A stretch of DNA of 64,000 nucleotides from Paracoccaceae bacterium (GTDB taxonomy: Bacteria > Pseudomonadota > Alphaproteobacteria > Rhodobacterales > Rhodobacteraceae), in contig JAHDEX010000011.1 in NCBI GenBank assembly GCA_020628545.1, positions 1 to 64,000 on the forward strand. Direction: 5' to 3'. Position numbers and translations under genes: made by a program. The notes under the pieces were generated by a model that saw only the letters and a program-made list of their open reading frames with translations, was not told where the DNA came from and did not search any database. Position 1 is the first letter of the stretch. Each line of letters starts with the position of its first letter. Positions 1 to 64,000 of the stretch are shown one piece after another.

Positions 1-709
1 TCGCGGTGATAGCAGGCGATTGTGCTGCAATCGCGTGAGAGGGATGAGGCGGCGGGATCGTGGACCTTTGGACAGGGGGGGTGGGAGCTGGAATGTCAGC
101 CACGATCTTTCCGGCTGGCTGCGGTGCTGCAAACGTCTGGGCGGGGCCGTTATTCAAAGCCAAAATCTCCGGAGAGGGGATGGCTGGCTGGGTCGTACTA
201 GTGCTGAGAGGGGTTCTGCTTTGCGTCACGTCAGGCGCTACCCGGCTCGAAAGTGAAGGTTCTGGCGATGGTATTTTGGTTGGAATGACAGAATCAGTGG
301 GAGTTGGCTTTTGCGCCGTTCGGATCCCCATGGGATTCGCATGGAGTTCCGCAAGTTTTGACGCATCGCCTTGGGCTGGCAATGCACTTGGTGTAGGTTG
401 CAGCGCCACTGCGGGTCCTGCTGTTTTCGTCTCAGCAACTTCTGCGATCCTGACGGGAACATCGGAAAAGACTATCGCACCCTCAGGCGGTTCCGCTGCG
501 GTATCTGGCAAAGGTTCTGCGTTAGGCGTGACATTGGAAATTGATGATTCCCCCGCATCGGCCTTTTGCCCCGAATCTGTCGGCCTATCGCCCGTTGCCA
601 GCTCGTCCGCAAAAGAATTGCCGTTTTCGATGCTTGCGTCAGCCGCAGCGGGTTGGCCCGTGGTCTGGGCTGGTGGCGCCGCAACTGGCATGGGCGAATA
701 GGGTATCAT
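1..709 (-). CDS. FliK-like flagellar hook-length control protein, N-terminal part (runs off left edge)
   Basis: The complement strand is open from an ATG at 709 to the window edge with no stop, so this ORF is missing from the supplied track (no stop codon). A GGAG Shine-Dalgarno sits just upstream of the ATG (reads tcggagaaccg-ATG). The 236 visible residues start MIPYSPMPVAAPPAQTTG and are a low-complexity, Pro/Ala/Thr/Ser-rich stretch without predicted globular structure. This is how the N-terminal ruler part of FliK proteins looks; the diagnostic C-terminal domain would lie outside the window. It is divergent from the rod-binding protein gene. The name rests on composition and flagellar context, so another Pro-rich flagellar protein is possible. 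Confidence 0.6.
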   Translation of the reverse strand, partial: MIPYSPMPVAAPPAQTTGQPAAADASIENGNSFADELATGDRPTDSGQKADAGESSISNVTPNAEPLPDTAAEPPEGAIVFSDVPVRIAEVAETKTAGPAVALQPTPSALPAQGDASKLAELHANPMGIRTAQKPTPTDSVIPTKIPSPEPSLSSRVAPDVTQSRTPLSTSTTQPAIPSPEILALNNGPAQTFAAPQPAGKIVADIPAPTPPVQRSTIPPPHPSHAIAAQSPAITA

Positions 710-811
710 CGGTTCTCCGATATTTGCGTGGGACTGATATCGCAGATGCGCCTTACCAATTCTTTACCGGGAGATGCGAAAGAGGGGTCGTCGCCAGAAG
801 GAGATATTGTT

Positions 812-1102
812 GTGACCCCGATGCCTGTTCTTCCTCCGCTTCATCAGTCGACCGTTGCATCTGCGCATGGTTCGGATGCACGCCTGCGCGAAGCTGCTGT
901 TCAGCTTGAAGCGACTTTCTTGTCAGAGATGCTGAAAGCAGCCGGGCTGGGTGAAACGCCAGATGGCTTTGGTGGGGGTGAAGGGGAAGAGCAGTTTGCG
1001 TCTTTCTTGCGGGATACTCAGGCGCTTGCCATGGCGCAGTCCGGCGGCATTGGGCTTGCCGAGGCGTTGTTTGAAGCGATGAAAGTGCGATTTGATGCCT
1101 AG
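812..1102 (+). CDS. Rod-binding protein (FlgJ N-terminal-type)
   Basis: A 96-residue protein whose core (EAAVQLEATFLSEMLKAAG, then a Gly/Glu-rich loop and a QALAMAQSGGIGLAEALF helix) matches the rod-binding domain of FlgJ without the muramidase half. Such short forms cap or assist flagellar rod assembly in the periplasm. The ORF track starts far upstream at 566, but AAGGAG at 798-803 lies 8 nt before a GTG at 812, which I take as the start; an ATG at 821 is the alternative. The last 8 nt overlap the next gene, implying coupled translation. Confidence 0.8.
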   Translation: MTPMPVLPPLHQSTVASAHGSDARLREAAVQLEATFLSEMLKAAGLGETPDGFGGGEGEEQFASFLRDTQALAMAQSGGIGLAEALFEAMKVRFDA

Positions 1103-1433
1103 GGCCCATGCACAGCTTCAAGCGTTGCTTGAGAAAGAGCGCGAGGCGCTTTTGTCCGGCGAGTTAAGCCGTATTGGCGCCTTGACCGAGGAGAAAGAAC
1201 GTTTGTTGCGCCTCCTGCCGTCATCGGGTGCGTCGGCGGCGGCTCTCTCTGATTTGTCTGGTCAAATCGCGCGGAACCAAGCGCTCTTGATGTCGGCGCA
1301 GAAAGGCGTTGCAGCCGCGGAAGACGCTATGAAAAGACTTGAAAAGGCGACGCAGGAATCTGCGGTCTACGATCGATCCGGCACGGTTTCTCATATGCGC
1401 AGCGCGTCTCCTGGCATGTCCCAAAAGCTTTGA
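1095..1433 (+). CDS. FlgN-like flagellar export chaperone
   Basis: A 112-residue, highly helical, charged protein with heptad-like pattern (LLEKEREALLSGELSRIGALTEEKERLL and a second helix through AAAEDAMKRLEKA). Size, helix layout and place behind the rod-binding gene fit FlgN, the cytoplasmic chaperone that escorts hook-associated proteins to the export gate. The ATG at 1095 overlaps the previous stop by 8 nt; a TTG directly before it is listed in the track but is unnecessary. FlgN-family sequences diverge strongly, so the assignment rests on architecture and context. Confidence 0.6.
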   Translation: MPRAHAQLQALLEKEREALLSGELSRIGALTEEKERLLRLLPSSGASAAALSDLSGQIARNQALLMSAQKGVAAAEDAMKRLEKATQESAVYDRSGTVSHMRSASPGMSQKL

Positions 1434-1483
1434 ATGGATGCGAGTGCGTTTGCCTCAAATTTTCCTGAAAGGGGGGTATGGCA

Positions 1484-1557
1484 TTAAGAATTTGTTTAAC
1501 TCCTGGCGGTCATAACGCCAGCGATCCCAGAAGGGACGAGCAACCCTCGCGGTGCTC
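1484..1557 (+). promoter_or_regulatory. Flagellin promoter/leader region with two hairpins and a near CtrA box
   Basis: The 218-bp gap before flagellin holds TTAA-N8-TTAA at 1484-1499, one base longer than the CtrA consensus TTAA-N7-TTAA. Downstream lie two short hairpins: CTGGCG/CGCCAG (1503-1521) and GAGCA/TGCTC (1538-1557). FlbT of Caulobacter is known to act on the 5' leader of flagellin mRNA, and flbT is encoded just downstream here, so the hairpins are candidate FlbT targets. That link is inference. Confidence 0.35.
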
Positions 1558-1651
1558 GGCCTACCGTCAGAATGATGGTGTGAGCTGATCTTCCCAAGAT
1601 CCCAATCTTAACATCACGTGTAAAACGCACGCCAATAAAGGACCCTTCTTT

Positions 1652-2917
1652 ATGTCCAGTATTCTGACTAACAACAGCGCAATGGTGGCCCTTCAGACGT
1701 TGAAATCCATCAACTCTGATCTGGCGAAGACCCAGTCCATGATTTCGACGGGCAAGTCCGTTGCGTCTGCGAAAGACAACTCTGCCGTTTGGGCCATCTC
1801 GAAAGTGATGGAATCGGACGTGAAGGGTTTTAAAGCCATCTCTGAAAGCCTGTCTTTGGGGCAGTCAACGGTTGCTGTGGCCCGTAACGGGGCAGAGCGG
1901 ATCACTGATTTGCTGAACGATATCAAAGGTAAGGTTATCTCTGCAAACGAAGAGAACTTTGACGGCGACAAGCTGCAGGCGGACCTCGCGTCGCTGCGTG
2001 ACCAGATTTCTTCAATCACGGGTGCAGCGCAGTTCAACGGCCTGAACCTGCTCGGCAACAAGGAATCCGGTGCAACGACAGCTGCGATTGTCGCAAATGT
2101 CGGCAGTTCTCAGGTGAACATCCTGTCATCGCTGGACCGCGACGCAAACGGGAACGTTGCCTCATCCACCATTAACGCGCAAAAAGAAGACCTTGGTTTG
2201 CAAGAACTGACCTTTGGTGCGGGAACTGATATTGCGGCGACATCGCTTGCGGTGTCTGGCGCTGCTGCGGCCGCACTCGGAAGTACGGCGACCATCACGG
2301 TTGCGGGTGACACGGGTACCGCTGCGCGAAATGGTAATCAGGTTCTTGCGGGTGACAGCTACCGGATTACCGGTGCTTCGATTGGTGCCAGCGCTGATAT
2401 CGAATATGTGGCGCGCGATGGTGATACGATCACCGACATTGCAACAGCGTTGGAGGCACGCTTGTCTTTCCAGGCTGAGTCCGATGGCCTTGATCTGGAG
2501 TTCTCGCGTGCTGGCAACGTGATCACGTTGACCAACAATACCGGTGCTGCGGTGACAGCCGCCGGGGCGACGGCGACGGGCGGTACGGCTGGCGGCGGTC
2601 TTGAACTTTTGAGCAAGGTTGATGTGTCCACACTTGATGGGGCGAAGGCATCGCTTGCTGCGTTCGAAAGCCTTGTACAAACTTCGATTGATGCTGCTGC
2701 TTCCTTTGGTTCGACCGAAGGCCGGATCGAGATTCAGAGCGACTTTGTCTCTGCCTTGTCTGACAGCCTCAAGTCCGGGATCGGTGCCTTGGTTGACGCC
2801 AACATGGAAGAAGCTTCTGCCCGCCTGCAGGCGTTGCAGGTGCAACAGCAGTTGGGTGTGCAGTCCCTGTCGATCGCGAACCAAGCGCCGCAGTCGATCC
2901 TCTCGCTGTTCCGGTAA
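1652..2917 (+). CDS. Flagellin
   Basis: The 421-residue filament subunit. The N-terminal D0/D1 helices (MSSILTNNSAMVALQTLKSI, then the GKSVASAKDNSAVWAIS block) and the C-terminal D0 helix (QQLGVQSLSIANQAPQSILS) are the conserved flagellin ends. The middle, roughly residues 170-320, is an Ala/Gly/Thr-rich surface domain of no fixed family. There is no signal peptide because export goes through the flagellar gate. AAAGGAC upstream serves as ribosome site. It is followed by a strong terminator and then flaF-flbT, its usual assembly and translation regulators. It is the only flagellin in the window. Confidence 0.96.
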   Translation: MSSILTNNSAMVALQTLKSINSDLAKTQSMISTGKSVASAKDNSAVWAISKVMESDVKGFKAISESLSLGQSTVAVARNGAERITDLLNDIKGKVISANEENFDGDKLQADLASLRDQISSITGAAQFNGLNLLGNKESGATTAAIVANVGSSQVNILSSLDRDANGNVASSTINAQKEDLGLQELTFGAGTDIAATSLAVSGAAAAALGSTATITVAGDTGTAARNGNQVLAGDSYRITGASIGASADIEYVARDGDTITDIATALEARLSFQAESDGLDLEFSRAGNVITLTNNTGAAVTAAGATATGGTAGGGLELLSKVDVSTLDGAKASLAAFESLVQTSIDAAASFGSTEGRIEIQSDFVSALSDSLKSGIGALVDANMEEASARLQALQVQQQLGVQSLSIANQAPQSILSLFR

Positions 2918-2925
2918 AATCGAAT

Positions 2926-2955
2926 GGGGGCGCCATGAATGTGGCGCCCCCTTTT
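2926..2955 (+). terminator. Rho-independent terminator after flagellin
   Basis: A perfect 10-bp stem, GGGGGCGCCA/TGGCGCCCCC, with a 6-nt loop and TTTT tail, starting 8 nt after the flagellin stop. It separates the highly expressed flagellin from flaF. Confidence 0.93.
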
Positions 2956-3012
2956 CAGTAATCACCGCGGTAAAACCGCGTCATGAAGAATTTCGTCCTG
3001 GAAGGACCTATC

Positions 3013-3390
3013 GTGAACGCTTCTCAACTGGCCCGCGCGGCTTACGCGCCAAAGAAGGCATTTACTCTCAAATCAGACCGCGCCGTCGAAGCGCAAATCG
3101 TTGGACAAGTCACCGCACGCCTGCGCAGCGCGGCACAATCAGCCGACACCGACTTTCCCACATTTGTTCAAGCCCTGCAGGACAACCGGCGCATGTGGCT
3201 GATCCTCGCCTCTGACGTTGCGGACTCGGACAATGGTTTGGCCAAGGAACTGCGCGCGCAAATTTTCTACCTTGCCGAATTCACGCAGCAGCATACAGGA
3301 AAAGTGCTGCGCAATCGGGCATCTGCTGATGCGCTAATTGAAATTAACACAGCGGTCTTGCGCGGATTAAATCCTGGAAAGGCCGCCTAG
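3013..3390 (+). CDS. flaF: Flagellar biosynthesis regulator FlaF
   Basis: FlaF is a small cytoplasmic protein needed for flagellin secretion and balance in alphaproteobacteria. The track starts at ATG 2983, but a GTG at 3013 preceded by GGAAGGA gives a product starting MNASQLARAAYA, which is the N-terminal pattern of FlaF proteins (MNA..ARxAY). The product is 125 residues with the central block LQDNRRMWLILASDVAD typical of the family. Its stop abuts the flbT ATG directly, so the two are co-translated. Confidence 0.92.
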   Translation: MNASQLARAAYAPKKAFTLKSDRAVEAQIVGQVTARLRSAAQSADTDFPTFVQALQDNRRMWLILASDVADSDNGLAKELRAQIFYLAEFTQQHTGKVLRNRASADALIEINTAVLRGLNPGKAA

Positions 3391-3795
3391 ATGTCGGGTC
3401 TGGTTCTCAAACTGAGCCCGAAAGAGCGTGTGCTGGTAAACGGCGCTGTCATTGAAAACGGGGATCGGCGGTCGCGTCTGTCCATCTTGACGCCCAAAGC
3501 CAACATTCTTCGGTTGCGCGACGCATTGCATCCGGAAGAGGTGACAACGCCTGTCCGTCGCGTTTGTTACATCGCGCAGCTGGTTTTGTCCGGCGATGTG
3601 ACGGAAGAGGATGCCAGCGCGCAGTTGTTGAACGGCATTGAACAATTGAGCCAGGTTTTGGTGGACCCCGATAGCCGCGCGCAGCTCTCCGCGGCAACTG
3701 AAGCCACCCGGCGCGCTGATTTTTACCGCGCCCTGAAATCGCTCCGTGCGCTGTTGCCAAGGGAGGCGCGACTTTTGTCGCTGCGCGAGCAATGA
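3391..3795 (+). CDS. flbT: Flagellin translation regulator FlbT
   Basis: A 134-residue protein with the FlbT opening (LVLKLSPKERVLVNGAVIENGDRRSRL), a compact beta domain, then a helical C-terminus. FlbT is a post-transcriptional regulator that binds flagellin mRNA leaders in Caulobacter and relatives, where loss of FlbT stabilises flagellin mRNA. It starts on the base after the flaF stop and overlaps the DUF1217 gene by 4 nt (ATGA), forming a three-gene unit. Confidence 0.93.
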   Translation: MSGLVLKLSPKERVLVNGAVIENGDRRSRLSILTPKANILRLRDALHPEEVTTPVRRVCYIAQLVLSGDVTEEDASAQLLNGIEQLSQVLVDPDSRAQLSAATEATRRADFYRALKSLRALLPREARLLSLREQ

Positions 3796-4580
3796 GTTTC
3801 CAGCCTATTGTACCCTTTGGCGGCTACACCGGTTGGCTGTTTATGCAGCGAACCATCGAAAACCAGCAGAAAGCTTTCGACGAGAGTTTTGCCGTTACAC
3901 GCGCAACTGATTACTTTCGCGAGAACATCTCGGCGATCGATACAGCGGAAGAGTTGATTGAGGATCGCCGGCTGCGTGAGGTCGCGCTGGGTGCCTTTGG
4001 TCTGGACGACGACATCGACAGCAATTTCTTCATCAAGACGATCCTGGAGGAAGGGACACTTGATGATGAGGCTTTGGCAAACCGTCTGGCAGATCCGCGA
4101 TATGCGAAATTTGCGGAAGCATTTGGTTTCGACCTCGGCGTTCCGCTAACGAAAACGAGCGTCGTCGTTGAAGATATCGTTGCACGATACGAGGACCGTC
4201 AGTTTGAACGTGCTGTTGGCAACGTCAACAATGAAATTCGTCTCGCATTGAACGTGTCCGTGGGCCTCGACGATGTGATCAGTACGGTTGAGGCGAATGA
4301 CTCGCGATGGTTTGCCGTGATGGGCAACTCGCCACTGCGGCAGGTGGTTCAGACGGCTTTTGGTTTGCCTACTGCGATTGCAGCTATCGATATCGATAAG
4401 CAGTTGGAGATCTTCAAGGAACGTTCGGAATCTATTCTTGGCACGAGCGAGGTCAGCGATTTGACAGATCCCGACATGCAAGACACGCTGATCCGCCTGT
4501 TTCTTATCCGTTCGGAAGCCGCCAGTCAGGCTGCTTCGTTCAGTAGCGGGTCTGTCGCGCTGACCTTGCTGCGGGCCTAA
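3792..4580 (+). CDS. DUF1217 flagellar-cluster protein
   Basis: A 262-residue protein of the DUF1217 family, recognisable from the paired blocks AVTRATDYFRENISAIDTAEELI and DPRYAKFAEAFGFDLG with repeated short helical segments; no signal peptide or membrane segment. DUF1217 genes are regularly found beside flaF/flbT in Rhodobacterales and rhizobia, but no biochemical role is established. It overlaps flbT by 4 nt and converges on fliI with a 4-nt overlap, so the two ends share a few bases. Confidence 0.85.
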   Translation: MSFQPIVPFGGYTGWLFMQRTIENQQKAFDESFAVTRATDYFRENISAIDTAEELIEDRRLREVALGAFGLDDDIDSNFFIKTILEEGTLDDEALANRLADPRYAKFAEAFGFDLGVPLTKTSVVVEDIVARYEDRQFERAVGNVNNEIRLALNVSVGLDDVISTVEANDSRWFAVMGNSPLRQVVQTAFGLPTAIAAIDIDKQLEIFKERSESILGTSEVSDLTDPDMQDTLIRLFLIRSEAASQAASFSSGSVALTLLRA

Positions 4581-5896
4581 GATGCTTGCCCGATCACCTG
4601 GGTGAGGGCGGCGAAGTGGTCTTGAATGCACCTGCCATCACGAATTGTCAGAAACGCATCTAGTGGCTCTTGGACATCAATGGCCGCGTCAATCGCGGGG
4701 TCGGTGCCGCCGGTATAAAGGCCCGATTGGATCATCAATTCCGCGCTCGCATAGCGCCCCATAAGTGCGCGGGCCCTGCTGATAAGCGCGTTTTCGTCTT
4801 TGGCCGCGGCATCGGGAAGCGACCGCGAGACGGAACGCAAGACATCGACGGCCGGAAATCTGCCGCGCTCTGCAATCTCGCGGCTGAGGACGACATGCCC
4901 GTCCAGAACGCCGCGCAGCATATCGGCGACGGGTTCCTCCATATCTGAGCCCGCAACCAGCACGGAAAAGACCGCGGTAATGTCTCCGGCATTGTTGGGG
5001 CCCGGGCCCGCTCTTTCACACAGGTTCGCGATGGTTGGGGCGGTTGATGCCGGATAACCACGCAGCGCCGCACCTTCGCCCGCGGCAACCGCAATCTCTC
5101 GGTGGGCTTCACAAAAGCGCGTAACCGAGTCGACAAAGAGCATAACGCTCAGCCCCGCGTCGCGAAAATACTCGGCGACGGTCATAGCGGCGAAGGCGCA
5201 GCGTTTTCGCACTTGGGCCGCTCTGTCAGAGGTTGCCGCCACAACGACTGACCGTTTCATCCCGTCGGGACCCAAAACCTTATCGACAAAATGGCGTAAC
5301 TCGCGGCCTCTTTCCCCAACGAGCGCGATCACAATCACATCGGCGCTAATGCTGCGCGCGAGGTCGGCGATCAGCGTTGATTTCCCGACGCCTGACCCCG
5401 CGAATAGACCAATGCGCTGTCCGCGTACGATTGGAAGGAGCGTGTTGAATACTGCAATCCCCGTCTCAAGCCTGTCACCCATCGCGCGGCGTTCATGTGC
5501 GGCGGGCGGGCCGCATTGCACCTGGCGCGGATCAATGCCGGGCAGGATTGGTTTCCCATCGAGAGGCTGCCCGTTAGGGTCGATGACCCGCCCGATCCAA
5601 CTGTCGTCCGGCGCGAAATAAGTGCGATCAAGAAGTTTGACGGGATCGCCAAGCCGCACGCCCTCAGACGGCCCATCAAGAAGGACGTCAGTGGCATCAT
5701 TGGACAGGTAGACGACCTCCCCGGTCATGATCGTGTTGTCGCTTTGGATTTCCACGCTGTCGCCGAGGCGCGCCACGGTAGACAGACCCGACACGCGCAA
5801 TTGCGCGCTGCTGACACCTGACACACGTCCGATGCGATGGGAGGTCTGGATCTGGGCAACCGACGCTGCGGCTTTTTCAAAAATTTGAAGTGTCAT
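4577..5896 (-). CDS. fliI: Flagellum-specific ATPase FliI
   Basis: The 439-residue cytoplasmic ATPase that powers or primes flagellar type III export. Walker A is GLFAGSGVGKST near residue 165; Walker B is LSVMLFVDSVTRF; the GYPASTAPTIANLCERAG segment is typical of the F1-beta-like family. The track start at 5917 adds seven residues; I prefer ATG 5896 (MTLQIF), which has GGGAG six bases upstream. The gene is alone on the minus strand between the DUF1217 operon and the divergent flgB operon. Confidence 0.95.
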   Translation of the reverse strand: MTLQIFEKAAASVAQIQTSHRIGRVSGVSSAQLRVSGLSTVARLGDSVEIQSDNTIMTGEVVYLSNDATDVLLDGPSEGVRLGDPVKLLDRTYFAPDDSWIGRVIDPNGQPLDGKPILPGIDPRQVQCGPPAAHERRAMGDRLETGIAVFNTLLPIVRGQRIGLFAGSGVGKSTLIADLARSISADVIVIALVGERGRELRHFVDKVLGPDGMKRSVVVAATSDRAAQVRKRCAFAAMTVAEYFRDAGLSVMLFVDSVTRFCEAHREIAVAAGEGAALRGYPASTAPTIANLCERAGPGPNNAGDITAVFSVLVAGSDMEEPVADMLRGVLDGHVVLSREIAERGRFPAVDVLRSVSRSLPDAAAKDENALISRARALMGRYASAELMIQSGLYTGGTDPAIDAAIDVQEPLDAFLTIRDGRCIQDHFAALTQVIGQAS

Positions 5897-5978
5897 GGTG
5901 AACTCCCGGGTAAACACAACGCCTTCTTAAGACTTCGCCCTTAAAGCTTCGTTTCAGTAAGCCGAGGGAGAAGCCCGG

Positions 5979-6365
5979 ATGTATCAAACATTGAACCTGT
6001 TTCAGGTTTCTGGCGCGATGGCGGAACATGCCGGGCAGCGTCAGGCCATTGTCGCCGCAAACGTGGCGAACGCAGACACCCCGCGATACCAAGCCATGCA
6101 GATGCCCTCCTTTCAGGAGGTTTTTGCACGCGACAGCTTCGGCGCGATGCAGGCGACACGCGCGGGTCATATTGGTGCGGGTGAAAACGCGCGCTTGCGG
6201 ACAGAGGCATCTTTGCGCCTCGCGGAACCCGCGCCGAATGGGAATACCGTTTCTTTGGAAGACGAAATGCTGGAGGCGGTTGCCGTATCGCGAGAGCACA
6301 ATCGCGCGCTTGCGATCTATCGACATAGTATGACTGTCCTGCGGACAACGGTGGGGCAGCGCTGA
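5979..6365 (+). CDS. flgB: Flagellar proximal rod protein FlgB
   Basis: A 128-residue rod subunit exported to the periplasm. It has the rod/hook family N-terminal helix and the motif AIVAANVANADTPRYQA (rod-protein ANVANADTPxY signature), and a C-terminal helix ending in AIYRHSMTVLRTTVGQR. It is first in a tightly packed basal-body operon flgB-flgC-fliE-fliQ-flgF-flgG-flgA-flgH; its TGA shares a base with the flgC ATG. Confidence 0.95.
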   Translation: MYQTLNLFQVSGAMAEHAGQRQAIVAANVANADTPRYQAMQMPSFQEVFARDSFGAMQATRAGHIGAGENARLRTEASLRLAEPAPNGNTVSLEDEMLEAVAVSREHNRALAIYRHSMTVLRTTVGQR

Positions 6366-6757
6366 TGGAATATGACTTCTCGCAAGCGATGTCCGTGGCG
6401 TCCAGCGGCATGAAAGCGCAAGCCAATCGGTTGCGTTATACCTCTGAAAACATTGCGAATACCGATACACCGGGTTATCGGCGTAAGGCTGTCACGTTTG
6501 AGCAGATTTTACGTGGCGCCGATGAAGGCCAGGTGCAGACGGGACGGGTGCGGCTCGATCAGGCAGAGCTGCGCAAAGTTTTTGATCCAAGCCATCCGCT
6601 GGCGGATGAGGCGGGTTATTTCACTGGCTCTAATGTGAATCTTCTCCTCGAAGTGGCTGACGCCCGCGAGGCGCAGCGCAGCTACGAAGCAAATCTCAAG
6701 ATGTTTGATCAGGTCCGGCAGATGTCATCTGCATTGATGGATCTGCTCAGACGATAA
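6365..6757 (+). CDS. flgC: Flagellar proximal rod protein FlgC
   Basis: A 130-residue rod subunit. The signature RYTSENIANTDTPGYRRK is near residue 25 and the C-terminal hook/rod helix reads EVADAREAQRSYEANLKMF. It overlaps flgB by one base (TGATG) and is followed 23 bp later by fliE, with AGGAGG upstream of the fliE start. Confidence 0.95.
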   Translation: MEYDFSQAMSVASSGMKAQANRLRYTSENIANTDTPGYRRKAVTFEQILRGADEGQVQTGRVRLDQAELRKVFDPSHPLADEAGYFTGSNVNLLLEVADAREAQRSYEANLKMFDQVRQMSSALMDLLRR

Positions 6758-6780
6758 CCCCGGTCAGGAGGACATCCAGA

Positions 6781-7071
6781 ATGGATATTCGTAATATTCT
6801 TGTCGCTCAGAATTATGCGGCCAGCAAAACCGCAACGGCCGCAGAGCCCAGTGAGACCGGCGCAATAGCAACGGCACAGCAGGCGGCGCGCAGTTTTGTG
6901 AGCACGCTGCAACAAAGTGAGCAGACGGCGATGGCCGCGATGACCACGGGCGCGGACCCACATGCCTTGGTGCAGGCGCTGGCGCAGACGGAACTCGCCG
7001 TCCAAACGACCGTTGCGGTGCGCGACCGCGTTGTGGAAGCCTATCAAGAGCTTTTGCGCATGCCGGTTTAA
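6781..7071 (+). CDS. fliE: Flagellar hook-basal body protein FliE
   Basis: A 96-residue protein that links the MS ring to the proximal rod. The conserved C-terminal half is present (DPHALVQALAQTELAVQTTVAVRDRVVEAYQELLRMPV). It starts at an ATG preceded by AGGAGGACATCCAGA. The N-terminal third is Ala/Thr-rich and variable, as usual in FliE. Confidence 0.94.
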   Translation: MDIRNILVAQNYAASKTATAAEPSETGAIATAQQAARSFVSTLQQSEQTAMAAMTTGADPHALVQALAQTELAVQTTVAVRDRVVEAYQELLRMPV

Positions 7072-7075
7072 GCTG

Positions 7076-7345
7076 ATGTCACAAGCGCTATTCTACGACA
7101 TTCTGCGCGAAGGGCTCCGGATTGCCTTCGTGATCTCGATCCCGATCCTGTCGGTCGCATTGATTGCCGGTCTCGTGGTTGGTCTTTTCCAGGCGCTTAC
7201 ATCAATTCAGGAAATGACGCTGACGTTCGTGCCAAAACTGGCCGCGATTGTGGGTGTTTTCTGGCTGACGATGGGTTTCATGACCGAGACGCTCGTCAGC
7301 TTTTTTCAGGGCACACTGGTGCCAACAATTGTGGGGATTGGCTGA
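7076..7345 (+). CDS. fliQ: Flagellar export gate protein FliQ
   Basis: An 89-residue inner-membrane protein with two transmembrane helices (about residues 15-40 and 55-80), part of the FliPQR export channel. The track begins at 6962 inside fliE; the true start is ATG 7076 (MSQALFYDILREGLRIAF), giving standard FliQ length. The motif QEMTLTFVPKLAAI is diagnostic. Stop overlaps the flgF ATG (TGATG). Confidence 0.95.
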   Translation: MSQALFYDILREGLRIAFVISIPILSVALIAGLVVGLFQALTSIQEMTLTFVPKLAAIVGVFWLTMGFMTETLVSFFQGTLVPTIVGIG

Positions 7346-8061
7346 TGGATAATGCGACCTATGCCGCACTGACCCGTCAAACCGGGCTTTTGCAGGAAAT
7401 GCAGGTCATCGCCAACAACGTTGCGAATTCGGCCACAACGGGTTTTCGCGCAGAACAAGCGTTGTTTGCCGAACACGTCAGCAATCTTGGCGCGGATTTC
7501 CCGTCGCTGTCGATGGCCACTGCGCGCATTGCAAACACGCTGACGGCGCAGGGCGTTTTGCAGCAGACCGGGGCACCTCTAGACCTCGCAATTGAGGGTG
7601 AGGGTTTTTTTCTGATCCAGACCCCCCAAGGGGAACGCCTGACCCGCGCTGGGCATTTTGGGCCGAACCAGAATGGTGATCTCGTCAATGCCGATGGTCA
7701 TGCGGTCCTTGATGCAGGAGGTGCGCCCGTTTTTGTGCCGGTCGATGCTGGGCCAATCAAGATTGGCGCTGACGGCACGATTAGCGCAGGCAACCAGCTA
7801 GTGGGGCAGATTGGCGTGGTGGTTCCTGTCAATCCGTTGGGTCTGAGCCGTGAGGGTGGCACCGTGTTTGTAGCTGAGGATGGCGTAAATCCTGCTGAAA
7901 ACGCGCGAGTGCTGCAAGGGTATCTTGAGGCGTCTAACGTCAACCCAACGCTCGAAATCGCCCGCATGATCGAAGTGCAGCGTGCATACGAACTTGGGCA
8001 GAGTTTCCTCGACAAAGAAGATGAGCGGATCCGCACGGTGATGCGGACGCTTGGCCAATAA
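7345..8061 (+). CDS. flgF: Flagellar basal-body rod protein FlgF
   Basis: A 238-residue proximal rod protein. It has the rod signature VIANNVANSATTGFRAEQA near residue 25, the hook/rod core GEGFFLIQTPQGERLTRAG, and the C-terminal helix NPTLEIARMIEVQRAYELGQ. It is paired with the paralogous flgG immediately downstream; the FlgF and FlgG cores are visibly related. Confidence 0.95.
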   Translation: MDNATYAALTRQTGLLQEMQVIANNVANSATTGFRAEQALFAEHVSNLGADFPSLSMATARIANTLTAQGVLQQTGAPLDLAIEGEGFFLIQTPQGERLTRAGHFGPNQNGDLVNADGHAVLDAGGAPVFVPVDAGPIKIGADGTISAGNQLVGQIGVVVPVNPLGLSREGGTVFVAEDGVNPAENARVLQGYLEASNVNPTLEIARMIEVQRAYELGQSFLDKEDERIRTVMRTLGQ

Positions 8062-8072
8062 AGGAGCAGGTG

Positions 8073-8858
8073 ATGCGGGCATTACAAATTGCAGCAGCCG
8101 GAATGGCGGCGCAACAGACGCGGGTTGAGGTGACGTCGAACAACCTCGCGAATATGAGCACGACAGGCTACAACGCCCGCAAGGCGGAGTTCGCGGATTT
8201 GCACTATCAGCAGGTCGCGCGTCCCGGCTCGATCAACGCCACCGATGGGACTGTCCTGCCAACCGGGATCCAACTTGGCCTTGGCGTGCGACCGACTGCG
8301 GTTTCGATGATCTTGCAACAGGGCACCTCTGCACAATCGGGCGGTGACCTTGATGTTGCGATTGAAGGGCGGGGTTATCTTGAGGTTGCATTGCCCAACG
8401 GCGCCGCTGCGTACACACGCGATGGTGGCCTGAAACGGACTGGTGACGGATTGGTGGTCACGTCAGATGGCTTTCCGATCGTGCCGAATATCACCGTGCC
8501 AGAGGATGCCACAGCGCTTTACATCAATCCGCAGGGCGAGGTGTTTGCGACGTTCAATGACCGTGTTGGGGATGAACAATTGGGCCAATTGACGTTGGCA
8601 GGCTTTGCTAACCCCAAAGGCCTGGAGGCGATCGGCAGCAACCTTTTCGTCGAAAGTGCGGCGTCGGGGCCGGCGGCAGTCGGCACGCCAGGGGAAAACG
8701 GCTTAGGCACCTTGCGGCAGGGTTATCTTGAAGAAAGCTCCGTCGATCCGGTGAAGGAAGTCACAGACCTCATTGCTGCCCAGCGGGGGTATGAGCTCAA
8801 CTCCAAGGTCATCACCGCAGCCGACCAGATGTTGGGCGCAACGGTTCAGATCCGATGA
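8073..8858 (+). CDS. flgG: Flagellar distal rod protein FlgG
   Basis: A 261-residue distal rod subunit, standard FlgG length, starting MRALQIAAAGMAAQQTRVEV with the signature NNLANMSTTGYNARKAEF and the C-terminal EVTDLIAAQRGYELNSKVI. The track starts at a GTG (8070); the next codon, ATG 8073, has AAGGAG at proper spacing and is preferred. It overlaps flgA by 4 nt. Confidence 0.96.
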   Translation: MRALQIAAAGMAAQQTRVEVTSNNLANMSTTGYNARKAEFADLHYQQVARPGSINATDGTVLPTGIQLGLGVRPTAVSMILQQGTSAQSGGDLDVAIEGRGYLEVALPNGAAAYTRDGGLKRTGDGLVVTSDGFPIVPNITVPEDATALYINPQGEVFATFNDRVGDEQLGQLTLAGFANPKGLEAIGSNLFVESAASGPAAVGTPGENGLGTLRQGYLEESSVDPVKEVTDLIAAQRGYELNSKVITAADQMLGATVQIR

Positions 8859-9271
8859 TCCGCCTTGCAGCCTGTCTTGTCTTCTGGATGACCGCCGCAT
8901 CCGCCGACGTCATCGTTGCTGCGCGCACGATCCCCGCAAAAACGGTCATCGCCGCTGAGGACCTGTTGATGCGTGACATAAGCGCGCCCGGTGCGGCAAT
9001 TGATCCAGACCTCGTGATCGGAAAAGAAGCCCGCGTCGCGCTTTTTGCCGGGCGGCCGATTTATGATCGCGATGTGGGTGTACCTGCCGTTGTTGAACGC
9101 AACCAGGTTATTCCGCTGATCTACGAGGGCGCTGGTTTGATGATCAAAACCGAAGGACGCGCGTTGGAACGCGCGGGGCCGGGGGACGTCATTCGCGTGA
9201 TGAACACCCAGTCCCGAACAACCGTCAGTGCTTTGATTGATGAAGGGGGACTAGCCCATGTTGCGCGCTAG
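8855..9271 (+). CDS. flgA: P-ring assembly chaperone FlgA
   Basis: A 138-residue periplasmic protein with a cleavable signal peptide (MIRLAACLVFWMTAASA) and a SAF-like domain (VIVAARTIPAKTVIAAEDL, ARVALFAGRPIYDRDVG). FlgA helps FlgI polymerise into the P ring. It is a short form lacking the extra N-terminal domain seen in enterobacteria. It overlaps flgG by 4 nt and flgH by 14 nt. Confidence 0.93.
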   Translation: MIRLAACLVFWMTAASADVIVAARTIPAKTVIAAEDLLMRDISAPGAAIDPDLVIGKEARVALFAGRPIYDRDVGVPAVVERNQVIPLIYEGAGLMIKTEGRALERAGPGDVIRVMNTQSRTTVSALIDEGGLAHVAR

Positions 9272-9992
9272 ACTGATCTGGGTCATCTGCATATGCTGGC
9301 TTGCCAGCTGCGCGTCAACGCCAATTGGGCAGGCCCCGCCGCTGTCCACCACCCTCGACACAGCCGATCGCGCGGCCTTTCAGGCGTATCCGACCCCCGT
9401 AGCACTACCGCGGTCCGCGTTGCGGCCGGAAGCGGCCTCGTCACTTTGGACACAGCGCCGGGGGTCGTTGCTAGGTGATCGGCGTGCCGTAGATGTGGGC
9501 GATATCCTTACGGTTGTGATCGAGATCGATGAGAGCGCGGAAATCTCAAACGCAAGTGGCCGTTCGCGCAGTGGATCGCAAGACCTGGGTATTCCGCAAC
9601 TTTTGGGTTTGCCACAACGCTTTGATCGCAACGCAGTCGGTGATGCGTCTTTGGCGAACGCGGTCTCTGTTTCATCCTCAAGCGCATCCGATGGCAGCGG
9701 TACGGTCAGACGCAATGAGCGACTTGAATTACGCGTCGCGGTGACCATCACGGACGTGCTGCCAAATGGTGTTCTGAGCATCGCCGGAAATCAGGAAGTT
9801 CGCGTGAATTTCGAACTTCGGGAACTTTTGGTCAGCGGTTATGTCCGGCCAGAGGACATCACCCGCCTGAATGAGATCACCTACGACAAGATTGCTGCGG
9901 CACGCATTTCCTACGGTGGGCGGGGCCAAATCACGGACGTGCAACAACCGCGCTACGGCCAACAGGCGCTCGAAGCGATTTTGCCCTTCTAG
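9258..9992 (+). CDS. flgH: Flagellar L-ring lipoprotein FlgH
   Basis: A 244-residue outer-membrane lipoprotein forming the L ring. A lipobox (CWLASCAS) follows a short hydrophobic signal. The family core is clear: SLWTQRRGSLLGDRRAVDVGDILTVVIEIDESAEISN and the C-terminal SGYVRPEDITRLNEITYDKIAAARISYGGRG. It overlaps flgA by 14 nt, the tightest overlap of the operon. Confidence 0.95.
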   Translation: MLRARLIWVICICWLASCASTPIGQAPPLSTTLDTADRAAFQAYPTPVALPRSALRPEAASSLWTQRRGSLLGDRRAVDVGDILTVVIEIDESAEISNASGRSRSGSQDLGIPQLLGLPQRFDRNAVGDASLANAVSVSSSSASDGSGTVRRNERLELRVAVTITDVLPNGVLSIAGNQEVRVNFELRELLVSGYVRPEDITRLNEITYDKIAAARISYGGRGQITDVQQPRYGQQALEAILPF

Positions 9993-10010
9993 GGAAAGGA
10001 CACTGTACCG

Positions 10011-10544
10011 ATGAAGACCTTCCTGATCCCGATCTTTTTGCTTTTCGTTGGCGTCGGAGGAGGCGTTGGAGCCGGTATCATGCTGGGTCCATCAGCGGGG
10101 ACCGATGATGACACCCCAGCAGAGGCTGAGGCCGATGTGGGTTCTGACTCCGCGGAAGAGCCGCCTGCGATGGGTCAGGACATTGCGGCATCCTCAACAC
10201 CGGCTGAGAACGGTGCCCGGGGTGTTGAGTTCCTTAATATGACCAACCAGTTCGTCGTGCCTTTGGTTAAGGACGGGCAGGTGAATGGCATCATCGTAGT
10301 TGCGATCAGTCTTGAAGTTGTTGAGGGGACGATTGCGGATGTCCATCTGCGCGAACCCAAACTGCGCGACCGCTTTTTGCAGGTCCTGTTCAATCACGCC
10401 AACAATGGCGGATTTGAAGGCAACTTCACTGACTTTCGGTATATCAAAAGTCTTAAGGAAGAGCTTTTGCGGAATGCTCAGGTGGTAGCTGGGCGGGATG
10501 TGAAAGACGTTCTGATCCTCGATCTGGTCAGACAGGATCCCTGA
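10011..10544 (+). CDS. FliL-family basal-body protein (second paralog)
   Basis: A 177-residue protein with an N-terminal membrane anchor (about residues 4-26), an acidic linker, and a periplasmic FliL domain (TNQFVVPLVKDGQVNGIIVVAISLEV, then PKLRDRFLQVLFNHAN). FliL proteins form rings around the stator and support torque. It is last in the flgB operon, 18 bp behind flgH, and is clearly distinct from the FliL at 18739-19248. It converges on the fliJ-like gene. Confidence 0.8.
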   Translation: MKTFLIPIFLLFVGVGGGVGAGIMLGPSAGTDDDTPAEAEADVGSDSAEEPPAMGQDIAASSTPAENGARGVEFLNMTNQFVVPLVKDGQVNGIIVVAISLEVVEGTIADVHLREPKLRDRFLQVLFNHANNGGFEGNFTDFRYIKSLKEELLRNAQVVAGRDVKDVLILDLVRQDP

Positions 10545-10550
10545 TAGGTC

Positions 10551-10934
10551 TTATTCGCCGTAATCATTGCGACGGCGTTCGATGCGCGCGTCCGTATCGC
10601 CTTGCCGGTCGATCAGTTTTTCTGTCGCAAGAGTGCGGGCAAAGTGCCAGGCAAGTTCCCTTTGTGCTTTCGCGATGCTCACACGCGCTTGCGCGAGTTC
10701 GGTGTTGACCGAGGCGCGCCTTTGGTCGGCCCATTGACGCAGTTGAATTTCATTCTGAAAATCCGCGATGGTTGCCGTCTCTTCGCATCGGGGCCGTGGT
10801 AAGAAATGCGCGTCAAGTTGCTCCAGTAGCTGCTGTAAATGCCTTTCGTGCTGTAAGACTTTGCGCAATCGCGCGCTGCTTGCATTCGACTGCATGTCCA
10901 TCAGAGCCGCAATTTTTGGTAACCGTTTATCCAT
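10551..10934 (-). CDS. FliJ-like flagellar protein
   Basis: A 127-residue, almost wholly helical protein rich in Arg/Gln/Glu/Ala (RLRKVLQHERHLQQLLEQLDAH, then QRRASVNTELAQARVSIAKAQRELAW). This suggests a two-helix coiled coil like the export chaperone-escort FliJ. Start chosen at ATG 10934 (MDKRLPKIAAL), which overlaps the flhB stop by 8 nt; the track start at 10988 lies inside flhB. No sequence motif proves FliJ; size, coiled coil and position after flhB support it. Confidence 0.5.
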   Translation of the reverse strand: MDKRLPKIAALMDMQSNASSARLRKVLQHERHLQQLLEQLDAHFLPRPRCEETATIADFQNEIQLRQWADQRRASVNTELAQARVSIAKAQRELAWHFARTLATEKLIDRQGDTDARIERRRNDYGE

Positions 10935-12006
10935 ATGTGGCGGCCCGTTGCTGGCGGATATTATCTGCAAAGCGGATGGCTGCGGCAACTGCTTCGTACA
11001 GTTCCGGAGGTACCGGCTGGCCGATGTCTGCTACGCCGTGCAGTGCGCGCGTCGCTGGTGGATTAGAATGGATCGGCACGCCCGCCTCTGCCGCGAGTGC
11101 CCGAATGCGAAGCGCCACTTCATCGGTACCTTTCGCCACAACAATTGGTGCAAGCGCCTCAGACGGGTCCCATCGCAGCGCCACAGCGTAGTGGGTCGGG
11201 TTCACCATCACGACACTGGAAGAGGGGACATCAGCCATTTGGCCTGCCGCGAGGGCGAGCGCCTTTTGGCGCCGGCGCTGCTTCATGTGCGGATCGCCTT
11301 CCGCGTTCTTAAGCTCGTCGTTGAGATCCTTGCGGCTCATCCGGTTTTTGCGATGATGCTCTGCCTGCTGGAACGTAAAATCAATGAGCCCGATAAATAG
11401 CGCGAGCCCGAAAATCACGCCAAGAAACAGTGTCATCAGGCTGCCCATGTTCACCAGCGCTGCCCCAGGTGACAAAAGCGATGCCATCGCGATCAGATCA
11501 AATTTGATCCACAGGAACACGGCGAGCACGGTCATGAACAACAAGAGCTTCACGGCGCTCTTGAGAAATTCAAACAAACCGGCGCGCCCAAACTTGTTTT
11601 TGATCCCGGTGATTGGTGAAATCCGGTTGAGCTTTGGCTGCACTTTTTCCGGGGCGACGGTAAAGCTGCGCTGCGCAATCACGGAGACCGCAACAAAGCC
11701 CGCCGGTACGACAAAGACCGGGATGAGGACACGCATCGCCTCTCCGACAAGGTCGCCCAGAATGCGACTTGCGCTTGCAATGTCGGTGACCCGATCTGCA
11801 AAGCTGCTCAACTCGATCAACGCGATAAAAATGTCGCCCAGGGTGGAGACGATATCGCCAAAGAAAAAGGTCGCGGTGGCGAGGAACCCGAGATAGGCGG
11901 CTGCTGTGTTCAGGTCGGTTGACTTTGCAACCTCACCTTTCCGTCGCGCCTCAAGCAGCTTTTGCGGTGTCGGTTCAAATTCCTTTTCTTCGCTGGTGTC
12001 CGCCAT
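10927..12006 (-). CDS. flhB: Flagellar export switch protein FlhB
   Basis: A 359-residue inner-membrane protein. It has the canonical soluble N-terminus (EKEFEPTPQKLLEARRKGEVAKS), four hydrophobic segments between about residues 30 and 210, and a cytoplasmic domain with the autocleavage site NPTH (VVMVNPTHYAVAL). Cleavage between Asn and Pro switches export from rod/hook to filament subunits, in concert with FliK, which fits the fliK-like gene at the left edge. Start ATG shares one base with the fliR stop. Confidence 0.96.
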   Translation of the reverse strand: MADTSEEKEFEPTPQKLLEARRKGEVAKSTDLNTAAAYLGFLATATFFFGDIVSTLGDIFIALIELSSFADRVTDIASASRILGDLVGEAMRVLIPVFVVPAGFVAVSVIAQRSFTVAPEKVQPKLNRISPITGIKNKFGRAGLFEFLKSAVKLLLFMTVLAVFLWIKFDLIAMASLLSPGAALVNMGSLMTLFLGVIFGLALFIGLIDFTFQQAEHHRKNRMSRKDLNDELKNAEGDPHMKQRRRQKALALAAGQMADVPSSSVVMVNPTHYAVALRWDPSEALAPIVVAKGTDEVALRIRALAAEAGVPIHSNPPATRALHGVADIGQPVPPELYEAVAAAIRFADNIRQQRAATYG

Positions 12007-12776
12007 CAGATGACGTCCTCAATTGCGATGACGTCGGACACAAATGCCAGCCAGATGTCGAGCATTGTGGGCGCCATTAAGTACAACAAAAGCAGTCCCC
12101 CTGCGGTGATCGCTGGCGCACCGACGAAGGAGACAAGCAGTTGGGGCATCGCACGGTTAATGACACCAAGGATGATGTTGTATAGCAGAGTTGCCGTCAG
12201 CGCGGCGGCTGCCAGTTGGAATGCAAGTGCAAACGCCTTGCCAATGTGCCGGCTGCTGTAATCCGCGACGTCAGCGCCCCCGAGGATGATGCCAGCAGGC
12301 GTGACGGCATAGGTGTTCAGAATATACACGAGATAGGTTTCGTGCAGACCCAGCAAGCTGATGAGGCCGAGGCCGCTGACGACCAGGATATGGCCCATGG
12401 CCGGTTGCGCATCCATGTTCACCGTGCCGCCGAAGATCTGTGCGAGTGATGTTGCCTGCGAAATGATTGCACCCGCGATCTGCAACACATGGATAATGAG
12501 CCGGATCACGGCCCCCCAAAACACACCGGAAATTGCTTCCGTCGCAACCAGACGAAAGACATCGTTTTGAGATGTCGGATCAACGGCGATCTGCGGTCCG
12601 ACGATGGGAAACACGAGGGCGGCAAGGCCGAACGCTAAGACCAGCTTTAACCGGACGGGGACATAGTTTTCGCCAAAGCCGGGCAGGAAGAAAACCATCG
12701 CGCCGATACGGACGAAGACGAGAAAGTATTGCGTACCAGCAAGGGCAATCGCCCCAGTCGGGATGGCCAGTTCCAT
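12006..12776 (-). CDS. fliR: Flagellar export gate protein FliR
   Basis: A 256-residue polytopic membrane protein of the FliPQR gate, with six hydrophobic segments and the family blocks GAMVFFLPGFGENYVPVRLKL and GFALNATVNMD-equivalent QIFGGTVNMDAQPAMGHILV. It starts on the base after the flhA stop and ends overlapping flhB, so flhA-fliR-flhB-fliJ-like read as one unit. Confidence 0.95.
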   Translation of the reverse strand: MELAIPTGAIALAGTQYFLVFVRIGAMVFFLPGFGENYVPVRLKLVLAFGLAALVFPIVGPQIAVDPTSQNDVFRLVATEAISGVFWGAVIRLIIHVLQIAGAIISQATSLAQIFGGTVNMDAQPAMGHILVVSGLGLISLLGLHETYLVYILNTYAVTPAGIILGGADVADYSSRHIGKAFALAFQLAAAALTATLLYNIILGVINRAMPQLLVSFVGAPAITAGGLLLLYLMAPTMLDIWLAFVSDVIAIEDVI

Positions 12777-14861
12777 CTAAGTCGCGATGACGCCGACGAG
12801 GGCGGGTCGCGCCTCCATGCCAATCTCTTCATAAGACAGGACCGGTACACTGATCCCTTTGGCGGCAAGGAGGGTTCGGATGAAGCGCCGCCGCTTGATG
12901 TTGGTGACAACGGCGGCGCTTGTGTTTAGCCCGGCAGCTTTCTCAATCTCCTGCGTTGTGTTGTCGATCAGCTTGTTGAAGTCATCGGGCGGAAGCGCCA
13001 CATCGTTGCTCTTGGATACGTCGTTGCGAACTTCGTGGTTTCGGAAGATATCTTCCCACTCATTCGACACTTGGATCAGTGGGATCGTGCCGTCTTGCCG
13101 CTTGAGTTGCGCGATGATCTGAAACCCAAGGCGTTGCCGGACATGCTCGTAAATATCTTCGGTCGACTGATACATGCCGCGCGCCTCCGCGATGGCTTCA
13201 AGGATCATGGCGAGATTGCGAATCGAGACGCGTTCATCCAGCAGAGAGCGACAGATCGTCAGAAGCATATCGATCGGGACGCGATCCGGGATCAGCTCAT
13301 CCAGAAGTTTTTTATTTGCCGCACTCCGGCCTTCGTGGGCCAGTTGTGTCATCTCTTTTAGTCGCTTTTGAAGGGCTGACATTGTCAAAAGCCTTGAAAA
13401 ATTGGCCTTGACGACTTCAAGCAAGTGCGTAGCGAGCACTTCAGCGGGTTGGATGACGGTGAGACCCAGAAGCGACGCTTCCTCTTGCTGGTCTGGGCTA
13501 AGCCACTTTGCCGGGGCACCGTAGACCGGTTCCTCCACCCGAAGACCCTCGATATCCGCACCGGTATCATCGGACAAGAGCGCGAGACACTGGTCGGAAT
13601 AGAGCGTGTCGCGGGCTTGCTCTACCCCGAGGATGTGGATGATGTAGGTGCCGGTGTCGAGGACATCGCTGTCTGTCAATCGCACCTCGGGTAGGAGTAC
13701 ACCAAATTCCTTTGCCAGATAGGTCCGCATATTTGCGATGCGGGCATCCAAGCCATTCATCGGGTCCAGCGCCATCGGCACCAGATCTCGCGCGAATTCC
13801 AGATGGATGTCTTCGAGGTCAAGAATGTCGCCAAGTGTTTCTTGCCGTGGCGTCTCTTGCTCCGTTGCCTCGACAGTGGACGAGGACACGTCGCGTATTT
13901 TTGCCTGCTGATAGGCATAGTAGGTGACCGCCCCAAGGGCGAGCGAACCGCCGAAGAAAGGAACAAATGGGAGTCCTGGCACGAAGCCGAAAATCAGGAG
14001 CAGCAGTGCGACAGTTCCGAGCGCGCCGGGGTAACGCCCCAGCTGTTCAGTCAGCGTTTGATCCGTCGCACCTTCTTGGCCGCCTCGCGCGAGCAAGAGG
14101 GCGGATGCAATGGAAATCAGGACTGCCGGTATCTGAGAGACGAGCCCGTCGCCGACTGTGAGAATCGAATATGTTTCAAAGGCTTGCCCGGCCGGCATAT
14201 CGTGCCCGATAATGCCGATCAGGAAGCCAACGATCAGATTGAGCGCGGTGATCAAAAGCCCGGCGACGGCGTCGCCTTTTACAAATTTGGACGTCCCATC
14301 AAGTGAGCCGAAAAAGGTCGTTTCTGCTTGCTCCAACTCTCGGCGGTCGCGGGCCTGATCATGGTTGATCGCACCTGCGGCCACGTCACTGTCGATGGCC
14401 ATTTGTTTGCCAGGCATCGCGTCTAACGCGAAACGCGCGCCGACCTCCGCCATACGGGTGGCACCTTTATTGATGACTACAAAATTAACGATGAGCAGGA
14501 CTGAAAAGACAATCAAACCTATGATCACATTGCCGCCCATGATGAACATGGCGAAGCCTTCGATGACCTCTCCAGCAGCACTTGTCCCGGTATGACCTTC
14601 CCCGATGATCAATTTGGTCGACGCCACATTCAAAGCGAGCCGGAGCATGAGCGATGCGAGAAGTATTGTGGGAAAGGCAGAAAAATCGAGCGGACGTTCG
14701 ATAAAAAGCGTGATGGTAAACATCAGAATGGCCAACGCGAAAGACATCGCAAGTCCGGCGTCAAGAAGCCAGGTCGGAACGGGGAGGATCATCATGCAGA
14801 TGACACCCATCAGGAGCATCGCAAGAAGAACCGTCGGAGGGAAAATTGCAAACCGCGACAC
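12777..14861 (-). CDS. flhA: Flagellar export gate protein FlhA
   Basis: A 694-residue protein, normal FlhA length. The N-terminal half has about eight transmembrane segments with the FHIPEP-family block (LRLALNVASTKLIIGEGHTG, then GARFALDAMPGKQMAIDSD). The C-terminal half is the soluble docking platform for chaperone-substrate complexes. The start is a GTG (MSRFAIFPPTVLL) without an obvious strong ribosome site. A 93-bp gap separates it from the upstream motK-like gene. Confidence 0.96.
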   Translation of the reverse strand: MSRFAIFPPTVLLAMLLMGVICMMILPVPTWLLDAGLAMSFALAILMFTITLFIERPLDFSAFPTILLASLMLRLALNVASTKLIIGEGHTGTSAAGEVIEGFAMFIMGGNVIIGLIVFSVLLIVNFVVINKGATRMAEVGARFALDAMPGKQMAIDSDVAAGAINHDQARDRRELEQAETTFFGSLDGTSKFVKGDAVAGLLITALNLIVGFLIGIIGHDMPAGQAFETYSILTVGDGLVSQIPAVLISIASALLLARGGQEGATDQTLTEQLGRYPGALGTVALLLLIFGFVPGLPFVPFFGGSLALGAVTYYAYQQAKIRDVSSSTVEATEQETPRQETLGDILDLEDIHLEFARDLVPMALDPMNGLDARIANMRTYLAKEFGVLLPEVRLTDSDVLDTGTYIIHILGVEQARDTLYSDQCLALLSDDTGADIEGLRVEEPVYGAPAKWLSPDQQEEASLLGLTVIQPAEVLATHLLEVVKANFSRLLTMSALQKRLKEMTQLAHEGRSAANKKLLDELIPDRVPIDMLLTICRSLLDERVSIRNLAMILEAIAEARGMYQSTEDIYEHVRQRLGFQIIAQLKRQDGTIPLIQVSNEWEDIFRNHEVRNDVSKSNDVALPPDDFNKLIDNTTQEIEKAAGLNTSAAVVTNIKRRRFIRTLLAAKGISVPVLSYEEIGMEARPALVGVIAT

Positions 14862-14954
14862 GCGTTTATCGTATCCATCTGAGCTACGAGGGCATTTTGC
14901 CGCTCTGGTTTCGGGTCCTGTACAGCGTTCTGCCGTCCGGCTCAGGACTTCTTG

Positions 14955-16814
14955 TCAGTCTGTATCCGCAATCAGGGTTTCGATTGCGTTACGAATGGCG
15001 GTCGATCCGGCCAAAAGAGCCTCAGTCTCGGCAAAGCTGGGCATGCTTTCTGACGGCGCCTCGACCAGAAGTGGGAGCACAAAGGAATTGTCGCTTTGCC
15101 TTGACGCGACAGGTATCGGCCCATTGACGGTCTCCGGTTCCGTGCTCGCGAACTGATTGGGTGGCTGAATTTGAAGTTCCAATAGTCGGTCAGAGACCGT
15201 GGACCGCAATTCATCAGGAAAGTCGGGTAAATCACTGCGAAATGCGAAGGCAACAAGTTCCGAGTCTTTCATCCGATTCAGGCTCTGACCAACGTATTGG
15301 CGCAGGAGTTTTTGATAGTCTTCTGCTGCGATGCGCGGTTCGGCCTCTGCCAGAAGACTGAGCACCGAAACGAATTCGTCTTCCCGCACGCGAAGGTCTA
15401 AAACTGCGTCAAGCAATGCAACTTCTGACGGGGTGTTACGCCGTTCGACCCGCAAACTATCGAGGACGTCAATCGGCAACCGAGTTGGATCAAGTGGTGT
15501 GGCGTTGTCCGGATTGAGATCCCGTTCGGTAAGATTGGTGCGCAGGATGTCTCTCGGGGGTGCAGGCTCAACAAAATCGAATGTTTGCGGCGTCGTGTCA
15601 GAACCGATCAGATAGGACGCCAAGGTCGTATTCTTGTAGTCCTGCAACTCCTCATGGAAGTGCGCGAGACCAGCGACGGCCAGCGCTTCGCCGAACAAAA
15701 TCACCGTGCGGGCCTGGAGTGGTGGTGGGAGTTGCTTGAACGTGAGCATCAGGCGCCCGGGATCAGTTGTTGAGGACGCGACACCTTTGCCGGTATTGAG
15801 AAAGGCCCAAAATGCGAGGTCTTCCGGGCAATATTCAAGGCCGATTTGCTCTGGCTGCTTCGGCTGGTCGAGCAATTGTGCGATAAAACGGAGGGTGCGT
15901 ATGAAGTCGTCATCGTCGGACATGCTGTTGAGCACCTCCAAAGCTTCAAACCCAAAACCGTGACCAACGAGGAGCGTTGCAAGATCAATCGCCGCGTCAG
16001 CGTTCATCTTCGATTGCGCTTCATCTGTAATGAGTCTGCTTTGCGCCAGTCCTTTTGCGATACTGAACGAATGCTGGAAGCGCCATTTCTCGACCAATCG
16101 GGCGCCAATATCGCTACAATTCAGGGTCTTATCTCCGGAAGGCGCCTGCAAGTCCGGAGTAATTGTACTGAGTTCTGATTGAACGCCGATGGTGATGTTA
16201 TTGAGCAGTTCGGTCGAGATTTCAGGGCTCACCTGCAGAGCATTGCGGCCCGCTTGGATGTCCAAAAGTCCTTGATAGTTTGCTCGCGCAAGACCGCGCG
16301 AAATTGCGGCATCCAAGGCACCCAATGTTGAAAAGACCTCACTCCGGTTTTGTATAGCAAGGTCGCTTGTCTCAGGCGCGCGGGAGAGGTTCTGCAGAAC
16401 TTGAGTATGCCATGGGCGCGAGAGGCCATCTGTTGGGTTAAAGGACGCCGATGCGGTGGTTTGGTCTACGGGGCTTGCAATATCGATCGCTAAAAGACGA
16501 TCCTCCAAAAGGTAGCTGGACGCAGTGCAGTCGCATTTGAGTGTTATCAACAGCGTTTCGCTCGGCTCTGGCGACTGTATGTCCGCGATTCGCGTGATGT
16601 CGGGTTGTGTTGGAGGGAGTTCAAATGCGGTCGCATTTGGGATCGTGACCGCAATTTCGCGGCCTCCCGCTGAAACTGACCATCCGTCACGGGCGGGCAG
16701 CGTCAGAACCAAACGGGTGGCGTCGCCCAATTCGCCGATGCGCACCGGCACCGTCTCCGCCGCTGCAGCAAGTGGCATGAGCGCCGAGAAAACAGCGGTG
16801 AAGAGGCGGATCAT
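14955..16814 (-). CDS. Periplasmic flagellar motor-associated protein, MotK/MotC-like candidate
   Basis: A 619-residue secreted protein. Start set at ATG 16814 (MIRLFTAVFSALMPLAAAAE), a clean signal peptide, overlapping the motA stop as ATGA. After it comes an N-terminal beta-rich domain (VPVRIGELGDATRLVLTLPA, AMIN-like in look), a disordered linker, then a long helical region that could form TPR-like repeats. I recognise no catalytic motif. Position between motA and flhA, with motE nearby, matches alphaproteobacterial motors in which periplasmic MotC or MotK binds MotB. The specific name is inference; the exported, motor-linked role is reasonably supported. Confidence 0.5.
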   Translation of the reverse strand: MIRLFTAVFSALMPLAAAAETVPVRIGELGDATRLVLTLPARDGWSVSAGGREIAVTIPNATAFELPPTQPDITRIADIQSPEPSETLLITLKCDCTASSYLLEDRLLAIDIASPVDQTTASASFNPTDGLSRPWHTQVLQNLSRAPETSDLAIQNRSEVFSTLGALDAAISRGLARANYQGLLDIQAGRNALQVSPEISTELLNNITIGVQSELSTITPDLQAPSGDKTLNCSDIGARLVEKWRFQHSFSIAKGLAQSRLITDEAQSKMNADAAIDLATLLVGHGFGFEALEVLNSMSDDDDFIRTLRFIAQLLDQPKQPEQIGLEYCPEDLAFWAFLNTGKGVASSTTDPGRLMLTFKQLPPPLQARTVILFGEALAVAGLAHFHEELQDYKNTTLASYLIGSDTTPQTFDFVEPAPPRDILRTNLTERDLNPDNATPLDPTRLPIDVLDSLRVERRNTPSEVALLDAVLDLRVREDEFVSVLSLLAEAEPRIAAEDYQKLLRQYVGQSLNRMKDSELVAFAFRSDLPDFPDELRSTVSDRLLELQIQPPNQFASTEPETVNGPIPVASRQSDNSFVLPLLVEAPSESMPSFAETEALLAGSTAIRNAIETLIADTD

Positions 16815-17680
16815 GCCGCCTCCTTCTTCAACGATTTCAGTTGGTCTTCGAGTTCTGTGAAGCTGGGGCGCACATGCGCTGGTGTGTTCTGGCGGCCGAC
16901 CTCGATACAAATGTTTGGTGCATGCTGATGCAAGTTGGCGACCAAGACTTCGCGGATGAGGGCGTAGAAATGCGAGTCTTCTTCTACAACGGCTTTTACG
17001 CGTCCCGCAAAGGGACCAACGATGCCGTAGGCCAGAAAGACGCCCAGGAACGTGCCAACCAACGCGCCGCCAATAAGTTTTCCTAGCACTTCTGGCGGCT
17101 GATCAATCGACCCCATCGTTTTGATCACGCCCAGAACCGCTGCAACAATACCCAAGGCAGGAAGGCCGTCTGCCATGGTTTGTAGCGCATGGGAGGAATG
17201 CATGTTGTGATGGTTGGTCGCCTCAATACGTTTTTCCAAGACATCCTCAACCTGATGAGGATCGTCGAAGTTCATTGAGCCGGACCGAAGGGTGTCGCAG
17301 ATAAGCGAAAGCGCCTCTTTGTCTGATGCAATTTTAGCGTAGCGCTGAAAAATGGCGGAGCTTTCCGGGTCTTCAATGTGCCCCTCAAGTTCAACCGGAT
17401 TTGTTCTGACGATGCGCAGGAGTTCGAACAAAAGGCACAAAAGTTCGCGATAATCTTCGGCCTTCCACTTCGGCCCTTTGAAGACTTTGCCGACATCCTT
17501 CAGCGTATGCTTAATGCCAGCGGCGTCGTTGCTGATAACAAAGGCCCCGATGGCGGCGCCGCCGATCATGATCATCTCAAAAGGCAGCGCCTTGAGAATG
17601 ATCCCGAATTTTCCCCCGGCCAGAAGGTAGCCGCCAAAAACCATGACGAAGACAATTAAAACCCCGATAATACCAACCAT
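16811..17680 (-). CDS. motA: Flagellar stator protein MotA
   Basis: A 289-residue inner-membrane proton-channel stator subunit. Start moved from the track TTG (17716) to ATG 17680 (MVGIIGVLIVFVMVFGGYLLAGG), preceded by AGGAAGG. Four membrane segments are visible, with the second pair around LQTMADGLPALGIVAAVLGVI and GALVGTFLGVFLAYGIVGP. The cytoplasmic loop carries RSGSMNFDDPHQVEDVLEKRIE. motB is not in the window; it may lie left of the fliK-like gene or elsewhere. Confidence 0.95.
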   Translation of the reverse strand: MVGIIGVLIVFVMVFGGYLLAGGKFGIILKALPFEMIMIGGAAIGAFVISNDAAGIKHTLKDVGKVFKGPKWKAEDYRELLCLLFELLRIVRTNPVELEGHIEDPESSAIFQRYAKIASDKEALSLICDTLRSGSMNFDDPHQVEDVLEKRIEATNHHNMHSSHALQTMADGLPALGIVAAVLGVIKTMGSIDQPPEVLGKLIGGALVGTFLGVFLAYGIVGPFAGRVKAVVEEDSHFYALIREVLVANLHQHAPNICIEVGRQNTPAHVRPSFTELEDQLKSLKKEAA

Positions 17681-17753
17681 GGGTGCCTTCCTGACGACCA
17701 ATAAACAAATGACCAAGCTGAACTCTGATTACATCGTCCGCCTTAACAAATGA

Positions 17754-18365
17754 CTATTCCCGCTGTGGTCCCCCCGCGTTTCTGCCCGCCAGCATGATGG
17801 AAATCAGATGCGCGGTTTCAGGCTCAAGTTGTGTCATGATGGCTGCTGCGGGCTCTGGCTTCATGAGGCCGAGAAAGCCGGCGGCAAACCCCGGTTCCAT
17901 TGTCGTAAAGAGCGCGGCCGCATCCTGTGGCTTCATGTTTTCATAAACGGTTGCAAGGCGTTCGAGATCTGCAGTGGCAGCTTCATCCGTTCGCGCCAGA
18001 GTACTGGCAAGTCTCTCCTCTGCTGCCGCAAGTTCAGCCAGCTGTGCTGCGATAGCGTCTGCAGATTCCGCAAGTGCAGCTTCCATTTCGGCAGCTTCTA
18101 TTTCGGCTTCACGCAGGCGCGACTCTCTTTCCTGGAACATTTCCAAGATTTGTGGGAGGGTTTGATCGTCGAGCGGCATGCCAAGGACCCGTTCCGCGCG
18201 GGTGACATTCGCGTCGGCGGTGGCCTCCGTCTGAGCGGCAAAAGCGACGCCCACCTGATCAGAAATGCGTAGGACGCCCGACGTCGTAAGAACAACCGCC
18301 ATCAGCCAAAGAACATTCGACCGCCGCTGCGCGCGCGGCGGGAAGTGGCGCTTTGGCGCGATCAT
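17754..18365 (-). CDS. motE: MotE-like flagellar protein (MgtE-N-like C-terminus)
   Basis: A 203-residue protein with a basic N-terminus, one membrane anchor (about residues 18-40), a long Glu/Ala-rich coiled coil (residues ~75-140) and a C-terminal MgtE-N/MotE-like domain (VYENMKPQDAAALFTTMEP, then FLGLMKPEPAAAIMTQLEPE). MotE of Sinorhizobium is a periplasmic chaperone for MotC; homologues also occur in Cereibacter Fla2. Its start overlaps the DUF6468-like gene (ATGA), and it lies upstream of motA by about 70 bp. Confidence 0.75.
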   Translation of the reverse strand: MIAPKRHFPPRAQRRSNVLWLMAVVLTTSGVLRISDQVGVAFAAQTEATADANVTRAERVLGMPLDDQTLPQILEMFQERESRLREAEIEAAEMEAALAESADAIAAQLAELAAAEERLASTLARTDEAATADLERLATVYENMKPQDAAALFTTMEPGFAAGFLGLMKPEPAAAIMTQLEPETAHLISIMLAGRNAGGPQRE

Positions 18366-18727
18366 GCGTGTTCTTCCTTCATCCCAGCGGCGCGTTTCGC
18401 CTGAAACGGGTTATCAGGTTTCGCCCGTGGCATTGCCTTTTGGTCTGGCAGACTGTGCAAGGACGCGACGAGGAGTTCGAGGTGCCGGGCGGCTGCTTCT
18501 GCCCGCTCGCTCACGTCTTCCAGAGTTGTCACCGAGGTCTTCGCAGAAGTCTGCGCCGCGCGGAGCGTTCGATGAAGATCATCCGCTTTTGCGGCAAGCA
18601 ACGCGACGGCGCCGCCAACGCCTTTTTCGAGGTCGGTGAACTTGCGCAAACGTCGGGATAAAATCAGGCAGTAGAGCGCCGAAAGCAGCGCGCCTCCGGC
18701 CAATAATGCATCAGCAATCAGGGTCAT
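18362..18727 (-). CDS. DUF6468-like small membrane-anchored flagellar protein
   Basis: A 121-residue protein: one N-terminal transmembrane helix (MTLIADALLAGGALLSALYC), then a cytosol-or-periplasm coiled coil (FTDLEKGVGGAVALLAAKADDLHRTL) and a Lys/Pro-rich tail. Start taken at ATG 18727, 12 nt after the fliL stop; the track start lies inside fliL. Its layout resembles DUF6468 proteins that sit between fliL and motE in alphaproteobacterial flagellar operons. Function is not known. Confidence 0.55.
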   Translation of the reverse strand: MTLIADALLAGGALLSALYCLILSRRLRKFTDLEKGVGGAVALLAAKADDLHRTLRAAQTSAKTSVTTLEDVSERAEAAARHLELLVASLHSLPDQKAMPRAKPDNPFQAKRAAGMKEEHA

Positions 18728-18738
18728 GTTCTGTCCAG

Positions 18739-19248
18739 TCAATTGAGGATGAATTCTGTCACAAGCAGATCGCGTACGACGCCGGGGCCCGCCACGACCT
18801 GAACGCGATGCAGCATTTGGCTGCGCAACCACAGCAATGCAGTGGGCGATTCTAGGTCAGATATTTCGATCGCCCGTAAATATGTGTTGAGGATATCGAC
18901 GATCCTTGGCTTGATTGCTTCGACGGCGTCCTGATTTTGCGGTGCGACGTCGAGCTGAAGTTGCAGGCGAAGCAGGGAGCGTTCCGAACCTGGCGGGAGC
19001 GTCACATTAATGGGGTCGAGCCGCACGAAACTGACCTCTTCCGTGACGATCTGCTGTCTATCTGCGGGGTCGTCCTGACTTAGCTCAGCTTGAGAATCGA
19101 ACGGGAAGAGCCCCATCTGCGTCAGGAAAAACCCGCCGCCTGCACCAATCAAAGCAAGCACAAGCCCGATAATCAGGGGGAGTTTACCCCACTTTTTTGG
19201 CGTGCTGGCGTCTTCATCTGGCCCATCAATCTCGGTGGCAGCGGACAT
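18739..19248 (-). CDS. fliL: Flagellar basal-body protein FliL
   Basis: A 169-residue single-pass membrane protein: short cytosolic N-terminus, transmembrane helix LPLIIGLVLALIGAGGGFFLTQM, linker, and periplasmic FliL domain (SFVRLDPINVTLPPGSERSLLRLQLQLDV, ending VQVVAGPGVVRDLLVTEFILN). Start moved to ATG 19248 (MSAATEIDG), preceded by AGGAATCAG; the track start at 19335 is implausibly long. It is the first gene of the fliL-DUF6468-motE-motA unit and diverges from fliF. Confidence 0.9.
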   Translation of the reverse strand: MSAATEIDGPDEDASTPKKWGKLPLIIGLVLALIGAGGGFFLTQMGLFPFDSQAELSQDDPADRQQIVTEEVSFVRLDPINVTLPPGSERSLLRLQLQLDVAPQNQDAVEAIKPRIVDILNTYLRAIEISDLESPTALLWLRSQMLHRVQVVAGPGVVRDLLVTEFILN

Positions 19249-19298
19249 AACTGATTCCTGCGACTGTTGATCTTTGGATTGAATGAAGCAGAGAAGGT

Positions 19299-19313
19299 CT
19301 AACCGATTGTTAA
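19299..19313. promoter_or_regulatory. CtrA-like box between divergent fliL and fliF operons
   Basis: CTAA-CCGATTG-TTAA, seven of eight bases of the alphaproteobacterial CtrA consensus TTAA-N7-TTAA with exact 7-nt spacing. It lies 51 bp before the fliL ATG and 64 bp before the fliF start. CtrA is known to activate flagellar genes in Rhodobacterales and Caulobacter, so control of both operons is plausible but unproven. Confidence 0.5.
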
Positions 19314-19376
19314 GTGGTTTCTGAAATCCTTTCACAAAAGCCGGGCAGAAGGCCGGGTGTGAGTCGGAGAACTGAT

Positions 19377-21002
19377 GTGCAAAACTTTGCGGCGACCTGG
19401 GGGAAATTAAGTGTGGGGCGCCAGCTTGTCGTAGTTGTCGCTACATTTGCCGTTTTTCTCGCGGTGTTCTTGATGACGCGCGGCGTTGGTGAACGCAACA
19501 TGACTCTCCTCTATGGCGGCCTTGATGCGCCATCAGCGGCGGAGATTCTGGCGACGCTGGAGCAACAGGGCGTTCCGCATGACGTGCGCGGAAATGCGAT
19601 TTATGTGGAAGAGACCCAGCGCGATGCGCTGCGCTTATCACTTGCCGGACAAGGTCTGCCGGCGACGGGCGGTCAAGGATATGAACTCCTTGATAGTTTA
19701 AGTGGATTCTCGACAACGTCGCAGATGTTTGATGCGGCTTATTGGCGTGCCAAGGAGGGTGAGTTGGCGCGCACGATTGTTGCAAACCCCAAGTTTCGAA
19801 CGGCACGCGTTCATATCTCTGCGGCTGGCACCCAACCGTTCCAAAGAACGCAGCGCCCCACCGCTGCCGTCACGGTTCATGCAAATCTGGGCAGCGTATC
19901 GCCGTCTCAAGTGAAGGCTCTGCAATTTCTGGTGGGATCCGCCGTCAGTGGTCTAGATCCGAACGACGTCGCTGTGATCGACCATAATGGGGGTTTGCTG
20001 TCCACGCCGGATGGCGAAGCGGCGACACCTGGCAACGATGATCGCGCGGATATTCTGCGGGCCCGGGCAGAACGCGTACTTGCCGCACGGGTCGGGCCGG
20101 GAAATGCGGTTGTCGAAGTCACGATGGAGACCGTGACGGACACTGAGACAATTTCAGAGCGCCTTTTTGATCCGGAAAGCCGCGTTGCGATCAGCACCGA
20201 CATACAGGAAAGCGCCGGGAAATCAGAGGATTCGCGTGGAGGCGATGTGACCGTCGCCTCTAACGTGCCCGATGGAGATGCTGGCGCTGGAAACGGGGCA
20301 GCGGCAAACGAAAATTCCGAAACGCGTGCGCTGACAAACTACGAAGTCTCACAGACTCAGCGCGAGGTGTTGCGCGGCCCCGGGGCGATCAGGCGGCTCA
20401 CCGTAGCGGTCTTGATTAATGAGCAGACGGAGGTGGACGCAAATGGTGCGACGGTCACAACACCGCGCACCCCCGAAGAGCTTGCAGATCTTGAGGAACT
20501 GGTGACGGCCGCCGTTGGCTTTGATGCTGAGCGCGGGGATCAGATCACGCTGCGGGCTATGTCATTCGAACCGATTGCTGATGTCGGGACGGAAGCGGTA
20601 ACCGAAGCCGCCAGTGCTTTGCCTCTCGATGCGATGACGCTGATCCAGATTGCGGCTTTGGCTGCGGTGGCCCTCGTGCTGGGTCTGTTTGTATTGCGAC
20701 CAATCCTCAGCGGGCCCCCGGCGAATTTGCCAGCGCTGCCAGCACCCGGTGATGATTTAGCAGCCGCTGACGCGATCAGTTTTGAGGCGCAAGATGATGG
20801 CCCGCAGATCATGTCAGGTTTTCCAGACATGATGGCCATTGACGGCCCCGAGATGGGCATGGGGGACATGGCGCTGGGCGGTGGCGGCGAGGAGAACGAA
20901 TCCGTCAGCCGTTTGCGCCAGATGATCGCGGATCGTGAAGATGAAACCCTGCAAATCCTTGAAAACTGGATGGATGAAACGTCCGAGACGGAGAGCGTAT
21001 AG
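19377..21002 (+). CDS. fliF: Flagellar MS-ring protein FliF
   Basis: A 541-residue MS-ring subunit with two membrane helices (about residues 18-38 and 425-445) and periplasmic ring-building motifs (YGGLDAPSAAEILATLEQQGVPHDV, then EGELARTIVANPKFRTARVHIS). The C-terminus, which binds FliG, ends in LRQMIADREDETLQILENWM. I place the start at GTG 19377 (MQNFAATWGKLSVGRQL), with GGAGA six bases upstream and a typical Rhodobacteraceae FliF N-terminus; the track GTG at 19314 falls next to the CtrA-like box. The stop overlaps the fliH GTG by one base. Confidence 0.94.
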   Translation: MQNFAATWGKLSVGRQLVVVVATFAVFLAVFLMTRGVGERNMTLLYGGLDAPSAAEILATLEQQGVPHDVRGNAIYVEETQRDALRLSLAGQGLPATGGQGYELLDSLSGFSTTSQMFDAAYWRAKEGELARTIVANPKFRTARVHISAAGTQPFQRTQRPTAAVTVHANLGSVSPSQVKALQFLVGSAVSGLDPNDVAVIDHNGGLLSTPDGEAATPGNDDRADILRARAERVLAARVGPGNAVVEVTMETVTDTETISERLFDPESRVAISTDIQESAGKSEDSRGGDVTVASNVPDGDAGAGNGAAANENSETRALTNYEVSQTQREVLRGPGAIRRLTVAVLINEQTEVDANGATVTTPRTPEELADLEELVTAAVGFDAERGDQITLRAMSFEPIADVGTEAVTEAASALPLDAMTLIQIAALAAVALVLGLFVLRPILSGPPANLPALPAPGDDLAAADAISFEAQDDGPQIMSGFPDMMAIDGPEMGMGDMALGGGGEENESVSRLRQMIADREDETLQILENWMDETSETESV

Positions 21003-21580
21003 TGTCATCAATCCTTGAACTCGAATCCTTCGACCTAGGCGCAAACGCGCTGCCGCCGTCTACTCAGAATCAGCCGGATAAGGGCTATGAGGCAGGCTAT
21101 GTCGCAGGCGTTGCAGCAGCGGAGGCCAGTCTGATCGCGGCACAAACCAAGGCGCTTGAGGACATCCTCCAGTCCATCCAGTTGCAACAGCAAACGCTTG
21201 AAGCAGCTCAAGCAGAGGTCGTTCGCGGCGTGACGCCACTTTTGCACGTGATGATCGAGACCCTTCTGCCGGAGGCTTTGGTACCTGCCTTGCACGCGCG
21301 ATTGCGGGATCTCGTTGAGGACGCTTTGAATCAGGATGTGGGTGCAGAGCTTCTCCTCAAAGTGGCAGCAGACCAAGTGGACATGGTGACGGCATTACTT
21401 GCTGACACCTGTGCGGAACGTGTGCGGATCATTGCTGAACCAAGCCTTTCGCAAGGTGCTGCGTGGATCGTCTCTCCGAAAGGTGAAACTTCGCTCGACC
21501 TGCACGGCGCACGCGATGCCATCGCTGAGACAGTCGCCGCCACGATTTCGCTGCAGAACCAGACCTCGGAGGTATCCTAG
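21002..21580 (+). CDS. fliH: FliH-like flagellar export regulator
   Basis: A 192-residue cytoplasmic protein with GTG start, an N-terminal variable region, a central GYEAGYVAGVAAAEASLIAAQ helix with small-residue spacing, and a C-terminal domain (PEALVPALHARLRDLVEDAL, AERVRIIAEPSLSQGAAWIVS). FliH inhibits and anchors FliI at the export gate. It sits between fliF and fliN as in other alphaproteobacterial clusters. Confidence 0.8.
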   Translation: MSSILELESFDLGANALPPSTQNQPDKGYEAGYVAGVAAAEASLIAAQTKALEDILQSIQLQQQTLEAAQAEVVRGVTPLLHVMIETLLPEALVPALHARLRDLVEDALNQDVGAELLLKVAADQVDMVTALLADTCAERVRIIAEPSLSQGAAWIVSPKGETSLDLHGARDAIAETVAATISLQNQTSEVS

Positions 21581-21880
21581 ATGGAAGAGACATTGGCCCA
21601 GGCAACGGGTGGGTCAGGGAAAACTGCGCACCCGCTGCAACGGATACCGATCGAGATCACCGTGTCGGTCGGGACGGCTAAGCCGCTTGTGTCTGACTTG
21701 CTCAAGCTGACTGAAAACGCCGTCTTGCCACTGGACAAACGGGTTGATGAGCCGGTCGAACTCTATGTCGGCGATCGATTGATCGCACGTGGTGAGCTGC
21801 AGGAATGGGAAGGTGGAGAGCCGGGGCAACTTGCCGTGCGCCTGACGGAAGTGGCGGTGCAACAGGATGATCTGGTTTAG
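21581..21880 (+). CDS. fliN: Flagellar motor switch protein FliN
   Basis: A 99-residue protein consisting of little more than the SpoA domain: PIEITVSVGTAKPLVSDLLKL, the hydrophobic patch LPLDKRVDEPVELYVGDRLIARGEL, and a C-terminal AVRLTEV strand. It forms the lower part of the C ring. Its ATG follows the fliH stop directly and its stop abuts the fliP GTG. No fliG or fliM is present in the window, so the rest of the switch lies elsewhere. Confidence 0.93.
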   Translation: MEETLAQATGGSGKTAHPLQRIPIEITVSVGTAKPLVSDLLKLTENAVLPLDKRVDEPVELYVGDRLIARGELQEWEGGEPGQLAVRLTEVAVQQDDLV

Positions 21881-22606
21881 GTGCGCCTGACTTTTCCACT
21901 CCTTGCGCTGTTGTTGGTGCTGGCGTCGCCTGCGACAGCGCAGGAATTTTCGTTTTCGTTAGGCGAAGATGGGTCGCTGGCCGGGCGATCCGTTCAGCTT
22001 CTGATCCTGCTGACGGTTCTCAGTCTTGTGCCGGGGATCGCCATCACGGTCACGTGCTTTCCCTTTATCGTCACTGTCTTTGCCATTCTGCGACAGGCAA
22101 TCGGGTTGCAGCAGTCGCCGCCCAATATGCTGATGGTAAGCCTCGCGTTGTTTCTCACTTACTACGTTATGGAACCGGTTTTTGCGGAGGCATGGGCCGC
22201 TGGTGTGGCGCCCGCCCTGGACGGAACTGTCGACCTTGAGACTGGCTTCTTCCTCGCGATGGAGCCTTTGCGGGTTTTCATGACGAGCCGCATCGACGCG
22301 GACACGTTTTTGACCCTTGCCGAACTGCGGCCCGACTTGGAATCGTCGGCGTCGATTGCGGACGCAGGCTTTGGCGTCATCATTCCTTCATTCATGATCA
22401 GCGAATTGGAACGTGCCTTTCAGATTGGCTTTCTCATTTTCCTGCCGTTCCTGGTGATCGATCTGGTGGTTGCCGCCGTGTTGATGTCCATGGGGATGAT
22501 GATGGTCCCGCCTGCGATCGTGTCATTGCCGTTCAAGCTGGCATTTTTTGTGGTCGCGGATGGATGGAGCCTTCTCGCCGCGAGCCTTGTGCGGGGGTAT
22601 GGGTAG
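21881..22606 (+). CDS. fliP: Flagellar export gate protein FliP
   Basis: A 241-residue membrane protein with a cleavable-looking signal peptide (RLTFPLLALLLVLASPATAQ), four transmembrane segments and the two FliP signatures: VTCFPFIVTVFAILRQAIGLQQSPPNMLMVSLALFLT and the C-terminal block PFLVIDLVVAAVLMSMGMMMVPP. GTG start directly after the fliN stop. The gene looks intact, ending VRGYG. Its last ~170 bp form the first copy of a 277-bp-period tandem array that continues past the stop codon. Confidence 0.95.
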   Translation: MRLTFPLLALLLVLASPATAQEFSFSLGEDGSLAGRSVQLLILLTVLSLVPGIAITVTCFPFIVTVFAILRQAIGLQQSPPNMLMVSLALFLTYYVMEPVFAEAWAAGVAPALDGTVDLETGFFLAMEPLRVFMTSRIDADTFLTLAELRPDLESSASIADAGFGVIIPSFMISELERAFQIGFLIFLPFLVIDLVVAAVLMSMGMMMVPPAIVSLPFKLAFFVVADGWSLLAASLVRGYG

Positions 22607-22640
22607 CACAGAATCTGTGGTGGCCCGTTTGACATGACCC
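22441..22640 (+). repeat. fliP-tail tandem repeat, unit 1 (functional fliP 3' end plus flank)
   Basis: This unit covers the coding sequence for the last ~55 FliP residues and 34 bp beyond the stop. Landmark GATGGTCCCG lies at 22501. The corresponding landmarks in units 2 and 3 are at 22778 and 23055, exactly 277 bp apart each time. The similarity runs past the fliP stop, so the duplicated segment was DNA, not just a coding domain. Confidence 0.85.
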
Positions 22641-22717
22641 CGTTGATTGGGGCCGTTATCTGCAAAGCACCTGCGCGTGAGGATGTAGGCCCCCGGGATT
22701 GGGTGACGGAGGGTCTT

Positions 22718-22917
22718 CCAACCTTCCTTTGTGGTTGATCTGGTAGTGGCTGCGGTTTGGATGTGGATCAGGGTAATGATGGTTCCGCGCACAATTGTGT
22801 TGTTGCCATTCGAACTGGCATTGGTCGTGGTCGCAAATGGTTGGAGCAATTTCGTCGCGAGTTTTGTGAGGGGGTATGAGTGGCGCAGTACTTGTATCCG
22901 TTTGCTTGGCGTGACCG
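22718..22917 (+). repeat. fliP-tail tandem repeat, unit 2 (decayed, ungapped)
   Basis: Aligned by eye without gaps to the fliP 3' end, about 110 of 150 bases match. In the fliP frame it still reads VVDLVVAAVWMWIRVMMVPRT, corresponding to VIDLVVAAVLMSMGMMMVPPA of FliP, and ends RGYEW where the stop TAG became TGG. The flank after the stop is also conserved (CGTTTGCTTGGCGTGACC versus CGTTTGACATGACC region). The small track ORF 22731..22940 is this fragment; it has no ribosome site and is not a gene. Confidence 0.85.
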
Positions 22918-22995
22918 CCTTTTTTCGGCCCGGCAGCTGAACGGCATCGGCGCGTAACCTTGGTGCCATTATCCCGGCGAGGCTTTCTGTTTGTT

Positions 22996-23193
22996 CCTGC
23001 CGTTTCTGGAGATCAAACTGGTAGTGGCGCCGAATAGATGTCGGTGGGAATGATGATGGTTCCGTCCGCGATGGTGTCGTTGCCGTCCAAGCTCGCTCTT
23101 CCTTGGTTGCAGATGAATGAATCCTTCTCACCGCGCGTCGTGTGAGAGGATACGCGTTTTGCAGGATTTGCCACCGTTTGTTTGGCACGATCC
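22996..23193 (+). repeat. fliP-tail tandem repeat, unit 3 (decayed, frameshifted)
   Basis: It starts CCTGCCGTTTCTGG, as in fliP, and carries ATGATGATGGTTCCG and TTGCCGTCCAAGCTCGC matching the FliP C-terminal codons. A one-base deletion near 23030 and further small gaps destroy the frame. The post-stop flank CACCGTTTGTTTGGCACGATCC matches unit 2. Further downstream, 23266-23297 (TTCATGACAGACATTTTGAAC) resembles the fliP segment at 22391, hinting at a fourth, more decayed piece. Confidence 0.8.
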
Positions 23194-23351
23194 GTCCGCT
23201 CTCCCGCAATACCTCGACCGCACTGCGCAACAGGTGTTTGGACGCCCCGATTGCCCTTCTCTAGGTTCATGACAGACATTTTGAACATACGAGGGATCAC
23301 TTCTTGGGCGCCCGGTATTTGAATTGCCCCCTCTCTCTCGTGACCCGAGAA

Positions 23352-24851
23352 TTATTGCGATGAGTGTTCGAGGCCAGCGCGGGTCTTTGCGGAAAACGGG
23401 GCGGCGGGGGGTGCCAGGCGCGCGTTGATGGGGAAACGCAAGAGCTCTGGCCAGAGGCGTCCGACAATCGCGCGCCCTAGCGCGCGGCCCTGTTTCCACT
23501 CTGGTGGAAGGGCCTGCATCATTTTGACGTTGTCGTAGGTCAGGAAGGGCGCATATCGGACCAGCCCGGGCGCTGCGCAATATTGTGCCATCGCCCATGG
23601 CCCCAGCCGAAGTTCCAAGTACGCAAGATCAAGGATCCGATCATTGGGGTGGTCCGCCAATGCATCCCGCCACCACGACAAATAACGCAAAGTCTTTTCG
23701 TGTTGGGGCAGTCCGAGGCGTGCGAGCAGAACCTTCGGTGAGATATGCGAGTTTAACGTGTCATCGTCGTACCAATAGGGCGCTTGGGCGATATCCGCAC
23801 CGATACCGCCGATAAAGGCGTGGCCTGCGTTCAGTTTTGCGACGCTCGCGTGGTGATGCATGTTGCTGTCTGCGCAACTATGGCCAGAGCGGCGCAAATA
23901 AACTTCTTGCGCGGTGCGGTCCGCATTCACATTGGGAAGAATCTCGTGCTTGAGCTGCAGCGTTTCGGCAATGTCACGCGCCACGCGGGTGTCACGATGC
24001 CCCATATTCTCTGGCGCGATGGTCACACACTTAAGGTCCGCGACATTATCGCGAGCGCAAGCCAGGATTGTGCGTGAATCAAGGCCACCTGTTAGTGCGA
24101 GTAAGGGTTTGCGCACGCCGTTTAACAGCGCTTCAATCTGCTGGGAGATTGACGCGATCATACTGTCCACAACGTCATTAGGCGCAAGGGTGGTTGTCTC
24201 AAACCGTGCGGTGTTCCAGCGATGTGCGGTCCATGTATTCAGGTCCAAGTAGTGGTTTGGCAGGAGCCGGTGGACCCCGCTGTGTGCGGTCAGACCAGCG
24301 GTTAGCCAACTGATCGAACCATGACCGAGTGTTGCGAACATGCTGTGATCAAACCGGGCTGCGTAGGCCGCATCGTCAAGTATCGCCATTGCAGTGGCCC
24401 CGGCCGCTTTGGCGTCATGGTCCCAGACGCAGCTAATCTGCGTGGCTGCATCAGGGTAGATGCGATTGAGTCTTGGGGTCTGACAGATCCACAAGAAGCG
24501 CCCGCCAAGTTTGCCAAGTGCGGCGTGAACGCCGCTTTCTGTTGTTAGATCGACGTCGTCTGGAACTGTCCATTTCTGGTCTGGAATTTCACGCCGATCT
24601 AGATCAATCGGGAAGCCGATCAAGGCGCCAAATGTGCCGCCCTTGGCATCGACGACCTCAACAACCGGTAGGTCTGCTGCATGTGAAAGCCAGACGTCGC
24701 CGCATCTGGTTGCACCCGGATGTGGTGTTGACGTAATACGGTATTGCCAAGGTTCCAACGTGATGGACGGATGCGTGGGAAAATTGGAATTGGCTGGCTC
24801 CGGATCCGGCCATAACTGCCCTTGGAGCTTCTCCGACTGTTGCAGGGTCAT
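23352..24851 (-). CDS. Asparagine-synthetase-like protein, paralog 1 (PP-loop kept)
   Basis: A 499-residue protein; start at ATG 24851 (MTLQQSEKL) with GGAGG seven bases upstream. Domain 1 (to about residue 190) resembles the degenerate N-terminal glutaminase fold of this superfamily (GGRFLWI, IYPDAATQISCVWD) but lacks an N-terminal Cys, so it should not hydrolyse glutamine. Domain 2 has the ATP-pyrophosphatase loop LALTGGLDSRTILA and a second site FIGGIGADIAQAPYW. This predicts an adenylating, amide- or ester-forming activity with unknown substrate. It is third in a same-strand trio with 54-bp and 56-bp gaps and converges on the fliP repeats. Confidence 0.75.
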   Translation of the reverse strand: MTLQQSEKLQGQLWPDPEPANSNFPTHPSITLEPWQYRITSTPHPGATRCGDVWLSHAADLPVVEVVDAKGGTFGALIGFPIDLDRREIPDQKWTVPDDVDLTTESGVHAALGKLGGRFLWICQTPRLNRIYPDAATQISCVWDHDAKAAGATAMAILDDAAYAARFDHSMFATLGHGSISWLTAGLTAHSGVHRLLPNHYLDLNTWTAHRWNTARFETTTLAPNDVVDSMIASISQQIEALLNGVRKPLLALTGGLDSRTILACARDNVADLKCVTIAPENMGHRDTRVARDIAETLQLKHEILPNVNADRTAQEVYLRRSGHSCADSNMHHHASVAKLNAGHAFIGGIGADIAQAPYWYDDDTLNSHISPKVLLARLGLPQHEKTLRYLSWWRDALADHPNDRILDLAYLELRLGPWAMAQYCAAPGLVRYAPFLTYDNVKMMQALPPEWKQGRALGRAIVGRLWPELLRFPINARLAPPAAPFSAKTRAGLEHSSQ

Positions 24852-24905
24852 CCTCTGTCCTCCCTCACGCTGAGGACAGTTTGGATGTGAGCAGTTGCGA
24901 AACAT

Positions 24906-26402
24906 TTAATGAGTTTGTCGAGACAAGTTCCGGTGTGAAACATTTCTTGATGGGCCGAGATTTTGAACGAAGCTTTGAAGCCTTTTGGTCAGGCGCGACC
25001 GCAGCCGAAGTGTCTCATACGGGAACGTGTCAATTGCTGGCCAATGCCGCGTGACCAGCGCCCTGCTTAGCTGCCCATTCCGCCGCAATGCTTTTGGGAG
25101 TGACTGCATCATTTGAACAGTTCTGTATGTGATAAAGGGTGAGATCCGCAGCATGCTTGGATCTGCGCAAAAGCGCGCAGCGTTGCCGGCGCCCATGCCA
25201 AGTTCGAGATAAGCCAGATCGAAGGCATGGCGTGGTTGGATGCCGTCAGGCAGATTGTCGATCCAGTGTGACAGCGCCTTTTCCAAAGCAGTTGAGGATT
25301 TCAGGCCAAGTCGATCGGCCAAAAGGGCAGGCGTAATTGAAAACTCTTGCGGGTCTTGCTCCGTCCAGAGAGGGCAATCTGCGATGTCGTAGCCGTTGCT
25401 GTCGATGAGGCAGTGCCGATCTGCCCAAGACGCGAAAGTGGCTGGATCACTCTGATCGGTCATCGCAGTGCAATGTCCGCTGCGCTTGAGAAACCGCTGA
25501 TGCGTTTCATTGTCTGACCTCATTGCTCCCTGGACGCTGTGCCGGAGATTGAAGGCGGCCACCAATTGTTTGACGCGGGCTGCACGGTGCCGTCCTTTCA
25601 CCGTTACCCATTGAAGATTGCGTACGTGGCCCTTGAGACAGGCCATCAAGCCCGTCGATGCAGGGTCATGGTTTAGCGTGACGACAGGTTGATGTGACCC
25701 CTGCCGCAGCGCGGTCAGCTGCGCATTGACGATGTCGCGGAAGCCATCAAGGCAGACTGCCTGCGACGGATGAGAGATCGTGGGGATCGCGAAGCGATGG
25801 GCCGTAAGGCTACGGAGGTCAAGGTAGTGGTTCGGAAGCAGTCGCGCGACACCGTCATGTGCGGTCAACCCGCCGGGAAACCAGCCACCGTTTGTGATGT
25901 CGAGTTGATCAAAGAGTTTTCTGTCGAACCGGCGTTCGTACTCCGACGGCTGAAGAATTGCGCCTGCTGTCGAGCCAACCTCATCCGTTGAGGCATCCCA
26001 GACACAACTGATCTGCGCCGCGGCGTCGGGGTAGATGCGCATGCCATTACGATGCGGGACGATCCAGATGTAGCGCCCGCCAAGCGCATTTAGAACATTG
26101 GCAATCGCTGCATCATCTCTGGCGTCCCTTTCGGGTGGAGTTGTCCATGTACCCCGCACAAGGGCGGCCGCGTTCAGGTCGATCGGAAAACCGAGCAGGA
26201 TACCGAGATCCTTACCCTGCGGAGATCGCACGATTGTTTGTGGTAACCCTTCACCCAACGAAAGCCAGTAAGACCCAAGAGGTTGCGACCAGGGGTGCGG
26301 CGTTGACGAGAGGCGATATTGCCAGCGGTCCAGGATGATCGGAGGTCGGGCATATGCGGCCGGAGTTGCATCGGTTTTTTGGATTTGCTTGAGGAAAGAC
26401 AA
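24906..26402 (-). CDS. Asparagine-synthetase-like protein, paralog 2 (PP-loop lost, pseudoenzyme candidate)
   Basis: A 498-residue paralog. The start is TTG 26402, placed five bases after a perfect AAGGAGGT; no ATG or GTG is well positioned. It shares the scaffold (GGLTAHDGVARLLPNHYLDLRS) with its neighbours, but where they have TGGLDSR/TAGRDSR it reads TLNHDPAST, and where they have GGxGxEIA it reads DSNGYDIAD. Both nucleotide-binding motifs are therefore gone while the full-length frame is kept. This suggests a structural or regulatory subunit rather than a decaying gene, though early decay is possible. Confidence 0.72.
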   Translation of the reverse strand: MSFLKQIQKTDATPAAYARPPIILDRWQYRLSSTPHPWSQPLGSYWLSLGEGLPQTIVRSPQGKDLGILLGFPIDLNAAALVRGTWTTPPERDARDDAAIANVLNALGGRYIWIVPHRNGMRIYPDAAAQISCVWDASTDEVGSTAGAILQPSEYERRFDRKLFDQLDITNGGWFPGGLTAHDGVARLLPNHYLDLRSLTAHRFAIPTISHPSQAVCLDGFRDIVNAQLTALRQGSHQPVVTLNHDPASTGLMACLKGHVRNLQWVTVKGRHRAARVKQLVAAFNLRHSVQGAMRSDNETHQRFLKRSGHCTAMTDQSDPATFASWADRHCLIDSNGYDIADCPLWTEQDPQEFSITPALLADRLGLKSSTALEKALSHWIDNLPDGIQPRHAFDLAYLELGMGAGNAARFCADPSMLRISPFITYRTVQMMQSLPKALRRNGQLSRALVTRHWPAIDTFPYETLRLRSRLTKRLQSFVQNLGPSRNVSHRNLSRQTH

Positions 26403-26458
26403 ATGTCACCTCCTTTTCAGGGTCACCTTCACTGAAGCAAATCATGGTTTCGAAACTG

Positions 26459-27955
26459 TTAACCGAACCGCTGCCGGAGCTTTTTCGCGATCAAGGAGGG
26501 GTTTTCCAGCACGCGTTGGGCCTTGATCCATCGATCCCGCCATGGGCCCAAAGTGTTGTAGGGGTGATCGTTCAGTTCTGGCCACAAACGTTGGACGATT
26601 GCTTCGTTCAGGCGATCGTCCACTTTCCAGTCGTGCTGCAGGTCAAGCAAAAGGCGCACCGCGTCATAGCTGATCATTGGGGAATAGCGTTGCAACGTGG
26701 GGTCCGTACAAAACTGCGCCATTGCCCATGGTCCAAGCCGTAGCTCGACATAGGCAAGGTCCAGAATATCTCGGGCGTCGTCCATCGGTGGAAGGCTATC
26801 AAGCCAATCCGACAGCGCATCTTCGACAGTTGGTGAAGGGCGCAGGCCGAAGCGTTTCATCAGCAGTGCTGGCGTCACTTCAAGCGACGGCAGATCATCT
26901 TTTGTCCAATAGAAAGCGCGTGCGATCTCACCGCCGAGCCCTCCGATAAACACATAATCATCTGCAAGTGGCGCGATGCTCGGATGGAACCGCGTATTGC
27001 TGTCTGCATAGCAGTGTCCGCCACGTCGGATGAAACGCGCCTGTGCAGTCTCGTCCGCTGTCTTTCGTGGAAGAGTCTGGTGAGAGAGATCAAAAGCGTC
27101 CGTTAGTCTGCTTGCAATGATACTATCGACTTGGTGGCGGTCGCCGCCGGTTACCGTGACGAACGTGAGGTCTTGGGCCATATCGCGCAGGCAGGCTAAA
27201 ATCGCGCGGCTGTCGCGTCCCGCGGTGAGGGCCGCAGCGACGGCTTTCTCATCGGTTAACAAGGCTTTGGCCTGAAGACGGACGATGTCGCTGATACCGT
27301 CGATCACCTCATTGGGTTTTGGGTTCGATGGTGTCGTTGCTGCAAAGCGATGTGCGGTCCATGTTGTCAGATCAAGGTAATGATTGGGGAGCAGACGCTG
27401 CACGCCATGATGCGCGGTGAGACCTGCCGGAAACCAACCTTCGCGCCTTATGCCAAGTTCGTCAAAGAGCCGCGCACGAAAGCGTTTCTGATAGTCAGAC
27501 TGTTCTAAGATGGCCCCGGCGGTTGATCCTGCCTCTTTGCCTGCGGCATCCCAGACGCATGTGACCTGTGCTGCTGCATCGGGATAGATACGCGTGCCTG
27601 AAGGGTGCGGCGCTATCCAGACGAAGCGGCCACCAAGAGCGCGCAGTGTCGTGTGAATGGCGTCGTCGGTTCTGACGCCGCATCCGTGCGGAAGATGCCA
27701 AAGGCCGCGTATGAGGCAGGCGGCCCTCAGGTCGATGGGGAAACCAAGCAGCATACCGCAGGGCAGACCGTTGCGATCCACGACCTCTGCAATGGATAAG
27801 CCTTCGCCGACTGAGAGCCAGTACGCGCCGCATCGCCGCCCGCCGGGATGAGGTGCCGCCGTGAGGCGATATTGCCATCGATCAAGCTGGATTTCTGGGC
27901 GCGGGAGACTGGGTGGAACGTGAATCCTTTGCGGCACGTACTGGATGTGGAGCAT
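26459..27955 (-). CDS. Asparagine-synthetase-like protein, paralog 3 (variant PP-loop)
   Basis: A 498-residue first gene of the trio. Start set at ATG 27955 (MLHIQYVPQ) with GGGAGG upstream; the track start at 28171 would run into the pnp leader. The PP-loop reads AALTAGRDSRAILA, a variant seen in other asparagine-synthetase-like proteins, and the second site FIGGLGGEIARAFYW is intact. The N-terminal half again has YPDAAAQVTCVWD without a catalytic Cys. It diverges from pnp across a 245-bp gap that probably holds both promoters. Confidence 0.75.
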   Translation of the reverse strand: MLHIQYVPQRIHVPPSLPRPEIQLDRWQYRLTAAPHPGGRRCGAYWLSVGEGLSIAEVVDRNGLPCGMLLGFPIDLRAACLIRGLWHLPHGCGVRTDDAIHTTLRALGGRFVWIAPHPSGTRIYPDAAAQVTCVWDAAGKEAGSTAGAILEQSDYQKRFRARLFDELGIRREGWFPAGLTAHHGVQRLLPNHYLDLTTWTAHRFAATTPSNPKPNEVIDGISDIVRLQAKALLTDEKAVAAALTAGRDSRAILACLRDMAQDLTFVTVTGGDRHQVDSIIASRLTDAFDLSHQTLPRKTADETAQARFIRRGGHCYADSNTRFHPSIAPLADDYVFIGGLGGEIARAFYWTKDDLPSLEVTPALLMKRFGLRPSPTVEDALSDWLDSLPPMDDARDILDLAYVELRLGPWAMAQFCTDPTLQRYSPMISYDAVRLLLDLQHDWKVDDRLNEAIVQRLWPELNDHPYNTLGPWRDRWIKAQRVLENPSLIAKKLRQRFG

Positions 27956-28148
27956 GAGACGCCTCCCTCGTGATGCCTCACCTTGGTGCAAAGATGGTTT
28001 CCATGTTGTTAACGTGCGCAGGCGGCGATCAATGTCGTTGCGACAATTCCATAACCCTTTCCAAACACGGCGTTCCCGTGTATGGCCCGCGCATCTTGGA
28101 AGCACGGCGCCCGCAATCCAGCGCCGATCAAAGAAGATACCGGATTGA

Positions 28149-28164
28149 GGGGGAATACGCCCCC
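28149..28164 (+). promoter_or_regulatory. Hairpin in the pnp leader
   Basis: GGGGG-aatacg-CCCCC stem 37 bp before the pnp ATG. In enterobacteria pnp mRNA leaders fold into hairpins that RNase III and PNPase use for autocontrol. The stem here is short and GC-only; a role in autoregulation is a guess. The rest of the 245-bp gap to the divergent paralog 3 shows no clear promoter. Confidence 0.3.
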
Positions 28165-28200
28165 TACGCAAAAGACCCGCTGGGTCAAAAGGAAAACATG

Positions 28201-30333
28201 ATGTTTAACGAAGTGAAAAAATCGATGCAGTGGGGCGAAGAAACGCTCACTCTCGAAACCGGCAAGGTTGCGCGTCAGGCAGACGGCACCGTGATTGCTA
28301 CCCTTGGTGAAACCTCTGTCATGGCCAACGTGACATTCGCCAAAGCCCCCAAGCCCGGTCAGGACTTCTTTCCCCTGACAGTGCACTATCAAGAGAAATA
28401 CTACGCCGCCGGTAAAGTCCCCGGTGGTTTCTTCAAGCGCGAAGCACGTCCAACTGAAAAAGAGACGCTGACTGCCCGCTTGATCGACCGTCCCATTCGC
28501 CCGCTGTTCGTTCCTGGCTTCAAGCATGAAGTGCTCGTGATGTGCACCGTGCTGTCCCACGATCTGGTCAACGACCCTGATATGGTCGCCATGATCGCGG
28601 CCTCTGCCGCGCTGACAATTTCTGGCGCACCGTTCATGGGCCCGATTGCTGCGGCCCGTGTTGGTTTTGTGGATGGCGAGTACATCCTCAACCCAGAAAT
28701 CGACGACATGCACGATCTGCGCAACAACCCAGAGCAGCGTCTGGACCTGGTTGTCGCTGGCACCAAAGACGCCGTCATGATGGTTGAGTCTGAGGCGTAC
28801 GAGCTGACCGAAGACGAAATGCTCGGCGCTGTGACCTTCGCTCACGAACAGATCCAGCCGGTGATCGACCTGATCATTGATCTGGCCGAAGAGACTGCGA
28901 AAGAGCCATTTGATTTCACACCGCCAGACTATTCCGACCTTTACGAAGTCGTGAAGAAAGCAGGCGAGAAAGATATGGCTGCTGCCTATGCGATCCTCGA
29001 CAAGCAAGAGCGTACCGCCGCTGTTGCCGCTGCGAAGGAAGCGATCAAAGGGGGCCTGACCGAAGAGCAGCTTGAAGATGCGAACCTTGGGTCCGCGCTG
29101 AAGAAGCTCGAAAGCTCCATCTTGCGCGGCGCTGTTGTGAAAGACGGCAAGCGTATTGATGGCCGTGCGCTGAACGAGATCCGCGACATCGTCTCGGAAA
29201 CCGGTGTTCTGCCTCGGACGCACGGGTCTGCCCTGTTCACACGGGGTGAGACGCAAGGTTTGGTCGTGACCACCCTTGGTACCGGCGACGACGAGCAGAT
29301 GATCGACGCGCTGACCGGTATGTATAAGTCAAACTTCATGCTGCACTATAACTTCCCACCCTATTCGGTTGGTGAAGTGGGCCGTGTAGGTTCCCCCGGT
29401 CGCCGTGAGATCGGCCACGGGAAACTGGCATGGCGCGCCCTACAGGCGGTTCTGCCAGCGGCAACCGACTTCCCATACACCGTTCGGGTTGTGTCTGAGA
29501 TCACCGAATCTAATGGCTCGTCTTCGATGGCCTCCGTCTGTGGTGGCTCCTTGTCGATGATGGACGCAGGTGTGCCGTTGAAGGCTGCCGTGGCTGGCGT
29601 GGCAATGGGCCTCGTGATGGAAGAAGACGGCTCTTACGCTATTCTGTCCGACATCCTTGGCGACGAAGACCACCTCGGCGACATGGACTTCAAAGTGGCC
29701 GGTACCGAGAACGGTATCACGTCGTTGCAGATGGACATCAAGATCGCCGGCATCACGCCAGAGATCATGTCCAAGGCGCTTGCGCAGGCCAAAGAAGGCC
29801 GGATGCACATCCTCGGTGAAATGGCGAAAGCGCTGAACACCGCCAACGATCTGGGCGTGCACGCACCCAAGATCGAGACGATGCAGATTGCGACCGACAA
29901 GATCCGCGAAGTCATCGGCTCCGGTGGTAAGGTCATCCGCGAGATCGTGGAAACCTCCGGTGCCAAGGTCGACATCAACGACGACGGCGTGATCAAGATC
30001 GCGTCCAACGACGCGGATGCGATCAAAAAGGCCTACGATATGATCCATTCGATCGTGGCAGAGCCTGAGGAAGGCGTGATCTACAAAGGTAAAGTCGTGA
30101 AGCTCGTCGATTTCGGCGCCTTCGTGAACTTCTTTGGTAAGCGCGACGGGTTGGTGCACGTCAGCCAGATCGAAAACCGCCGCCTGAACCACCCATCCGA
30201 CGTTCTGAAAGAGGGTCAGGAAGTCTGGGTCAAGTTGCTGGGCTTCGACGATCGCGGCAAGGTCCGGTTGGCCATGAAAATGGTTGACCAGGAAACTGGC
30301 GAAGAGATCAAGAAAGAGGAAGCTGCAGAGTAA
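28201..30333 (+). CDS. pnp: Polyribonucleotide nucleotidyltransferase (PNPase)
   Basis: A 710-residue phosphorolytic 3'-5' exoribonuclease, core of RNA decay. It has two RNase PH domains ([21 protein letters not shown] near residue 60; [23 protein letters not shown] near 385), a KH domain ([17 protein letters not shown]) and an S1 domain ([19 protein letters not shown]). The track ORF starts at 27970, inside the upstream gap; ATG 28201 ([11 protein letters not shown]) follows AAGGA and gives standard length; ATG 28198 is equivalent. rpsO, its usual neighbour, is absent. Confidence 0.97.
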
Positions 30334-30357
30334 TTTCTCGGCCGTCTTGAAAACAGG

Positions 30358-30386
30358 AAACCCCGTCTGCGAAGGCGGGGTTTTTT
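30358..30386 (+). terminator. Rho-independent terminator after pnp
   Basis: CCCCG and CGGGG arms (with AA/TT extension) around a 10-nt loop, followed by TTTTTT, 25 bp after the pnp stop. Confidence 0.92.
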
Positions 30387-30460
30387 CTTTGGCGTCCGCG
30401 CTTCCTTAACTTCTGTGATTTATGCCCGGGGTGTCGATTTTCGGTGAAAGGGCCACCCTT

Positions 30461-31120
30461 ATGGTACGTTTACGTTCGGTAGTTTCCGCGTTTGTTGTCG
30501 TCGGTTTGGGCGGCGCTGCATCCGCGCAAGATGTTGGTGAAACCATTTTGGCCAATGGCTTCTCAGTCCTTGGGGCGACATTGGAGGGCAGTTATCAGAT
30601 TGAACCTGATGCGCGGGTCCGGGGTGTTCTAATTGGCGGGTTGTCATACGATCAGACTGAGGAAGATGATGACGGCAACAGTTATGAGATCGATGCATCA
30701 TTGACGGCAGCTGCGGTTTTGGTGGACTTTTTCCCCACTGGCCCGGGCTGGCGCTTGTCTGGCGGCGTTCTGTTCAATGCATCAGATCTTGAAGCCTTGG
30801 GAACGGGCGGTCCGTCGGAACCGTTTGAGATCAATGGCCAGACCTTTGTTGGTGGTGTCGTCGAAGCAGACGTCCGTTTCAATAATCAAATCGCGCCGAT
30901 GATCACGACGGGCTATGACTACCCCATTAATGAAAATTGGATTCTGAGTGGCGAAATTGGCGCGATTTTCACAGGCGGTTTCGACATTGATGTGACAGCG
31001 AACAGCGATGCCTTGCAGACTGAGATCGACAATGACCCGGACTATCAGGAACTACGCTCTGACGCAGATGATCTGACGATCTTGCCGTATATCAGTGTTT
31101 CAGTTGGATATCGGTTCTAG
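30461..31120 (+). CDS. Outer-membrane beta-barrel protein
   Basis: A 219-residue secreted protein. Start chosen at ATG 30461, giving a clean signal peptide (MVRLRSVVSAFVVVGLGGAASAQ); the track start adds 13 residues. The mature part alternates aromatic/hydrophobic and polar residues in strands (ATLEGSYQIEPDARVRGVLIGGLSYD) and ends SVSVGYRF with a C-terminal Phe, the outer-membrane insertion signal. It belongs to the OmpA/OmpW-like small-barrel type; no ligand or function can be read from it. Confidence 0.75.
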   Translation: MVRLRSVVSAFVVVGLGGAASAQDVGETILANGFSVLGATLEGSYQIEPDARVRGVLIGGLSYDQTEEDDDGNSYEIDASLTAAAVLVDFFPTGPGWRLSGGVLFNASDLEALGTGGPSEPFEINGQTFVGGVVEADVRFNNQIAPMITTGYDYPINENWILSGEIGAIFTGGFDIDVTANSDALQTEIDNDPDYQELRSDADDLTILPYISVSVGYRF

Positions 31121-31254
31121 GCGAGGGCCTGCGACAATTTGGCATGTGTGGTCGCTATGCATCACCGCATCAACCTCACTCTTTTTTGAACGGTGTCTTG
31201 ACCGTCGATTGCATATTATCTCATGAACCCAGTGCGATTCTGAGGACCTTTAAG

Positions 31255-31845
31255 ATGTTAACAAGACGCCATTTTATTGCGACTGGTGCTGCCGTCACCA
31301 CCCTTGCTGCCCATCCTGCGTTTGCACAGGACGTTGAGGGGCCCGCTGCACCCGTCGAACCAGCCGATCCGCTTGCCCCTACACTGGTCACGTTGGCCGG
31401 GGTTGTCGGGGCGAATGAGATCCACATGGATCCGAATATTTTCCGCCTGTACCTGACCCTCGGTGGTGACCAGGCGATACGCTACGCTGTCGGTGTTGGA
31501 CGGCCAGGGCTTTACGAGCCGGGGACGTTTTTCGTCGGCGCAAAGAAAGAGTGGCCAAGCTGGACACCCACGCCAGAGATGATCGAACGTGAGCCGGAGC
31601 AATATGAACAATACAAGGATGGTGTCCCTGGCGGACCGGATAATCCCCTTGGTGCGCGTGCGCTCTATCTGTTCCAGCCGGGACGTGGCGATACATTCTT
31701 GCGAATCCACGGCACGAATGCGCCGCGTACGATCGGCACCGCCGTGTCCAATGGCTGCGCGCGCCTGACAAATGAGTATGTGAAAGACCTTTATGCACGC
31801 ACTCCGATGCGGGCGAAGGTTTTCCTCTACCCACGGGATGTGTAA
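31255..31845 (+). CDS. L,D-transpeptidase (YkuD family), first of a pair
   Basis: A 196-residue periplasmic enzyme that would cross-link peptidoglycan 3-3 or attach proteins. Start moved to ATG 31255 (MLTRRHFIATGAAV), behind GAGGACC; the signal has a twin-arginine-like RRHF. The catalytic YkuD motif is complete: HGTNAPRTIGTAVSNGCARL (His, Ser, Gly, Cys, Arg). Short pre-domain Pro-rich linker. Its neighbour 131 bp downstream is a paralog with the same signal type. Confidence 0.9.
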   Translation: MLTRRHFIATGAAVTTLAAHPAFAQDVEGPAAPVEPADPLAPTLVTLAGVVGANEIHMDPNIFRLYLTLGGDQAIRYAVGVGRPGLYEPGTFFVGAKKEWPSWTPTPEMIEREPEQYEQYKDGVPGGPDNPLGARALYLFQPGRGDTFLRIHGTNAPRTIGTAVSNGCARLTNEYVKDLYARTPMRAKVFLYPRDV

Positions 31846-31976
31846 CGCGGCGAACTTGCAACAGGATTTCGAAAAAGGGTTAGGATTAGCGCAGTGTTGT
31901 TTTGTGAAGCAAGCGACATTTGCGGTAACGATTTCCCGGCCTAGCCACTCAGACAAAAAGACGACCCGGGACACCA

Positions 31977-32534
31977 ATGCTCACACGCCGTAACTTTGTA
32001 CTTTCCGCTGCTGCGACAACTGTTGCCGCGCCTGCCCTCGCGGCGCCGACTATTGTACGCCTGCCGCGGAAATTTTGGCCTCAAGAGGTCAATGTAAATC
32101 CTGATTTGCCAGCTGGTCAGATCCATGTCGTGAAAGACGACTATTATCTGTACTGGACCTTGGGCAACGGTCGGGCGCGCCGGTACGGCATTGCCTTGGG
32201 GGATCAGGGGCGGAACTATACGGGTGTTTTGACGATCCGCCGGAAGGCCGAGTGGCCAAGCTGGATCCCGACGCAGAATATGATCAACCTGGAGCCAGAG
32301 CTTTACGGTCCTTACCGCAATGGTCTTCCTGGTGGCCACCCGCAAAACCCGATGGGTGCCCGCGCGCTTTACCTCTATGAGGGTGGTCGCGACACCTACT
32401 ACCGGATTCACGGTACGCCGCAGCCCTGGACGATTGGTCAAAGCTTTTCGTCCGGATGCGTACGCTTGATCAACCAGCATGTTGAAGAGCTTTACAGCCT
32501 CGTACCAGTCAATACGCAGGTCTTTATCTTTTAG
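31977..32534 (+). CDS. L,D-transpeptidase (YkuD family), second of a pair
   Basis: A 185-residue paralog of the preceding gene, starting MLTRRNFVLSAAATTVAA (twin-arginine-like signal). The YkuD motif reads HGTPQPWTIGQSFSSGCVRL with all catalytic residues. The shared block EWPSWIPT...M and LPGG..NPMGARALYLY shows common ancestry with paralog one, which reads EWPSWTPTPEM and PGGPDNPLGARALYLF. It ends in a terminator shared with the convergent peroxiredoxin gene. Confidence 0.9.
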   Translation: MLTRRNFVLSAAATTVAAPALAAPTIVRLPRKFWPQEVNVNPDLPAGQIHVVKDDYYLYWTLGNGRARRYGIALGDQGRNYTGVLTIRRKAEWPSWIPTQNMINLEPELYGPYRNGLPGGHPQNPMGARALYLYEGGRDTYYRIHGTPQPWTIGQSFSSGCVRLINQHVEELYSLVPVNTQVFIF

Positions 32535-32556
32535 GTGTCTTAGGCATCAGAAATAC

Positions 32557-32589
32557 AAAGGGCCCGTGATACTTATCCCGGGCCCTTTT
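32557..32589. terminator. Bidirectional terminator between L,D-transpeptidase and peroxiredoxin
   Basis: AAAGGGCCCG and CGGGCCCTTT arms (10 bp) around a 12-nt loop. The A/T flanks provide a U-tract for the plus strand (TTTT) and a weaker one for the minus strand. It separates two convergent genes. Confidence 0.85.
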
Positions 32590-32605
32590 CATTCGTAACA
32601 CGTCA

Positions 32606-33259
32606 TCAATCTTTCAAAGATGTCTTTCGCAGATACGGCAGAACTTTTTTAAAATCGCCGAACTTCGCCTTTGCATCTTCGTCGCTGACAGTGGCTGGAA
32701 TAATGACGTCATCGCCGACGTTCCAGTTGGCAGGTGTTGCCACACCGCGCCCGGTTGACGTTTGCAGACCGTCCAAGGCGCGCAGGACTTCCGCGAAGTT
32801 GCGCCCGACCGTCATGGGATAGGTCATCGACAGCTTCAGTTGCTTGTCCGGGCCGATAATGAAGACGGAGCGCACCGTTGCACTGTCGGCAGGCGTGCGG
32901 CCATCGGGCAAGTACGCTTCGGCGGGCAACATGTCGAAAGCCTTGGACACTTCAAGGCCGTCGTCAGCGATGATCGGGAATCCGGCTGGCGCACCACCAA
33001 CGAGTTCAATGTCATTCTTCCACTTCTTGTGATCTTCGACGCCGTCAACAGAAACGCCGATCACTTTGGTGCCGCGTTTTTCCCATTCATCCGCAAGCTG
33101 CGCGACCGCGCCAAATTCTGTCGTGCACACGGGTGTAAAGTCTTTCGGATGCGAAAACAGGATCGCCCAGCTGTCGCCGATCCAGTCGTGCAGCGCGAAG
33201 CTGCCTTGGTCGGTGGTGACGGTGAGGTTTGGAATCGTATCGTTAATGCGTAGACCCAT
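32606..33259 (-). CDS. 1-Cys peroxiredoxin (Prx6 type)
   Basis: A 217-residue peroxidase that reduces peroxides using a single Cys. The active-site motif DFTPVCTTEFG places the peroxidatic Cys at residue 45; no other Cys occurs in the protein, confirming the 1-Cys type. The C-terminal extension (VIIPATVSDEDAKAKFG, YLRKTSL) is that of Prx6 proteins. It is a stand-alone gene, convergent with the L,D-transpeptidase pair. Confidence 0.93.
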   Translation of the reverse strand: MGLRINDTIPNLTVTTDQGSFALHDWIGDSWAILFSHPKDFTPVCTTEFGAVAQLADEWEKRGTKVIGVSVDGVEDHKKWKNDIELVGGAPAGFPIIADDGLEVSKAFDMLPAEAYLPDGRTPADSATVRSVFIIGPDKQLKLSMTYPMTVGRNFAEVLRALDGLQTSTGRGVATPANWNVGDDVIIPATVSDEDAKAKFGDFKKVLPYLRKTSLKD

Positions 33260-33333
33260 GGCGAATCCCCCTGAATGTGATTGTCGTCAGATAGTAAGCG
33301 GGCCCTGCGTTAAGGTCACCCCTGCCAGCGGGC

Positions 33334-33981
33334 CTAGAACGGCGCTTTCGTGGTGATGCGGATGCTGCGACCGCCATCGGGGTGCCGAAATTGCAGCGTT
33401 TCGGAGTGTAGCATCAAGCGCGGGTGCGCGCGCGCCGGCCCGTCTGCATAAAACGGGTCACCCAGTATGGGGTGGCCGATGGCAAGCATGTGAACCCTCA
33501 GCTGGTGGGATCGTCCCGTCTTTGGCATCAGGCGCACGCGCGTTTCATCCTCGCTTGTGCGTACAACGCGCCAATCCGTAACCGCCTGCTTGCCATTCTC
33601 GTGATCCACCATTTGCCGAGGCCGGTTTGGCCAGTCGACAATCAAAGGCAGGTCCACTGTGCCGGTCTTTTCGGAGAGTTTCCCATGCACCCGCGCCACA
33701 TATGTCTTCTTCGTTTGGCGCTTTTCGAATTGTAGCCCCAGGTGCCGCTGGGCGTGAGGCGTAAGGGCAAAGATCATCACGCCGGAGGTGTCCCGGTCGA
33801 GGCGATGAACCAGAAGGGCCTGCGGAAAGATGGCTTGTACGCGGGTGAGCAGGCAGTCCGCCAAGTGTTCACCCTTACCGGGGACAGATAGTAGACCGCT
33901 TGGTTTGTCGACCAAAACCACTTCATGGTCGTCGTGCACTATAATAAGGGGGTCTTTAGGTGGCGTGTATTCGCTACTCAT
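33334..33981 (-). CDS. rluA: RluA-family pseudouridine synthase
   Basis: A 215-residue enzyme that isomerises uridine in rRNA/tRNA. Catalytic Asp lies in HRLDRDTSG; the binding motif KTGRSHQLRVHMLAIGHPILGD is complete. No S4 domain, and the compact size matches RluA itself (rRNA U746/tRNA U32). Start moved to ATG 33981 (MSSEYTPPKD), which overlaps the yggS stop by 8 nt; the track start is inside yggS. The exact target within the RluA family is uncertain. Confidence 0.85.
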   Translation of the reverse strand: MSSEYTPPKDPLIIVHDDHEVVLVDKPSGLLSVPGKGEHLADCLLTRVQAIFPQALLVHRLDRDTSGVMIFALTPHAQRHLGLQFEKRQTKKTYVARVHGKLSEKTGTVDLPLIVDWPNRPRQMVDHENGKQAVTDWRVVRTSEDETRVRLMPKTGRSHQLRVHMLAIGHPILGDPFYADGPARAHPRLMLHSETLQFRHPDGGRSIRITTKAPF

Positions 33982-34627
33982 AAACGCGGTCACCAAAAAT
34001 GGCTGATCCGACCCGCACATGCGTCGCCCCCAAAGCGATGGCACTTTCGAAATCGCTGCTCATACCCATTGAAAGACCGGATAGGCCATTTCGTTCAGCG
34101 ATTTTGGCGAGCAATGCAAAGTGCAGGCTTGGTTCCTCATCAATCGGCGGGATGCACATCAATCCTTTGACAGGAAGATCAAGCGCACGCGCCTCGGCAA
34201 TGAAGGCATCACTGTCTTGTGGTAAGACTCCGGACTTTTGTGGTTCTTCCCCGGTATTCACTTGGATGAAAAGGTCCGGGCAGCTGCCAATCTCCTGTGC
34301 GAGACGCGCAAGGGTGTTTGCCAGTTTTGGTCTGTCGAGCGTGTGGATGGATTGTGCAAGCTCCATCGCCAGGCGGGCCTTGTTGGTTTGCAACGGTCCG
34401 ATGAGGTGGAGATCGATCGCGTCAAACTGCTGTCGAAAAGCGGGCCATTTGCCCGCGGCTTCCTGGACCTTGTTTTCGCCAAAGACGCGATGGCCAGCCT
34501 GAAGAATCGATTCCACCCGTTCGTTTGGTTGCACTTTTGAAACTGCAATGAGGGTGACGGCATCTTTTTGGCGATGAGCGGCTTTTGCAGCTTTCGCGAT
34601 ACGATCCTGAATGTCCTGCAGGCCCAT
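33974..34627 (-). CDS. yggS: PLP homeostasis protein YggS/PLPBP
   Basis: A 217-residue pyridoxal-phosphate-binding protein of the alanine-racemase-N fold. PLP Lys lies in LIAVSKVQPNE; other family marks are FGENKVQEA, HLIGPLQTNKA and GLMCIPP with SMGMSSDFESAI. It buffers PLP and influences amino-acid balance. It is translationally coupled to rluA downstream and is divergent from the porin gene. Confidence 0.93.
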   Translation of the reverse strand: MGLQDIQDRIAKAAKAAHRQKDAVTLIAVSKVQPNERVESILQAGHRVFGENKVQEAAGKWPAFRQQFDAIDLHLIGPLQTNKARLAMELAQSIHTLDRPKLANTLARLAQEIGSCPDLFIQVNTGEEPQKSGVLPQDSDAFIAEARALDLPVKGLMCIPPIDEEPSLHFALLAKIAERNGLSGLSMGMSSDFESAIALGATHVRVGSAIFGDRVYE

Positions 34628-34860
34628 GCGTTATTACCTATTGTTAAGCATCTTGCGGTTAAGACCAGTGAAATAGGGTGTTTGCCGCGGATTGTCAGTC
34701 TTCAATCGCGTGGAAAGTGTGTGTGTCCTGAGTGCATCATTTTAGACTGAGTGCCATGAACATGTTCTGAGGGACTTGAGTGTTTGGCGTGTTAGGCGCA
34801 TTCACACTGCCAATGCTAGACGATCTGGCATCTTGGGAATGCAAACACGAGGGAATATCC

Positions 34861-35943
34861 ATGAAACGCATCCTTCTTACCTCGACTGCCCTGGTCGCCT
34901 TTGCAGGCGCAGCAGCAGCCGACGGCCACGCAGGTATCTCTTACGCGCTGTCCGGCACACTCGGCTTCAACTCTGAAGACGACGGCATCGGTAACGACGG
35001 TTTCTTCTGGGAAGGTAACCTGAAGACAACTGCAACAGCTGCACTCGACAACGGTGTGACTGCAGGCGCGTACTTCGAAATTACAGTTGCTGAAGAAAAC
35101 GACGACATTAACGATGATTCCGGCCAAGACTTGGCGTCTTCGGACTTCGTTCTGTCTCTGGAATCTGACACAGCTTCCATCTTCTTCGGTGATACAGGTC
35201 CAGCAGCTGACAAGCACTGGGTTGGCGCTGGCAACATGGAGCAAGACGGCTTCACATCCGGCACAGACTCAAACGTTCTGCGCGGCGACGTCGCATTCGG
35301 TTCCGTTGACGCTTCGATCTCTGTGATCGCTGACGACGCAAACGACTCTGCTGAGCAGCTGTCCTTCGGTGCAGCAGCATCTTTCGGCATCGTTGACCTG
35401 TCTCTGGCCTACCAGGAAGAGTCTGACTTCGCTGACTCCAACGGCGACTTCAACGGCGACGAAATCCTCGGTGTATCCGCTGCGGCTTCTGTCATCGGCG
35501 CAACAATCACAGTTGCTTACGCTGACAACTCCACAACTGGTGAGACATCAACAGGTATCGCACTTGCATACCCAGTTGGCCCAGTCACGCTGAGCGCTTC
35601 TTACGTTGAAGAAAGCAACGGCGATCCAAACTTTGAAGTTGGTGCTAAGTACGCAGACGGCCCAATCACTGTTTCTGCTGAGTACGAAGACAACGGTGAA
35701 GCAGGTATCGACTGGACGCTGGAAGGCACATACGATGCTGGCAACGGCCTGACACTTCTTGCTGGTGCTCTGAACGAGAACGAAGAAGACGTCGACTTCT
35801 ATGTTGGCGCTGACTACGACCTCGGCGGTGGCACAACAGTTACCTTCGCTTACGCACAAGACGACGACGGTGACCAGGGCGACGAAATCGGTTCTCCTGA
35901 GTACGATCCAGGTGCAACCATCCAAGTTTCCTTCTCCTTCTAA
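34861..35943 (+). CDS. Porin (Rhodobacter-type outer-membrane porin)
   Basis: A 360-residue trimeric-type porin. Start set at ATG 34861 (MKRILLTSTALVAFAGAAAA signal peptide); the track start at 34780 adds an unlikely leader. The mature protein is acidic, Gly/Asp-rich, with repeated strands (GISYALSGTLGFNSEDDGIG, ITVAYADNSTTGETSTGIALAY) and ends ATIQVSFSF with the C-terminal Phe. Codon use is noticeably restricted compared with neighbours (GCA, GAC, GTT, AAC dominate), consistent with very high expression. A 233-bp gap before it should hold a strong promoter; I could not place it. Confidence 0.9.
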   Translation: MKRILLTSTALVAFAGAAAADGHAGISYALSGTLGFNSEDDGIGNDGFFWEGNLKTTATAALDNGVTAGAYFEITVAEENDDINDDSGQDLASSDFVLSLESDTASIFFGDTGPAADKHWVGAGNMEQDGFTSGTDSNVLRGDVAFGSVDASISVIADDANDSAEQLSFGAAASFGIVDLSLAYQEESDFADSNGDFNGDEILGVSAAASVIGATITVAYADNSTTGETSTGIALAYPVGPVTLSASYVEESNGDPNFEVGAKYADGPITVSAEYEDNGEAGIDWTLEGTYDAGNGLTLLAGALNENEEDVDFYVGADYDLGGGTTVTFAYAQDDDGDQGDEIGSPEYDPGATIQVSFSF

Positions 35944-35964
35944 GGTTGACGGATACGCATACGG

Positions 35965-35991
35965 AAGAGCCGCCCAACGGGCGGCTCTTTC
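35965..35991 (+). terminator. Rho-independent terminator after the porin
   Basis: AAGAGCCGCCC-aac-GGGCGGCTCTT, an 11-bp stem with 3-nt loop and following TTTCATTTT, 21 bp after the porin stop. Confidence 0.93.
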
Positions 35992-36098
35992 ATTTTGGGG
36001 CTGCTGTACCCGCTGCAGCTTCTGGTCTTTCGCCCCACCGCGCAGTATGCACATTCCCAAAGCGCGATGCGCAATGATGTGCCTGGAAAGACCTGAAA

Positions 36099-38633
36099 AT
36101 GACGACCTATGCCCCGTCTGAAATCGAAGCTAAATGGCAGGCCGCATGGGCCGATGCGGAGACGTTCAAAGCCGTCCGCAGCGAGGACAAGCCGAAGTAT
36201 TACGTGCTTGAGATGTTCCCCTATCCCTCAGGGAATCTGCACATTGGGCACGTGCGCAACTACACGATGGGTGACGTGATTGCCCGCTATAAGCTGGCAA
36301 CCGGGCATAATGTGCTGCACCCGATGGGCTGGGACGCCTTTGGGATGCCGGCCGAAAACGCGGCGATGGCTTCTGGCGGTCATCCCAAGGATTGGACCTA
36401 CGCCAACATCGCCCACATGAAATCGCAGATGCTGCCTCTGGGCCTGTCGCTCGATTGGACGCGGGAGTTCGCGACCTGTGACCCGGAATACTATGGCCAG
36501 CAGCAGGCGTTGTTCATCGATTTTCTGGAAAAGGGCCTCATTTACCGCAAGAAAGCGACGGTGAACTGGGATCCGGTTGACATGACCGTCTTGGCCAATG
36601 AGCAGGTGATTGACGGTAAAGGCTGGCGGTCCGGCGCGGAGGTTGAGCGACGCGAATTGGTGCAGTGGTTCTTCAAGATTTCGGACTATTCCGAAGAGTT
36701 GCTGAACGCGCTGGATGGTTTGGATGACTGGCCTGCTAAGGTGAAACTTATGCAGTCCAACTGGATCGGTATGTCGCGCGGGATCGAGATCAATTTTGAG
36801 CGGACGGATGGCGGCGACCCTATTGTCTGCTATTCCACGCGTCCTGATACGATGCGTGGGGCGTCATTTATTGCTGTTGCACCTGACCACCCGGTGTCCA
36901 AGGCCTTAGCTGATGACAATCCGGAGCTTGCGGCGTTTGTTGATGAATGTCGCAAGATGGATACCACCGAAGTCGCGATGGAAAAGGCTGAAAAGAAAGG
37001 GATCGATACGGGCATTCGTGTGAAGCACCCCGTATATCCTGATCAGGAACTCCCTGTTTGGATCGGTAATTTCGTCTTGATGGACTACGGGACGGGTGCG
37101 GTTTTTGGTTGCCCGGCGCATGACCAGCGGGATCTGGATTTTGCGCGCAAGTACGACTTGCCGGTGCGCAATGCGTTCTACATGCCCGGCGAAGAGGTTG
37201 AGGTTGCGAACGAAGCGCTGGTGCCAGCCAAGTCAGAGCAAGTTGTCTTCATCGATCACTTTGCAGGCATCGAGAAGGTGACGAGCCAGGAAGCTATTGA
37301 CGCGACCATCGACTATTTTGAGGCGAATGGCCTTGGGAAAGGCCAAACTAAGTTCCGCCTGCGCGATTGGGGCTTGAGCCGACAGCGCTATTGGGGCTGC
37401 CCAATCCCGATTGTCCATTGCGACGATTGTGGTGTGGTGCCTGAGGCCAAAGAGAAACTGCCTGTCCAGCTTCCCGACGATGTCAGCTTTGACATTCCCG
37501 GCAATCCGCTCGACCGCCATCCGACGTGGCGTGACTGTGCCTGCCCGTCTTGCGGCAAACCCGCAAAGCGCGAGACCGATACGATGGATACTTTCGTTGA
37601 CAGCTCTTGGTACTTTGCGCGGTTCACAGCGCCACGTGCGAGTACGCCGACTGACATTGACGATGCGGCTTATTGGATGAACGTGGACCAATACATTGGT
37701 GGGATTGAACACGCGATCCTTCATTTGTTGTATTCGCGTTTCTTCGCGCGCGCGATGCAGATGACCGGTCATTTGCCGCAAGGCACAGAAGAACCTTTCA
37801 ATGCCTTGTTCACGCAAGGAATGGTGACCCATGAGATCTATAAGACGACAGACAAAGACGGTCGTCCGGTCTATCACTTCCCGTCTGAGGTCACCGACGG
37901 GAAGCTTGCTGACGGCACAAAAGTGGACATTATCCCGTCCGCAAAGATGTCAAAATCAAAAAAGAATGTTGTCGATCCTGATGAAATCCTTGCAAAGTAC
38001 GGTGCCGATACTGCGCGTTGGTTTGTTCTTTCTGATAGCCCGCCTGAGCGTGATGTAGAATGGACCGCCTCTGGCGCTGAGGCCGCCTACAAGCACTTAG
38101 GCCGTGTGTGGCGGATAGCTCACGAGATTTCGACGTCGGATGGCGGAGATGCTGCACAGGACGAAGACCTGCTGCGCGCGATGCACAAGACGATCATGGA
38201 TGCGACAAACGGCATCGAAAGTTTTGGTTTCAACGCAGCGATTGCAAAGCTGTACGGCTTCACTGCAACGCTCGCGAAATCAAAAGCGAGCGTTGGCGCG
38301 AAGCGCGAGGCGGCAAAGGTCCTAGCGCAATTGATGTCGCCCATGACGCCGCACTTGTCAGAAGAGGTGTGGTCGCTGCTTGGCGAGGAGGGCTTGATCG
38401 CGAATGCACCGTGGCCTGTTGCGGACGAGTCCATGCTTGTCGAAGACACCATCACCTTGCCCGTTCAGGTCAATGGCAAGCGCAAGTCGGAAATCGCGGT
38501 TGCTGCCGATGCGGCAAAAGACGTTGTAGAGTCGATAGCTCTATCGGATGAGGCAATCCAGAAGCATCTGGATGGAGCGACGCCCAAGAAGGTCATCGTT
38601 GTGCCTGGTCGGATCGTGAACATTGTCATCTGA
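36099..38633 (+). CDS. leuS: Leucyl-tRNA synthetase
   Basis: An 844-residue class I synthetase of typical length. The HIGH motif is in [13 protein letters not shown] (residue ~45), the KMSKS loop in [15 protein letters not shown], and the CP1 editing domain carries the [11 protein letters not shown] threonine-rich pocket. A zinc-type CxxC pair (CPSCGK, CDDC) is present. It leads leuS-lptE-holA, with lptE starting 2 bp after its stop; this order is common in Rhodobacterales. Confidence 0.98.
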
Positions 38634-38634
38634 T

Positions 38635-39102
38635 GTGACCTCTCGCCGGGCAGCTCTTATTGGGCTGTTTTGTGTGGCAGGATGCGGTTTCACGCCAGCC
38701 TATGGACCTGGCGGTGCTGCGGGACGATGGCAGGATGCCGTTGCGGTCGACGCGCCGAGCACCGCTTTTGGCTTTCGCATGCGCCAGCGTTTGGTTGATA
38801 CGTTCGGCGTGGCCGACGTCCCGCGTTACACCTTGGCTGTCGTCTCGCGCACGGCGCCGGTTGCTGCGACAGTCACGGAAGCGGGCGACATTACAAGGAT
38901 CAATCTTACCGGGAATGCGCAATGGTCTTTGACGGATATTCAGACCGAGGCCGTTGTGCAGGAAGGCTTGGTTCAGACGTTCACCAGCTACTCCGCCACC
39001 GGATCGACCGTTGCGACGCAGGCTGCGGAAGGTGATGCACGAGATCGGCTTGCTGCTGCGTTGGCAGATTTGATTGTTCAACAGATGTTGACAGCCCCAT
39101 GA
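38635..39102 (+). CDS. lptE: LPS-assembly lipoprotein LptE
   Basis: A 155-residue outer-membrane lipoprotein. Start at GTG 38635 (MTSRRAALIGLFCVAGCGFTPAYG), just behind the leuS stop; lipobox VAGC is followed by the typical CGFTPxYG of LptE. The remainder (RYTLAVVSRTAPVAATVTEAG) is low in conserved residues but fits the family. It plugs the LptD barrel that inserts lipopolysaccharide. The upstream TTG in the track lies inside leuS. It overlaps holA by 4 nt. Confidence 0.87.
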   Translation: MTSRRAALIGLFCVAGCGFTPAYGPGGAAGRWQDAVAVDAPSTAFGFRMRQRLVDTFGVADVPRYTLAVVSRTAPVAATVTEAGDITRINLTGNAQWSLTDIQTEAVVQEGLVQTFTSYSATGSTVATQAAEGDARDRLAAALADLIVQQMLTAP

Positions 39103-40121
39103 AACTGACCGGTGCAGCGGCGCAAGGATATCTTCGTGCGCCGGACAAATCTCATAGCGGGGTCCTGATTTTTGGTGCTGACGCGATGCGCGTTGCGACG
39201 AAACGCCAAGAAGCCATCCTCGCACTTGTTGGGCCGAACGGTGATGAAGAAATGCGCCTGACGCGTATTGCGGCGGCTGATTTGCGTAAGGACCCTGCTT
39301 TGCTCACTGATGCGATCAAGGCTCAGGGGTTCTTTCCTGGGCATCGCGTTGCTTTTGTGGAAGATGCCACCGATGGGTTGTCAAAAGTGATCGATACAGC
39401 GCTGGCTGATTGGCAGGCGGGTGATGCGCAGGTTGTCGTGACAGCCGGTCAGCTGCCCGCGAAGTCTGCGCTGCGCAAGGTCTTTGAAGGGCACCAGAAC
39501 GCTGTTGGGATCGGCATCTATGATGATCCGCCTGGTCGCGATGAGATTGAACATCTTCTTCAAAGCGCCGGACTTCAGACCGGCAGCCAAGATGTAATGA
39601 ACCAGTTGTTTTCACTGGCGGCCAGTCTTGAGCCCGGTGACTTTCGCCAAACGGTCGAGAAGCTAGGGTTGTACAAGCGCGGCGACCATGAGCCGCTGAC
39701 TATCAGGGATATTCTGGCATGCGCGCCGCAATCGGCTGAGGTCGATGTGGATGACGTTTTGGAGGTTGTAGCGACGGGGCAGGCCGATCAGCTTGGTCCG
39801 GTCTTGCGCAATCTCTATGCCCAAGGCGTGGCACCCGTCACGCTGTGTATCGGCGCGATGCGGTACTTTCGTCAGCTTCACACCGTTGCCAGCGACCCGG
39901 GTGGTGCGTCTGCGGGGGCAGGGCGCTTGCGTCCGCCGGTTTTTGGGCCGCGTCGGGACAAGATTGTTCGACAGGCCAGTACATGGGGGCGGGATCGTCT
40001 TGAAAAGGCGCTTACGGCTTTGACGGATACTGATCTACAGATGCGATCTGCCGGCGCGACGCCCGATCAGGCATTGATGGAACGCGCGCTGATCCGCTTG
40101 GCCATGATGGCACGGCGCTAG
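39099..40121 (+). CDS. holA: DNA polymerase III subunit delta
   Basis: A 340-residue clamp-loader subunit. HolA-like blocks are visible: VLIFGADAMRVATKRQEAI at the N-terminus, LFSLAASLEPGDFRQTVEKLGLY in the middle, and a helical collar domain. It opens the beta clamp during replication. Overlaps lptE by 4 nt. The region after its stop has a hairpin whose U-tract reads on the minus strand. Confidence 0.9.
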   Translation: MKLTGAAAQGYLRAPDKSHSGVLIFGADAMRVATKRQEAILALVGPNGDEEMRLTRIAAADLRKDPALLTDAIKAQGFFPGHRVAFVEDATDGLSKVIDTALADWQAGDAQVVVTAGQLPAKSALRKVFEGHQNAVGIGIYDDPPGRDEIEHLLQSAGLQTGSQDVMNQLFSLAASLEPGDFRQTVEKLGLYKRGDHEPLTIRDILACAPQSAEVDVDDVLEVVATGQADQLGPVLRNLYAQGVAPVTLCIGAMRYFRQLHTVASDPGGASAGAGRLRPPVFGPRRDKIVRQASTWGRDRLEKALTALTDTDLQMRSAGATPDQALMERALIRLAMMARR

Positions 40122-40136
40122 ACCTGCGCGACAAAG

Positions 40137-40160
40137 AAAAGGCGCGCCCAGAGGCGCGCC
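40137..40160 (-). terminator. Terminator of the tandem small-protein genes
   Basis: On the minus strand GGCGCGCC-TCTG-GGCGCGCC is followed by TTTTCTTT, 28 bp after the stop of the 40189 gene. Each arm is itself palindromic (an AscI-type octamer), so the same site could fold in several ways. It also lies just after convergent holA. Confidence 0.85.
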
Positions 40161-40188
40161 CGATTCACACTTCATTAAGCGCTATAGC

Positions 40189-40389
40189 TTAGAAAGAAGC
40201 AGAAGCTGCAACCAATGCGGCCAGAACGCCGAGCACGATGAAGCCGGAGTTGATGGAACCTGTTGGTGCTGGCTCGTCAACGATCACGACTGGTGCTTCA
40301 GGAATTACTGGGGCCAGGCCGCCAGCGTTTGCTGTTGCAGCTGTAGTGGACAGGATTGCAGCAGCAGCTACGATTTTCAAAGTACGCAT
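40189..40389 (-). CDS. Small exported membrane-tail protein, copy A
   Basis: A 66-residue protein with a signal peptide (MRTLKIVAAAAILSTTAATANA), a short mature region GGLAPVIPEAPVVIVDEPAPTG, and a hydrophobic C-terminal helix (FIVLGVLAALVAASASF). It is 68 bp downstream of a nearly identical paralog. Small proteins of this design occur in Rhodobacteraceae; I know of no assigned function. GGAG precedes its start. Confidence 0.8.
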   Translation of the reverse strand: MRTLKIVAAAAILSTTAATANAGGLAPVIPEAPVVIVDEPAPTGSINSGFIVLGVLAALVAASASF

Positions 40390-40409
40390 AGGGGGTCTCC
40401 TTAAATGGT

Positions 40410-40436
40410 GAAGGGGCTAGCAGCGGCCAGCCCCTT
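40410..40436 (-). terminator. Hairpin between the two small-protein genes
   Basis: AAGGGGCT and AGCCCCTT arms (8 bp) around an 11-nt loop, 22 bp after the copy B stop. It lacks a long U-tract, so it may attenuate rather than end transcription, letting some reading reach copy A. Confidence 0.6.
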
Positions 40437-40457
40437 AATAATTCGTCTAATCAGAGA

Positions 40458-40658
40458 TTAGAAGGATGCGGAAGCCGCAACCAGAGCAGCCAGAACGCCG
40501 AGCACGATGAAGCCGGAGTTGATGGAACCTGTTGGCTCTGGTGTGTCAACGATGACAACAGGAGCTTCAGGGATCACTGGGGCCAGGCCACCAGCGTTTG
40601 CAGCAGCACCGGCTACTGCGATTGCAGCTGCGGCAGCGAGAGTAGTTGTGAGGCGCAT
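40458..40658 (-). CDS. Small exported membrane-tail protein, copy B
   Basis: A 66-residue paralog of copy A. The signal peptides differ (MRLTTTLAAAAAIAVAGAAANA here), but the mature part GGLAPVIPEAPVVIVD and the tail GSINSGFIVLGVLAALVAASASF are the same. At DNA level the 3' ends are also almost identical, with long runs unchanged even at third codon positions, pointing to recent duplication or gene conversion. A ribosome site GGAG lies upstream (ttggagtaccgac-ATG). Confidence 0.8.
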   Translation of the reverse strand: MRLTTTLAAAAAIAVAGAAANAGGLAPVIPEAPVVIVDTPEPTGSINSGFIVLGVLAALVAASASF

Positions 40659-41099
40659 GTCGGTACTCCAATTAATGCACTTGTTTTTGGACGATCACGG
40701 ATTTTCTACTCACCGCCATCGTGTAAAACAAGTGATTAAATCAGAACATGATGTGACCCAAGTCATTCTTGCGCCGTATGATTTTCTTTCTTGCGGGCCT
40801 TGGAACGGCAGATTTCCGCGATTTTTCCGATCGATATACCTGCAAACCCTGAATTTTCTGGGTTTTTTGCTGCTTTCCTTGTCTTCTGAGCGTTGCTGTA
40901 CCGCTGACAACCCCTCATTCTGAGGCCGGATTGTTTCCGACAAAAGCTTCGGACCGATGCGATGGCGCAACAGTTTGGACATGACTCGTGCACCAAAAAC
41001 GAGCGAAAGTTGGCCAAAAACCGCTGAAATGTACCAAGTTTTTGCAACAAATGATGAATCGCAACCGGGGATTGTACGCAATCGATGCGAGTCACTTTG
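40659..41099. other. 441-bp gap without a supported gene
   Basis: This stretch lies upstream of the minus-strand small-protein gene and downstream of the minus-strand flavoprotein gene. Only unsupported ORFs occur. It is more AT-rich than its surroundings and contains AAACCC-N10-GGGTTT-TTT at 40844-40868, a terminator-shaped hairpin reading on the plus strand where no gene ends. It probably holds the promoter of copy B; I cannot place it. Confidence 0.5.
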
Positions 41100-42275
41100 C
41101 TATTTTGATTTCTTGAGCCAGCCCAATGCCCCGACACCTGCAGCATGCCCCATCGCGAGGCATCCGGTGATCAGATACCCGCCGGTCGGTGCTTCCCAAT
41201 CCAACATCTCGCCAGCGGCAAAGACACCTGGATGTGCGCGCAGCATGAAATGATCGTCAATAGCAGCCCACCGCAGCCCACCTGCAGTTGAGATCGCGCC
41301 ATCCATCGGAAGTGGACCTGAATGATGTGCGCGAAGCGACTTGACGGATGAGATGACTTTCGCGGTATCTGAGATGTCCTGCAAATCGCCCCATTCATTG
41401 ATCAAGGCTATTTTCGCGGGGGATAGGCGGAGGGTCTTCTGGAGGACTTCTTTCCGCGAATATTTCGCTGGTCGCTTTGCAAGTTTTTCACGCAAGTCTG
41501 GTGGATCAACATCCGGTAGAAGGTCGATGTGGAGGTTTGCACCATCCCTGACCGCGGCGCTGACACTGTAGATGCCGCCGCCTTCCATGCCGCGTGATGT
41601 GATCACCCACTCGCCGCGCGAAACGAGCTCTCCCGCTCTCAGTCTTGTCCCTTTCACTGGCGTTCCAAAGTAGCGTTCCATATGACTGCTCCACTCGACC
41701 ATGAAGCCGCAATTCGCGGGGGTAAAGGGGGCGGTGTCCGGGAGGAATTCCGCCCAAGCGCCATCCGATCCCAGTCGGGGCCAACTTTTTCCGCCGACCG
41801 CAAGTATGACCGCGTCCGCCTCAATGACGCGTTTGCCATCTGGCGTCGCGAAGACCGGCTTGCCGCCATCCCACCCGGTCCAGTGCCAGCGCCTTTGGAA
41901 AGTCACGCCGGCGTTGTCCAACCTTGCGAGCCAGGCTCTCAAGAGCGGCGAGGCTTTCATCACATCCGGAAAGACACGCCCGGTCGACCCAGTGAAAACT
42001 GTTTGTCCCAAACTGCGCGCCCAGCTTTGCACTTTGGCAGGATCAAATTCCCAGATCGCATCCTTGGCGTGCTGGGGGATGTCGCCAAATGCCGCAAGAA
42101 AAAGGTCTGTTGGTTCGTCTTTGGTAAGGTTGAGGCCAGACTTACCCGCCATCAGAAATTTGCGCCCGACAGAGGGCATCTGATCGGCAACTGTTACCGC
42201 GTGTCCCGCTTGCGACACGACATCCGCGGCCATCAGCCCTGCTGGCCCGCCGCCAATCACAAGCGCGTGGCTCAT
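41100..42275 (-). CDS. FAD-dependent flavoprotein, HI0933/BaiN-like (TIGR03862 type)
   Basis: A 391-residue oxidoreductase. The N-terminal dinucleotide motif is GGGPAGLMAADV; the HI0933 signature GRKFLMAGKSGLNLTK follows; C-terminal FAD contact is AAGEMLDWEAPTGGYLITGCLAMG. Substrate is unknown for this subfamily. It overlaps the upstream mscS-like gene by 4 nt, so both are probably on one transcript. Confidence 0.9.
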   Translation of the reverse strand: MSHALVIGGGPAGLMAADVVSQAGHAVTVADQMPSVGRKFLMAGKSGLNLTKDEPTDLFLAAFGDIPQHAKDAIWEFDPAKVQSWARSLGQTVFTGSTGRVFPDVMKASPLLRAWLARLDNAGVTFQRRWHWTGWDGGKPVFATPDGKRVIEADAVILAVGGKSWPRLGSDGAWAEFLPDTAPFTPANCGFMVEWSSHMERYFGTPVKGTRLRAGELVSRGEWVITSRGMEGGGIYSVSAAVRDGANLHIDLLPDVDPPDLREKLAKRPAKYSRKEVLQKTLRLSPAKIALINEWGDLQDISDTAKVISSVKSLRAHHSGPLPMDGAISTAGGLRWAAIDDHFMLRAHPGVFAAGEMLDWEAPTGGYLITGCLAMGHAAGVGALGWLKKSK

Positions 42276-43579
42276 GCAGGAAGGGTGCCTTTTACTTCGA
42301 CCACGCGATGCGGATATGGGATTTCGATATCGTGCTTTTTTAGTGCGTTCCAGATGATGAAGAGAACATCGGAGGTGTATTTGTTCTTGCCGTCATCGAT
42401 CCCTTCGACCCAAAATTCGACCGCGAAATCAATGCCGGAGTCGCCGAAACCGCGCAATTCGCAGTCTGGGGGCTCCGGCGATTGCAAGACACCTGGGTGC
42501 GTGCTCACGGCCCTTTCGATGATGTCCGGGATAATGTTGATGTCAGTGTCATAGCTGACGGAAAATTCTGCCTCCAGGCGGTTTGCCGACCCCTGATCAG
42601 AGTAGTTGACGACACGAGTTGTTATGAAATCTTCATTCGGGACAACGATCCAGCGACCATCAAATGTCTCAAGAAAGGTCGCGCGGGCGGTCATCTTGAT
42701 AATTGTGCCAGCTTCTCCTCCGTCGAGTTCCACATAATCACCGACAGTGGCCTGTCCTTCCAAAAGGAGGATCACACCAGAAATGAAGTTTGACGCGATT
42801 TTCTGAAGGCCAAAGCCAAGGCCGACACCAATCGCCCCCCCGAGAACGGCAAGTGTGCTGAGGTTGATGCCCATGATGTTCATCAACAGCAGGAACGCGA
42901 CACCAAAGATCGTAAATTCAGCAGCTTTTGCCGTGAGTTGGCGGATGGCAGGCCGCATTTCCTGTTTTTCGATGAATGTTGTCGACTGGCCATTCGACCA
43001 TTGCCCGAGCCAGAACAACAGAGAACCGGCAATGATCCCGCGGACGAGCGCCAAGGCGCTAAAGCTGATGTTGCCGATGTTGACTTGTGCGGCAGCAAGA
43101 CCTGCGATGGCAGGGTCGAGTAAGCCCAGCGCGTAGAGCGCGCCTGCCGGGATCAGGACGAATTTTCCCAAAAGCGCAAGGAACGGATCTGTCAGAATGT
43201 CGCGCGCAAATGCGCGGATAGCGAGGAACAGAAACACGCGTTTGCCGAAGGCAATCACGGGGCCGGAACCAAACATCGCGGTCACTGCCGCCTCGCCCAT
43301 TGCGGTGAAAGCGTAGGCCAGCAACGGCATCAAAAGTGGGAGAAACTGCAGCGTGAACCGCCGCGCTGTGGCGAAAATGCTTTCGTTCTCGGGCGCCGGC
43401 GTCAGCACGCTTCCGATCTTTGGTGTAACAATGCGATTGACAAGCCGTGCAAGAAGATACGCTGCGACCAGAAGGGCGAATTGGGACCACGCGGCAGGGG
43501 ACAGCACCCAGTTCATGGCAATGTCTAATCCAAGGTCGAGATAGACCAATGCCTGATCAAGCAAAGCCTGTGGATCCAT
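42272..43579 (-). CDS. MscS-family mechanosensitive channel
   Basis: A 435-residue protein with about six membrane segments, more than the three of E. coli MscS, and the conserved pore-lining helix plus beta domain: GGAIGVGLGFGLQKIASNFISG then GDYVELDGGEAGTIIKM and the PNEDFITTRVVNYS strand. It would release solutes on hypo-osmotic shock. It overlaps the flavoprotein gene by 4 nt. Confidence 0.92.
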   Translation of the reverse strand: MDPQALLDQALVYLDLGLDIAMNWVLSPAAWSQFALLVAAYLLARLVNRIVTPKIGSVLTPAPENESIFATARRFTLQFLPLLMPLLAYAFTAMGEAAVTAMFGSGPVIAFGKRVFLFLAIRAFARDILTDPFLALLGKFVLIPAGALYALGLLDPAIAGLAAAQVNIGNISFSALALVRGIIAGSLLFWLGQWSNGQSTTFIEKQEMRPAIRQLTAKAAEFTIFGVAFLLLMNIMGINLSTLAVLGGAIGVGLGFGLQKIASNFISGVILLLEGQATVGDYVELDGGEAGTIIKMTARATFLETFDGRWIVVPNEDFITTRVVNYSDQGSANRLEAEFSVSYDTDINIIPDIIERAVSTHPGVLQSPEPPDCELRGFGDSGIDFAVEFWVEGIDDGKNKYTSDVLFIIWNALKKHDIEIPYPHRVVEVKGTLPA

Positions 43580-43630
43580 ATTTGCCCCCGCCGGATAACG
43601 TTTTCGGTGTCCTACGCGAAATCAGGTCGA

Positions 43631-44242
43631 TCAGACAGCATTTTTGATGGTTTTCACGTGCGAAAGGTTGGCAGTTTGCATTGTGTTCGCCAATGCATGC
43701 GCGCGGTGCATAAGTTGCTCGGTTTGCTGGATTTCATCGAACAATCCCCACGCGAGTGCGGTCTCGGCCGCGACCTTTTCGCCTGCAAGAAGAATCATCT
43801 TTGTGCGTGCGGGGCCGATGAGTTTGGCCATGCGCCCGGGATCAGACGGTTGGGGCAGCACCCCGACGCGCATCACAGGATAGAACGCCTTTGCATGAGG
43901 GGTCGCAATGCGCAGATCACACGCGAGCATCATACCCATTGCGCCACCCGCGACCGTCCCGTTCAGTGCCGCGATTGTTAGACCGTTGATCCGGATGATG
44001 TTCGCGGAGATTTGCTCCCACGCGGGGTGGGTTGCGAGGTTTTCAACATCCTCCAGATCTGCGCCAGCGCTAAAGATTTTTCCGCTGCCCGTCAGAATGA
44101 GTGCGCGTGCGTCGCGTGCCTCTTCTGTGATCTTGGCAAGCCGGTCGAGCATGACGCCGGTCAATGCATTCGCTTTGTCAGGACGGTTGAGCGTAACGGT
44201 CCAGATGTCCCCGTCTTTGGCGACCCGTATGCTTTCGGTCAT
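43631..44242 (-). CDS. Enoyl-CoA hydratase/isomerase family protein (short)
   Basis: A 203-residue crotonase-fold protein. Oxyanion-hole segments are ALILTGSGKIFSAGADLEDV and LNGTVAGGAMGMMLACDLRIAT. The usual length is about 260; the C-terminal helical lid is short here. The catalytic Glu pair cannot be fixed confidently, so hydratase, isomerase or another crotonase activity is open. It overlaps the SDR gene by 4 nt, suggesting a shared acyl-CoA or side-chain pathway. Confidence 0.85.
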   Translation of the reverse strand: MTESIRVAKDGDIWTVTLNRPDKANALTGVMLDRLAKITEEARDARALILTGSGKIFSAGADLEDVENLATHPAWEQISANIIRINGLTIAALNGTVAGGAMGMMLACDLRIATPHAKAFYPVMRVGVLPQPSDPGRMAKLIGPARTKMILLAGEKVAAETALAWGLFDEIQQTEQLMHRAHALANTMQTANLSHVKTIKNAV

Positions 44243-44997
44243 ATGAGCCCCACGGCCTTCCGAATGCTTTCGTCGCGAAGGGAAACATCGTCTCCGAGAT
44301 GGTCATCTGCGGCAGGGGTGCACATCCACATCAGTGCTTGGGCAGGCCATTCAGGCGGAATATGATCAGACCAGTCGAGTTGGCTGACAGGGTTGATCCC
44401 GGACGCCTTGATGTCGCGCTGCATCTGCGTCGCGACTGTGCCCGGTGATAGGCCCAACACTCGGACGCCCTTGTCACGATTTTCTTTATCCGCGACGCGC
44501 GTCAACATGTATGCGCCCGCTTTCGCAGAACAATATGCGGACCAACCTTCCACCGGGCCATGCGCTGCGCCGGACGAGATGGTGATGATGGTTCCGTGCC
44601 CTTGCGCGATCATCGGTGGAAGTGCGGCGCGCATGCCGTAGAAAACACCTTTCAGGTTCACGTCGATGGTTCTGCCGTAGGCCTCGGCATCGGTTTCCGC
44701 GAGGTGCGAGATAGGGTCGATCATTCCGGCGTTGCCGATGAAAATATCCATACTTCCAATGCGCTCGATAGTCTGGTCGACAACCGATTGGATCGCACCT
44801 GGGCCAGAGACGTCGCAGGGCAGGGCGAGCGCTTTGTCGCCAAGTTCTGCCGCCAGCGCATTCAGCGCATCAGTACTGCGCGCGGTCAGGACAACATTGG
44901 CTCCGGCGGCGGCGAAAGCCCGCGCGGCGGCTTCACCGATGCCGCGGCTTGCGCCGGTGATCACAACTGTCTTCTCCTTAAAAGTAAGATTCACCAC
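44239..44997 (-). CDS. Short-chain dehydrogenase/reductase
   Basis: A 252-residue classical SDR: cofactor motif TGASRGIG near residue 15, structural NAG (IGNAGMI), and catalytic Ser-Tyr-Lys in ISSGAAHGPVEGWSAYCSAK. The basic residue following the cofactor motif (LTARST) favours NADP(H). Start is GTG 44997 preceded by GAGGAAATA. It is paired with the crotonase gene; substrate unknown. Confidence 0.9.
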   Translation of the reverse strand: MVNLTFKEKTVVITGASRGIGEAAARAFAAAGANVVLTARSTDALNALAAELGDKALALPCDVSGPGAIQSVVDQTIERIGSMDIFIGNAGMIDPISHLAETDAEAYGRTIDVNLKGVFYGMRAALPPMIAQGHGTIITISSGAAHGPVEGWSAYCSAKAGAYMLTRVADKENRDKGVRVLGLSPGTVATQMQRDIKASGINPVSQLDWSDHIPPEWPAQALMWMCTPAADDHLGDDVSLRDESIRKAVGLI

Positions 44998-45108
44998 ACT
45001 ATTTCCTCAATTTATTGGTGTTGTCCCGCGCAAGGACAGGATTCCCGACCTTGACCCGGGCTGCAACCCGTTGGACTGTCCGTCCGAAAATTAATGAAAG
45101 GTGTTCTC

Positions 45109-46605
45109 ATGACCTCCCAATTTGCCCTTCGAAGCGCGGTTTGTGCCGCTGCATTGTTGTCTGCTAGCGCAGCCCTTGCCGATGTCACCGCAGCTGAGGT
45201 TTGGGACAACTGGAAGGCGAATCTGTCGCTTTACGGCGCTGATGGCGTGTCGATTGGCAGCGAGGACGTCAGTGGTGGCACAGTGACTGTGTCGGACCTG
45301 ATTCTGACGATGACCGATGAGGATGTCACGATCACGACATCGGTCGGCACGCTCGTGTTTGAAGAGCAGGGCGATGGTACAGTTGCGGTGACGATGCCCG
45401 AAAGCTACCCCATCGAAATTGTCGATCCAGGTGAAGGTGTCGATGTCTCGCTTCTGCTGACGCAAGACAACATGAACATGATCGTCAGTGGCGAGCCGGA
45501 CGCGATGAATTACGACTTCACCGCAGACAGCTACGAATTTCGCGTGGCTGACATCCGGAGTGATGAAAACTTCGACGGTGATATTGTCATGACGGCTCAG
45601 GGCCTTTCGGGGTCTTATCAGACAGACATCTCCGACGGATTGAACACTAGCTTTGCAATGGCGGCGTCGTCGCTTGATGTTCTGGTTGATGTGAAGGAAC
45701 CGGGCGGCGACGGCTATGTCGTTCTGAGCGGTCAGATGGCTGATCTTGTCACGGACGGCACAATCATGCTGCCGGAAGGGGCCGATCTGAACGATCCGGA
45801 CTCATTCGCAGGTGATTTTACCTTTGATACAGACACCAGCTTTGGCCAGACCGGGTTTGTTTTTGACGTTGATGCCGACGGTGATGCGGCAAAAGGCAGC
45901 TTTCAGGCGGCCAGCCTTGGTGTGAATGCAAGCTTGTCGCCCGACGGGATCCTCTACGAAACTGACCTAAGCAGCGCCGCAATAGATGTAACGGCCGCTG
46001 CCATGCCAATTCCTGTTCAGATTTCGATGGCCGGTTTGTCGAACAGGTTTGAAATGCCCACGTCGGCAAGTGAAGAACCTGCGCCGTTTGGATATCGCCT
46101 CGCGCTGCTTGATCTAGTTGTCAACGATGAGATCTGGGCGATGGGTGACCCGGCAGGCGCACTACCGCGGGATCCGGCGAGCATTATTCTTGATGTGTCG
46201 GGCATGGCGACGTTGTTCTTTGACCTGCTTGATCCAGAGCAGGAAGCTGCGATTGCCCAGGCCGGTGTGCCGGGCGAACTGATCTCATTCGCTGTGAATG
46301 AGATTCTGGTGTCCGCTGTCGGGACTGAGATTACGGCAAACGGAGACTTCACCTTTGACAATACCGATCTCGAAACATTCGATGGGCTTCCCCGTCCGAT
46401 GGGCGAGCTGAACATCAGTATTGCTGGCGCGAACGCGCTGATTGATACGCTCGTCAGCATGGGACTGTTGCCGCAAGAGCAGGCCACCATGGGTCGTATG
46501 ATGATGGGCATGTTCACGCAGCCTGCCGGGGATGACGTGCTTTCGTCCAAAATTGAGATCAATGAACAGGGCCATGTGCTGGCCAATGGTCAGCGTATCC
46601 AGTAA
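45109..46605 (+). CDS. DUF2125 protein, first of a pair
   Basis: A 498-residue exported protein. Start at ATG 45109 (MTSQFALRSAVCAAALLSASAALA), with AAAGG at good distance; the track ATG at 45094 has no ribosome site. The mature protein is acidic and beta-rich with the paired family blocks DVTAAEVWDNWKA, VVNDEIWAMGDPAGALPRDPASIILDVSG and a C-terminal LETFDGLPRPMGELNISIAGANALIDTLVSMGLL. DUF2125 proteins are widespread in alphaproteobacteria; function unknown. Confidence 0.85.
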   Translation: MTSQFALRSAVCAAALLSASAALADVTAAEVWDNWKANLSLYGADGVSIGSEDVSGGTVTVSDLILTMTDEDVTITTSVGTLVFEEQGDGTVAVTMPESYPIEIVDPGEGVDVSLLLTQDNMNMIVSGEPDAMNYDFTADSYEFRVADIRSDENFDGDIVMTAQGLSGSYQTDISDGLNTSFAMAASSLDVLVDVKEPGGDGYVVLSGQMADLVTDGTIMLPEGADLNDPDSFAGDFTFDTDTSFGQTGFVFDVDADGDAAKGSFQAASLGVNASLSPDGILYETDLSSAAIDVTAAAMPIPVQISMAGLSNRFEMPTSASEEPAPFGYRLALLDLVVNDEIWAMGDPAGALPRDPASIILDVSGMATLFFDLLDPEQEAAIAQAGVPGELISFAVNEILVSAVGTEITANGDFTFDNTDLETFDGLPRPMGELNISIAGANALIDTLVSMGLLPQEQATMGRMMMGMFTQPAGDDVLSSKIEINEQGHVLANGQRIQ

Positions 46606-46621
46606 TCTATTCACAACATGG

Positions 46622-46651
46622 GGGCGCGGCAGAGTATGGCCGCGCCCTTTT
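46622..46651 (+). terminator. Terminator between the two DUF2125 genes
   Basis: GGGCGCGGC/GCCGCGCCC stem (9 bp) with 8-nt loop and TTTT, 16 bp after the first gene. It means the second copy has its own promoter or depends on readthrough. Confidence 0.9.
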
Positions 46652-46672
46652 CTATTCAAAGCTGAGGAATTC

Positions 46673-48199
46673 ATGATGCTTTCATTCCGTCTTCTTGGTT
46701 CAACGTCCGCTGCCGCCGTGCTGTTGGCGGCGCAACCCGCCTTCGCAGACGTCACCGGCCCTGATGTGTGGGCGGCATACATTAGCTTCTATGAAGCAAC
46801 CGGGGCGCAGGTGATCGGCGATGTCACAACGACAGGCACCGAAACCGTCGTATCTGATCCCGCATTGCTGTATCGGTTCCCTTTTGGGATCGCGACAGTG
46901 CGCATGGGCATCCCCGAAATGCGTTTGACCGATCAATCCGATGGGACAGTAACGCTTGCCTATCGAGACACTTTTGATGTCACGATTGATGTCGATGTGC
47001 CCGACCAAGGGTCAGGATCCGGCGTCTTTAGTGTGACCCAGTCAGGTTTCACAAGCACTGTCAGTGGTGATCCCGATGCGATGAGCATCACGTACGCAGC
47101 CGACACAATGGCGCTCGAGGTCAAGGAAGTTACCCTGGATGGGGAGCCATTTGACGTGCAAGGCAAGCTCCTGTCTGAGGGGTACAGCGGCACCTCGACT
47201 ATGGCGCTGGGTGAAGAGCTGATTACTGTCACAAGCGATCAAAGCATTGGCGCGGCGGAGCTTGCCTACATCATGACGTCCCCGTTTGGCGACGTGACTT
47301 CACAGACGGGAACATACGCGCCGTCCTCCTATCAGTCGGAAATGGCGTTACCCGCCGGCGGCAGCAGCCTGTTTACGCTTTCGCAGACTTTGCGAGATGG
47401 TGCGTTCGTGCAGGTCGCTTCGAAGACTGAAGGAAGCACGACAGAAAGCGTCTCGTCCATTGATGGTGATGTCTTTTATGAGGACAAGGTCACAACCGGA
47501 CCGGCGCAGACGGATATGCGTATTGATGCTTCGGGTGTGAAGATCTCTGGCGAAGCAGGGGCGAGCAACTTCCGCGTTAATGCCGTGGACATGGCCCCGT
47601 TCCCGCTTGAAGGTGGCATCGAATCTGTCAGCGCAAACTATGCGTTTCCCCTTTTGCCGAGCGAAGACCCACAAGAAATTGTCTTCAAGATGGGATTGAA
47701 AAACCTGAGTGTCAGTGAAGAGCTTTGGGCATTGGTTGATCCGACAGCCGCCTTGCCGCGTGATCCAGCTTCATTGAACATCGACCTCTTGGCGAGTGTA
47801 ATTTCCGAAATCGACTGGCTTGATTTTGCAAACCTTGAAGCGCAACTGGATCAGCCAATTCCGCCTATCTCGCTTGAACGCCTGATGATCAATGACGTCT
47901 CGGTCAGCGCGGTTGGTGCAGCGGCTGAGGCGAACGGGACGTTTACGCTCGACTTCGATGACCTGGACACGTTTGACGGTTTCCCGCGGCCCGAAGGCGA
48001 AGGGTATCTGGCGGTTACCGGTGCGAATGCTTTGATCGACCGTCTGACGACCATGGGGCTGATCGGGCCAGAAGAAGCCGGAATGGCCCGCCTTGGCATG
48101 GGCTTTATCGCGCGTGCGACCGGTGACGATGCTTTTGAAACCGCCGTTGAGATCAATGAGGCGGGTGAGGTCTATGTGAACGGTCAACGGATGCGTTGA
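46673..48199 (+). CDS. DUF2125 protein, second of a pair
   Basis: A 508-residue paralog of the preceding gene. Start at ATG 46673 (MMLSFRLLGSTSAAAVLLAAQPAFA signal peptide) after GAGGAATTC; the track start at 46532 lies within copy one. Shared marks are DVTGPDVWAAYISF, LWALVDPTAALPRDPASLNIDLLA and LDTFDGFPRPEGEGYLAVTGANALIDRLTTMGLI. Divergence in the middle is high, so the duplication is old. It is followed by pmbA after 65 bp. Confidence 0.85.
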   Translation: MMLSFRLLGSTSAAAVLLAAQPAFADVTGPDVWAAYISFYEATGAQVIGDVTTTGTETVVSDPALLYRFPFGIATVRMGIPEMRLTDQSDGTVTLAYRDTFDVTIDVDVPDQGSGSGVFSVTQSGFTSTVSGDPDAMSITYAADTMALEVKEVTLDGEPFDVQGKLLSEGYSGTSTMALGEELITVTSDQSIGAAELAYIMTSPFGDVTSQTGTYAPSSYQSEMALPAGGSSLFTLSQTLRDGAFVQVASKTEGSTTESVSSIDGDVFYEDKVTTGPAQTDMRIDASGVKISGEAGASNFRVNAVDMAPFPLEGGIESVSANYAFPLLPSEDPQEIVFKMGLKNLSVSEELWALVDPTAALPRDPASLNIDLLASVISEIDWLDFANLEAQLDQPIPPISLERLMINDVSVSAVGAAAEANGTFTLDFDDLDTFDGFPRPEGEGYLAVTGANALIDRLTTMGLIGPEEAGMARLGMGFIARATGDDAFETAVEINEAGEVYVNGQRMR

Positions 48200-48264
48200 C
48201 ACCCCTTGCGGCGGGTCCGCCCGCCGCATACCTCTGCGACATCGTTTCTCAACCCGGAGCCGCC

Positions 48265-49611
48265 ATGACCCGCGACCTTGCCAGCCTAACCGATCAGATG
48301 ATCTCCATCGCAAAGCGGTCAGGGGCAGATGCAGCGGACGCCTTGGCGGTGAACGGTACGTCGATCTCAATTGATGTGCGCAACGGTGCGTTGGAACAGG
48401 CGGAACGATCCGAAGGGATCGATATCGGCTTGCGCGTTTTTGTTGGACAACGGCAAGCTTGCGTATCGTCGTCTGATGCGAGCGAAGCGACTCTTCAACA
48501 GATGGCCGAACGGGCCGTTGCAATGGCCAAGGAAGCGCCGGAAGACCCTTACGCGGGTCTCGCTGACCCCGCGCAATTGGCCAAAGAGCGCGACAGTGAC
48601 GCGCTGCAACTCTTTGATCCAACCGAGGAGCCTGATCCGGCGACGCTGCAAGACGATGCCGCGCGGTGCGAAGCAGCAGCTATGGCTATTGATGGGGTCA
48701 GCCAAGTTCAGGCTGCCTCGGCAGGATATACCCACAACGCGATCCACATCGCGGCGACAAACGGGTTTGCCGGTGGCTATCAACGGACGCGGCGTGGGAT
48801 GTCTTGCCAGGCCATCAGTGGCACCGGCACGGACATGCAGCGAGAGTTCGACTATGATGGTCGGATTTTCCAAGTTGATTTGCGGAAGCCGGAGGACATT
48901 GGACGCACCGCAGGCGAGCGCGCGGTCGCCCTTGCCGGAGCGCGCAAGCCTAAGACGGGAAGCTATCCTGTTGTTTACGATGAACGGATCGCGAGCAGTC
49001 TGATTGGACATCTCACATCGGCCATCAATGGAGCGGCCATCGCCCGTGGTTCAAGTTGGCTGCGCGAGGCGCTGGGCGAACAAGTGTTGCCCGCTGGACT
49101 GTCATTAATCGAAGATCCGCGCCGGGTGAAATCCTTCGCCTCGAAAATGTTCGACGCGGAAGGTTTGCAGACACGACAGCGCGCGATTGTTGATGACGGC
49201 GTCCTGACGGGTTGGACGCTTGACCTTGCGAATGCGCGCAAACTTGAGATGGAAAGCACTGCAAGCGCCAGCCGGGGCACCGCTGGCCCGCCGTCGCCTA
49301 GCACGTCGAACCTTGCTTTGACTCAAGGTGAAAAAAGTCGCGATGATCTTTTGAAAGATATGGGCACCGGATTGCTGATTACGTCGATGATCGGTTCGAC
49401 GATTAACGGCAATACCGGGGACTATTCCCGTGGCGCATCTGGCTTTTGGGTCGAAAACGGCGAAATCGCTTATCCGGTGAATGAATGCACGGTTGCTGGC
49501 AATCTGCGCGACATGCTGAAGCGAATTATCCCCGCAAACGATGCGCGGCCCTATCTCAGTACGGTTGTTCCTTCCTTGCTGGTCGAAGGTTTGACGCTTG
49601 CAGGCGACTGA
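48265..49611 (+). CDS. pmbA: PmbA/TldE-type metalloprotease subunit
   Basis: A 448-residue TldD/PmbA-family protein. Start at ATG 48265 (MTRDLASLTDQMIS), behind GGAG; the track start reaches upstream without support. The conserved blocks are SISIDVRNGALEQAERSEGIDIGLRVF and GASGFWVENGEIAYPVNECTVAGNL. It lacks the TldD HExxxH zinc motif, as PmbA does. With TldD it degrades unfolded peptides and, elsewhere, matures microcins. It overlaps the next gene by 14 nt. Confidence 0.92.
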   Translation: MTRDLASLTDQMISIAKRSGADAADALAVNGTSISIDVRNGALEQAERSEGIDIGLRVFVGQRQACVSSSDASEATLQQMAERAVAMAKEAPEDPYAGLADPAQLAKERDSDALQLFDPTEEPDPATLQDDAARCEAAAMAIDGVSQVQAASAGYTHNAIHIAATNGFAGGYQRTRRGMSCQAISGTGTDMQREFDYDGRIFQVDLRKPEDIGRTAGERAVALAGARKPKTGSYPVVYDERIASSLIGHLTSAINGAAIARGSSWLREALGEQVLPAGLSLIEDPRRVKSFASKMFDAEGLQTRQRAIVDDGVLTGWTLDLANARKLEMESTASASRGTAGPPSPSTSNLALTQGEKSRDDLLKDMGTGLLITSMIGSTINGNTGDYSRGASGFWVENGEIAYPVNECTVAGNLRDMLKRIIPANDARPYLSTVVPSLLVEGLTLAGD

Positions 49612-50386
49612 TCTCGACCTTCTGATAGAGGTGGCACGCGGTTCGGGCGAGATCGCGAGAAGCTATTTCCAGGATGATCCGCAGATCTGGGACAAGGGCG
49701 GCGGCGCAGGTCCCGTGACAGAGGCGGACCTGGCAGTGAACGAGCATATGGCGCTGCATCTTGGCCGTGCGCGTCCAGATTATGGCTGGTTGTCGGAAGA
49801 AACCGAGGATGGCACCTCACGACTAAGAACAAAGCGTCAGTTTGTCGTCGATCCTATCGACGGGACCCGCGCGTTTATTGAGGGGTCTCGCAATTGGGCA
49901 CATGCTTTGGCGGTGGTCGAAGAGGGCAGGCCCGTTGCCGCGGTCGTTTACCTGCCCGTCCGTGATCTGCTTTTTGCGGCAACTGAAGGGCTGGGGGCCA
50001 CTTTGAATGGCGCCACCATTTCCGTGACGGACACTGCCGACCTTTTTGGCGCAACGGTGCTATCCAACAAGGCCAGCTTTTCCGATGATCGCTGGGAGGC
50101 GGGTGAGCCGCCGAAAGGCCTCACACGACACTTCAGGTCCTCGCTGGCTTATCGGCTGTGTCTTGTCGCGCAAGGCAGGTTCGATGCGATGATGACCCTG
50201 CGCCCCTCTTGGGAGTGGGACATCGCTGCCGGTGCATTGATCGTAGCCGAGGCAGGTGGTGTTGTAACGGATCAGGACGGAGTGGATTTGCAGTTCAATA
50301 ATGCACATCCGCAGGTAAATGGCGTGATCGCCGGAGCACCCGTTGTCCAAAAAATCAGGGCAGCCTTGTCGCGCAAGGCATCTTGA
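49598..50386 (+). CDS. 3'(2'),5'-bisphosphate nucleotidase / inositol monophosphatase family (CysQ-like)
   Basis: A 262-residue Mg-dependent phosphatase. Metal-binding motifs are present: EETEDG (first acidic loop), DPIDGTRAFIEGSRNW (second), and WEWDIAAGALIVAEAGG (third). TTG start at 49598 (MQATDLDLLIEVARGSGEIA) overlapping pmbA by 14 nt. The likely substrate is PAP, the by-product of sulfate assimilation, though inositol phosphates cannot be excluded. Confidence 0.87.
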   Translation: MQATDLDLLIEVARGSGEIARSYFQDDPQIWDKGGGAGPVTEADLAVNEHMALHLGRARPDYGWLSEETEDGTSRLRTKRQFVVDPIDGTRAFIEGSRNWAHALAVVEEGRPVAAVVYLPVRDLLFAATEGLGATLNGATISVTDTADLFGATVLSNKASFSDDRWEAGEPPKGLTRHFRSSLAYRLCLVAQGRFDAMMTLRPSWEWDIAAGALIVAEAGGVVTDQDGVDLQFNNAHPQVNGVIAGAPVVQKIRAALSRKAS

Positions 50387-50447
50387 GAGAGACACGCCAT
50401 CAGCATAGTGTGCGGCAAGGCGTGACACGACGATGAAGGGGTTCGGC

Positions 50448-50693
50448 ATGACTCAGCGACTGCATCTTGTTTTCGGAGGAGAACTTGTCGATCCGACGAA
50501 AAGTGCATTCAAAGATGTTGATGCGATTGATATCGTCGGCATCTTTCCCGACTACGCGACGGCCTATGACGCCTGGAAGGATGCAGCGCACCGCACGGTC
50601 GACAATGCACATATGCGCTACTACATCGCGCATCTGCACCGCCTGCGCGACGAGGAAACGGCTGCCTCCGCAACGGAGGAGCTTGGCGCGTAA
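50448..50693 (+). CDS. DUF4170 protein
   Basis: An 81-residue protein, start at ATG 50448 (MTQRLHLVFGGELVD) with AAGGGG six bases upstream. The DUF4170 pattern is clear: VDAIDIVGIFPDYATAYDAWKDAA and MRYYIAHLHRL. It is a small conserved cytosolic protein found next to lipid A/Kdo genes in Rhodobacterales; role unknown. Confidence 0.88.
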   Translation: MTQRLHLVFGGELVDPTKSAFKDVDAIDIVGIFPDYATAYDAWKDAAHRTVDNAHMRYYIAHLHRLRDEETAASATEELGA

Positions 50694-50709
50694 ACCCGCC
50701 TGAAGATCC

Positions 50710-51912
50710 ATGTCCAGTAGCCCCAGATTCTCACTTGCGACCTACTTTGCGCGTCGTACCAGTGAAATCGCCGGGCCCTATAGCGGCAAGCTGCCGAAGC
50801 GGCCGGAAGGGACGGTCATCTGGGTTTGGGCGACCGACGTCGATCAAATTGCGCCATTGCGCGGTTTGGAAGAACAGATGACTGCGGAGGGTGATCAGAT
50901 CACGGTTGTGATCACGCTGCCGAAGGTTGCTGAGACCGCTACGAATGATGCGTTCATTGCTCCTGTTAATCGGTCACAGACGAATACATTCCTGACGCAT
51001 TGGCGACCTGACCTTGTTGTATGGATGCGCGAAGGTTTGGAGCCATCAGTTTTGGTCGAAGTCTCTGACCATGGTATCCCGTGCACGTTGCTTGAAGCGA
51101 CCGAAGCCGTTTTGCAGCCAGAGCATGGCGGGTGGGTGCCCGGCATGGCGCGTGCGCTCTTGCAGCAATTTGATCGAATTCTGACAATTGATGCCAGGGT
51201 CAGCAATGCGCTCATCAGGGCAGGGGCGAACCCCGCAAAGGTCGAACCGCTCGGGCAGATGGAAACGGCACCACCAGCGCTTTCGCATTTTGAAGATGAG
51301 CGGCAGCAAACCTCAAAACAGCTTGGCGCACGACCGGTGTGGCTCGCCGCTGACACCAGTCTGGCCGAGGCTGATCTTCTTGCTGACGCGCACCATCATG
51401 CGGCGTTGAGGTCTCATCGTCTTCTCTTGATCGCGGCGTTACGTGACGAAGACGAGGGGCCAGCCATGGCCGCGCGACTGCGTGAGCATGGCTTTCTTGT
51501 TGCACTACGCTCCGCCGAAGAAGACCCAGACGATGCAACGCAAATCTACGTTGCCGATTTCGAAGGGGAATTGGGGCTGTGGTATCGCATTGCCCCGGTC
51601 ACCTACATGGGCGGAAGCCTCACCGGTGCGCAGGTGCGCAATCCGTACGAGGCGGCAACACTGGGAAGTGCGGTAATTCACGGCCCCTGCACGGCACCTT
51701 ACCACACAGAGTTTAGGTGCCTTGCTGAGTCTGATGCGTCAGTCAGCGTTGCGATGCCCGACGATCTTGGTCCTCAGGTCGAACGGTTGCTCGCGCCCGA
51801 CGTGGCCGCGCTGACGGTTCATGCAGCATGGGAGGTGACATCGCGCGGGGCAGAGGTGACGGCCCGCGTTGCCGAAGTCATCTTTGCACAACTCGACGCC
51901 GCAGGGGTCTAG
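50710..51912 (+). CDS. waaA: 3-deoxy-D-manno-octulosonic acid transferase
   Basis: A 400-residue GT-B glycosyltransferase that adds Kdo to lipid A precursor at the inner membrane. N-terminal domain is divergent (TVIWVWATDVDQIAPLRGLEEQM); the C-terminal donor-site block LWYRIAPVTYMGGSLTGAQVRNPYEAATLGSAVIHGP is diagnostic. Adjacent lpxK and DUF4170 genes confirm the lipid A context. Shorter than E. coli WaaA and without a clear N-terminal anchor. Confidence 0.9.
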   Translation: MSSSPRFSLATYFARRTSEIAGPYSGKLPKRPEGTVIWVWATDVDQIAPLRGLEEQMTAEGDQITVVITLPKVAETATNDAFIAPVNRSQTNTFLTHWRPDLVVWMREGLEPSVLVEVSDHGIPCTLLEATEAVLQPEHGGWVPGMARALLQQFDRILTIDARVSNALIRAGANPAKVEPLGQMETAPPALSHFEDERQQTSKQLGARPVWLAADTSLAEADLLADAHHHAALRSHRLLLIAALRDEDEGPAMAARLREHGFLVALRSAEEDPDDATQIYVADFEGELGLWYRIAPVTYMGGSLTGAQVRNPYEAATLGSAVIHGPCTAPYHTEFRCLAESDASVSVAMPDDLGPQVERLLAPDVAALTVHAAWEVTSRGAEVTARVAEVIFAQLDAAGV

Positions 51913-51915
51913 TCT

Positions 51916-52899
51916 GTGCGCGCGCCGTTGTTCTGGAGCACGCCACCGCAAAAGCCCGCATGGCAAGCGCGGCTACTGTCGCCGCTAGGGGCACTCTACG
52001 CAGCTGCGACGGCGCGTAGGGTCGCGCGTGACGGGTGGAAAGCGGACGTCCCAGTTATCTGTATCGGCAACATCAATGCAGGCGGGACCGGCAAGACACC
52101 AACTGCGATGGCGCTAGCGGAACGCCTGATTGCGCGTGGTCGTGTGCCACATATCGTCTCGCGCGGATATGGTGGTGAGCTGGAAGGACCGGTACAGGTC
52201 AATCCCAAGATCCACGATGCGAAAGCGGTGGGGGATGAACCGCTGCTACTGGCAGCTTTCACGACGACTTGGGTGTCGAAAGATCGCGCTGCGGGCGCGC
52301 GGGCCGCGCAGAGTGCTGGTGCGGATGTGATCCTCCTCGACGACGGATTTCAAAACCCTTCTGTGGTCAAAGACTTATCTATCGTCGTGGTTGATGCATT
52401 CAGGGGTTTTGGCAATGGGCGCGTTATTCCGGCAGGGCCATTGCGTGAGCCGGTCACGGTCGGGTTGAAACGCGCTGATCTTCTTTTGTCGATTGGTGAT
52501 GACCAAGCGCAGGCAAAGTTCAGTACGACTTGGCCGACTTCTGTTCCGCAGATGTCGGGACAATTGAAACCGCTGCCAACAGGCATGCCATGGGAGAACC
52601 TGCCGGTTCTTGCATTTGCGGGGATCGGTCACCCCGAAAAGTTTTTCGCAACCTTGCACGCACTCGGCGTCAATCTCATCCACGCGGAAGCCTTAGCGGA
52701 CCATCAAACACTTTCCACAGGCCTCATGGCGCGGCTCGAGGCGGAAGCGCGGCTCAAGAACGCTCAGATGGTCACAACAGAGAAGGATGCGGTGCGCCTT
52801 CCGGACGCGTTTCGAACCAAAGTGTTGACCTTGCCGGTCCGGCTCGAAGTTGAGGATTGGGGGCCGCTTGATGCGGCCCTCCAGGAAGTCGGGCTTTAG
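51916..52899 (+). CDS. lpxK: Tetraacyldisaccharide 4'-kinase
   Basis: A 327-residue membrane-associated kinase that phosphorylates the lipid A disaccharide. Walker A is [21 protein letters not shown]; the following [17 protein letters not shown] and [12 protein letters not shown] blocks are typical LpxK. GTG start four bases after the waaA stop codon, so the two are coupled. It converges with the DsbA-like gene, overlapping 4 nt. Confidence 0.95.
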
Positions 52900-53513
52900 G
52901 CGTCGGCAAGCTTTGCGTCGAGGATCGACTTCATTTCCTCGTAGGACATGTTGCTGTACTTCTCACCGTCGATCATGAACGAGGGGGTAGAGTTTACGCC
53001 ATCACGCTCTGCATTGGTTTGGTACCAACCGACGAGTGCCTCTGCTTTTGCAGCGTCGGACATGCAAGCGTCGAGCGTCTCGTCGTTCATCCCGGCTGTT
53101 TTCGCAAGCGTGCGAAGGTTGCCGATGACTTCTGCGGGATCCTGGCTTCCTGCCCAGCTGCGCTGTTCTGCATAGAGCAAGTCGGTGAACGCAAAGTAGC
53201 GTTCCGCACCTGCACATCGTGCGATCATCGACGCCCAAAGGCCGAAGCGATCAAAGTAAACTTCGCGATAAACGAATTTCACTTTGCCGGTGTCGATATA
53301 GTCGGCCTTCAACTGCGGATAGACGTCCGCATGGAAGCGCGCGCAGTGCGGGCAGGTAAAGGATGCATATTCAATCATCTCTACCGGTGCATTAGCATCA
53401 CCCAGCACCATCTCTTCGATTTCAATCGCATCTTGTGCCCAAGCGTTGCCAGCAAATCCACTGGTCAAGGCCAGCGCGGCCACGCCCGATTTCAATAGCT
53501 CTCTGCGTTTCAT
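52896..53513 (-). CDS. DsbA-family thiol oxidoreductase
   Basis: A 205-residue periplasmic protein with a signal containing KRRELLK and an Ala-rich stretch ending GNAWAQ. The active site is [16 protein letters not shown] (CPHC, as in DsbA), and the cis-Pro loop is [13 protein letters not shown]. It would catalyse disulfide formation. It follows the DciA-like gene by 3 bp and is probably co-transcribed. Confidence 0.92.
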
Positions 53514-53516
53514 TTC

Positions 53517-54041
53517 CTATCCTTTGATCGGTGTTCTTTTCTTTGACATGACTTTGGCACCCAGTTGGGCCAGAGCCTGTCGGAGTTCAGGATTGCTGAC
53601 GTCACGTGACATCTGCGTTGCTGTCTTCTCTGCCTCGGGAGAGACTTGGATGTTCGGTTTTGGCGATGCTTTGAACTGGACTTGACCCTCGGCAAATCCG
53701 ATGGGCGCAGTTTGCGTGATGCGCACCCGTGAAATCGCGCGATACCCGTAGCATGCGTTCACTTTGTCACGGATTTGGTCCTTCTGCATCTCAAGAATGG
53801 GTGCCTGCGGCCCTGTGGTCAGAACCGTGAGGGTCGCCCCGATTCCGCCTTTGCCGTAGCTGACATTCACGGGTGTCGCGACACTTGCTGTCGCGTCCCC
53901 CACGATCTCAGCCCAATGCGTCAACAGCCGCGAGACCGCGAAACCGCGGTCTTCGCTGACTTTCCGAATACGGTTTTGCATCAGGCCTGACGCCTGAGCG
54001 AAGCCATAGGTAGAGCTTTTGCGGTGTGGCTGTTTCATCAT
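53517..54041 (-). CDS. DciA/DUF721-like protein
   Basis: A 174-residue protein of the DUF721 family, to which the replicative-helicase loader DciA belongs. The core RGFAVSRLLTHWAEIVGDATASVATPVNVSY is characteristic (W.eivG..la..t.P). No membrane segment. It lies between mutY (divergent) and the DsbA-like gene, a neighbourhood commonly seen in Rhodobacterales. A helicase-loading role is known for the family, not shown here. Confidence 0.82.
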   Translation of the reverse strand: MMKQPHRKSSTYGFAQASGLMQNRIRKVSEDRGFAVSRLLTHWAEIVGDATASVATPVNVSYGKGGIGATLTVLTTGPQAPILEMQKDQIRDKVNACYGYRAISRVRITQTAPIGFAEGQVQFKASPKPNIQVSPEAEKTATQMSRDVSNPELRQALAQLGAKVMSKKRTPIKG

Positions 54042-54104
54042 TTCAATCTAATCTATGCTCTGGGTCGCGCCAAGCTACCCCGGATGCAAAAGGACGAATA
54101 AAGA

Positions 54105-55145
54105 TTGCGTGAACTGAGCGATGAATTGCTCGCCTGGTATGATGTGCATGCCCGGGTGATGCCGTGGCGGGTTTCGCCAGACGACCGTGCGCGGGGCGTG
54201 CGCCCCGATCCTTACTTCATCTGGATGTCCGAGGTGATGTTGCAGCAGACCACTGTGGCGGCAGTAAAAGACTACTTTCGCAAGTTCACGACGATCTGGC
54301 CCACGGTCTCTGATCTTGCGGCGGCGGAAGACGCAGATGTCATGGCAGCTTGGGCGGGGCTTGGATACTACGCTCGTGCGCGTAACCTCTTGAAATGTGC
54401 ACGTGTTATCGTGACAGAGCATCAAGGCCAGTTTCCAGAAACATATGACGAATTGCTAACCTTGCCCGGCGTTGGGCCTTACACGGCAGCGGCGATTTCT
54501 GCGATCGCGTTTGATGCGCCGTCCACGGTGCTTGATGGAAATGTCGAGCGTGTGATGGCGCGGATGTACGATATTCACGAACCGCTTCCGGGCGTGAAAC
54601 CGGTGCTGATGGAGCGCGCCGCGGTGCTGACGCCGCACGCGCGCCCCGGTGACTATGCACAGGCCGTGATGGATCTTGGTGCGACGATTTGCACACCACG
54701 CAATCCGGCCTGTGGCATCTGCCCATGGCGGGAACCCTGTCGAGCCCGTGCTGCGGGTACTGCATCAGAGTTGCCGAAGAAGACGCCGAAGAAAAAGACG
54801 CCGACGCGTAAGGGTTTCGTTTACGTCGCACGCCGTGCCGACGGTGCCTGGCTGATGGAAGTGCGGCCGGAGAGCGGTTTGCTCGGTGGGATGTTGGCAT
54901 TCCCCAGTTCAGACTGGAATGAGGACCCGGTCGGCGACCCTCCGATAACGGCTGAGTGGGCGAACCTGGGGTTGGAAGCCCGACACACGTTTACGCATTT
55001 TCATCTGCGTCTGCAGATCATGGCCGCAACCTTGTCCGAGGATGCGGTACCTGACCGTGGCCACTTTGTGGGCAAGCACGAATTTCGCCCGTCGGCGCTG
55101 CCTACAGCAATGCGAAAGGTCTTTGATCTAGTGTCTGCGACGTAA
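54105..55145 (+). CDS. mutY: A/G-specific adenine glycosylase MutY
   Basis: A 346-residue DNA repair enzyme that removes adenine opposite 8-oxoG. The catalytic acid region SEVMLQQTTVAAV, helix-hairpin-helix LPGVGPYTAAAISAIAF, Asp in VLDGNVERVMAR and the 4Fe-4S ligands C-x6-C-x2-C-x5-C (CTPRNPACGICPWREPC) are all intact. The C-terminal part is the NUDIX-like 8-oxoG sensor (YVARRADGAWLMEVRPE). A TTG start at 54105 behind AGGACGAATAAAG is the likely start. Confidence 0.96.
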   Translation: MRELSDELLAWYDVHARVMPWRVSPDDRARGVRPDPYFIWMSEVMLQQTTVAAVKDYFRKFTTIWPTVSDLAAAEDADVMAAWAGLGYYARARNLLKCARVIVTEHQGQFPETYDELLTLPGVGPYTAAAISAIAFDAPSTVLDGNVERVMARMYDIHEPLPGVKPVLMERAAVLTPHARPGDYAQAVMDLGATICTPRNPACGICPWREPCRARAAGTASELPKKTPKKKTPTRKGFVYVARRADGAWLMEVRPESGLLGGMLAFPSSDWNEDPVGDPPITAEWANLGLEARHTFTHFHLRLQIMAATLSEDAVPDRGHFVGKHEFRPSALPTAMRKVFDLVSAT

Positions 55146-55188
55146 CGCTCCATTTGTCGGAGAAGGGCGGCTTCGCTAGACTTTGACC

Positions 55189-56331
55189 ATGACGACTGTG
55201 CCAACAACTCCGCCTTTCGCCCGCCTCAGTGCGGCGCTTCCATTCTGGCTTTCGCTGGGCCTCGTGCCGGTTGCGATCATCGCCGCTGTGTATGGTGGAT
55301 GGATGTTGCTGCTGCTACCGGCGAGCACGTGGTATCTGTTTTCGCTTCTTGATCTCTTCACAGGTCTGAACGAAGAAAATGTCGATCCTCAAACACCAGA
55401 GGATCAGCTTTATTGGTATCGGTTGATTACGCTGATTTGGGCCCCCGTTCAGGTCGCCACGATCTTTGGCATTCTGATCTATGTCGTACAGACCGATCAC
55501 CTCAGCTGGTGGGAAGAATGGACTCTGTTCGCCTTTCTGGGGATCTTGTCTGGCACTGTCGGGATCAACTATTCGCATGAACTGATGCACCAGCGCCCGA
55601 AAGTGGAGCGATGGATGGCGGATATACTACTGGCATCTGTGCTTTACTCTCATTTCCGGTCAGAACACCTGTTGGTTCATCACCGCTATGTGGCCACACC
55701 GCGGGATCCGGTGACAGCACGCTACAATGAGCACTTTTGGCGCTTCTTTCCGCGGGTTTTGCGTGAGTGCTACGTCTCTGCATTCAACGCTGAAAAGGCG
55801 ATGCTCGCGCGTAAGAACAAGCCGTGGACCGATCTGTCCAATCCGTTTTTCCGCTACTGGGCGCTGCAGGTAGGCTTCGTTTTGGCCGCATTCCTGATAG
55901 GTGGTTTCTGGGGGGGGTTCCTATTCGTCGTGCAGGCCTTCTGGGCGGTGTTTCAGCTTGAGCTGGTCAACTATGTTGAACACTACGGCCTGACGCGGAA
56001 GCATCTGGGTAACGGGAAATATGAGCATGTCCTGCCGCGCCATTCATGGAATGCGGCACACCGCGCTTCAAACTGGCTTTTGATCAATCTTCAGCGTCAC
56101 TCCGACCATCACTACAAACCCGATCGGCGTTTTCCACTTCTGCAAACCTACAGTGACGACGATGCTCCGCAGTTGCCTTATGGATATCCGGTCATGACAA
56201 TGGTTGCGTTGTTTCCGCGTGTTTGGCGAAAGGTGATGAACCCACGCGTCGCGGATTGGCGCGCGCGTTACTACCCCGAGATTGACGATTGGGCGCCTTA
56301 CAAGGCCGCGACAAACCCGTTGCCACGATAG
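55189..56331 (+). CDS. alkB: Alkane 1-monooxygenase (AlkB-like)
   Basis: A 380-residue integral-membrane di-iron hydroxylase. The eight-His motifs are in order: HELMH, EHLLVHHRY, NYVEHYG and QRHSDHHY, with about six membrane segments before and between. It oxidises medium-chain alkanes or related fatty substrates to terminal alcohols; rubredoxin partners are not encoded nearby. Start at ATG 55189. It stands alone between mutY and the CAP-domain lipoprotein. A hairpin TTCCGCT/AGCGGAA follows at 56354-56375 without a T-run. Confidence 0.9.
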   Translation: MTTVPTTPPFARLSAALPFWLSLGLVPVAIIAAVYGGWMLLLLPASTWYLFSLLDLFTGLNEENVDPQTPEDQLYWYRLITLIWAPVQVATIFGILIYVVQTDHLSWWEEWTLFAFLGILSGTVGINYSHELMHQRPKVERWMADILLASVLYSHFRSEHLLVHHRYVATPRDPVTARYNEHFWRFFPRVLRECYVSAFNAEKAMLARKNKPWTDLSNPFFRYWALQVGFVLAAFLIGGFWGGFLFVVQAFWAVFQLELVNYVEHYGLTRKHLGNGKYEHVLPRHSWNAAHRASNWLLINLQRHSDHHYKPDRRFPLLQTYSDDDAPQLPYGYPVMTMVALFPRVWRKVMNPRVADWRARYYPEIDDWAPYKAATNPLPR

Positions 56332-56508
56332 GTCTCACCATCTTTGCGTAGCCTTCCGCTTTTGCACGAGCGGAAAGAAGCGTCATTGTGTGCGGTTCAC
56401 CGCCAAAAGACCGCGAAACAATCTGTTTCCAAGGCCTCAGCCGCTTCGCCCATCTTGAGCCTCATATTCGCCCCGTTTGACGGGCCCTTTAGCGCCATGT
56501 GCCCCAAC

Positions 56509-56542
56509 GGCGCGCGTGTGTCTCTGCTCGACCACGCGCGCC
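56509..56542. promoter_or_regulatory. 10-bp inverted repeat upstream of the CAP-domain lipoprotein gene
   Basis: GGCGCGCGTG and CACGCGCGCC are perfect reverse complements separated by 14 nt, ending 33 bp before the ATG at 56576. It could be an operator or a leader hairpin; there is no T-run, so it is not a standard terminator. The rest of the 56332-56575 gap shows nothing else certain. Confidence 0.4.
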
Positions 56543-56575
56543 ACCTTCTCGGGGCTCAACGCTGGAGGAGACGTC

Positions 56576-57109
56576 ATGCTGTCATTGAAACCCCTCGCCG
56601 CCGTTGCTGCTTTTGGTGTACTCGCCGCGTGCGGTGGATCGGGAAGCCCTACGACGACCGACGTCACCGATCTTCTCGCCGACGGCGCGCTCGACTTTTC
56701 ATCTGGTCCAGCAGCTTCCGCTGATCCCGGTGACCGAGACGTTGACTTTGCGACGATCCTGAATGGTCTGCGCGAAATAAGGGGGTTGCCTGATGTTACT
56801 TATGACTCGCGCCTCGACGCCGCCGCCCAGAAACATGCCCAAGACCTTGTTGATAATGACTATTTCAGTCATACGAGTCTGAACGGCGATCAGGTCCGGG
56901 ACCGGATCCAAGCTGAAGGCTACGACCCGCGCGGATGGGCGGAAAACCTCGCGCGTGGTTACCAAACGCAAGGCGCGACGCTTCAGGCGTGGATCGACTC
57001 GCCGGGGCACAACGACAACCTCAACGCAACACTTGAGGAGTTTGCGTTGGGGGTTGCCGGGTCAGGGAATGACCTGACCTGGGTTCTTGTCCTTGCGACT
57101 GAACGCTAA
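56576..57109 (+). CDS. CAP/SCP-domain lipoprotein
   Basis: A 177-residue predicted lipoprotein: signal MLSLKPLAAVAAFGVLAACGG with lipobox LAAC. After a Ser/Asp-rich linker comes a CAP domain (INGLREIRGLPDVTYDSRLDAAAQKHAQDL, then FSHTSLNGDQVRDRI, GWAENLARG and SPGHNDNL). CAP-domain bacterial proteins are widespread; some act in surface or envelope functions, mostly unknown. Start at ATG 56576 behind GGAGGAG; the track start lies far upstream. Confidence 0.85.
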   Translation: MLSLKPLAAVAAFGVLAACGGSGSPTTTDVTDLLADGALDFSSGPAASADPGDRDVDFATILNGLREIRGLPDVTYDSRLDAAAQKHAQDLVDNDYFSHTSLNGDQVRDRIQAEGYDPRGWAENLARGYQTQGATLQAWIDSPGHNDNLNATLEEFALGVAGSGNDLTWVLVLATER

Positions 57110-58074
57110 GTCCACACCAAAACCGTCAAATGATAGAAGACGGGTGCTGCGAAGATCACGCTGTCAAGCTGGTCGACAAAGCCACCCTGACCTGGGATTA
57201 AGTGCGACCAGTCTTTGACGCCCCGGTCCCGTTTGATCGCGGCAAATACGATATTGCCAAGCATCCCGACGAGGCTGATGATCCCGGCGATGACCATCGC
57301 ACCGAAGACACCGAATGGTGTAATCCAGCTGAGCAGTCCCCCTATCAGCATGGCGCTGATGACGCCGCAGATCATCCCTTCGCGGGTTTTGGGTGACAAT
57401 TTTGGCGCGACCTTTGTTTTGCCAATGCGGCGTCCGAAGAAGTATTCCAGCAGATCGCCAAACTGCACGACCAGCACAAGAAACGCGATCAGAAGCGTGG
57501 TGCGCCCTTCGTAGCCCGCGATCTCGACAGTGATCAAAGCAGGGACGTGGCTGAGGCAGTAGACAGCAATCATCAGGCCCCATTGGGTTTCCGCGATCCG
57601 GATCAGGAAGCGATCGGTATCGCCGCGCAGCGCGGACACAATTGGCAACAGCAGGAAAGCGTACACGGGGATGAAGAGCGTAAACAGCTCTGCCCAGTCC
57701 ATCCAGACAAAGACGTATTGCAGCGGCAGGACCGCAAAGAAGCCCAAAGCCAGCGACATGTGGTCGGCCTGGGCTTTGGTCGTGAGCGTCAAAAATTCGC
57801 GCAGCGCTGAAAAACTTGCAAAGAGAAATAGGATGATAACGCCCACTTGGCCCGAAATCAGGGCAAGCCCGACGAGGATGACAATCGCCCACCAGCTTTG
57901 CACCCGAGTGATGTAGGTGTCGAGAATCGGGCTTTGCTCTCCGGCGGTCTGACGTGAGCGCAGGAATTCACCCAGCAAGGTCAACGCCAGCATGATCCCC
58001 ATCACGCCCAGTACCAGCAAAAGCAAGTCTGCCGTGGTGGAATCCATCGGGATGTCAGGAACGTTCGGGGTCAT
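57106..58074 (-). CDS. CdsA-family phosphatidate cytidylyltransferase-like protein
   Basis: A 322-residue membrane protein with eight or so hydrophobic segments and a CdsA-type C-terminal signature: AAIKRDRGVKDWSHLIPGQGGFVDQLDSVIF. Compared with the family pattern (S-x-x-K-R ... P-G-H-G-G-x-x-D-R-x-D), Ala replaces Ser, Gln replaces His and Gln replaces Arg. It converges with the CAP lipoprotein gene by 4 nt and is coupled to the PlsC-like gene. It may be a divergent CDP-alcohol-pathway enzyme rather than the main CdsA. Confidence 0.8.
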   Translation of the reverse strand: MTPNVPDIPMDSTTADLLLLVLGVMGIMLALTLLGEFLRSRQTAGEQSPILDTYITRVQSWWAIVILVGLALISGQVGVIILFLFASFSALREFLTLTTKAQADHMSLALGFFAVLPLQYVFVWMDWAELFTLFIPVYAFLLLPIVSALRGDTDRFLIRIAETQWGLMIAVYCLSHVPALITVEIAGYEGRTTLLIAFLVLVVQFGDLLEYFFGRRIGKTKVAPKLSPKTREGMICGVISAMLIGGLLSWITPFGVFGAMVIAGIISLVGMLGNIVFAAIKRDRGVKDWSHLIPGQGGFVDQLDSVIFAAPVFYHLTVLVWT

Positions 58075-58757
58075 TCTGCAGGCTCAGGCTTGGGCTTTGG
58101 GGTGGCCGACCAATCACTCTTATGCGCGTCTGGCCTCAGTGCTGCGAGCGCGTTGGCAGCGCGGACAAGAAAGTCATCTTTGCTCTCTCCCTCTTCTACG
58201 TGGATCGGCGCGCCGAAAGTGACTGTGCAAATGAGTGGGAGGGGGATCACCTCACCTTTTGGCATGATGCTGTTGAGGTTCGCGATCCAGGTCGGCACCA
58301 GATCAACCTCTGGACGGGCGAGGCCCATGTTATAAAGCCCAGCTTTGAACGGGATCAGCGGGTCTTCGGTCATATTGCGCCCACCTTCTGGAAAGATGAT
58401 GAGCGATGCGCCGTCGTCGAGCGCTTCGATGATCTTGTCCATTGGCTTGTCGTTCACTTCCGGTCGCCGGTCGATCAGAACACAGTTGAAAACCTCTGGT
58501 CCCACGAACGCCCTAACAGGGTTAGCCAGCCAATAGTCTGCTGCGGCGACGGGTCTGACGGTGCGCCGCAATGCAGGCGGCAATACCGACCAAATCATGG
58601 GCATGTCACCGTTAGAGACGTGGTTAGCGAAATAGACGCGTTGGCGCGGGACCGGTTCAATGCCGCGCCAATCAGCGCGCACGGCAGTCAGAAACCGCAC
58701 AAACAAGCGGAGCACATGTCCGGTTAAGCGCGCAGCGAAGTAACGAAGTGTCTTCAT
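58071..58757 (-). CDS. 1-acyl-glycerol-3-phosphate acyltransferase-like protein (PlsC family)
   Basis: A 228-residue acyltransferase with the H-x4-D motif NHVSNGDMPM, the FPEGGRNMTEDPLIPFKAG block and the EVIPLPLICTVTFGAPI strand. It would make phosphatidic acid or a related lipid. It overlaps the CdsA-like gene by 4 nt, which is the order of reactions in phospholipid synthesis (acyltransferase, then cytidylyltransferase). Pairing with a variant CdsA suggests a dedicated or modified lipid branch. Confidence 0.87.
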   Translation of the reverse strand: MKTLRYFAARLTGHVLRLFVRFLTAVRADWRGIEPVPRQRVYFANHVSNGDMPMIWSVLPPALRRTVRPVAAADYWLANPVRAFVGPEVFNCVLIDRRPEVNDKPMDKIIEALDDGASLIIFPEGGRNMTEDPLIPFKAGLYNMGLARPEVDLVPTWIANLNSIMPKGEVIPLPLICTVTFGAPIHVEEGESKDDFLVRAANALAALRPDAHKSDWSATPKPKPEPAE

Positions 58758-58799
58758 AGCAGAACCTTGGACGTAAGCAGTTCATTTGTGAAGTGTGAA

Positions 58800-58820
58800 G
58801 GGCGGGCCCGCGGCCCGCCC
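58800..58820 (-). terminator. Terminator of the tetR-pspA-yiaA unit
   Basis: GGGCGGGC/GCCCGCCC stem (8 bp) with 5-nt loop, then TTCACACTTC on the minus strand, 9 bp after the yiaA-like stop. Confidence 0.75.
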
Positions 58821-58829
58821 ATTGAGTGC

Positions 58830-59108
58830 TTAGTCGTTGGTGTCGCCAACAAATTCGCTGAGTAGCTTCTCGTTCTTGGCATCTTCCAACCGCTGGATGC
58901 GGTCTTCGGACAGACGATCATCAAAGCGATATTTGACGAAGTTTACCAAGGCGAGCGTTAGCATCAGAACCCCGATGCCCCAGTAGCCTTTCGTTGACAG
59001 CGGCACGTCGGGTGAAAGGTAAAGCGAGAGGCCAAGCATCCCGTAAGCCACCACAACTGCGATGCCGTTAAAGAACATAATGAGTGTATTGTCAGAGCGG
59101 TTCCACAT
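58830..59108 (-). CDS. YiaA/YiaB-type inner-membrane protein
   Basis: A 92-residue protein with two transmembrane helices (MFFNGIAVVVAYGMLGLSLYL and GYWGIGVLMLTLALVNFVKY), flanked by short charged ends. It matches YiaAB family proteins, whose function is unknown in most bacteria. It lies 21 bp behind pspA and is probably co-transcribed with it, suggesting a membrane-stress link. Confidence 0.8.
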   Translation of the reverse strand: MWNRSDNTLIMFFNGIAVVVAYGMLGLSLYLSPDVPLSTKGYWGIGVLMLTLALVNFVKYRFDDRLSEDRIQRLEDAKNEKLLSEFVGDTND

Positions 59109-59129
59109 GGTTTTAGTCCTTCCTATTGA

Positions 59130-59810
59130 TTATTTCTTTGCCTTTAGACGTGCGATCACGTCCTTGGCGGTTGATCGTGTTGCGGGTCCGAAGCCCGCGT
59201 CGGCCATCCGGTCTTCGAGTGTGCTGTGCGACAGATCCGCGTTGATTTCAGCGAGGATCTGGCTGTGTTCAAACGGGTCGTCCTTGCCGATCACACTCGC
59301 GATCAGCTCTTCCGCTTCCTCGACGCTTCCCGCGCCGTGGTTGCTAGCGCCTGCCATGCGGGCCTGAATTGTCTGTTCGCGACGCACCGCGCGGGCCTGA
59401 ATAGCGCCCTGCTTGAGGTCCACGATCCGGCGTTGGCCTGTCTCGATGGAATTACGCAAGCGCAGGATCTTTTGATCCAGCCGGGCGAGTGTTTGGTCGC
59501 GAATAACCAGTTCGTTCTCCATTTGGGCAATCGCGCCGGCAGCTTCTTCGGCAAGGGCCATGTTATCTGACTCGAGTGCCTTCTTCGCGCGATTGGTCAG
59601 CGCCGTGATGCGGGTTTGAAGCCCTTGGCGATGCTGATCCTCGCTGCGCTGGCGCTGGATCAGGCTGGCGAGCGTGGTTTTGGCTGCTTTCAACTGACCT
59701 TCGGCTTCGCGAATTTTTTGGTCAATCAATTCAATGGCAAAGGCATCGCGCACGCGGTCTTCAGCGCGGGCATTGGCCCCTGCAAACAGTGTGGTGAGCG
59801 TTCGAAACAT
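59130..59810 (-). CDS. pspA: PspA/IM30-family membrane-stress protein
   Basis: A 226-residue almost entirely helical protein with the PspA layout: N-terminal amphipathic start MFRTLTTLFAGANARAED, then long coiled-coil helices (EAEGQLKAAKTTLASLIQRQR, LAEEAAGAIAQMENEL). PspA proteins bind damaged membranes and restore integrity. It is preceded by GGAGG and by two palindromic operators, and follows tetR. No PspF or PspBC is seen nearby. Confidence 0.88.
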   Translation of the reverse strand: MFRTLTTLFAGANARAEDRVRDAFAIELIDQKIREAEGQLKAAKTTLASLIQRQRSEDQHRQGLQTRITALTNRAKKALESDNMALAEEAAGAIAQMENELVIRDQTLARLDQKILRLRNSIETGQRRIVDLKQGAIQARAVRREQTIQARMAGASNHGAGSVEEAEELIASVIGKDDPFEHSQILAEINADLSHSTLEDRMADAGFGPATRSTAKDVIARLKAKK

Positions 59811-59825
59811 CTTTCCTCCAATTTT

Positions 59826-59838
59826 TGAACATCGTTCA
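59826..59838. promoter_or_regulatory. TetR-type operator O1 (proximal to pspA)
   Basis: Perfect palindrome TGAAC-ATC-GTTCA, 16 bp upstream of the pspA ATG. With the proposed promoter (59846-59874) it would overlap the transcription start, ideal for repression. Confidence 0.75.
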
Positions 59839-59845
59839 TGAAGTA

Positions 59846-59874
59846 GACATAGGGAGGAAAAAAGAGTCGCGCAA
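59846..59874 (-). promoter_or_regulatory. Putative pspA promoter
   Basis: On the minus strand TTGCGC and TATGTC are spaced by 17 bp between the two operators. Matches to the -35/-10 consensus are partial (about 3 of 6 each), so this rests largely on position. Confidence 0.35.
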
Positions 59875-59882
59875 GTAAAAAA

Positions 59883-59895
59883 TGAACGAAGTTCA
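59883..59895. promoter_or_regulatory. TetR-type operator O2 (distal)
   Basis: Perfect palindrome TGAAC-GAA-GTTCA, 57 bp from O1 (five and a half helical turns, by center distance), directly after the tetR stop codon at 59901. Confidence 0.75.
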
Positions 59896-59900
59896 AAAAA

Positions 59901-60500
59901 TTATGATAGCGGACGAACGGCATGCGTCAGCAGCAGTTTGATCATCGTTTCGATTGCGTCGCTTTGAACGGCGGCACTCGTGTCGTCGAGACCCAACATC
60001 ACAATCCCATGAACTGAGGTGAAAAGCGTGCGCGTAAAGAGCTGCCGTTCCATTGGGTCCATATCCGGGAGTGCGATGGACAGGGGGCCGTCGATGATCC
60101 CGAACAGATGTGCAAGCTCTTGCAAGTACCAGTCCGGCGGTGGGGTTGATGGGTCGCGCTCTACGTCAAAGATCGCGCGCCACGCATTGTAGTCCGACTT
60201 TGCGAACTGATGGTAGGATAGGCCCATCGCGACAAGCTGATCGAGCGCGACGTCGGGTGCTTTATCCAATGCCGCAGTCACGTCTGCTGCCAATCGGTGG
60301 AACGTCCGTGCGTTTACGGTCAGGATGAGATCCGTGAGATCGTCGAAGACATTGTAGATCGCGCCGGTTGCGCACCCTGCCTCTTTCGCGAGGTCGCGCG
60401 CGCGCAAGGATGACAGCCCATTCTGTGTGATTTGCCGCTCAGCAAGAACGATCAGGTTCTCTCGAAGTGCTTTGCGTTTCTCTGCGACTTTGCCTGCCAT
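59901..60500 (-). CDS. TetR-family transcriptional regulator (autoregulated candidate)
   Basis: A 199-residue repressor. The N-terminal helix-turn-helix is SSLRARDLAKEAGCATGAIYNVFDDL (residues ~28-53); the C-terminal ligand domain is variable. AGAGGG lies before the ATG, and a third operator palindrome sits immediately upstream of it (60515-60527). It heads tetR-pspA-yiaA. Ligand unknown; control of pspA by a TetR protein would differ from the PspF system of enterobacteria. Confidence 0.9.
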   Translation of the reverse strand: MAGKVAEKRKALRENLIVLAERQITQNGLSSLRARDLAKEAGCATGAIYNVFDDLTDLILTVNARTFHRLAADVTAALDKAPDVALDQLVAMGLSYHQFAKSDYNAWRAIFDVERDPSTPPPDWYLQELAHLFGIIDGPLSIALPDMDPMERQLFTRTLFTSVHGIVMLGLDDTSAAVQSDAIETMIKLLLTHAVRPLS

Positions 60501-60514
60501 GGTGCCCTCTTGCC

Positions 60515-60527
60515 TGAACGGTGTTCA
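60515..60527. promoter_or_regulatory. TetR-type operator O3 (in front of tetR)
   Basis: Palindrome TGAAC-GGT-GTTCA, 14 bp upstream of the tetR ATG and directly before its ribosome site. Same 13-bp pattern as O1 and O2. Three such sites in 700 bp would not be expected by chance and imply autoregulation. Confidence 0.78.
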
Positions 60528-60565
60528 CCTTAACGCCGCGTTAGGTGCGAGGAAAGGGGAGGATG

Positions 60566-60583
60566 CCTCCGGCGGAGGTATTT
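60566..60583 (+). terminator. CCTCC/GGAGG hairpin with T-run
   Basis: CCTCCG-g-CGGAGG followed by TATTTTT. It reads on the plus strand though both neighbours lie on the minus strand, so its role is unclear. It is compact enough to be a real terminator for antisense reading from the plus strand. Confidence 0.5.
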
Positions 60584-60607
60584 TTAGCAAGAAGAAGAGG
60601 TGGGGCG

Positions 60608-61837
60608 CTACAACTTGACCGGTGCACCACCTTCGAAGGTATTCACCCCGTGATAGCTGATCGGGTCTTCCTGCATCTGCAAATGCAGCCCGTCGCCTCT
60701 ATAGGGGTGCGCGCGGGCAAGGTTTTCATCGACCTCAATGCCGAGTCCGGGTGCGGTTGGCACTGGAATGTAGCCATTCTCCACCGACAACGTGTTCTTG
60801 ATCAGCGCATAGTGAAACGGGGTCTCTATCGTCTCGGCCATCAGGATGTTCGGGATTGCGGCCGCAAGCTGAACATTGGCGGCCCATTCGATGGGGCCCG
60901 CATAAAGGTGCGGCGCCATCTGCGCGTTGTAAGCTTGCGCAAGCACGGCGATCTTGCGCGCCTCCCAAATACCACCTGCTCGTCCCAACGCGGGCTGCAC
61001 GATGCTGACATGACCGTCGCGCAGCGCCGGCGCAAACTCTGCAGTGGTGCACAGGCGCTCGCCCGTCGCGATTGGGATGCTCGTCGCGGCAGCAACTTTG
61101 GACAAAGCACCGACGTTGTCGGGCGGCACAGGTTCTTCGTACCAAAGTGGGTCGTAGGGCGCGATGGCTTGCGCCAGTCGGATCGCACCACTGGTCGAGA
61201 ATTGCCCGTGTGTTCCGAAAAGCAGATCGGCCTTGTCTCCGGCGGCGCCGCGGATCGCTTTGCAAAATGCGGCGGACAGAGAGATGTCATACATCGATGG
61301 CATATGCCCGCCGCGGATCGTATAGGGGCCCGCAGGGTCGAATTTGACGGCTGTATAGCCTTTTTCGACCATGGCCACCGCAGCTTCTGCGGCCATCTCA
61401 GGTGACGCCCAAAACGTGGGCAGCGGATGCTCGGCCTGGGGATAAAGATAGGTGTAGGCGCGAATGCGATCATTCATGCGACCACCTATCAGCGCATGGA
61501 TGGGGCGACCTTTGTCCTTCCCAAGAATATCCCAACATGCGATTTCCAGCCCAGAGAATGCACCGATAACGCTGAGGTCAGGTCGCTGCGTGAAGCCAGC
61601 AGAATAGGCGCGACGGAACATTAGTTCGACATTCTCGGGGTTTTCGCCCAGCACATGACGCTCAAAAACATCCCGGATCACGGACTTCATCGCATCAGGG
61701 CCGACCGAAGAGGCATAGCACTCGCCCCAGCCCGTGATCCCGGTATCAGTCGTGACCTTTACCAAGATCCAATACCGCCCACCCCAACCCGGTGCAGGTG
61801 GAGCCGTGACAATGATGTCGAGGTCTTGCAGTTTCAT
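60608..61837 (-). CDS. Mandelate racemase/muconate lactonizing enzyme family (sugar-acid dehydratase-like)
   Basis: A 409-residue enolase-superfamily enzyme. Start at ATG 61837 (MKLQDLDIIVTAPPAPGWGGRYW); the track start is longer. The capping domain is followed by a TIM barrel with VKFDPAG (KxD-like), GTHGQFSTSGA, WYEEPVPPDN, IATGERL and PHLYAGPIEWAANVQLA, which together place metal and acid/base ligands. This resembles the galactonate/galactarate dehydratase side of the family, but the substrate cannot be read from sequence. It is divergent from a GNAT gene. Confidence 0.87.
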   Translation of the reverse strand: MKLQDLDIIVTAPPAPGWGGRYWILVKVTTDTGITGWGECYASSVGPDAMKSVIRDVFERHVLGENPENVELMFRRAYSAGFTQRPDLSVIGAFSGLEIACWDILGKDKGRPIHALIGGRMNDRIRAYTYLYPQAEHPLPTFWASPEMAAEAAVAMVEKGYTAVKFDPAGPYTIRGGHMPSMYDISLSAAFCKAIRGAAGDKADLLFGTHGQFSTSGAIRLAQAIAPYDPLWYEEPVPPDNVGALSKVAAATSIPIATGERLCTTAEFAPALRDGHVSIVQPALGRAGGIWEARKIAVLAQAYNAQMAPHLYAGPIEWAANVQLAAAIPNILMAETIETPFHYALIKNTLSVENGYIPVPTAPGLGIEVDENLARAHPYRGDGLHLQMQEDPISYHGVNTFEGGAPVKL

Positions 61838-61868
61838 GTCTAAGCCCTTTTTGACCGGGAGATAGTTT

Positions 61869-62294
61869 ATGGATATGACCTTGAAGGTTCTTGGGACAGA
61901 AGACCATGCGCTGCTTAGTAATGTACCTGCCGGATTGTTCGACAATCCTATCGATCCGGTGGAGGCGACGCGGTTCCTGACGGATCCCCTTCATCACATC
62001 GTCCTTGCCTTTGTAGACGAACTAGCTGTCGGCATGGGGAGTGGGACGGTTCTCTACCACCCCGACAAGAAGCCGTCTTTCTTCATCAACGAAGTTGGCA
62101 CCCGCGATGGATGGACACGCCAAGGGATCGCGACTGCTGTTTGCAATCGGCTCTTCACCCTCGCCCGGAGCCTAGGTTGCGAGGGCATCTGGCTTGGTAC
62201 GGAAGCCGACAACGATGCTGCAATCGGTCTCTATCGCGCACTCGAAGGCGTCGAACTGCGTGGTGTATACTTTGGCTGGGATGATGCGCTTTAG
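61869..62294 (+). CDS. GNAT-family acetyltransferase
   Basis: A 141-residue acetyltransferase. The acetyl-CoA binding loop is in GWTRQGIATAVCNRLFTLARSLGC and the following strand GIWLGTEADNDAAIGLYRAL. Short intergenic (31 bp) to the divergent racemase-family gene suggests shared promoter region. Substrate unknown. Confidence 0.85.
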   Translation: MDMTLKVLGTEDHALLSNVPAGLFDNPIDPVEATRFLTDPLHHIVLAFVDELAVGMGSGTVLYHPDKKPSFFINEVGTRDGWTRQGIATAVCNRLFTLARSLGCEGIWLGTEADNDAAIGLYRALEGVELRGVYFGWDDAL

Positions 62295-62297
62295 ATG

Positions 62298-63383
62298 CTA
62301 GTCAAAGACGATGACATTACGGCGGGCTGATCCGCCTTTTGTGTCGGCAATGGCCTCATTGATCTGATCGAGTTTCCAGCGGCCTGAGATTAACTCATCC
62401 AGCTTGAGCCGTCCTTGCCCATAAAGGTCAGCCATCCAAGGAATGTCTCGTTTGATGACCACGTCGCCCATTTTGGAGCCGACCATGCTTTGCCCGACGG
62501 CGGCAAAATTGGCTGCTTCGTATTTGGATTCTGCACCGGTGGCGGGCATGCCAACCATGACCACCTTCCCACCATAGGCGAGGTAGCGCGGCGCGGTATC
62601 GTAAACCGGGGCAACACCTACGGTAACGAAGACCGCATCCGCGCCCCGGCCCATTGCGGCTTTCGCTGCCTTCCAAGGCTCAGGGTCTGATGCGAGAACC
62701 CCGTCAGTTGCGCCAAATTCCTTCGCCACCTCCAGCTTACCAGCTGACATATCGACTGCCACGATCCGTCTCGCGCCCGCGATCCGCGCGCCCTGGATGG
62801 CATTCAGACCAACGCCCCCTGCGCCAATGACAACCACGTCCTGGCCCGCACGTAAGTTGGCTGCGTTGACGACAGCACCTACCCCCGTGATCACACCACA
62901 TGCCAACAGGCTGGCGGACTCCATGGGAATGTCGGCAGGCAATTGAACGACCTGACTATGGTGGACAACAACCTTCTCGGCAAAAGCGCCAGAGGCCATG
63001 GCTTGGTGCAGCTTCCCGCCATCAGCAGTTTTCAGGGGCCCATGATCGCCGTCATAGGGTGTCTGGCAGATCGTCGGCGCACCGCTTGCACAAGAAGGGC
63101 ATCCGCCGCAGGCGCGAATGAGCGTGACGACAACGTTGTCGCCGATAGAGAGCCCAGCTACACCGTCGCCAACGGCAGTGACATGGCCAGCCGCTTCGTG
63201 ACCGTAGACTGCGGGAAGTGAGCCGCCCCAAGCGCCGTCGGCGTAAGAAATGTCGGAATGGCAGATCGCGACCGCTTTTACGGTGACCTCAACTTCGCCC
63301 GCAATTGGCGCGCGCAAGTCGACGTTCTCGACCTTCAGTGGTTCTCCAAAAGCGTGGCAAACAGCGGCTTTGATTGCGGGCAT
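62298..63383 (-). CDS. Zinc-dependent alcohol dehydrogenase (MDR family)
   Basis: A 361-residue enzyme. Catalytic zinc ligands are in AICHSDISYADG (Cys) and VYGHEAAGHVT (His/Glu); the structural zinc site ACGGCPSCASGAPTIC shows C-x2-C-x2-C-x7-C. The NAD(H)-binding motif is VVVIGAGGVGLNAIQGA. ATG 63383 has AAGGGAGG upstream. It may act on the product of nearby sugar-acid enzymes or on a primary alcohol; adjacency to alkB is too distant to link. Confidence 0.92.
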   Translation of the reverse strand: MPAIKAAVCHAFGEPLKVENVDLRAPIAGEVEVTVKAVAICHSDISYADGAWGGSLPAVYGHEAAGHVTAVGDGVAGLSIGDNVVVTLIRACGGCPSCASGAPTICQTPYDGDHGPLKTADGGKLHQAMASGAFAEKVVVHHSQVVQLPADIPMESASLLACGVITGVGAVVNAANLRAGQDVVVIGAGGVGLNAIQGARIAGARRIVAVDMSAGKLEVAKEFGATDGVLASDPEPWKAAKAAMGRGADAVFVTVGVAPVYDTAPRYLAYGGKVVMVGMPATGAESKYEAANFAAVGQSMVGSKMGDVVIKRDIPWMADLYGQGRLKLDELISGRWKLDQINEAIADTKGGSARRNVIVFD

Positions 63384-63446
63384 AAACGCCTCCCTTATTC
63401 TGCCCGCTCACCAAACGGGCCGGGCGGGCGTCGCGCAAGCGTTTTC

Positions 63447-64000
63447 TTAGGTTGGCGCGGACGTTGTGCTGTCTTTTCGTGACATGAAAAGGGCCACACA
63501 GCCGATGGTGAGTATTGCCGAAAGCAGGAAGGGCGCCCCGGGTAGGAAGATCGGTGCCTGATCATTGGTAAAATAGAAGAACGTCTGCGTCACAATCAGT
63601 GGTGCGATAATCGTTGCGACGGCATTGATCGACGCGACCAATCCTTGCAATTCCCCTTGTTGATTGTCGTCGACCGACCGGGACATGATGCCCTGCAACG
63701 CTGGTCCCGCGACGGATCCGAGTGCCGTCAATGGGGTCAAAGCCAGCGCAACCCAGCCGTTTGTGACAAAGCCAAGGAGCACGAAGGCCAGCACGTCAAT
63801 CGACAGACCAAAGATCACCGCGTTGCGTTCACCCATCCAGCCGAGGATCGGTTTCATCAGCAAACCCTGCACGATTGCGATCCCGACGCCAAAGACCCCG
63901 AGTGACAGGCCAATCATGCCGGGTGACCATCCAAACTGCAGCGCGCCGAAGTACGCCCAGACGCCCGGGTAAACAAAGAAGGCGACTGCATAGACAAAGG
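63447..64000 (-). CDS. TetA-type MFS transporter (partial, runs off right edge)
   Basis: The frame stays open to the edge; the visible C-terminal ~184 residues start FVYAVAFFVYPGVWAYFGALQFGWSPGM and include GVFGVGIAIVQGLLMKPILGW and SRSVDDNQQGELQGLVASINA, a block close to that of TetA-like efflux proteins (class of tetracycline/H+ antiporters). Six of twelve helices are visible. The track start at 63917 is only the first in-window Met. Substrate is unknown. Confidence 0.85.
   Translation of the reverse strand, partial: FVYAVAFFVYPGVWAYFGALQFGWSPGMIGLSLGVFGVGIAIVQGLLMKPILGWMGERNAVIFGLSIDVLAFVLLGFVTNGWVALALTPLTALGSVAGPALQGIMSRSVDDNQQGELQGLVASINAVATIIAPLIVTQTFFYFTNDQAPIFLPGAPFLLSAILTIGCVALFMSRKDSTTSAPT

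Follow-up and report, generated by a model that had tools for sequence, protein, structure and literature searches.

A signal-peptide protein encoded after motA in a Paracoccaceae flagellar operon is probably an orthologue of MotK

Which protein is encoded directly behind the stator gene motA in the flagellar cluster of a Paracoccaceae bacterium (contig JAHDEX010000011.1)? The stretch of DNA that we analyzed, referred to as the window, comprises 64,000 nucleotides. An initial annotation placed a 619-residue signal-peptide protein, here called X, at 14955-16814, and these coordinates are correct, with the gene on the minus strand. X and its neighbors are arranged as follows.

14955..16814, minus strand: X, probable motK orthologue, 619 aa (ATG at 16814, stop ending at 14955)
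16811..17680, minus strand: motA, stator, 289 aa from the first ATG (TIGR03818, E 1.3e-109, over the cut-off)
17754..18365, minus strand: motE, E-ring type protein with a long helix and a 4-helix head (MgtE_N/FlbB-type matches, weak)
18362..18727, minus strand: pflI, DUF6468-like (product shares 44% identity with that of C. sphaeroides pflI)
18739..19248, minus strand: fliL (PF03748, E 6.6e-12)
12777..14861, minus strand: flhA, 93 bp downstream of X

The gene order is fliL-pflI(DUF6468)-motE-motA-X, followed by flhA. The motA stop (ending at 16811) and the X start overlap in a common ATGA, which bears out the coupling to motA described earlier, and motE and the DUF6468-like gene are indeed both in the X operon. 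The C. sphaeroides pflI product is over the DUF6468 cut-off; the window copy has no Pfam match. The label "stator operon" is only partly right. It holds for motA, the only MotA_N match in the genome, but the sole MotB_plug match is on another contig (C133), so that motB lies outside the X operon.

The plus-strand frame across the X region is interrupted by stops. X follows motA in all 15 close relatives of the same GTDB genus, at an identity of 19-23% versus 76-81% for MotA. Since the X family alignment has too few conserved stretches, a wider scan of Rhodobacteraceae loci was baited with motA. X is located directly 3' of motA in 80/80 of these loci, in most with a 4-bp overlap, and the full order fliF-fliL-pflI-motE-motA-X-flhA is found in 67 of the 80. 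The dN/dS of close pairs is 0.07-0.15 for X versus 0-0.04 for motA; X is the fastest-changing gene of the operon, yet constrained. The kept position (15/15, 80/80) and this dN/dS range indicate that X is not a chance ORF. The second match to X in its own genome (C16, E 1e-4) covers the TPR part only and is not a paralogue.

We then compared X with the described periplasmic motor proteins. The A3 profile, which comprises 67 X homologues, matches an ORF in the fla2 cluster of C. sphaeroides with an E of 1.4e-138. That ORF has 652 aa from an in-frame ATG and is next to a 185-aa MotE, in a genome with a strong PufX match. For Cereibacter sphaeroides, a MotK of 652 aa, a MotE of 185 aa, and the operon fliL2-pflI-motE-motA2-motK have been published. 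On the strength of the profile match, these lengths and this operon order, we identify X as MotK. Compared directly by BLAST, the window X and MotK of C. sphaeroides show only weak similarity (E 0.006, with about 31% identity across 105 residues). Aside from the gene order, X shares with MotK of the Fla2 system (RSWS8N_12065, Q3IY86) a signal peptide, an AMIN-like domain, a TPR solenoid, and a C-terminal helix, while the lengths differ (619 aa versus 652 aa). The MotK counterpart considered in the initial annotation is thus upheld by the profile search, by the same order of genes, and by agreement with the domain layout published for MotK; the other proposal, a new periplasmic stator component, is not supported, since the family was already described in 2024. 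X is probably the MotK orthologue and the periplasmic counterpart of Campylobacter PflA, linking the MotE E-ring to MotB and the wall.

MotC of Sinorhizobium meliloti had been named alongside MotK as a possible counterpart. It resembles MotK in being periplasmic, in needing MotE, and in being essential for motility, and published comparisons of predicted structures group the two proteins on a similar TPR make-up. Membership of X and MotC in one protein family is nonetheless quite unlikely. Profile comparison (hhalign) of the X profile gives a probability of 0.1% against MotC and 0.5% against a MotC alignment, and the long class-wide form described below reaches 17% against MotC. Unlike X, MotC has no AMIN domain and no detectable sequence similarity to it, and is encoded after motB, not motA; X is not downstream of motB, which is on the other contig. 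MotC was therefore ruled out as a homologue on profile evidence. At its C-terminus, MotC (L181:8295-9599) is probably disordered and then has a short segment of helix-like character, SGRSKIDEIDALL, that resembles the MotK tail. As a tail common to MotC and MotK, this segment scored 2-3 bits with an E of about 9-12, which is not significant.

The fold of X had been called unknown and its sequence free of recognizable motifs. As a single sequence, X indeed has no match in Pfam, NCBIfam, PHROGs, or PDB sequences. AMIN-like and TPR domains are recognizable, though only by profiles or structure. The AlphaFold2 model was built on the A3 alignment of 67 homologues and has a mean pLDDT of 75.9. From the N-terminus, residues 2-15 form a helix and residues 20-113 a sandwich of nine strands; a disordered stretch containing a helix (157-180) leads to a solenoid (233-546) and a final helix (594-617). 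The corresponding parts of the gene are listed below.

16758..16814, minus strand: Sec signal peptide, about residues 1-19, cleaved at AAA-E (assigned from the sequence; the model has a helix at 2-15, and the position is conserved in the alignment)
16476..16757, minus strand: AMIN-type beta-sandwich, residues 20-113 (9 strands, block pLDDT about 80-96)
15177..16118, minus strand: alpha-solenoid of degenerate TPR type, residues 233-546 (AlphaFold2 model; TPR_19 in homologues)
14964..15035, minus strand: conserved C-terminal helix (L..LL..S...R..I..LL), residues 594-617 (AlphaFold2 model)

The N-terminus, MIRLFTAVFSALMPLAAAAE, reads as a Sec-type signal peptide without lipobox. PF24837 (AMIN-like) is found in 17/67 homologues and TPR_19 in 18/67. 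The X family profile also matches the AMIN domains of Amidase_3 proteins, and the PilQ B2 domain is among the top PDB fold matches of the X model. In the same fold search, small heat-shock proteins matched only the beta-sandwich and were set aside; so were COPI-epsilon sequences, whose weak PDB matches to the X profile (model positions 617-739) reflect generic TPR similarity. The window X is among the shortest forms in the A3 alignment (619 aa versus up to 862 aa) and lacks much of the C-terminal repeat region (around 14955-15180), with the final helix kept. Across the 67 homologues, Cys233 and Cys329 (16116-16118 and 15828-15830) are invariant, and the AMIN-domain pair Cys94-x-Cys96 (16533-16535 and 16527-16529) is nearly so. 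To judge from this conservation, disulfides among the four are possible. The long class-wide form has none of the four cysteines in its consensus.

Only one PDB chain matches the X model with E<=0.001 in Foldseek, namely 9hmf_K (E 2.1e-5, 773 residues), which belongs to the periplasmic scaffold of the C. jejuni motor. Its length fits PflA without signal peptide (residues 16-788, 773 residues) and not the PflB constructs (113-820), so we take chain K to be PflA. The global TM-score to X is low (0.11-0.13; alpha-carbon trace, flexible linker), and the match therefore supports the domain order, not the exact shape. With an AMIN domain, a TPR solenoid, and PflA as best PDB match, the fold is no longer unknown. 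PflA of Campylobacter and Helicobacter is like X in having a signal peptide, a beta-sandwich, a linker, and a TPR solenoid. Its partner FlgY is a MotE homologue. In the model of the window MotE, a long helix leads into a head of four helices, the shape described for the E-ring proteins FlgY/FlbB; its best PDB neighbors are FliG and MgtE domains. On the basis of predicted structures, a likeness of alphaproteobacterial MotE/MotK to FlgY/PflA had been proposed before. PflA is not among the PDB sequence matches of X or of the X profile, and for lack of such similarity we say that X works like a PflA, not that it is one.

How would X act in the motor? C. sphaeroides motK and motE mutants show no flagellar rotation, and MotK is periplasmic and binds MotE and MotB2 (PMC10954123). 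By analogy, X would be exported to the periplasm, where its solenoid would extend in a radial direction from the E-ring that MotE forms around the MS-ring, and its N-terminal AMIN domain and linker would reach the cell wall and MotB. X would thereby keep the MotA/MotB units at the rotor and open them so that protons can flow; in its absence, the flagellum would be built but would not turn. This spoke or anchor mechanism is the best-supported reading and draws partly on relatives: family membership, operon, signal peptide, domain order, fold match, and class-wide homologues were obtained for X itself, and for this organism we infer the bridging geometry and peptidoglycan binding. One point against a spoke with wall contact is that the beta-sandwich and linker of PflA in C. 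jejuni bind PflB rather than the cell wall.

X could instead be a stator activator: it would bind the periplasmic part of MotB and take the plug away, and its AMIN domain would do no more than position it at the wall. Consistent with this, MotK binds MotB2 and is polar only with MotA2/MotB2 (C. sphaeroides, PMC10954123), and plug mutations rescue a milder FssA mutant in C. crescentus, which places FssA/FssB in stator activity (PMC7885107). An architecture of the PflA type and a partner in the E-ring, MotE, speak for a scaffold, and as activation and scaffolding are not mutually exclusive, we consider an activator that is not a structural spoke possible but somewhat unlikely. Instability of C. 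sphaeroides MotE without MotK (PMC10954123) would also suit an X that serves MotE or MotA as a chaperone or in assembly and is not part of the finished motor. This is improbable, as MotK-sfGFP colocalizes with the hook in mature cells (PMC10954123) and a Phaeobacter mutant discussed below continues to export flagellin and hook proteins (PMC12363192).

The spoke reading raises the question of how widely the family extends. The A1 profile also matches long frames (about 1000-1260 residues) in other Alphaproteobacteria. All of those examined (16/16) are located in flagellar clusters with motE upstream, many with fliP adjoining, and match the X family both in the solenoid and in the AMIN part, where the match is often split into two segments. 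Alignment of the short and long families by hhalign gives 99.9% (E 1.1e-36, 435 columns), and the long-form profile reciprocally matches X in the window's own genome (E 2e-5). Matches to the long-form profile occur in 209/367 class genomes, although some weak ones may be generic TPRs. X is thus the rapidly evolving version, in Rhodobacterales, of a spoke-like motor component that occurs throughout Alphaproteobacteria. The long form differs from X in length (about 980-1260 aa), in its often doubled AMIN-type segment, and in usually lying between motE and fliP, whereas X lies after motA. Near the N-terminus of many long forms (L159-L174), the AMIN part is matched twice in tandem. FssB (CC_2058) of Caulobacter crescentus is likewise a secreted AMIN and TPR protein whose gene adjoins motE, and its deletion paralyses the flagellum (PMC7885107). 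While the long forms are homologous to X by profile, CC_2058 is likened to it by published description. Frames of ~400-490 aa were also matched by the N-terminal part. Three of the four checked are AMIN plus Amidase_3 amidases and not MotK, and thus lend independent support to the AMIN assignment in X; the fourth (L178) shows no more than a weak match to AMIN-like.

These observations may be joined in a tentative scenario, which we regard as doubtful. Alphaproteobacteria would have inherited one PflA-type spoke, long and with tandem AMIN. In Rhodobacterales, its gene would have been relocated beside motA and one of the AMIN copies would have disappeared; some lineages, that of the window among them, would also have dropped the final TPRs. 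The spoke would have changed much more rapidly than the other parts of the motor. The radius of the stator ring would then differ between lineages, depending on how long the spoke is and how it contacts the wall and the stators, and AMIN would stand in for PflB.

The homologues bear on a 2025 study of Phaeobacter inhibens, in which the conserved protein CP4 (PGA1_c35690) is listed as "unknown" or "enigmatic" (PMC12363192). CP4 is like X in its place after motA in the same cluster. Six insertions in its gene rendered the cells immotile, and the Tn mutants were complemented (PMC12363192). FliC, FlgE, and FlgK are still exported by the CP4 mutants, with an exoproteome reduced relative to wild type, so that assembly may also be affected (PMC12363192). 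MotK and MotE are nowhere mentioned in that paper. By gene position CP4 is MotK, an identification that is new here; the P. inhibens sequence is represented by the P. italicus orthologue (L082), which has the same gene order as X but is longer (849 aa). By gene order, CP3 is MotE and CP2 is PflI. P. inhibens CP3 mutants exported only FlgH (PMC12363192), whereas C. sphaeroides motE mutants are flagellated (PMC13023049); polarity of the transposon insertions could explain this disagreement. CP1-4 were proposed to have been acquired after Rhodobacterales split from other orders (PMC12363192). This is contradicted for CP4 by the long class-wide homologues (16/16 clusters, hhalign 99.9%, 209/367 genomes), and for CP3 by the motE genes adjoining the long forms. 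The sequence comparison thus provides new evidence that CP4/MotK did not originate within Rhodobacterales. A conserved protein of the archetypal Rhodobacterales flagellum, CP4, can thereby be named and assigned a fold and a role that is open to testing, as can CP3 (MotE) and CP2 (PflI) by gene order; the E-ring/spoke system common to Alphaproteobacteria and Campylobacterota, so far resting on structure prediction, gains sequence-level support; and motor radius and torque in swimming marine roseobacters become testable through MotK.

We also inspected the region upstream of the operon, which contains one further feature.

19299..19313, minus strand: CtrA-type box TTAACAATCGGTTAG in the fliL-fliF divergent promoter (sequence match)

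The fliL-fliF intergenic region carries a nearly invariant 15-bp box, TTAACA[A/T]TCGGTTAG, in 79/79 loci, and its second half is TTAG, never TTAA. The window box is letter for letter identical to the one before C. sphaeroides fliL2, where a single published CtrA site serves both fliL2p and fliF2p. Elsewhere in the window, the gene after flgH (10011-10544) appears to encode a second FliL-like protein; a FliL family gene is annotated at the same place in Paroceanicella and P. inhibens. On the contig carrying motB, a PufX match is located ~10 kb from that gene (G000:C133:22924-23121), and the organism is therefore probably an anoxygenic phototroph.
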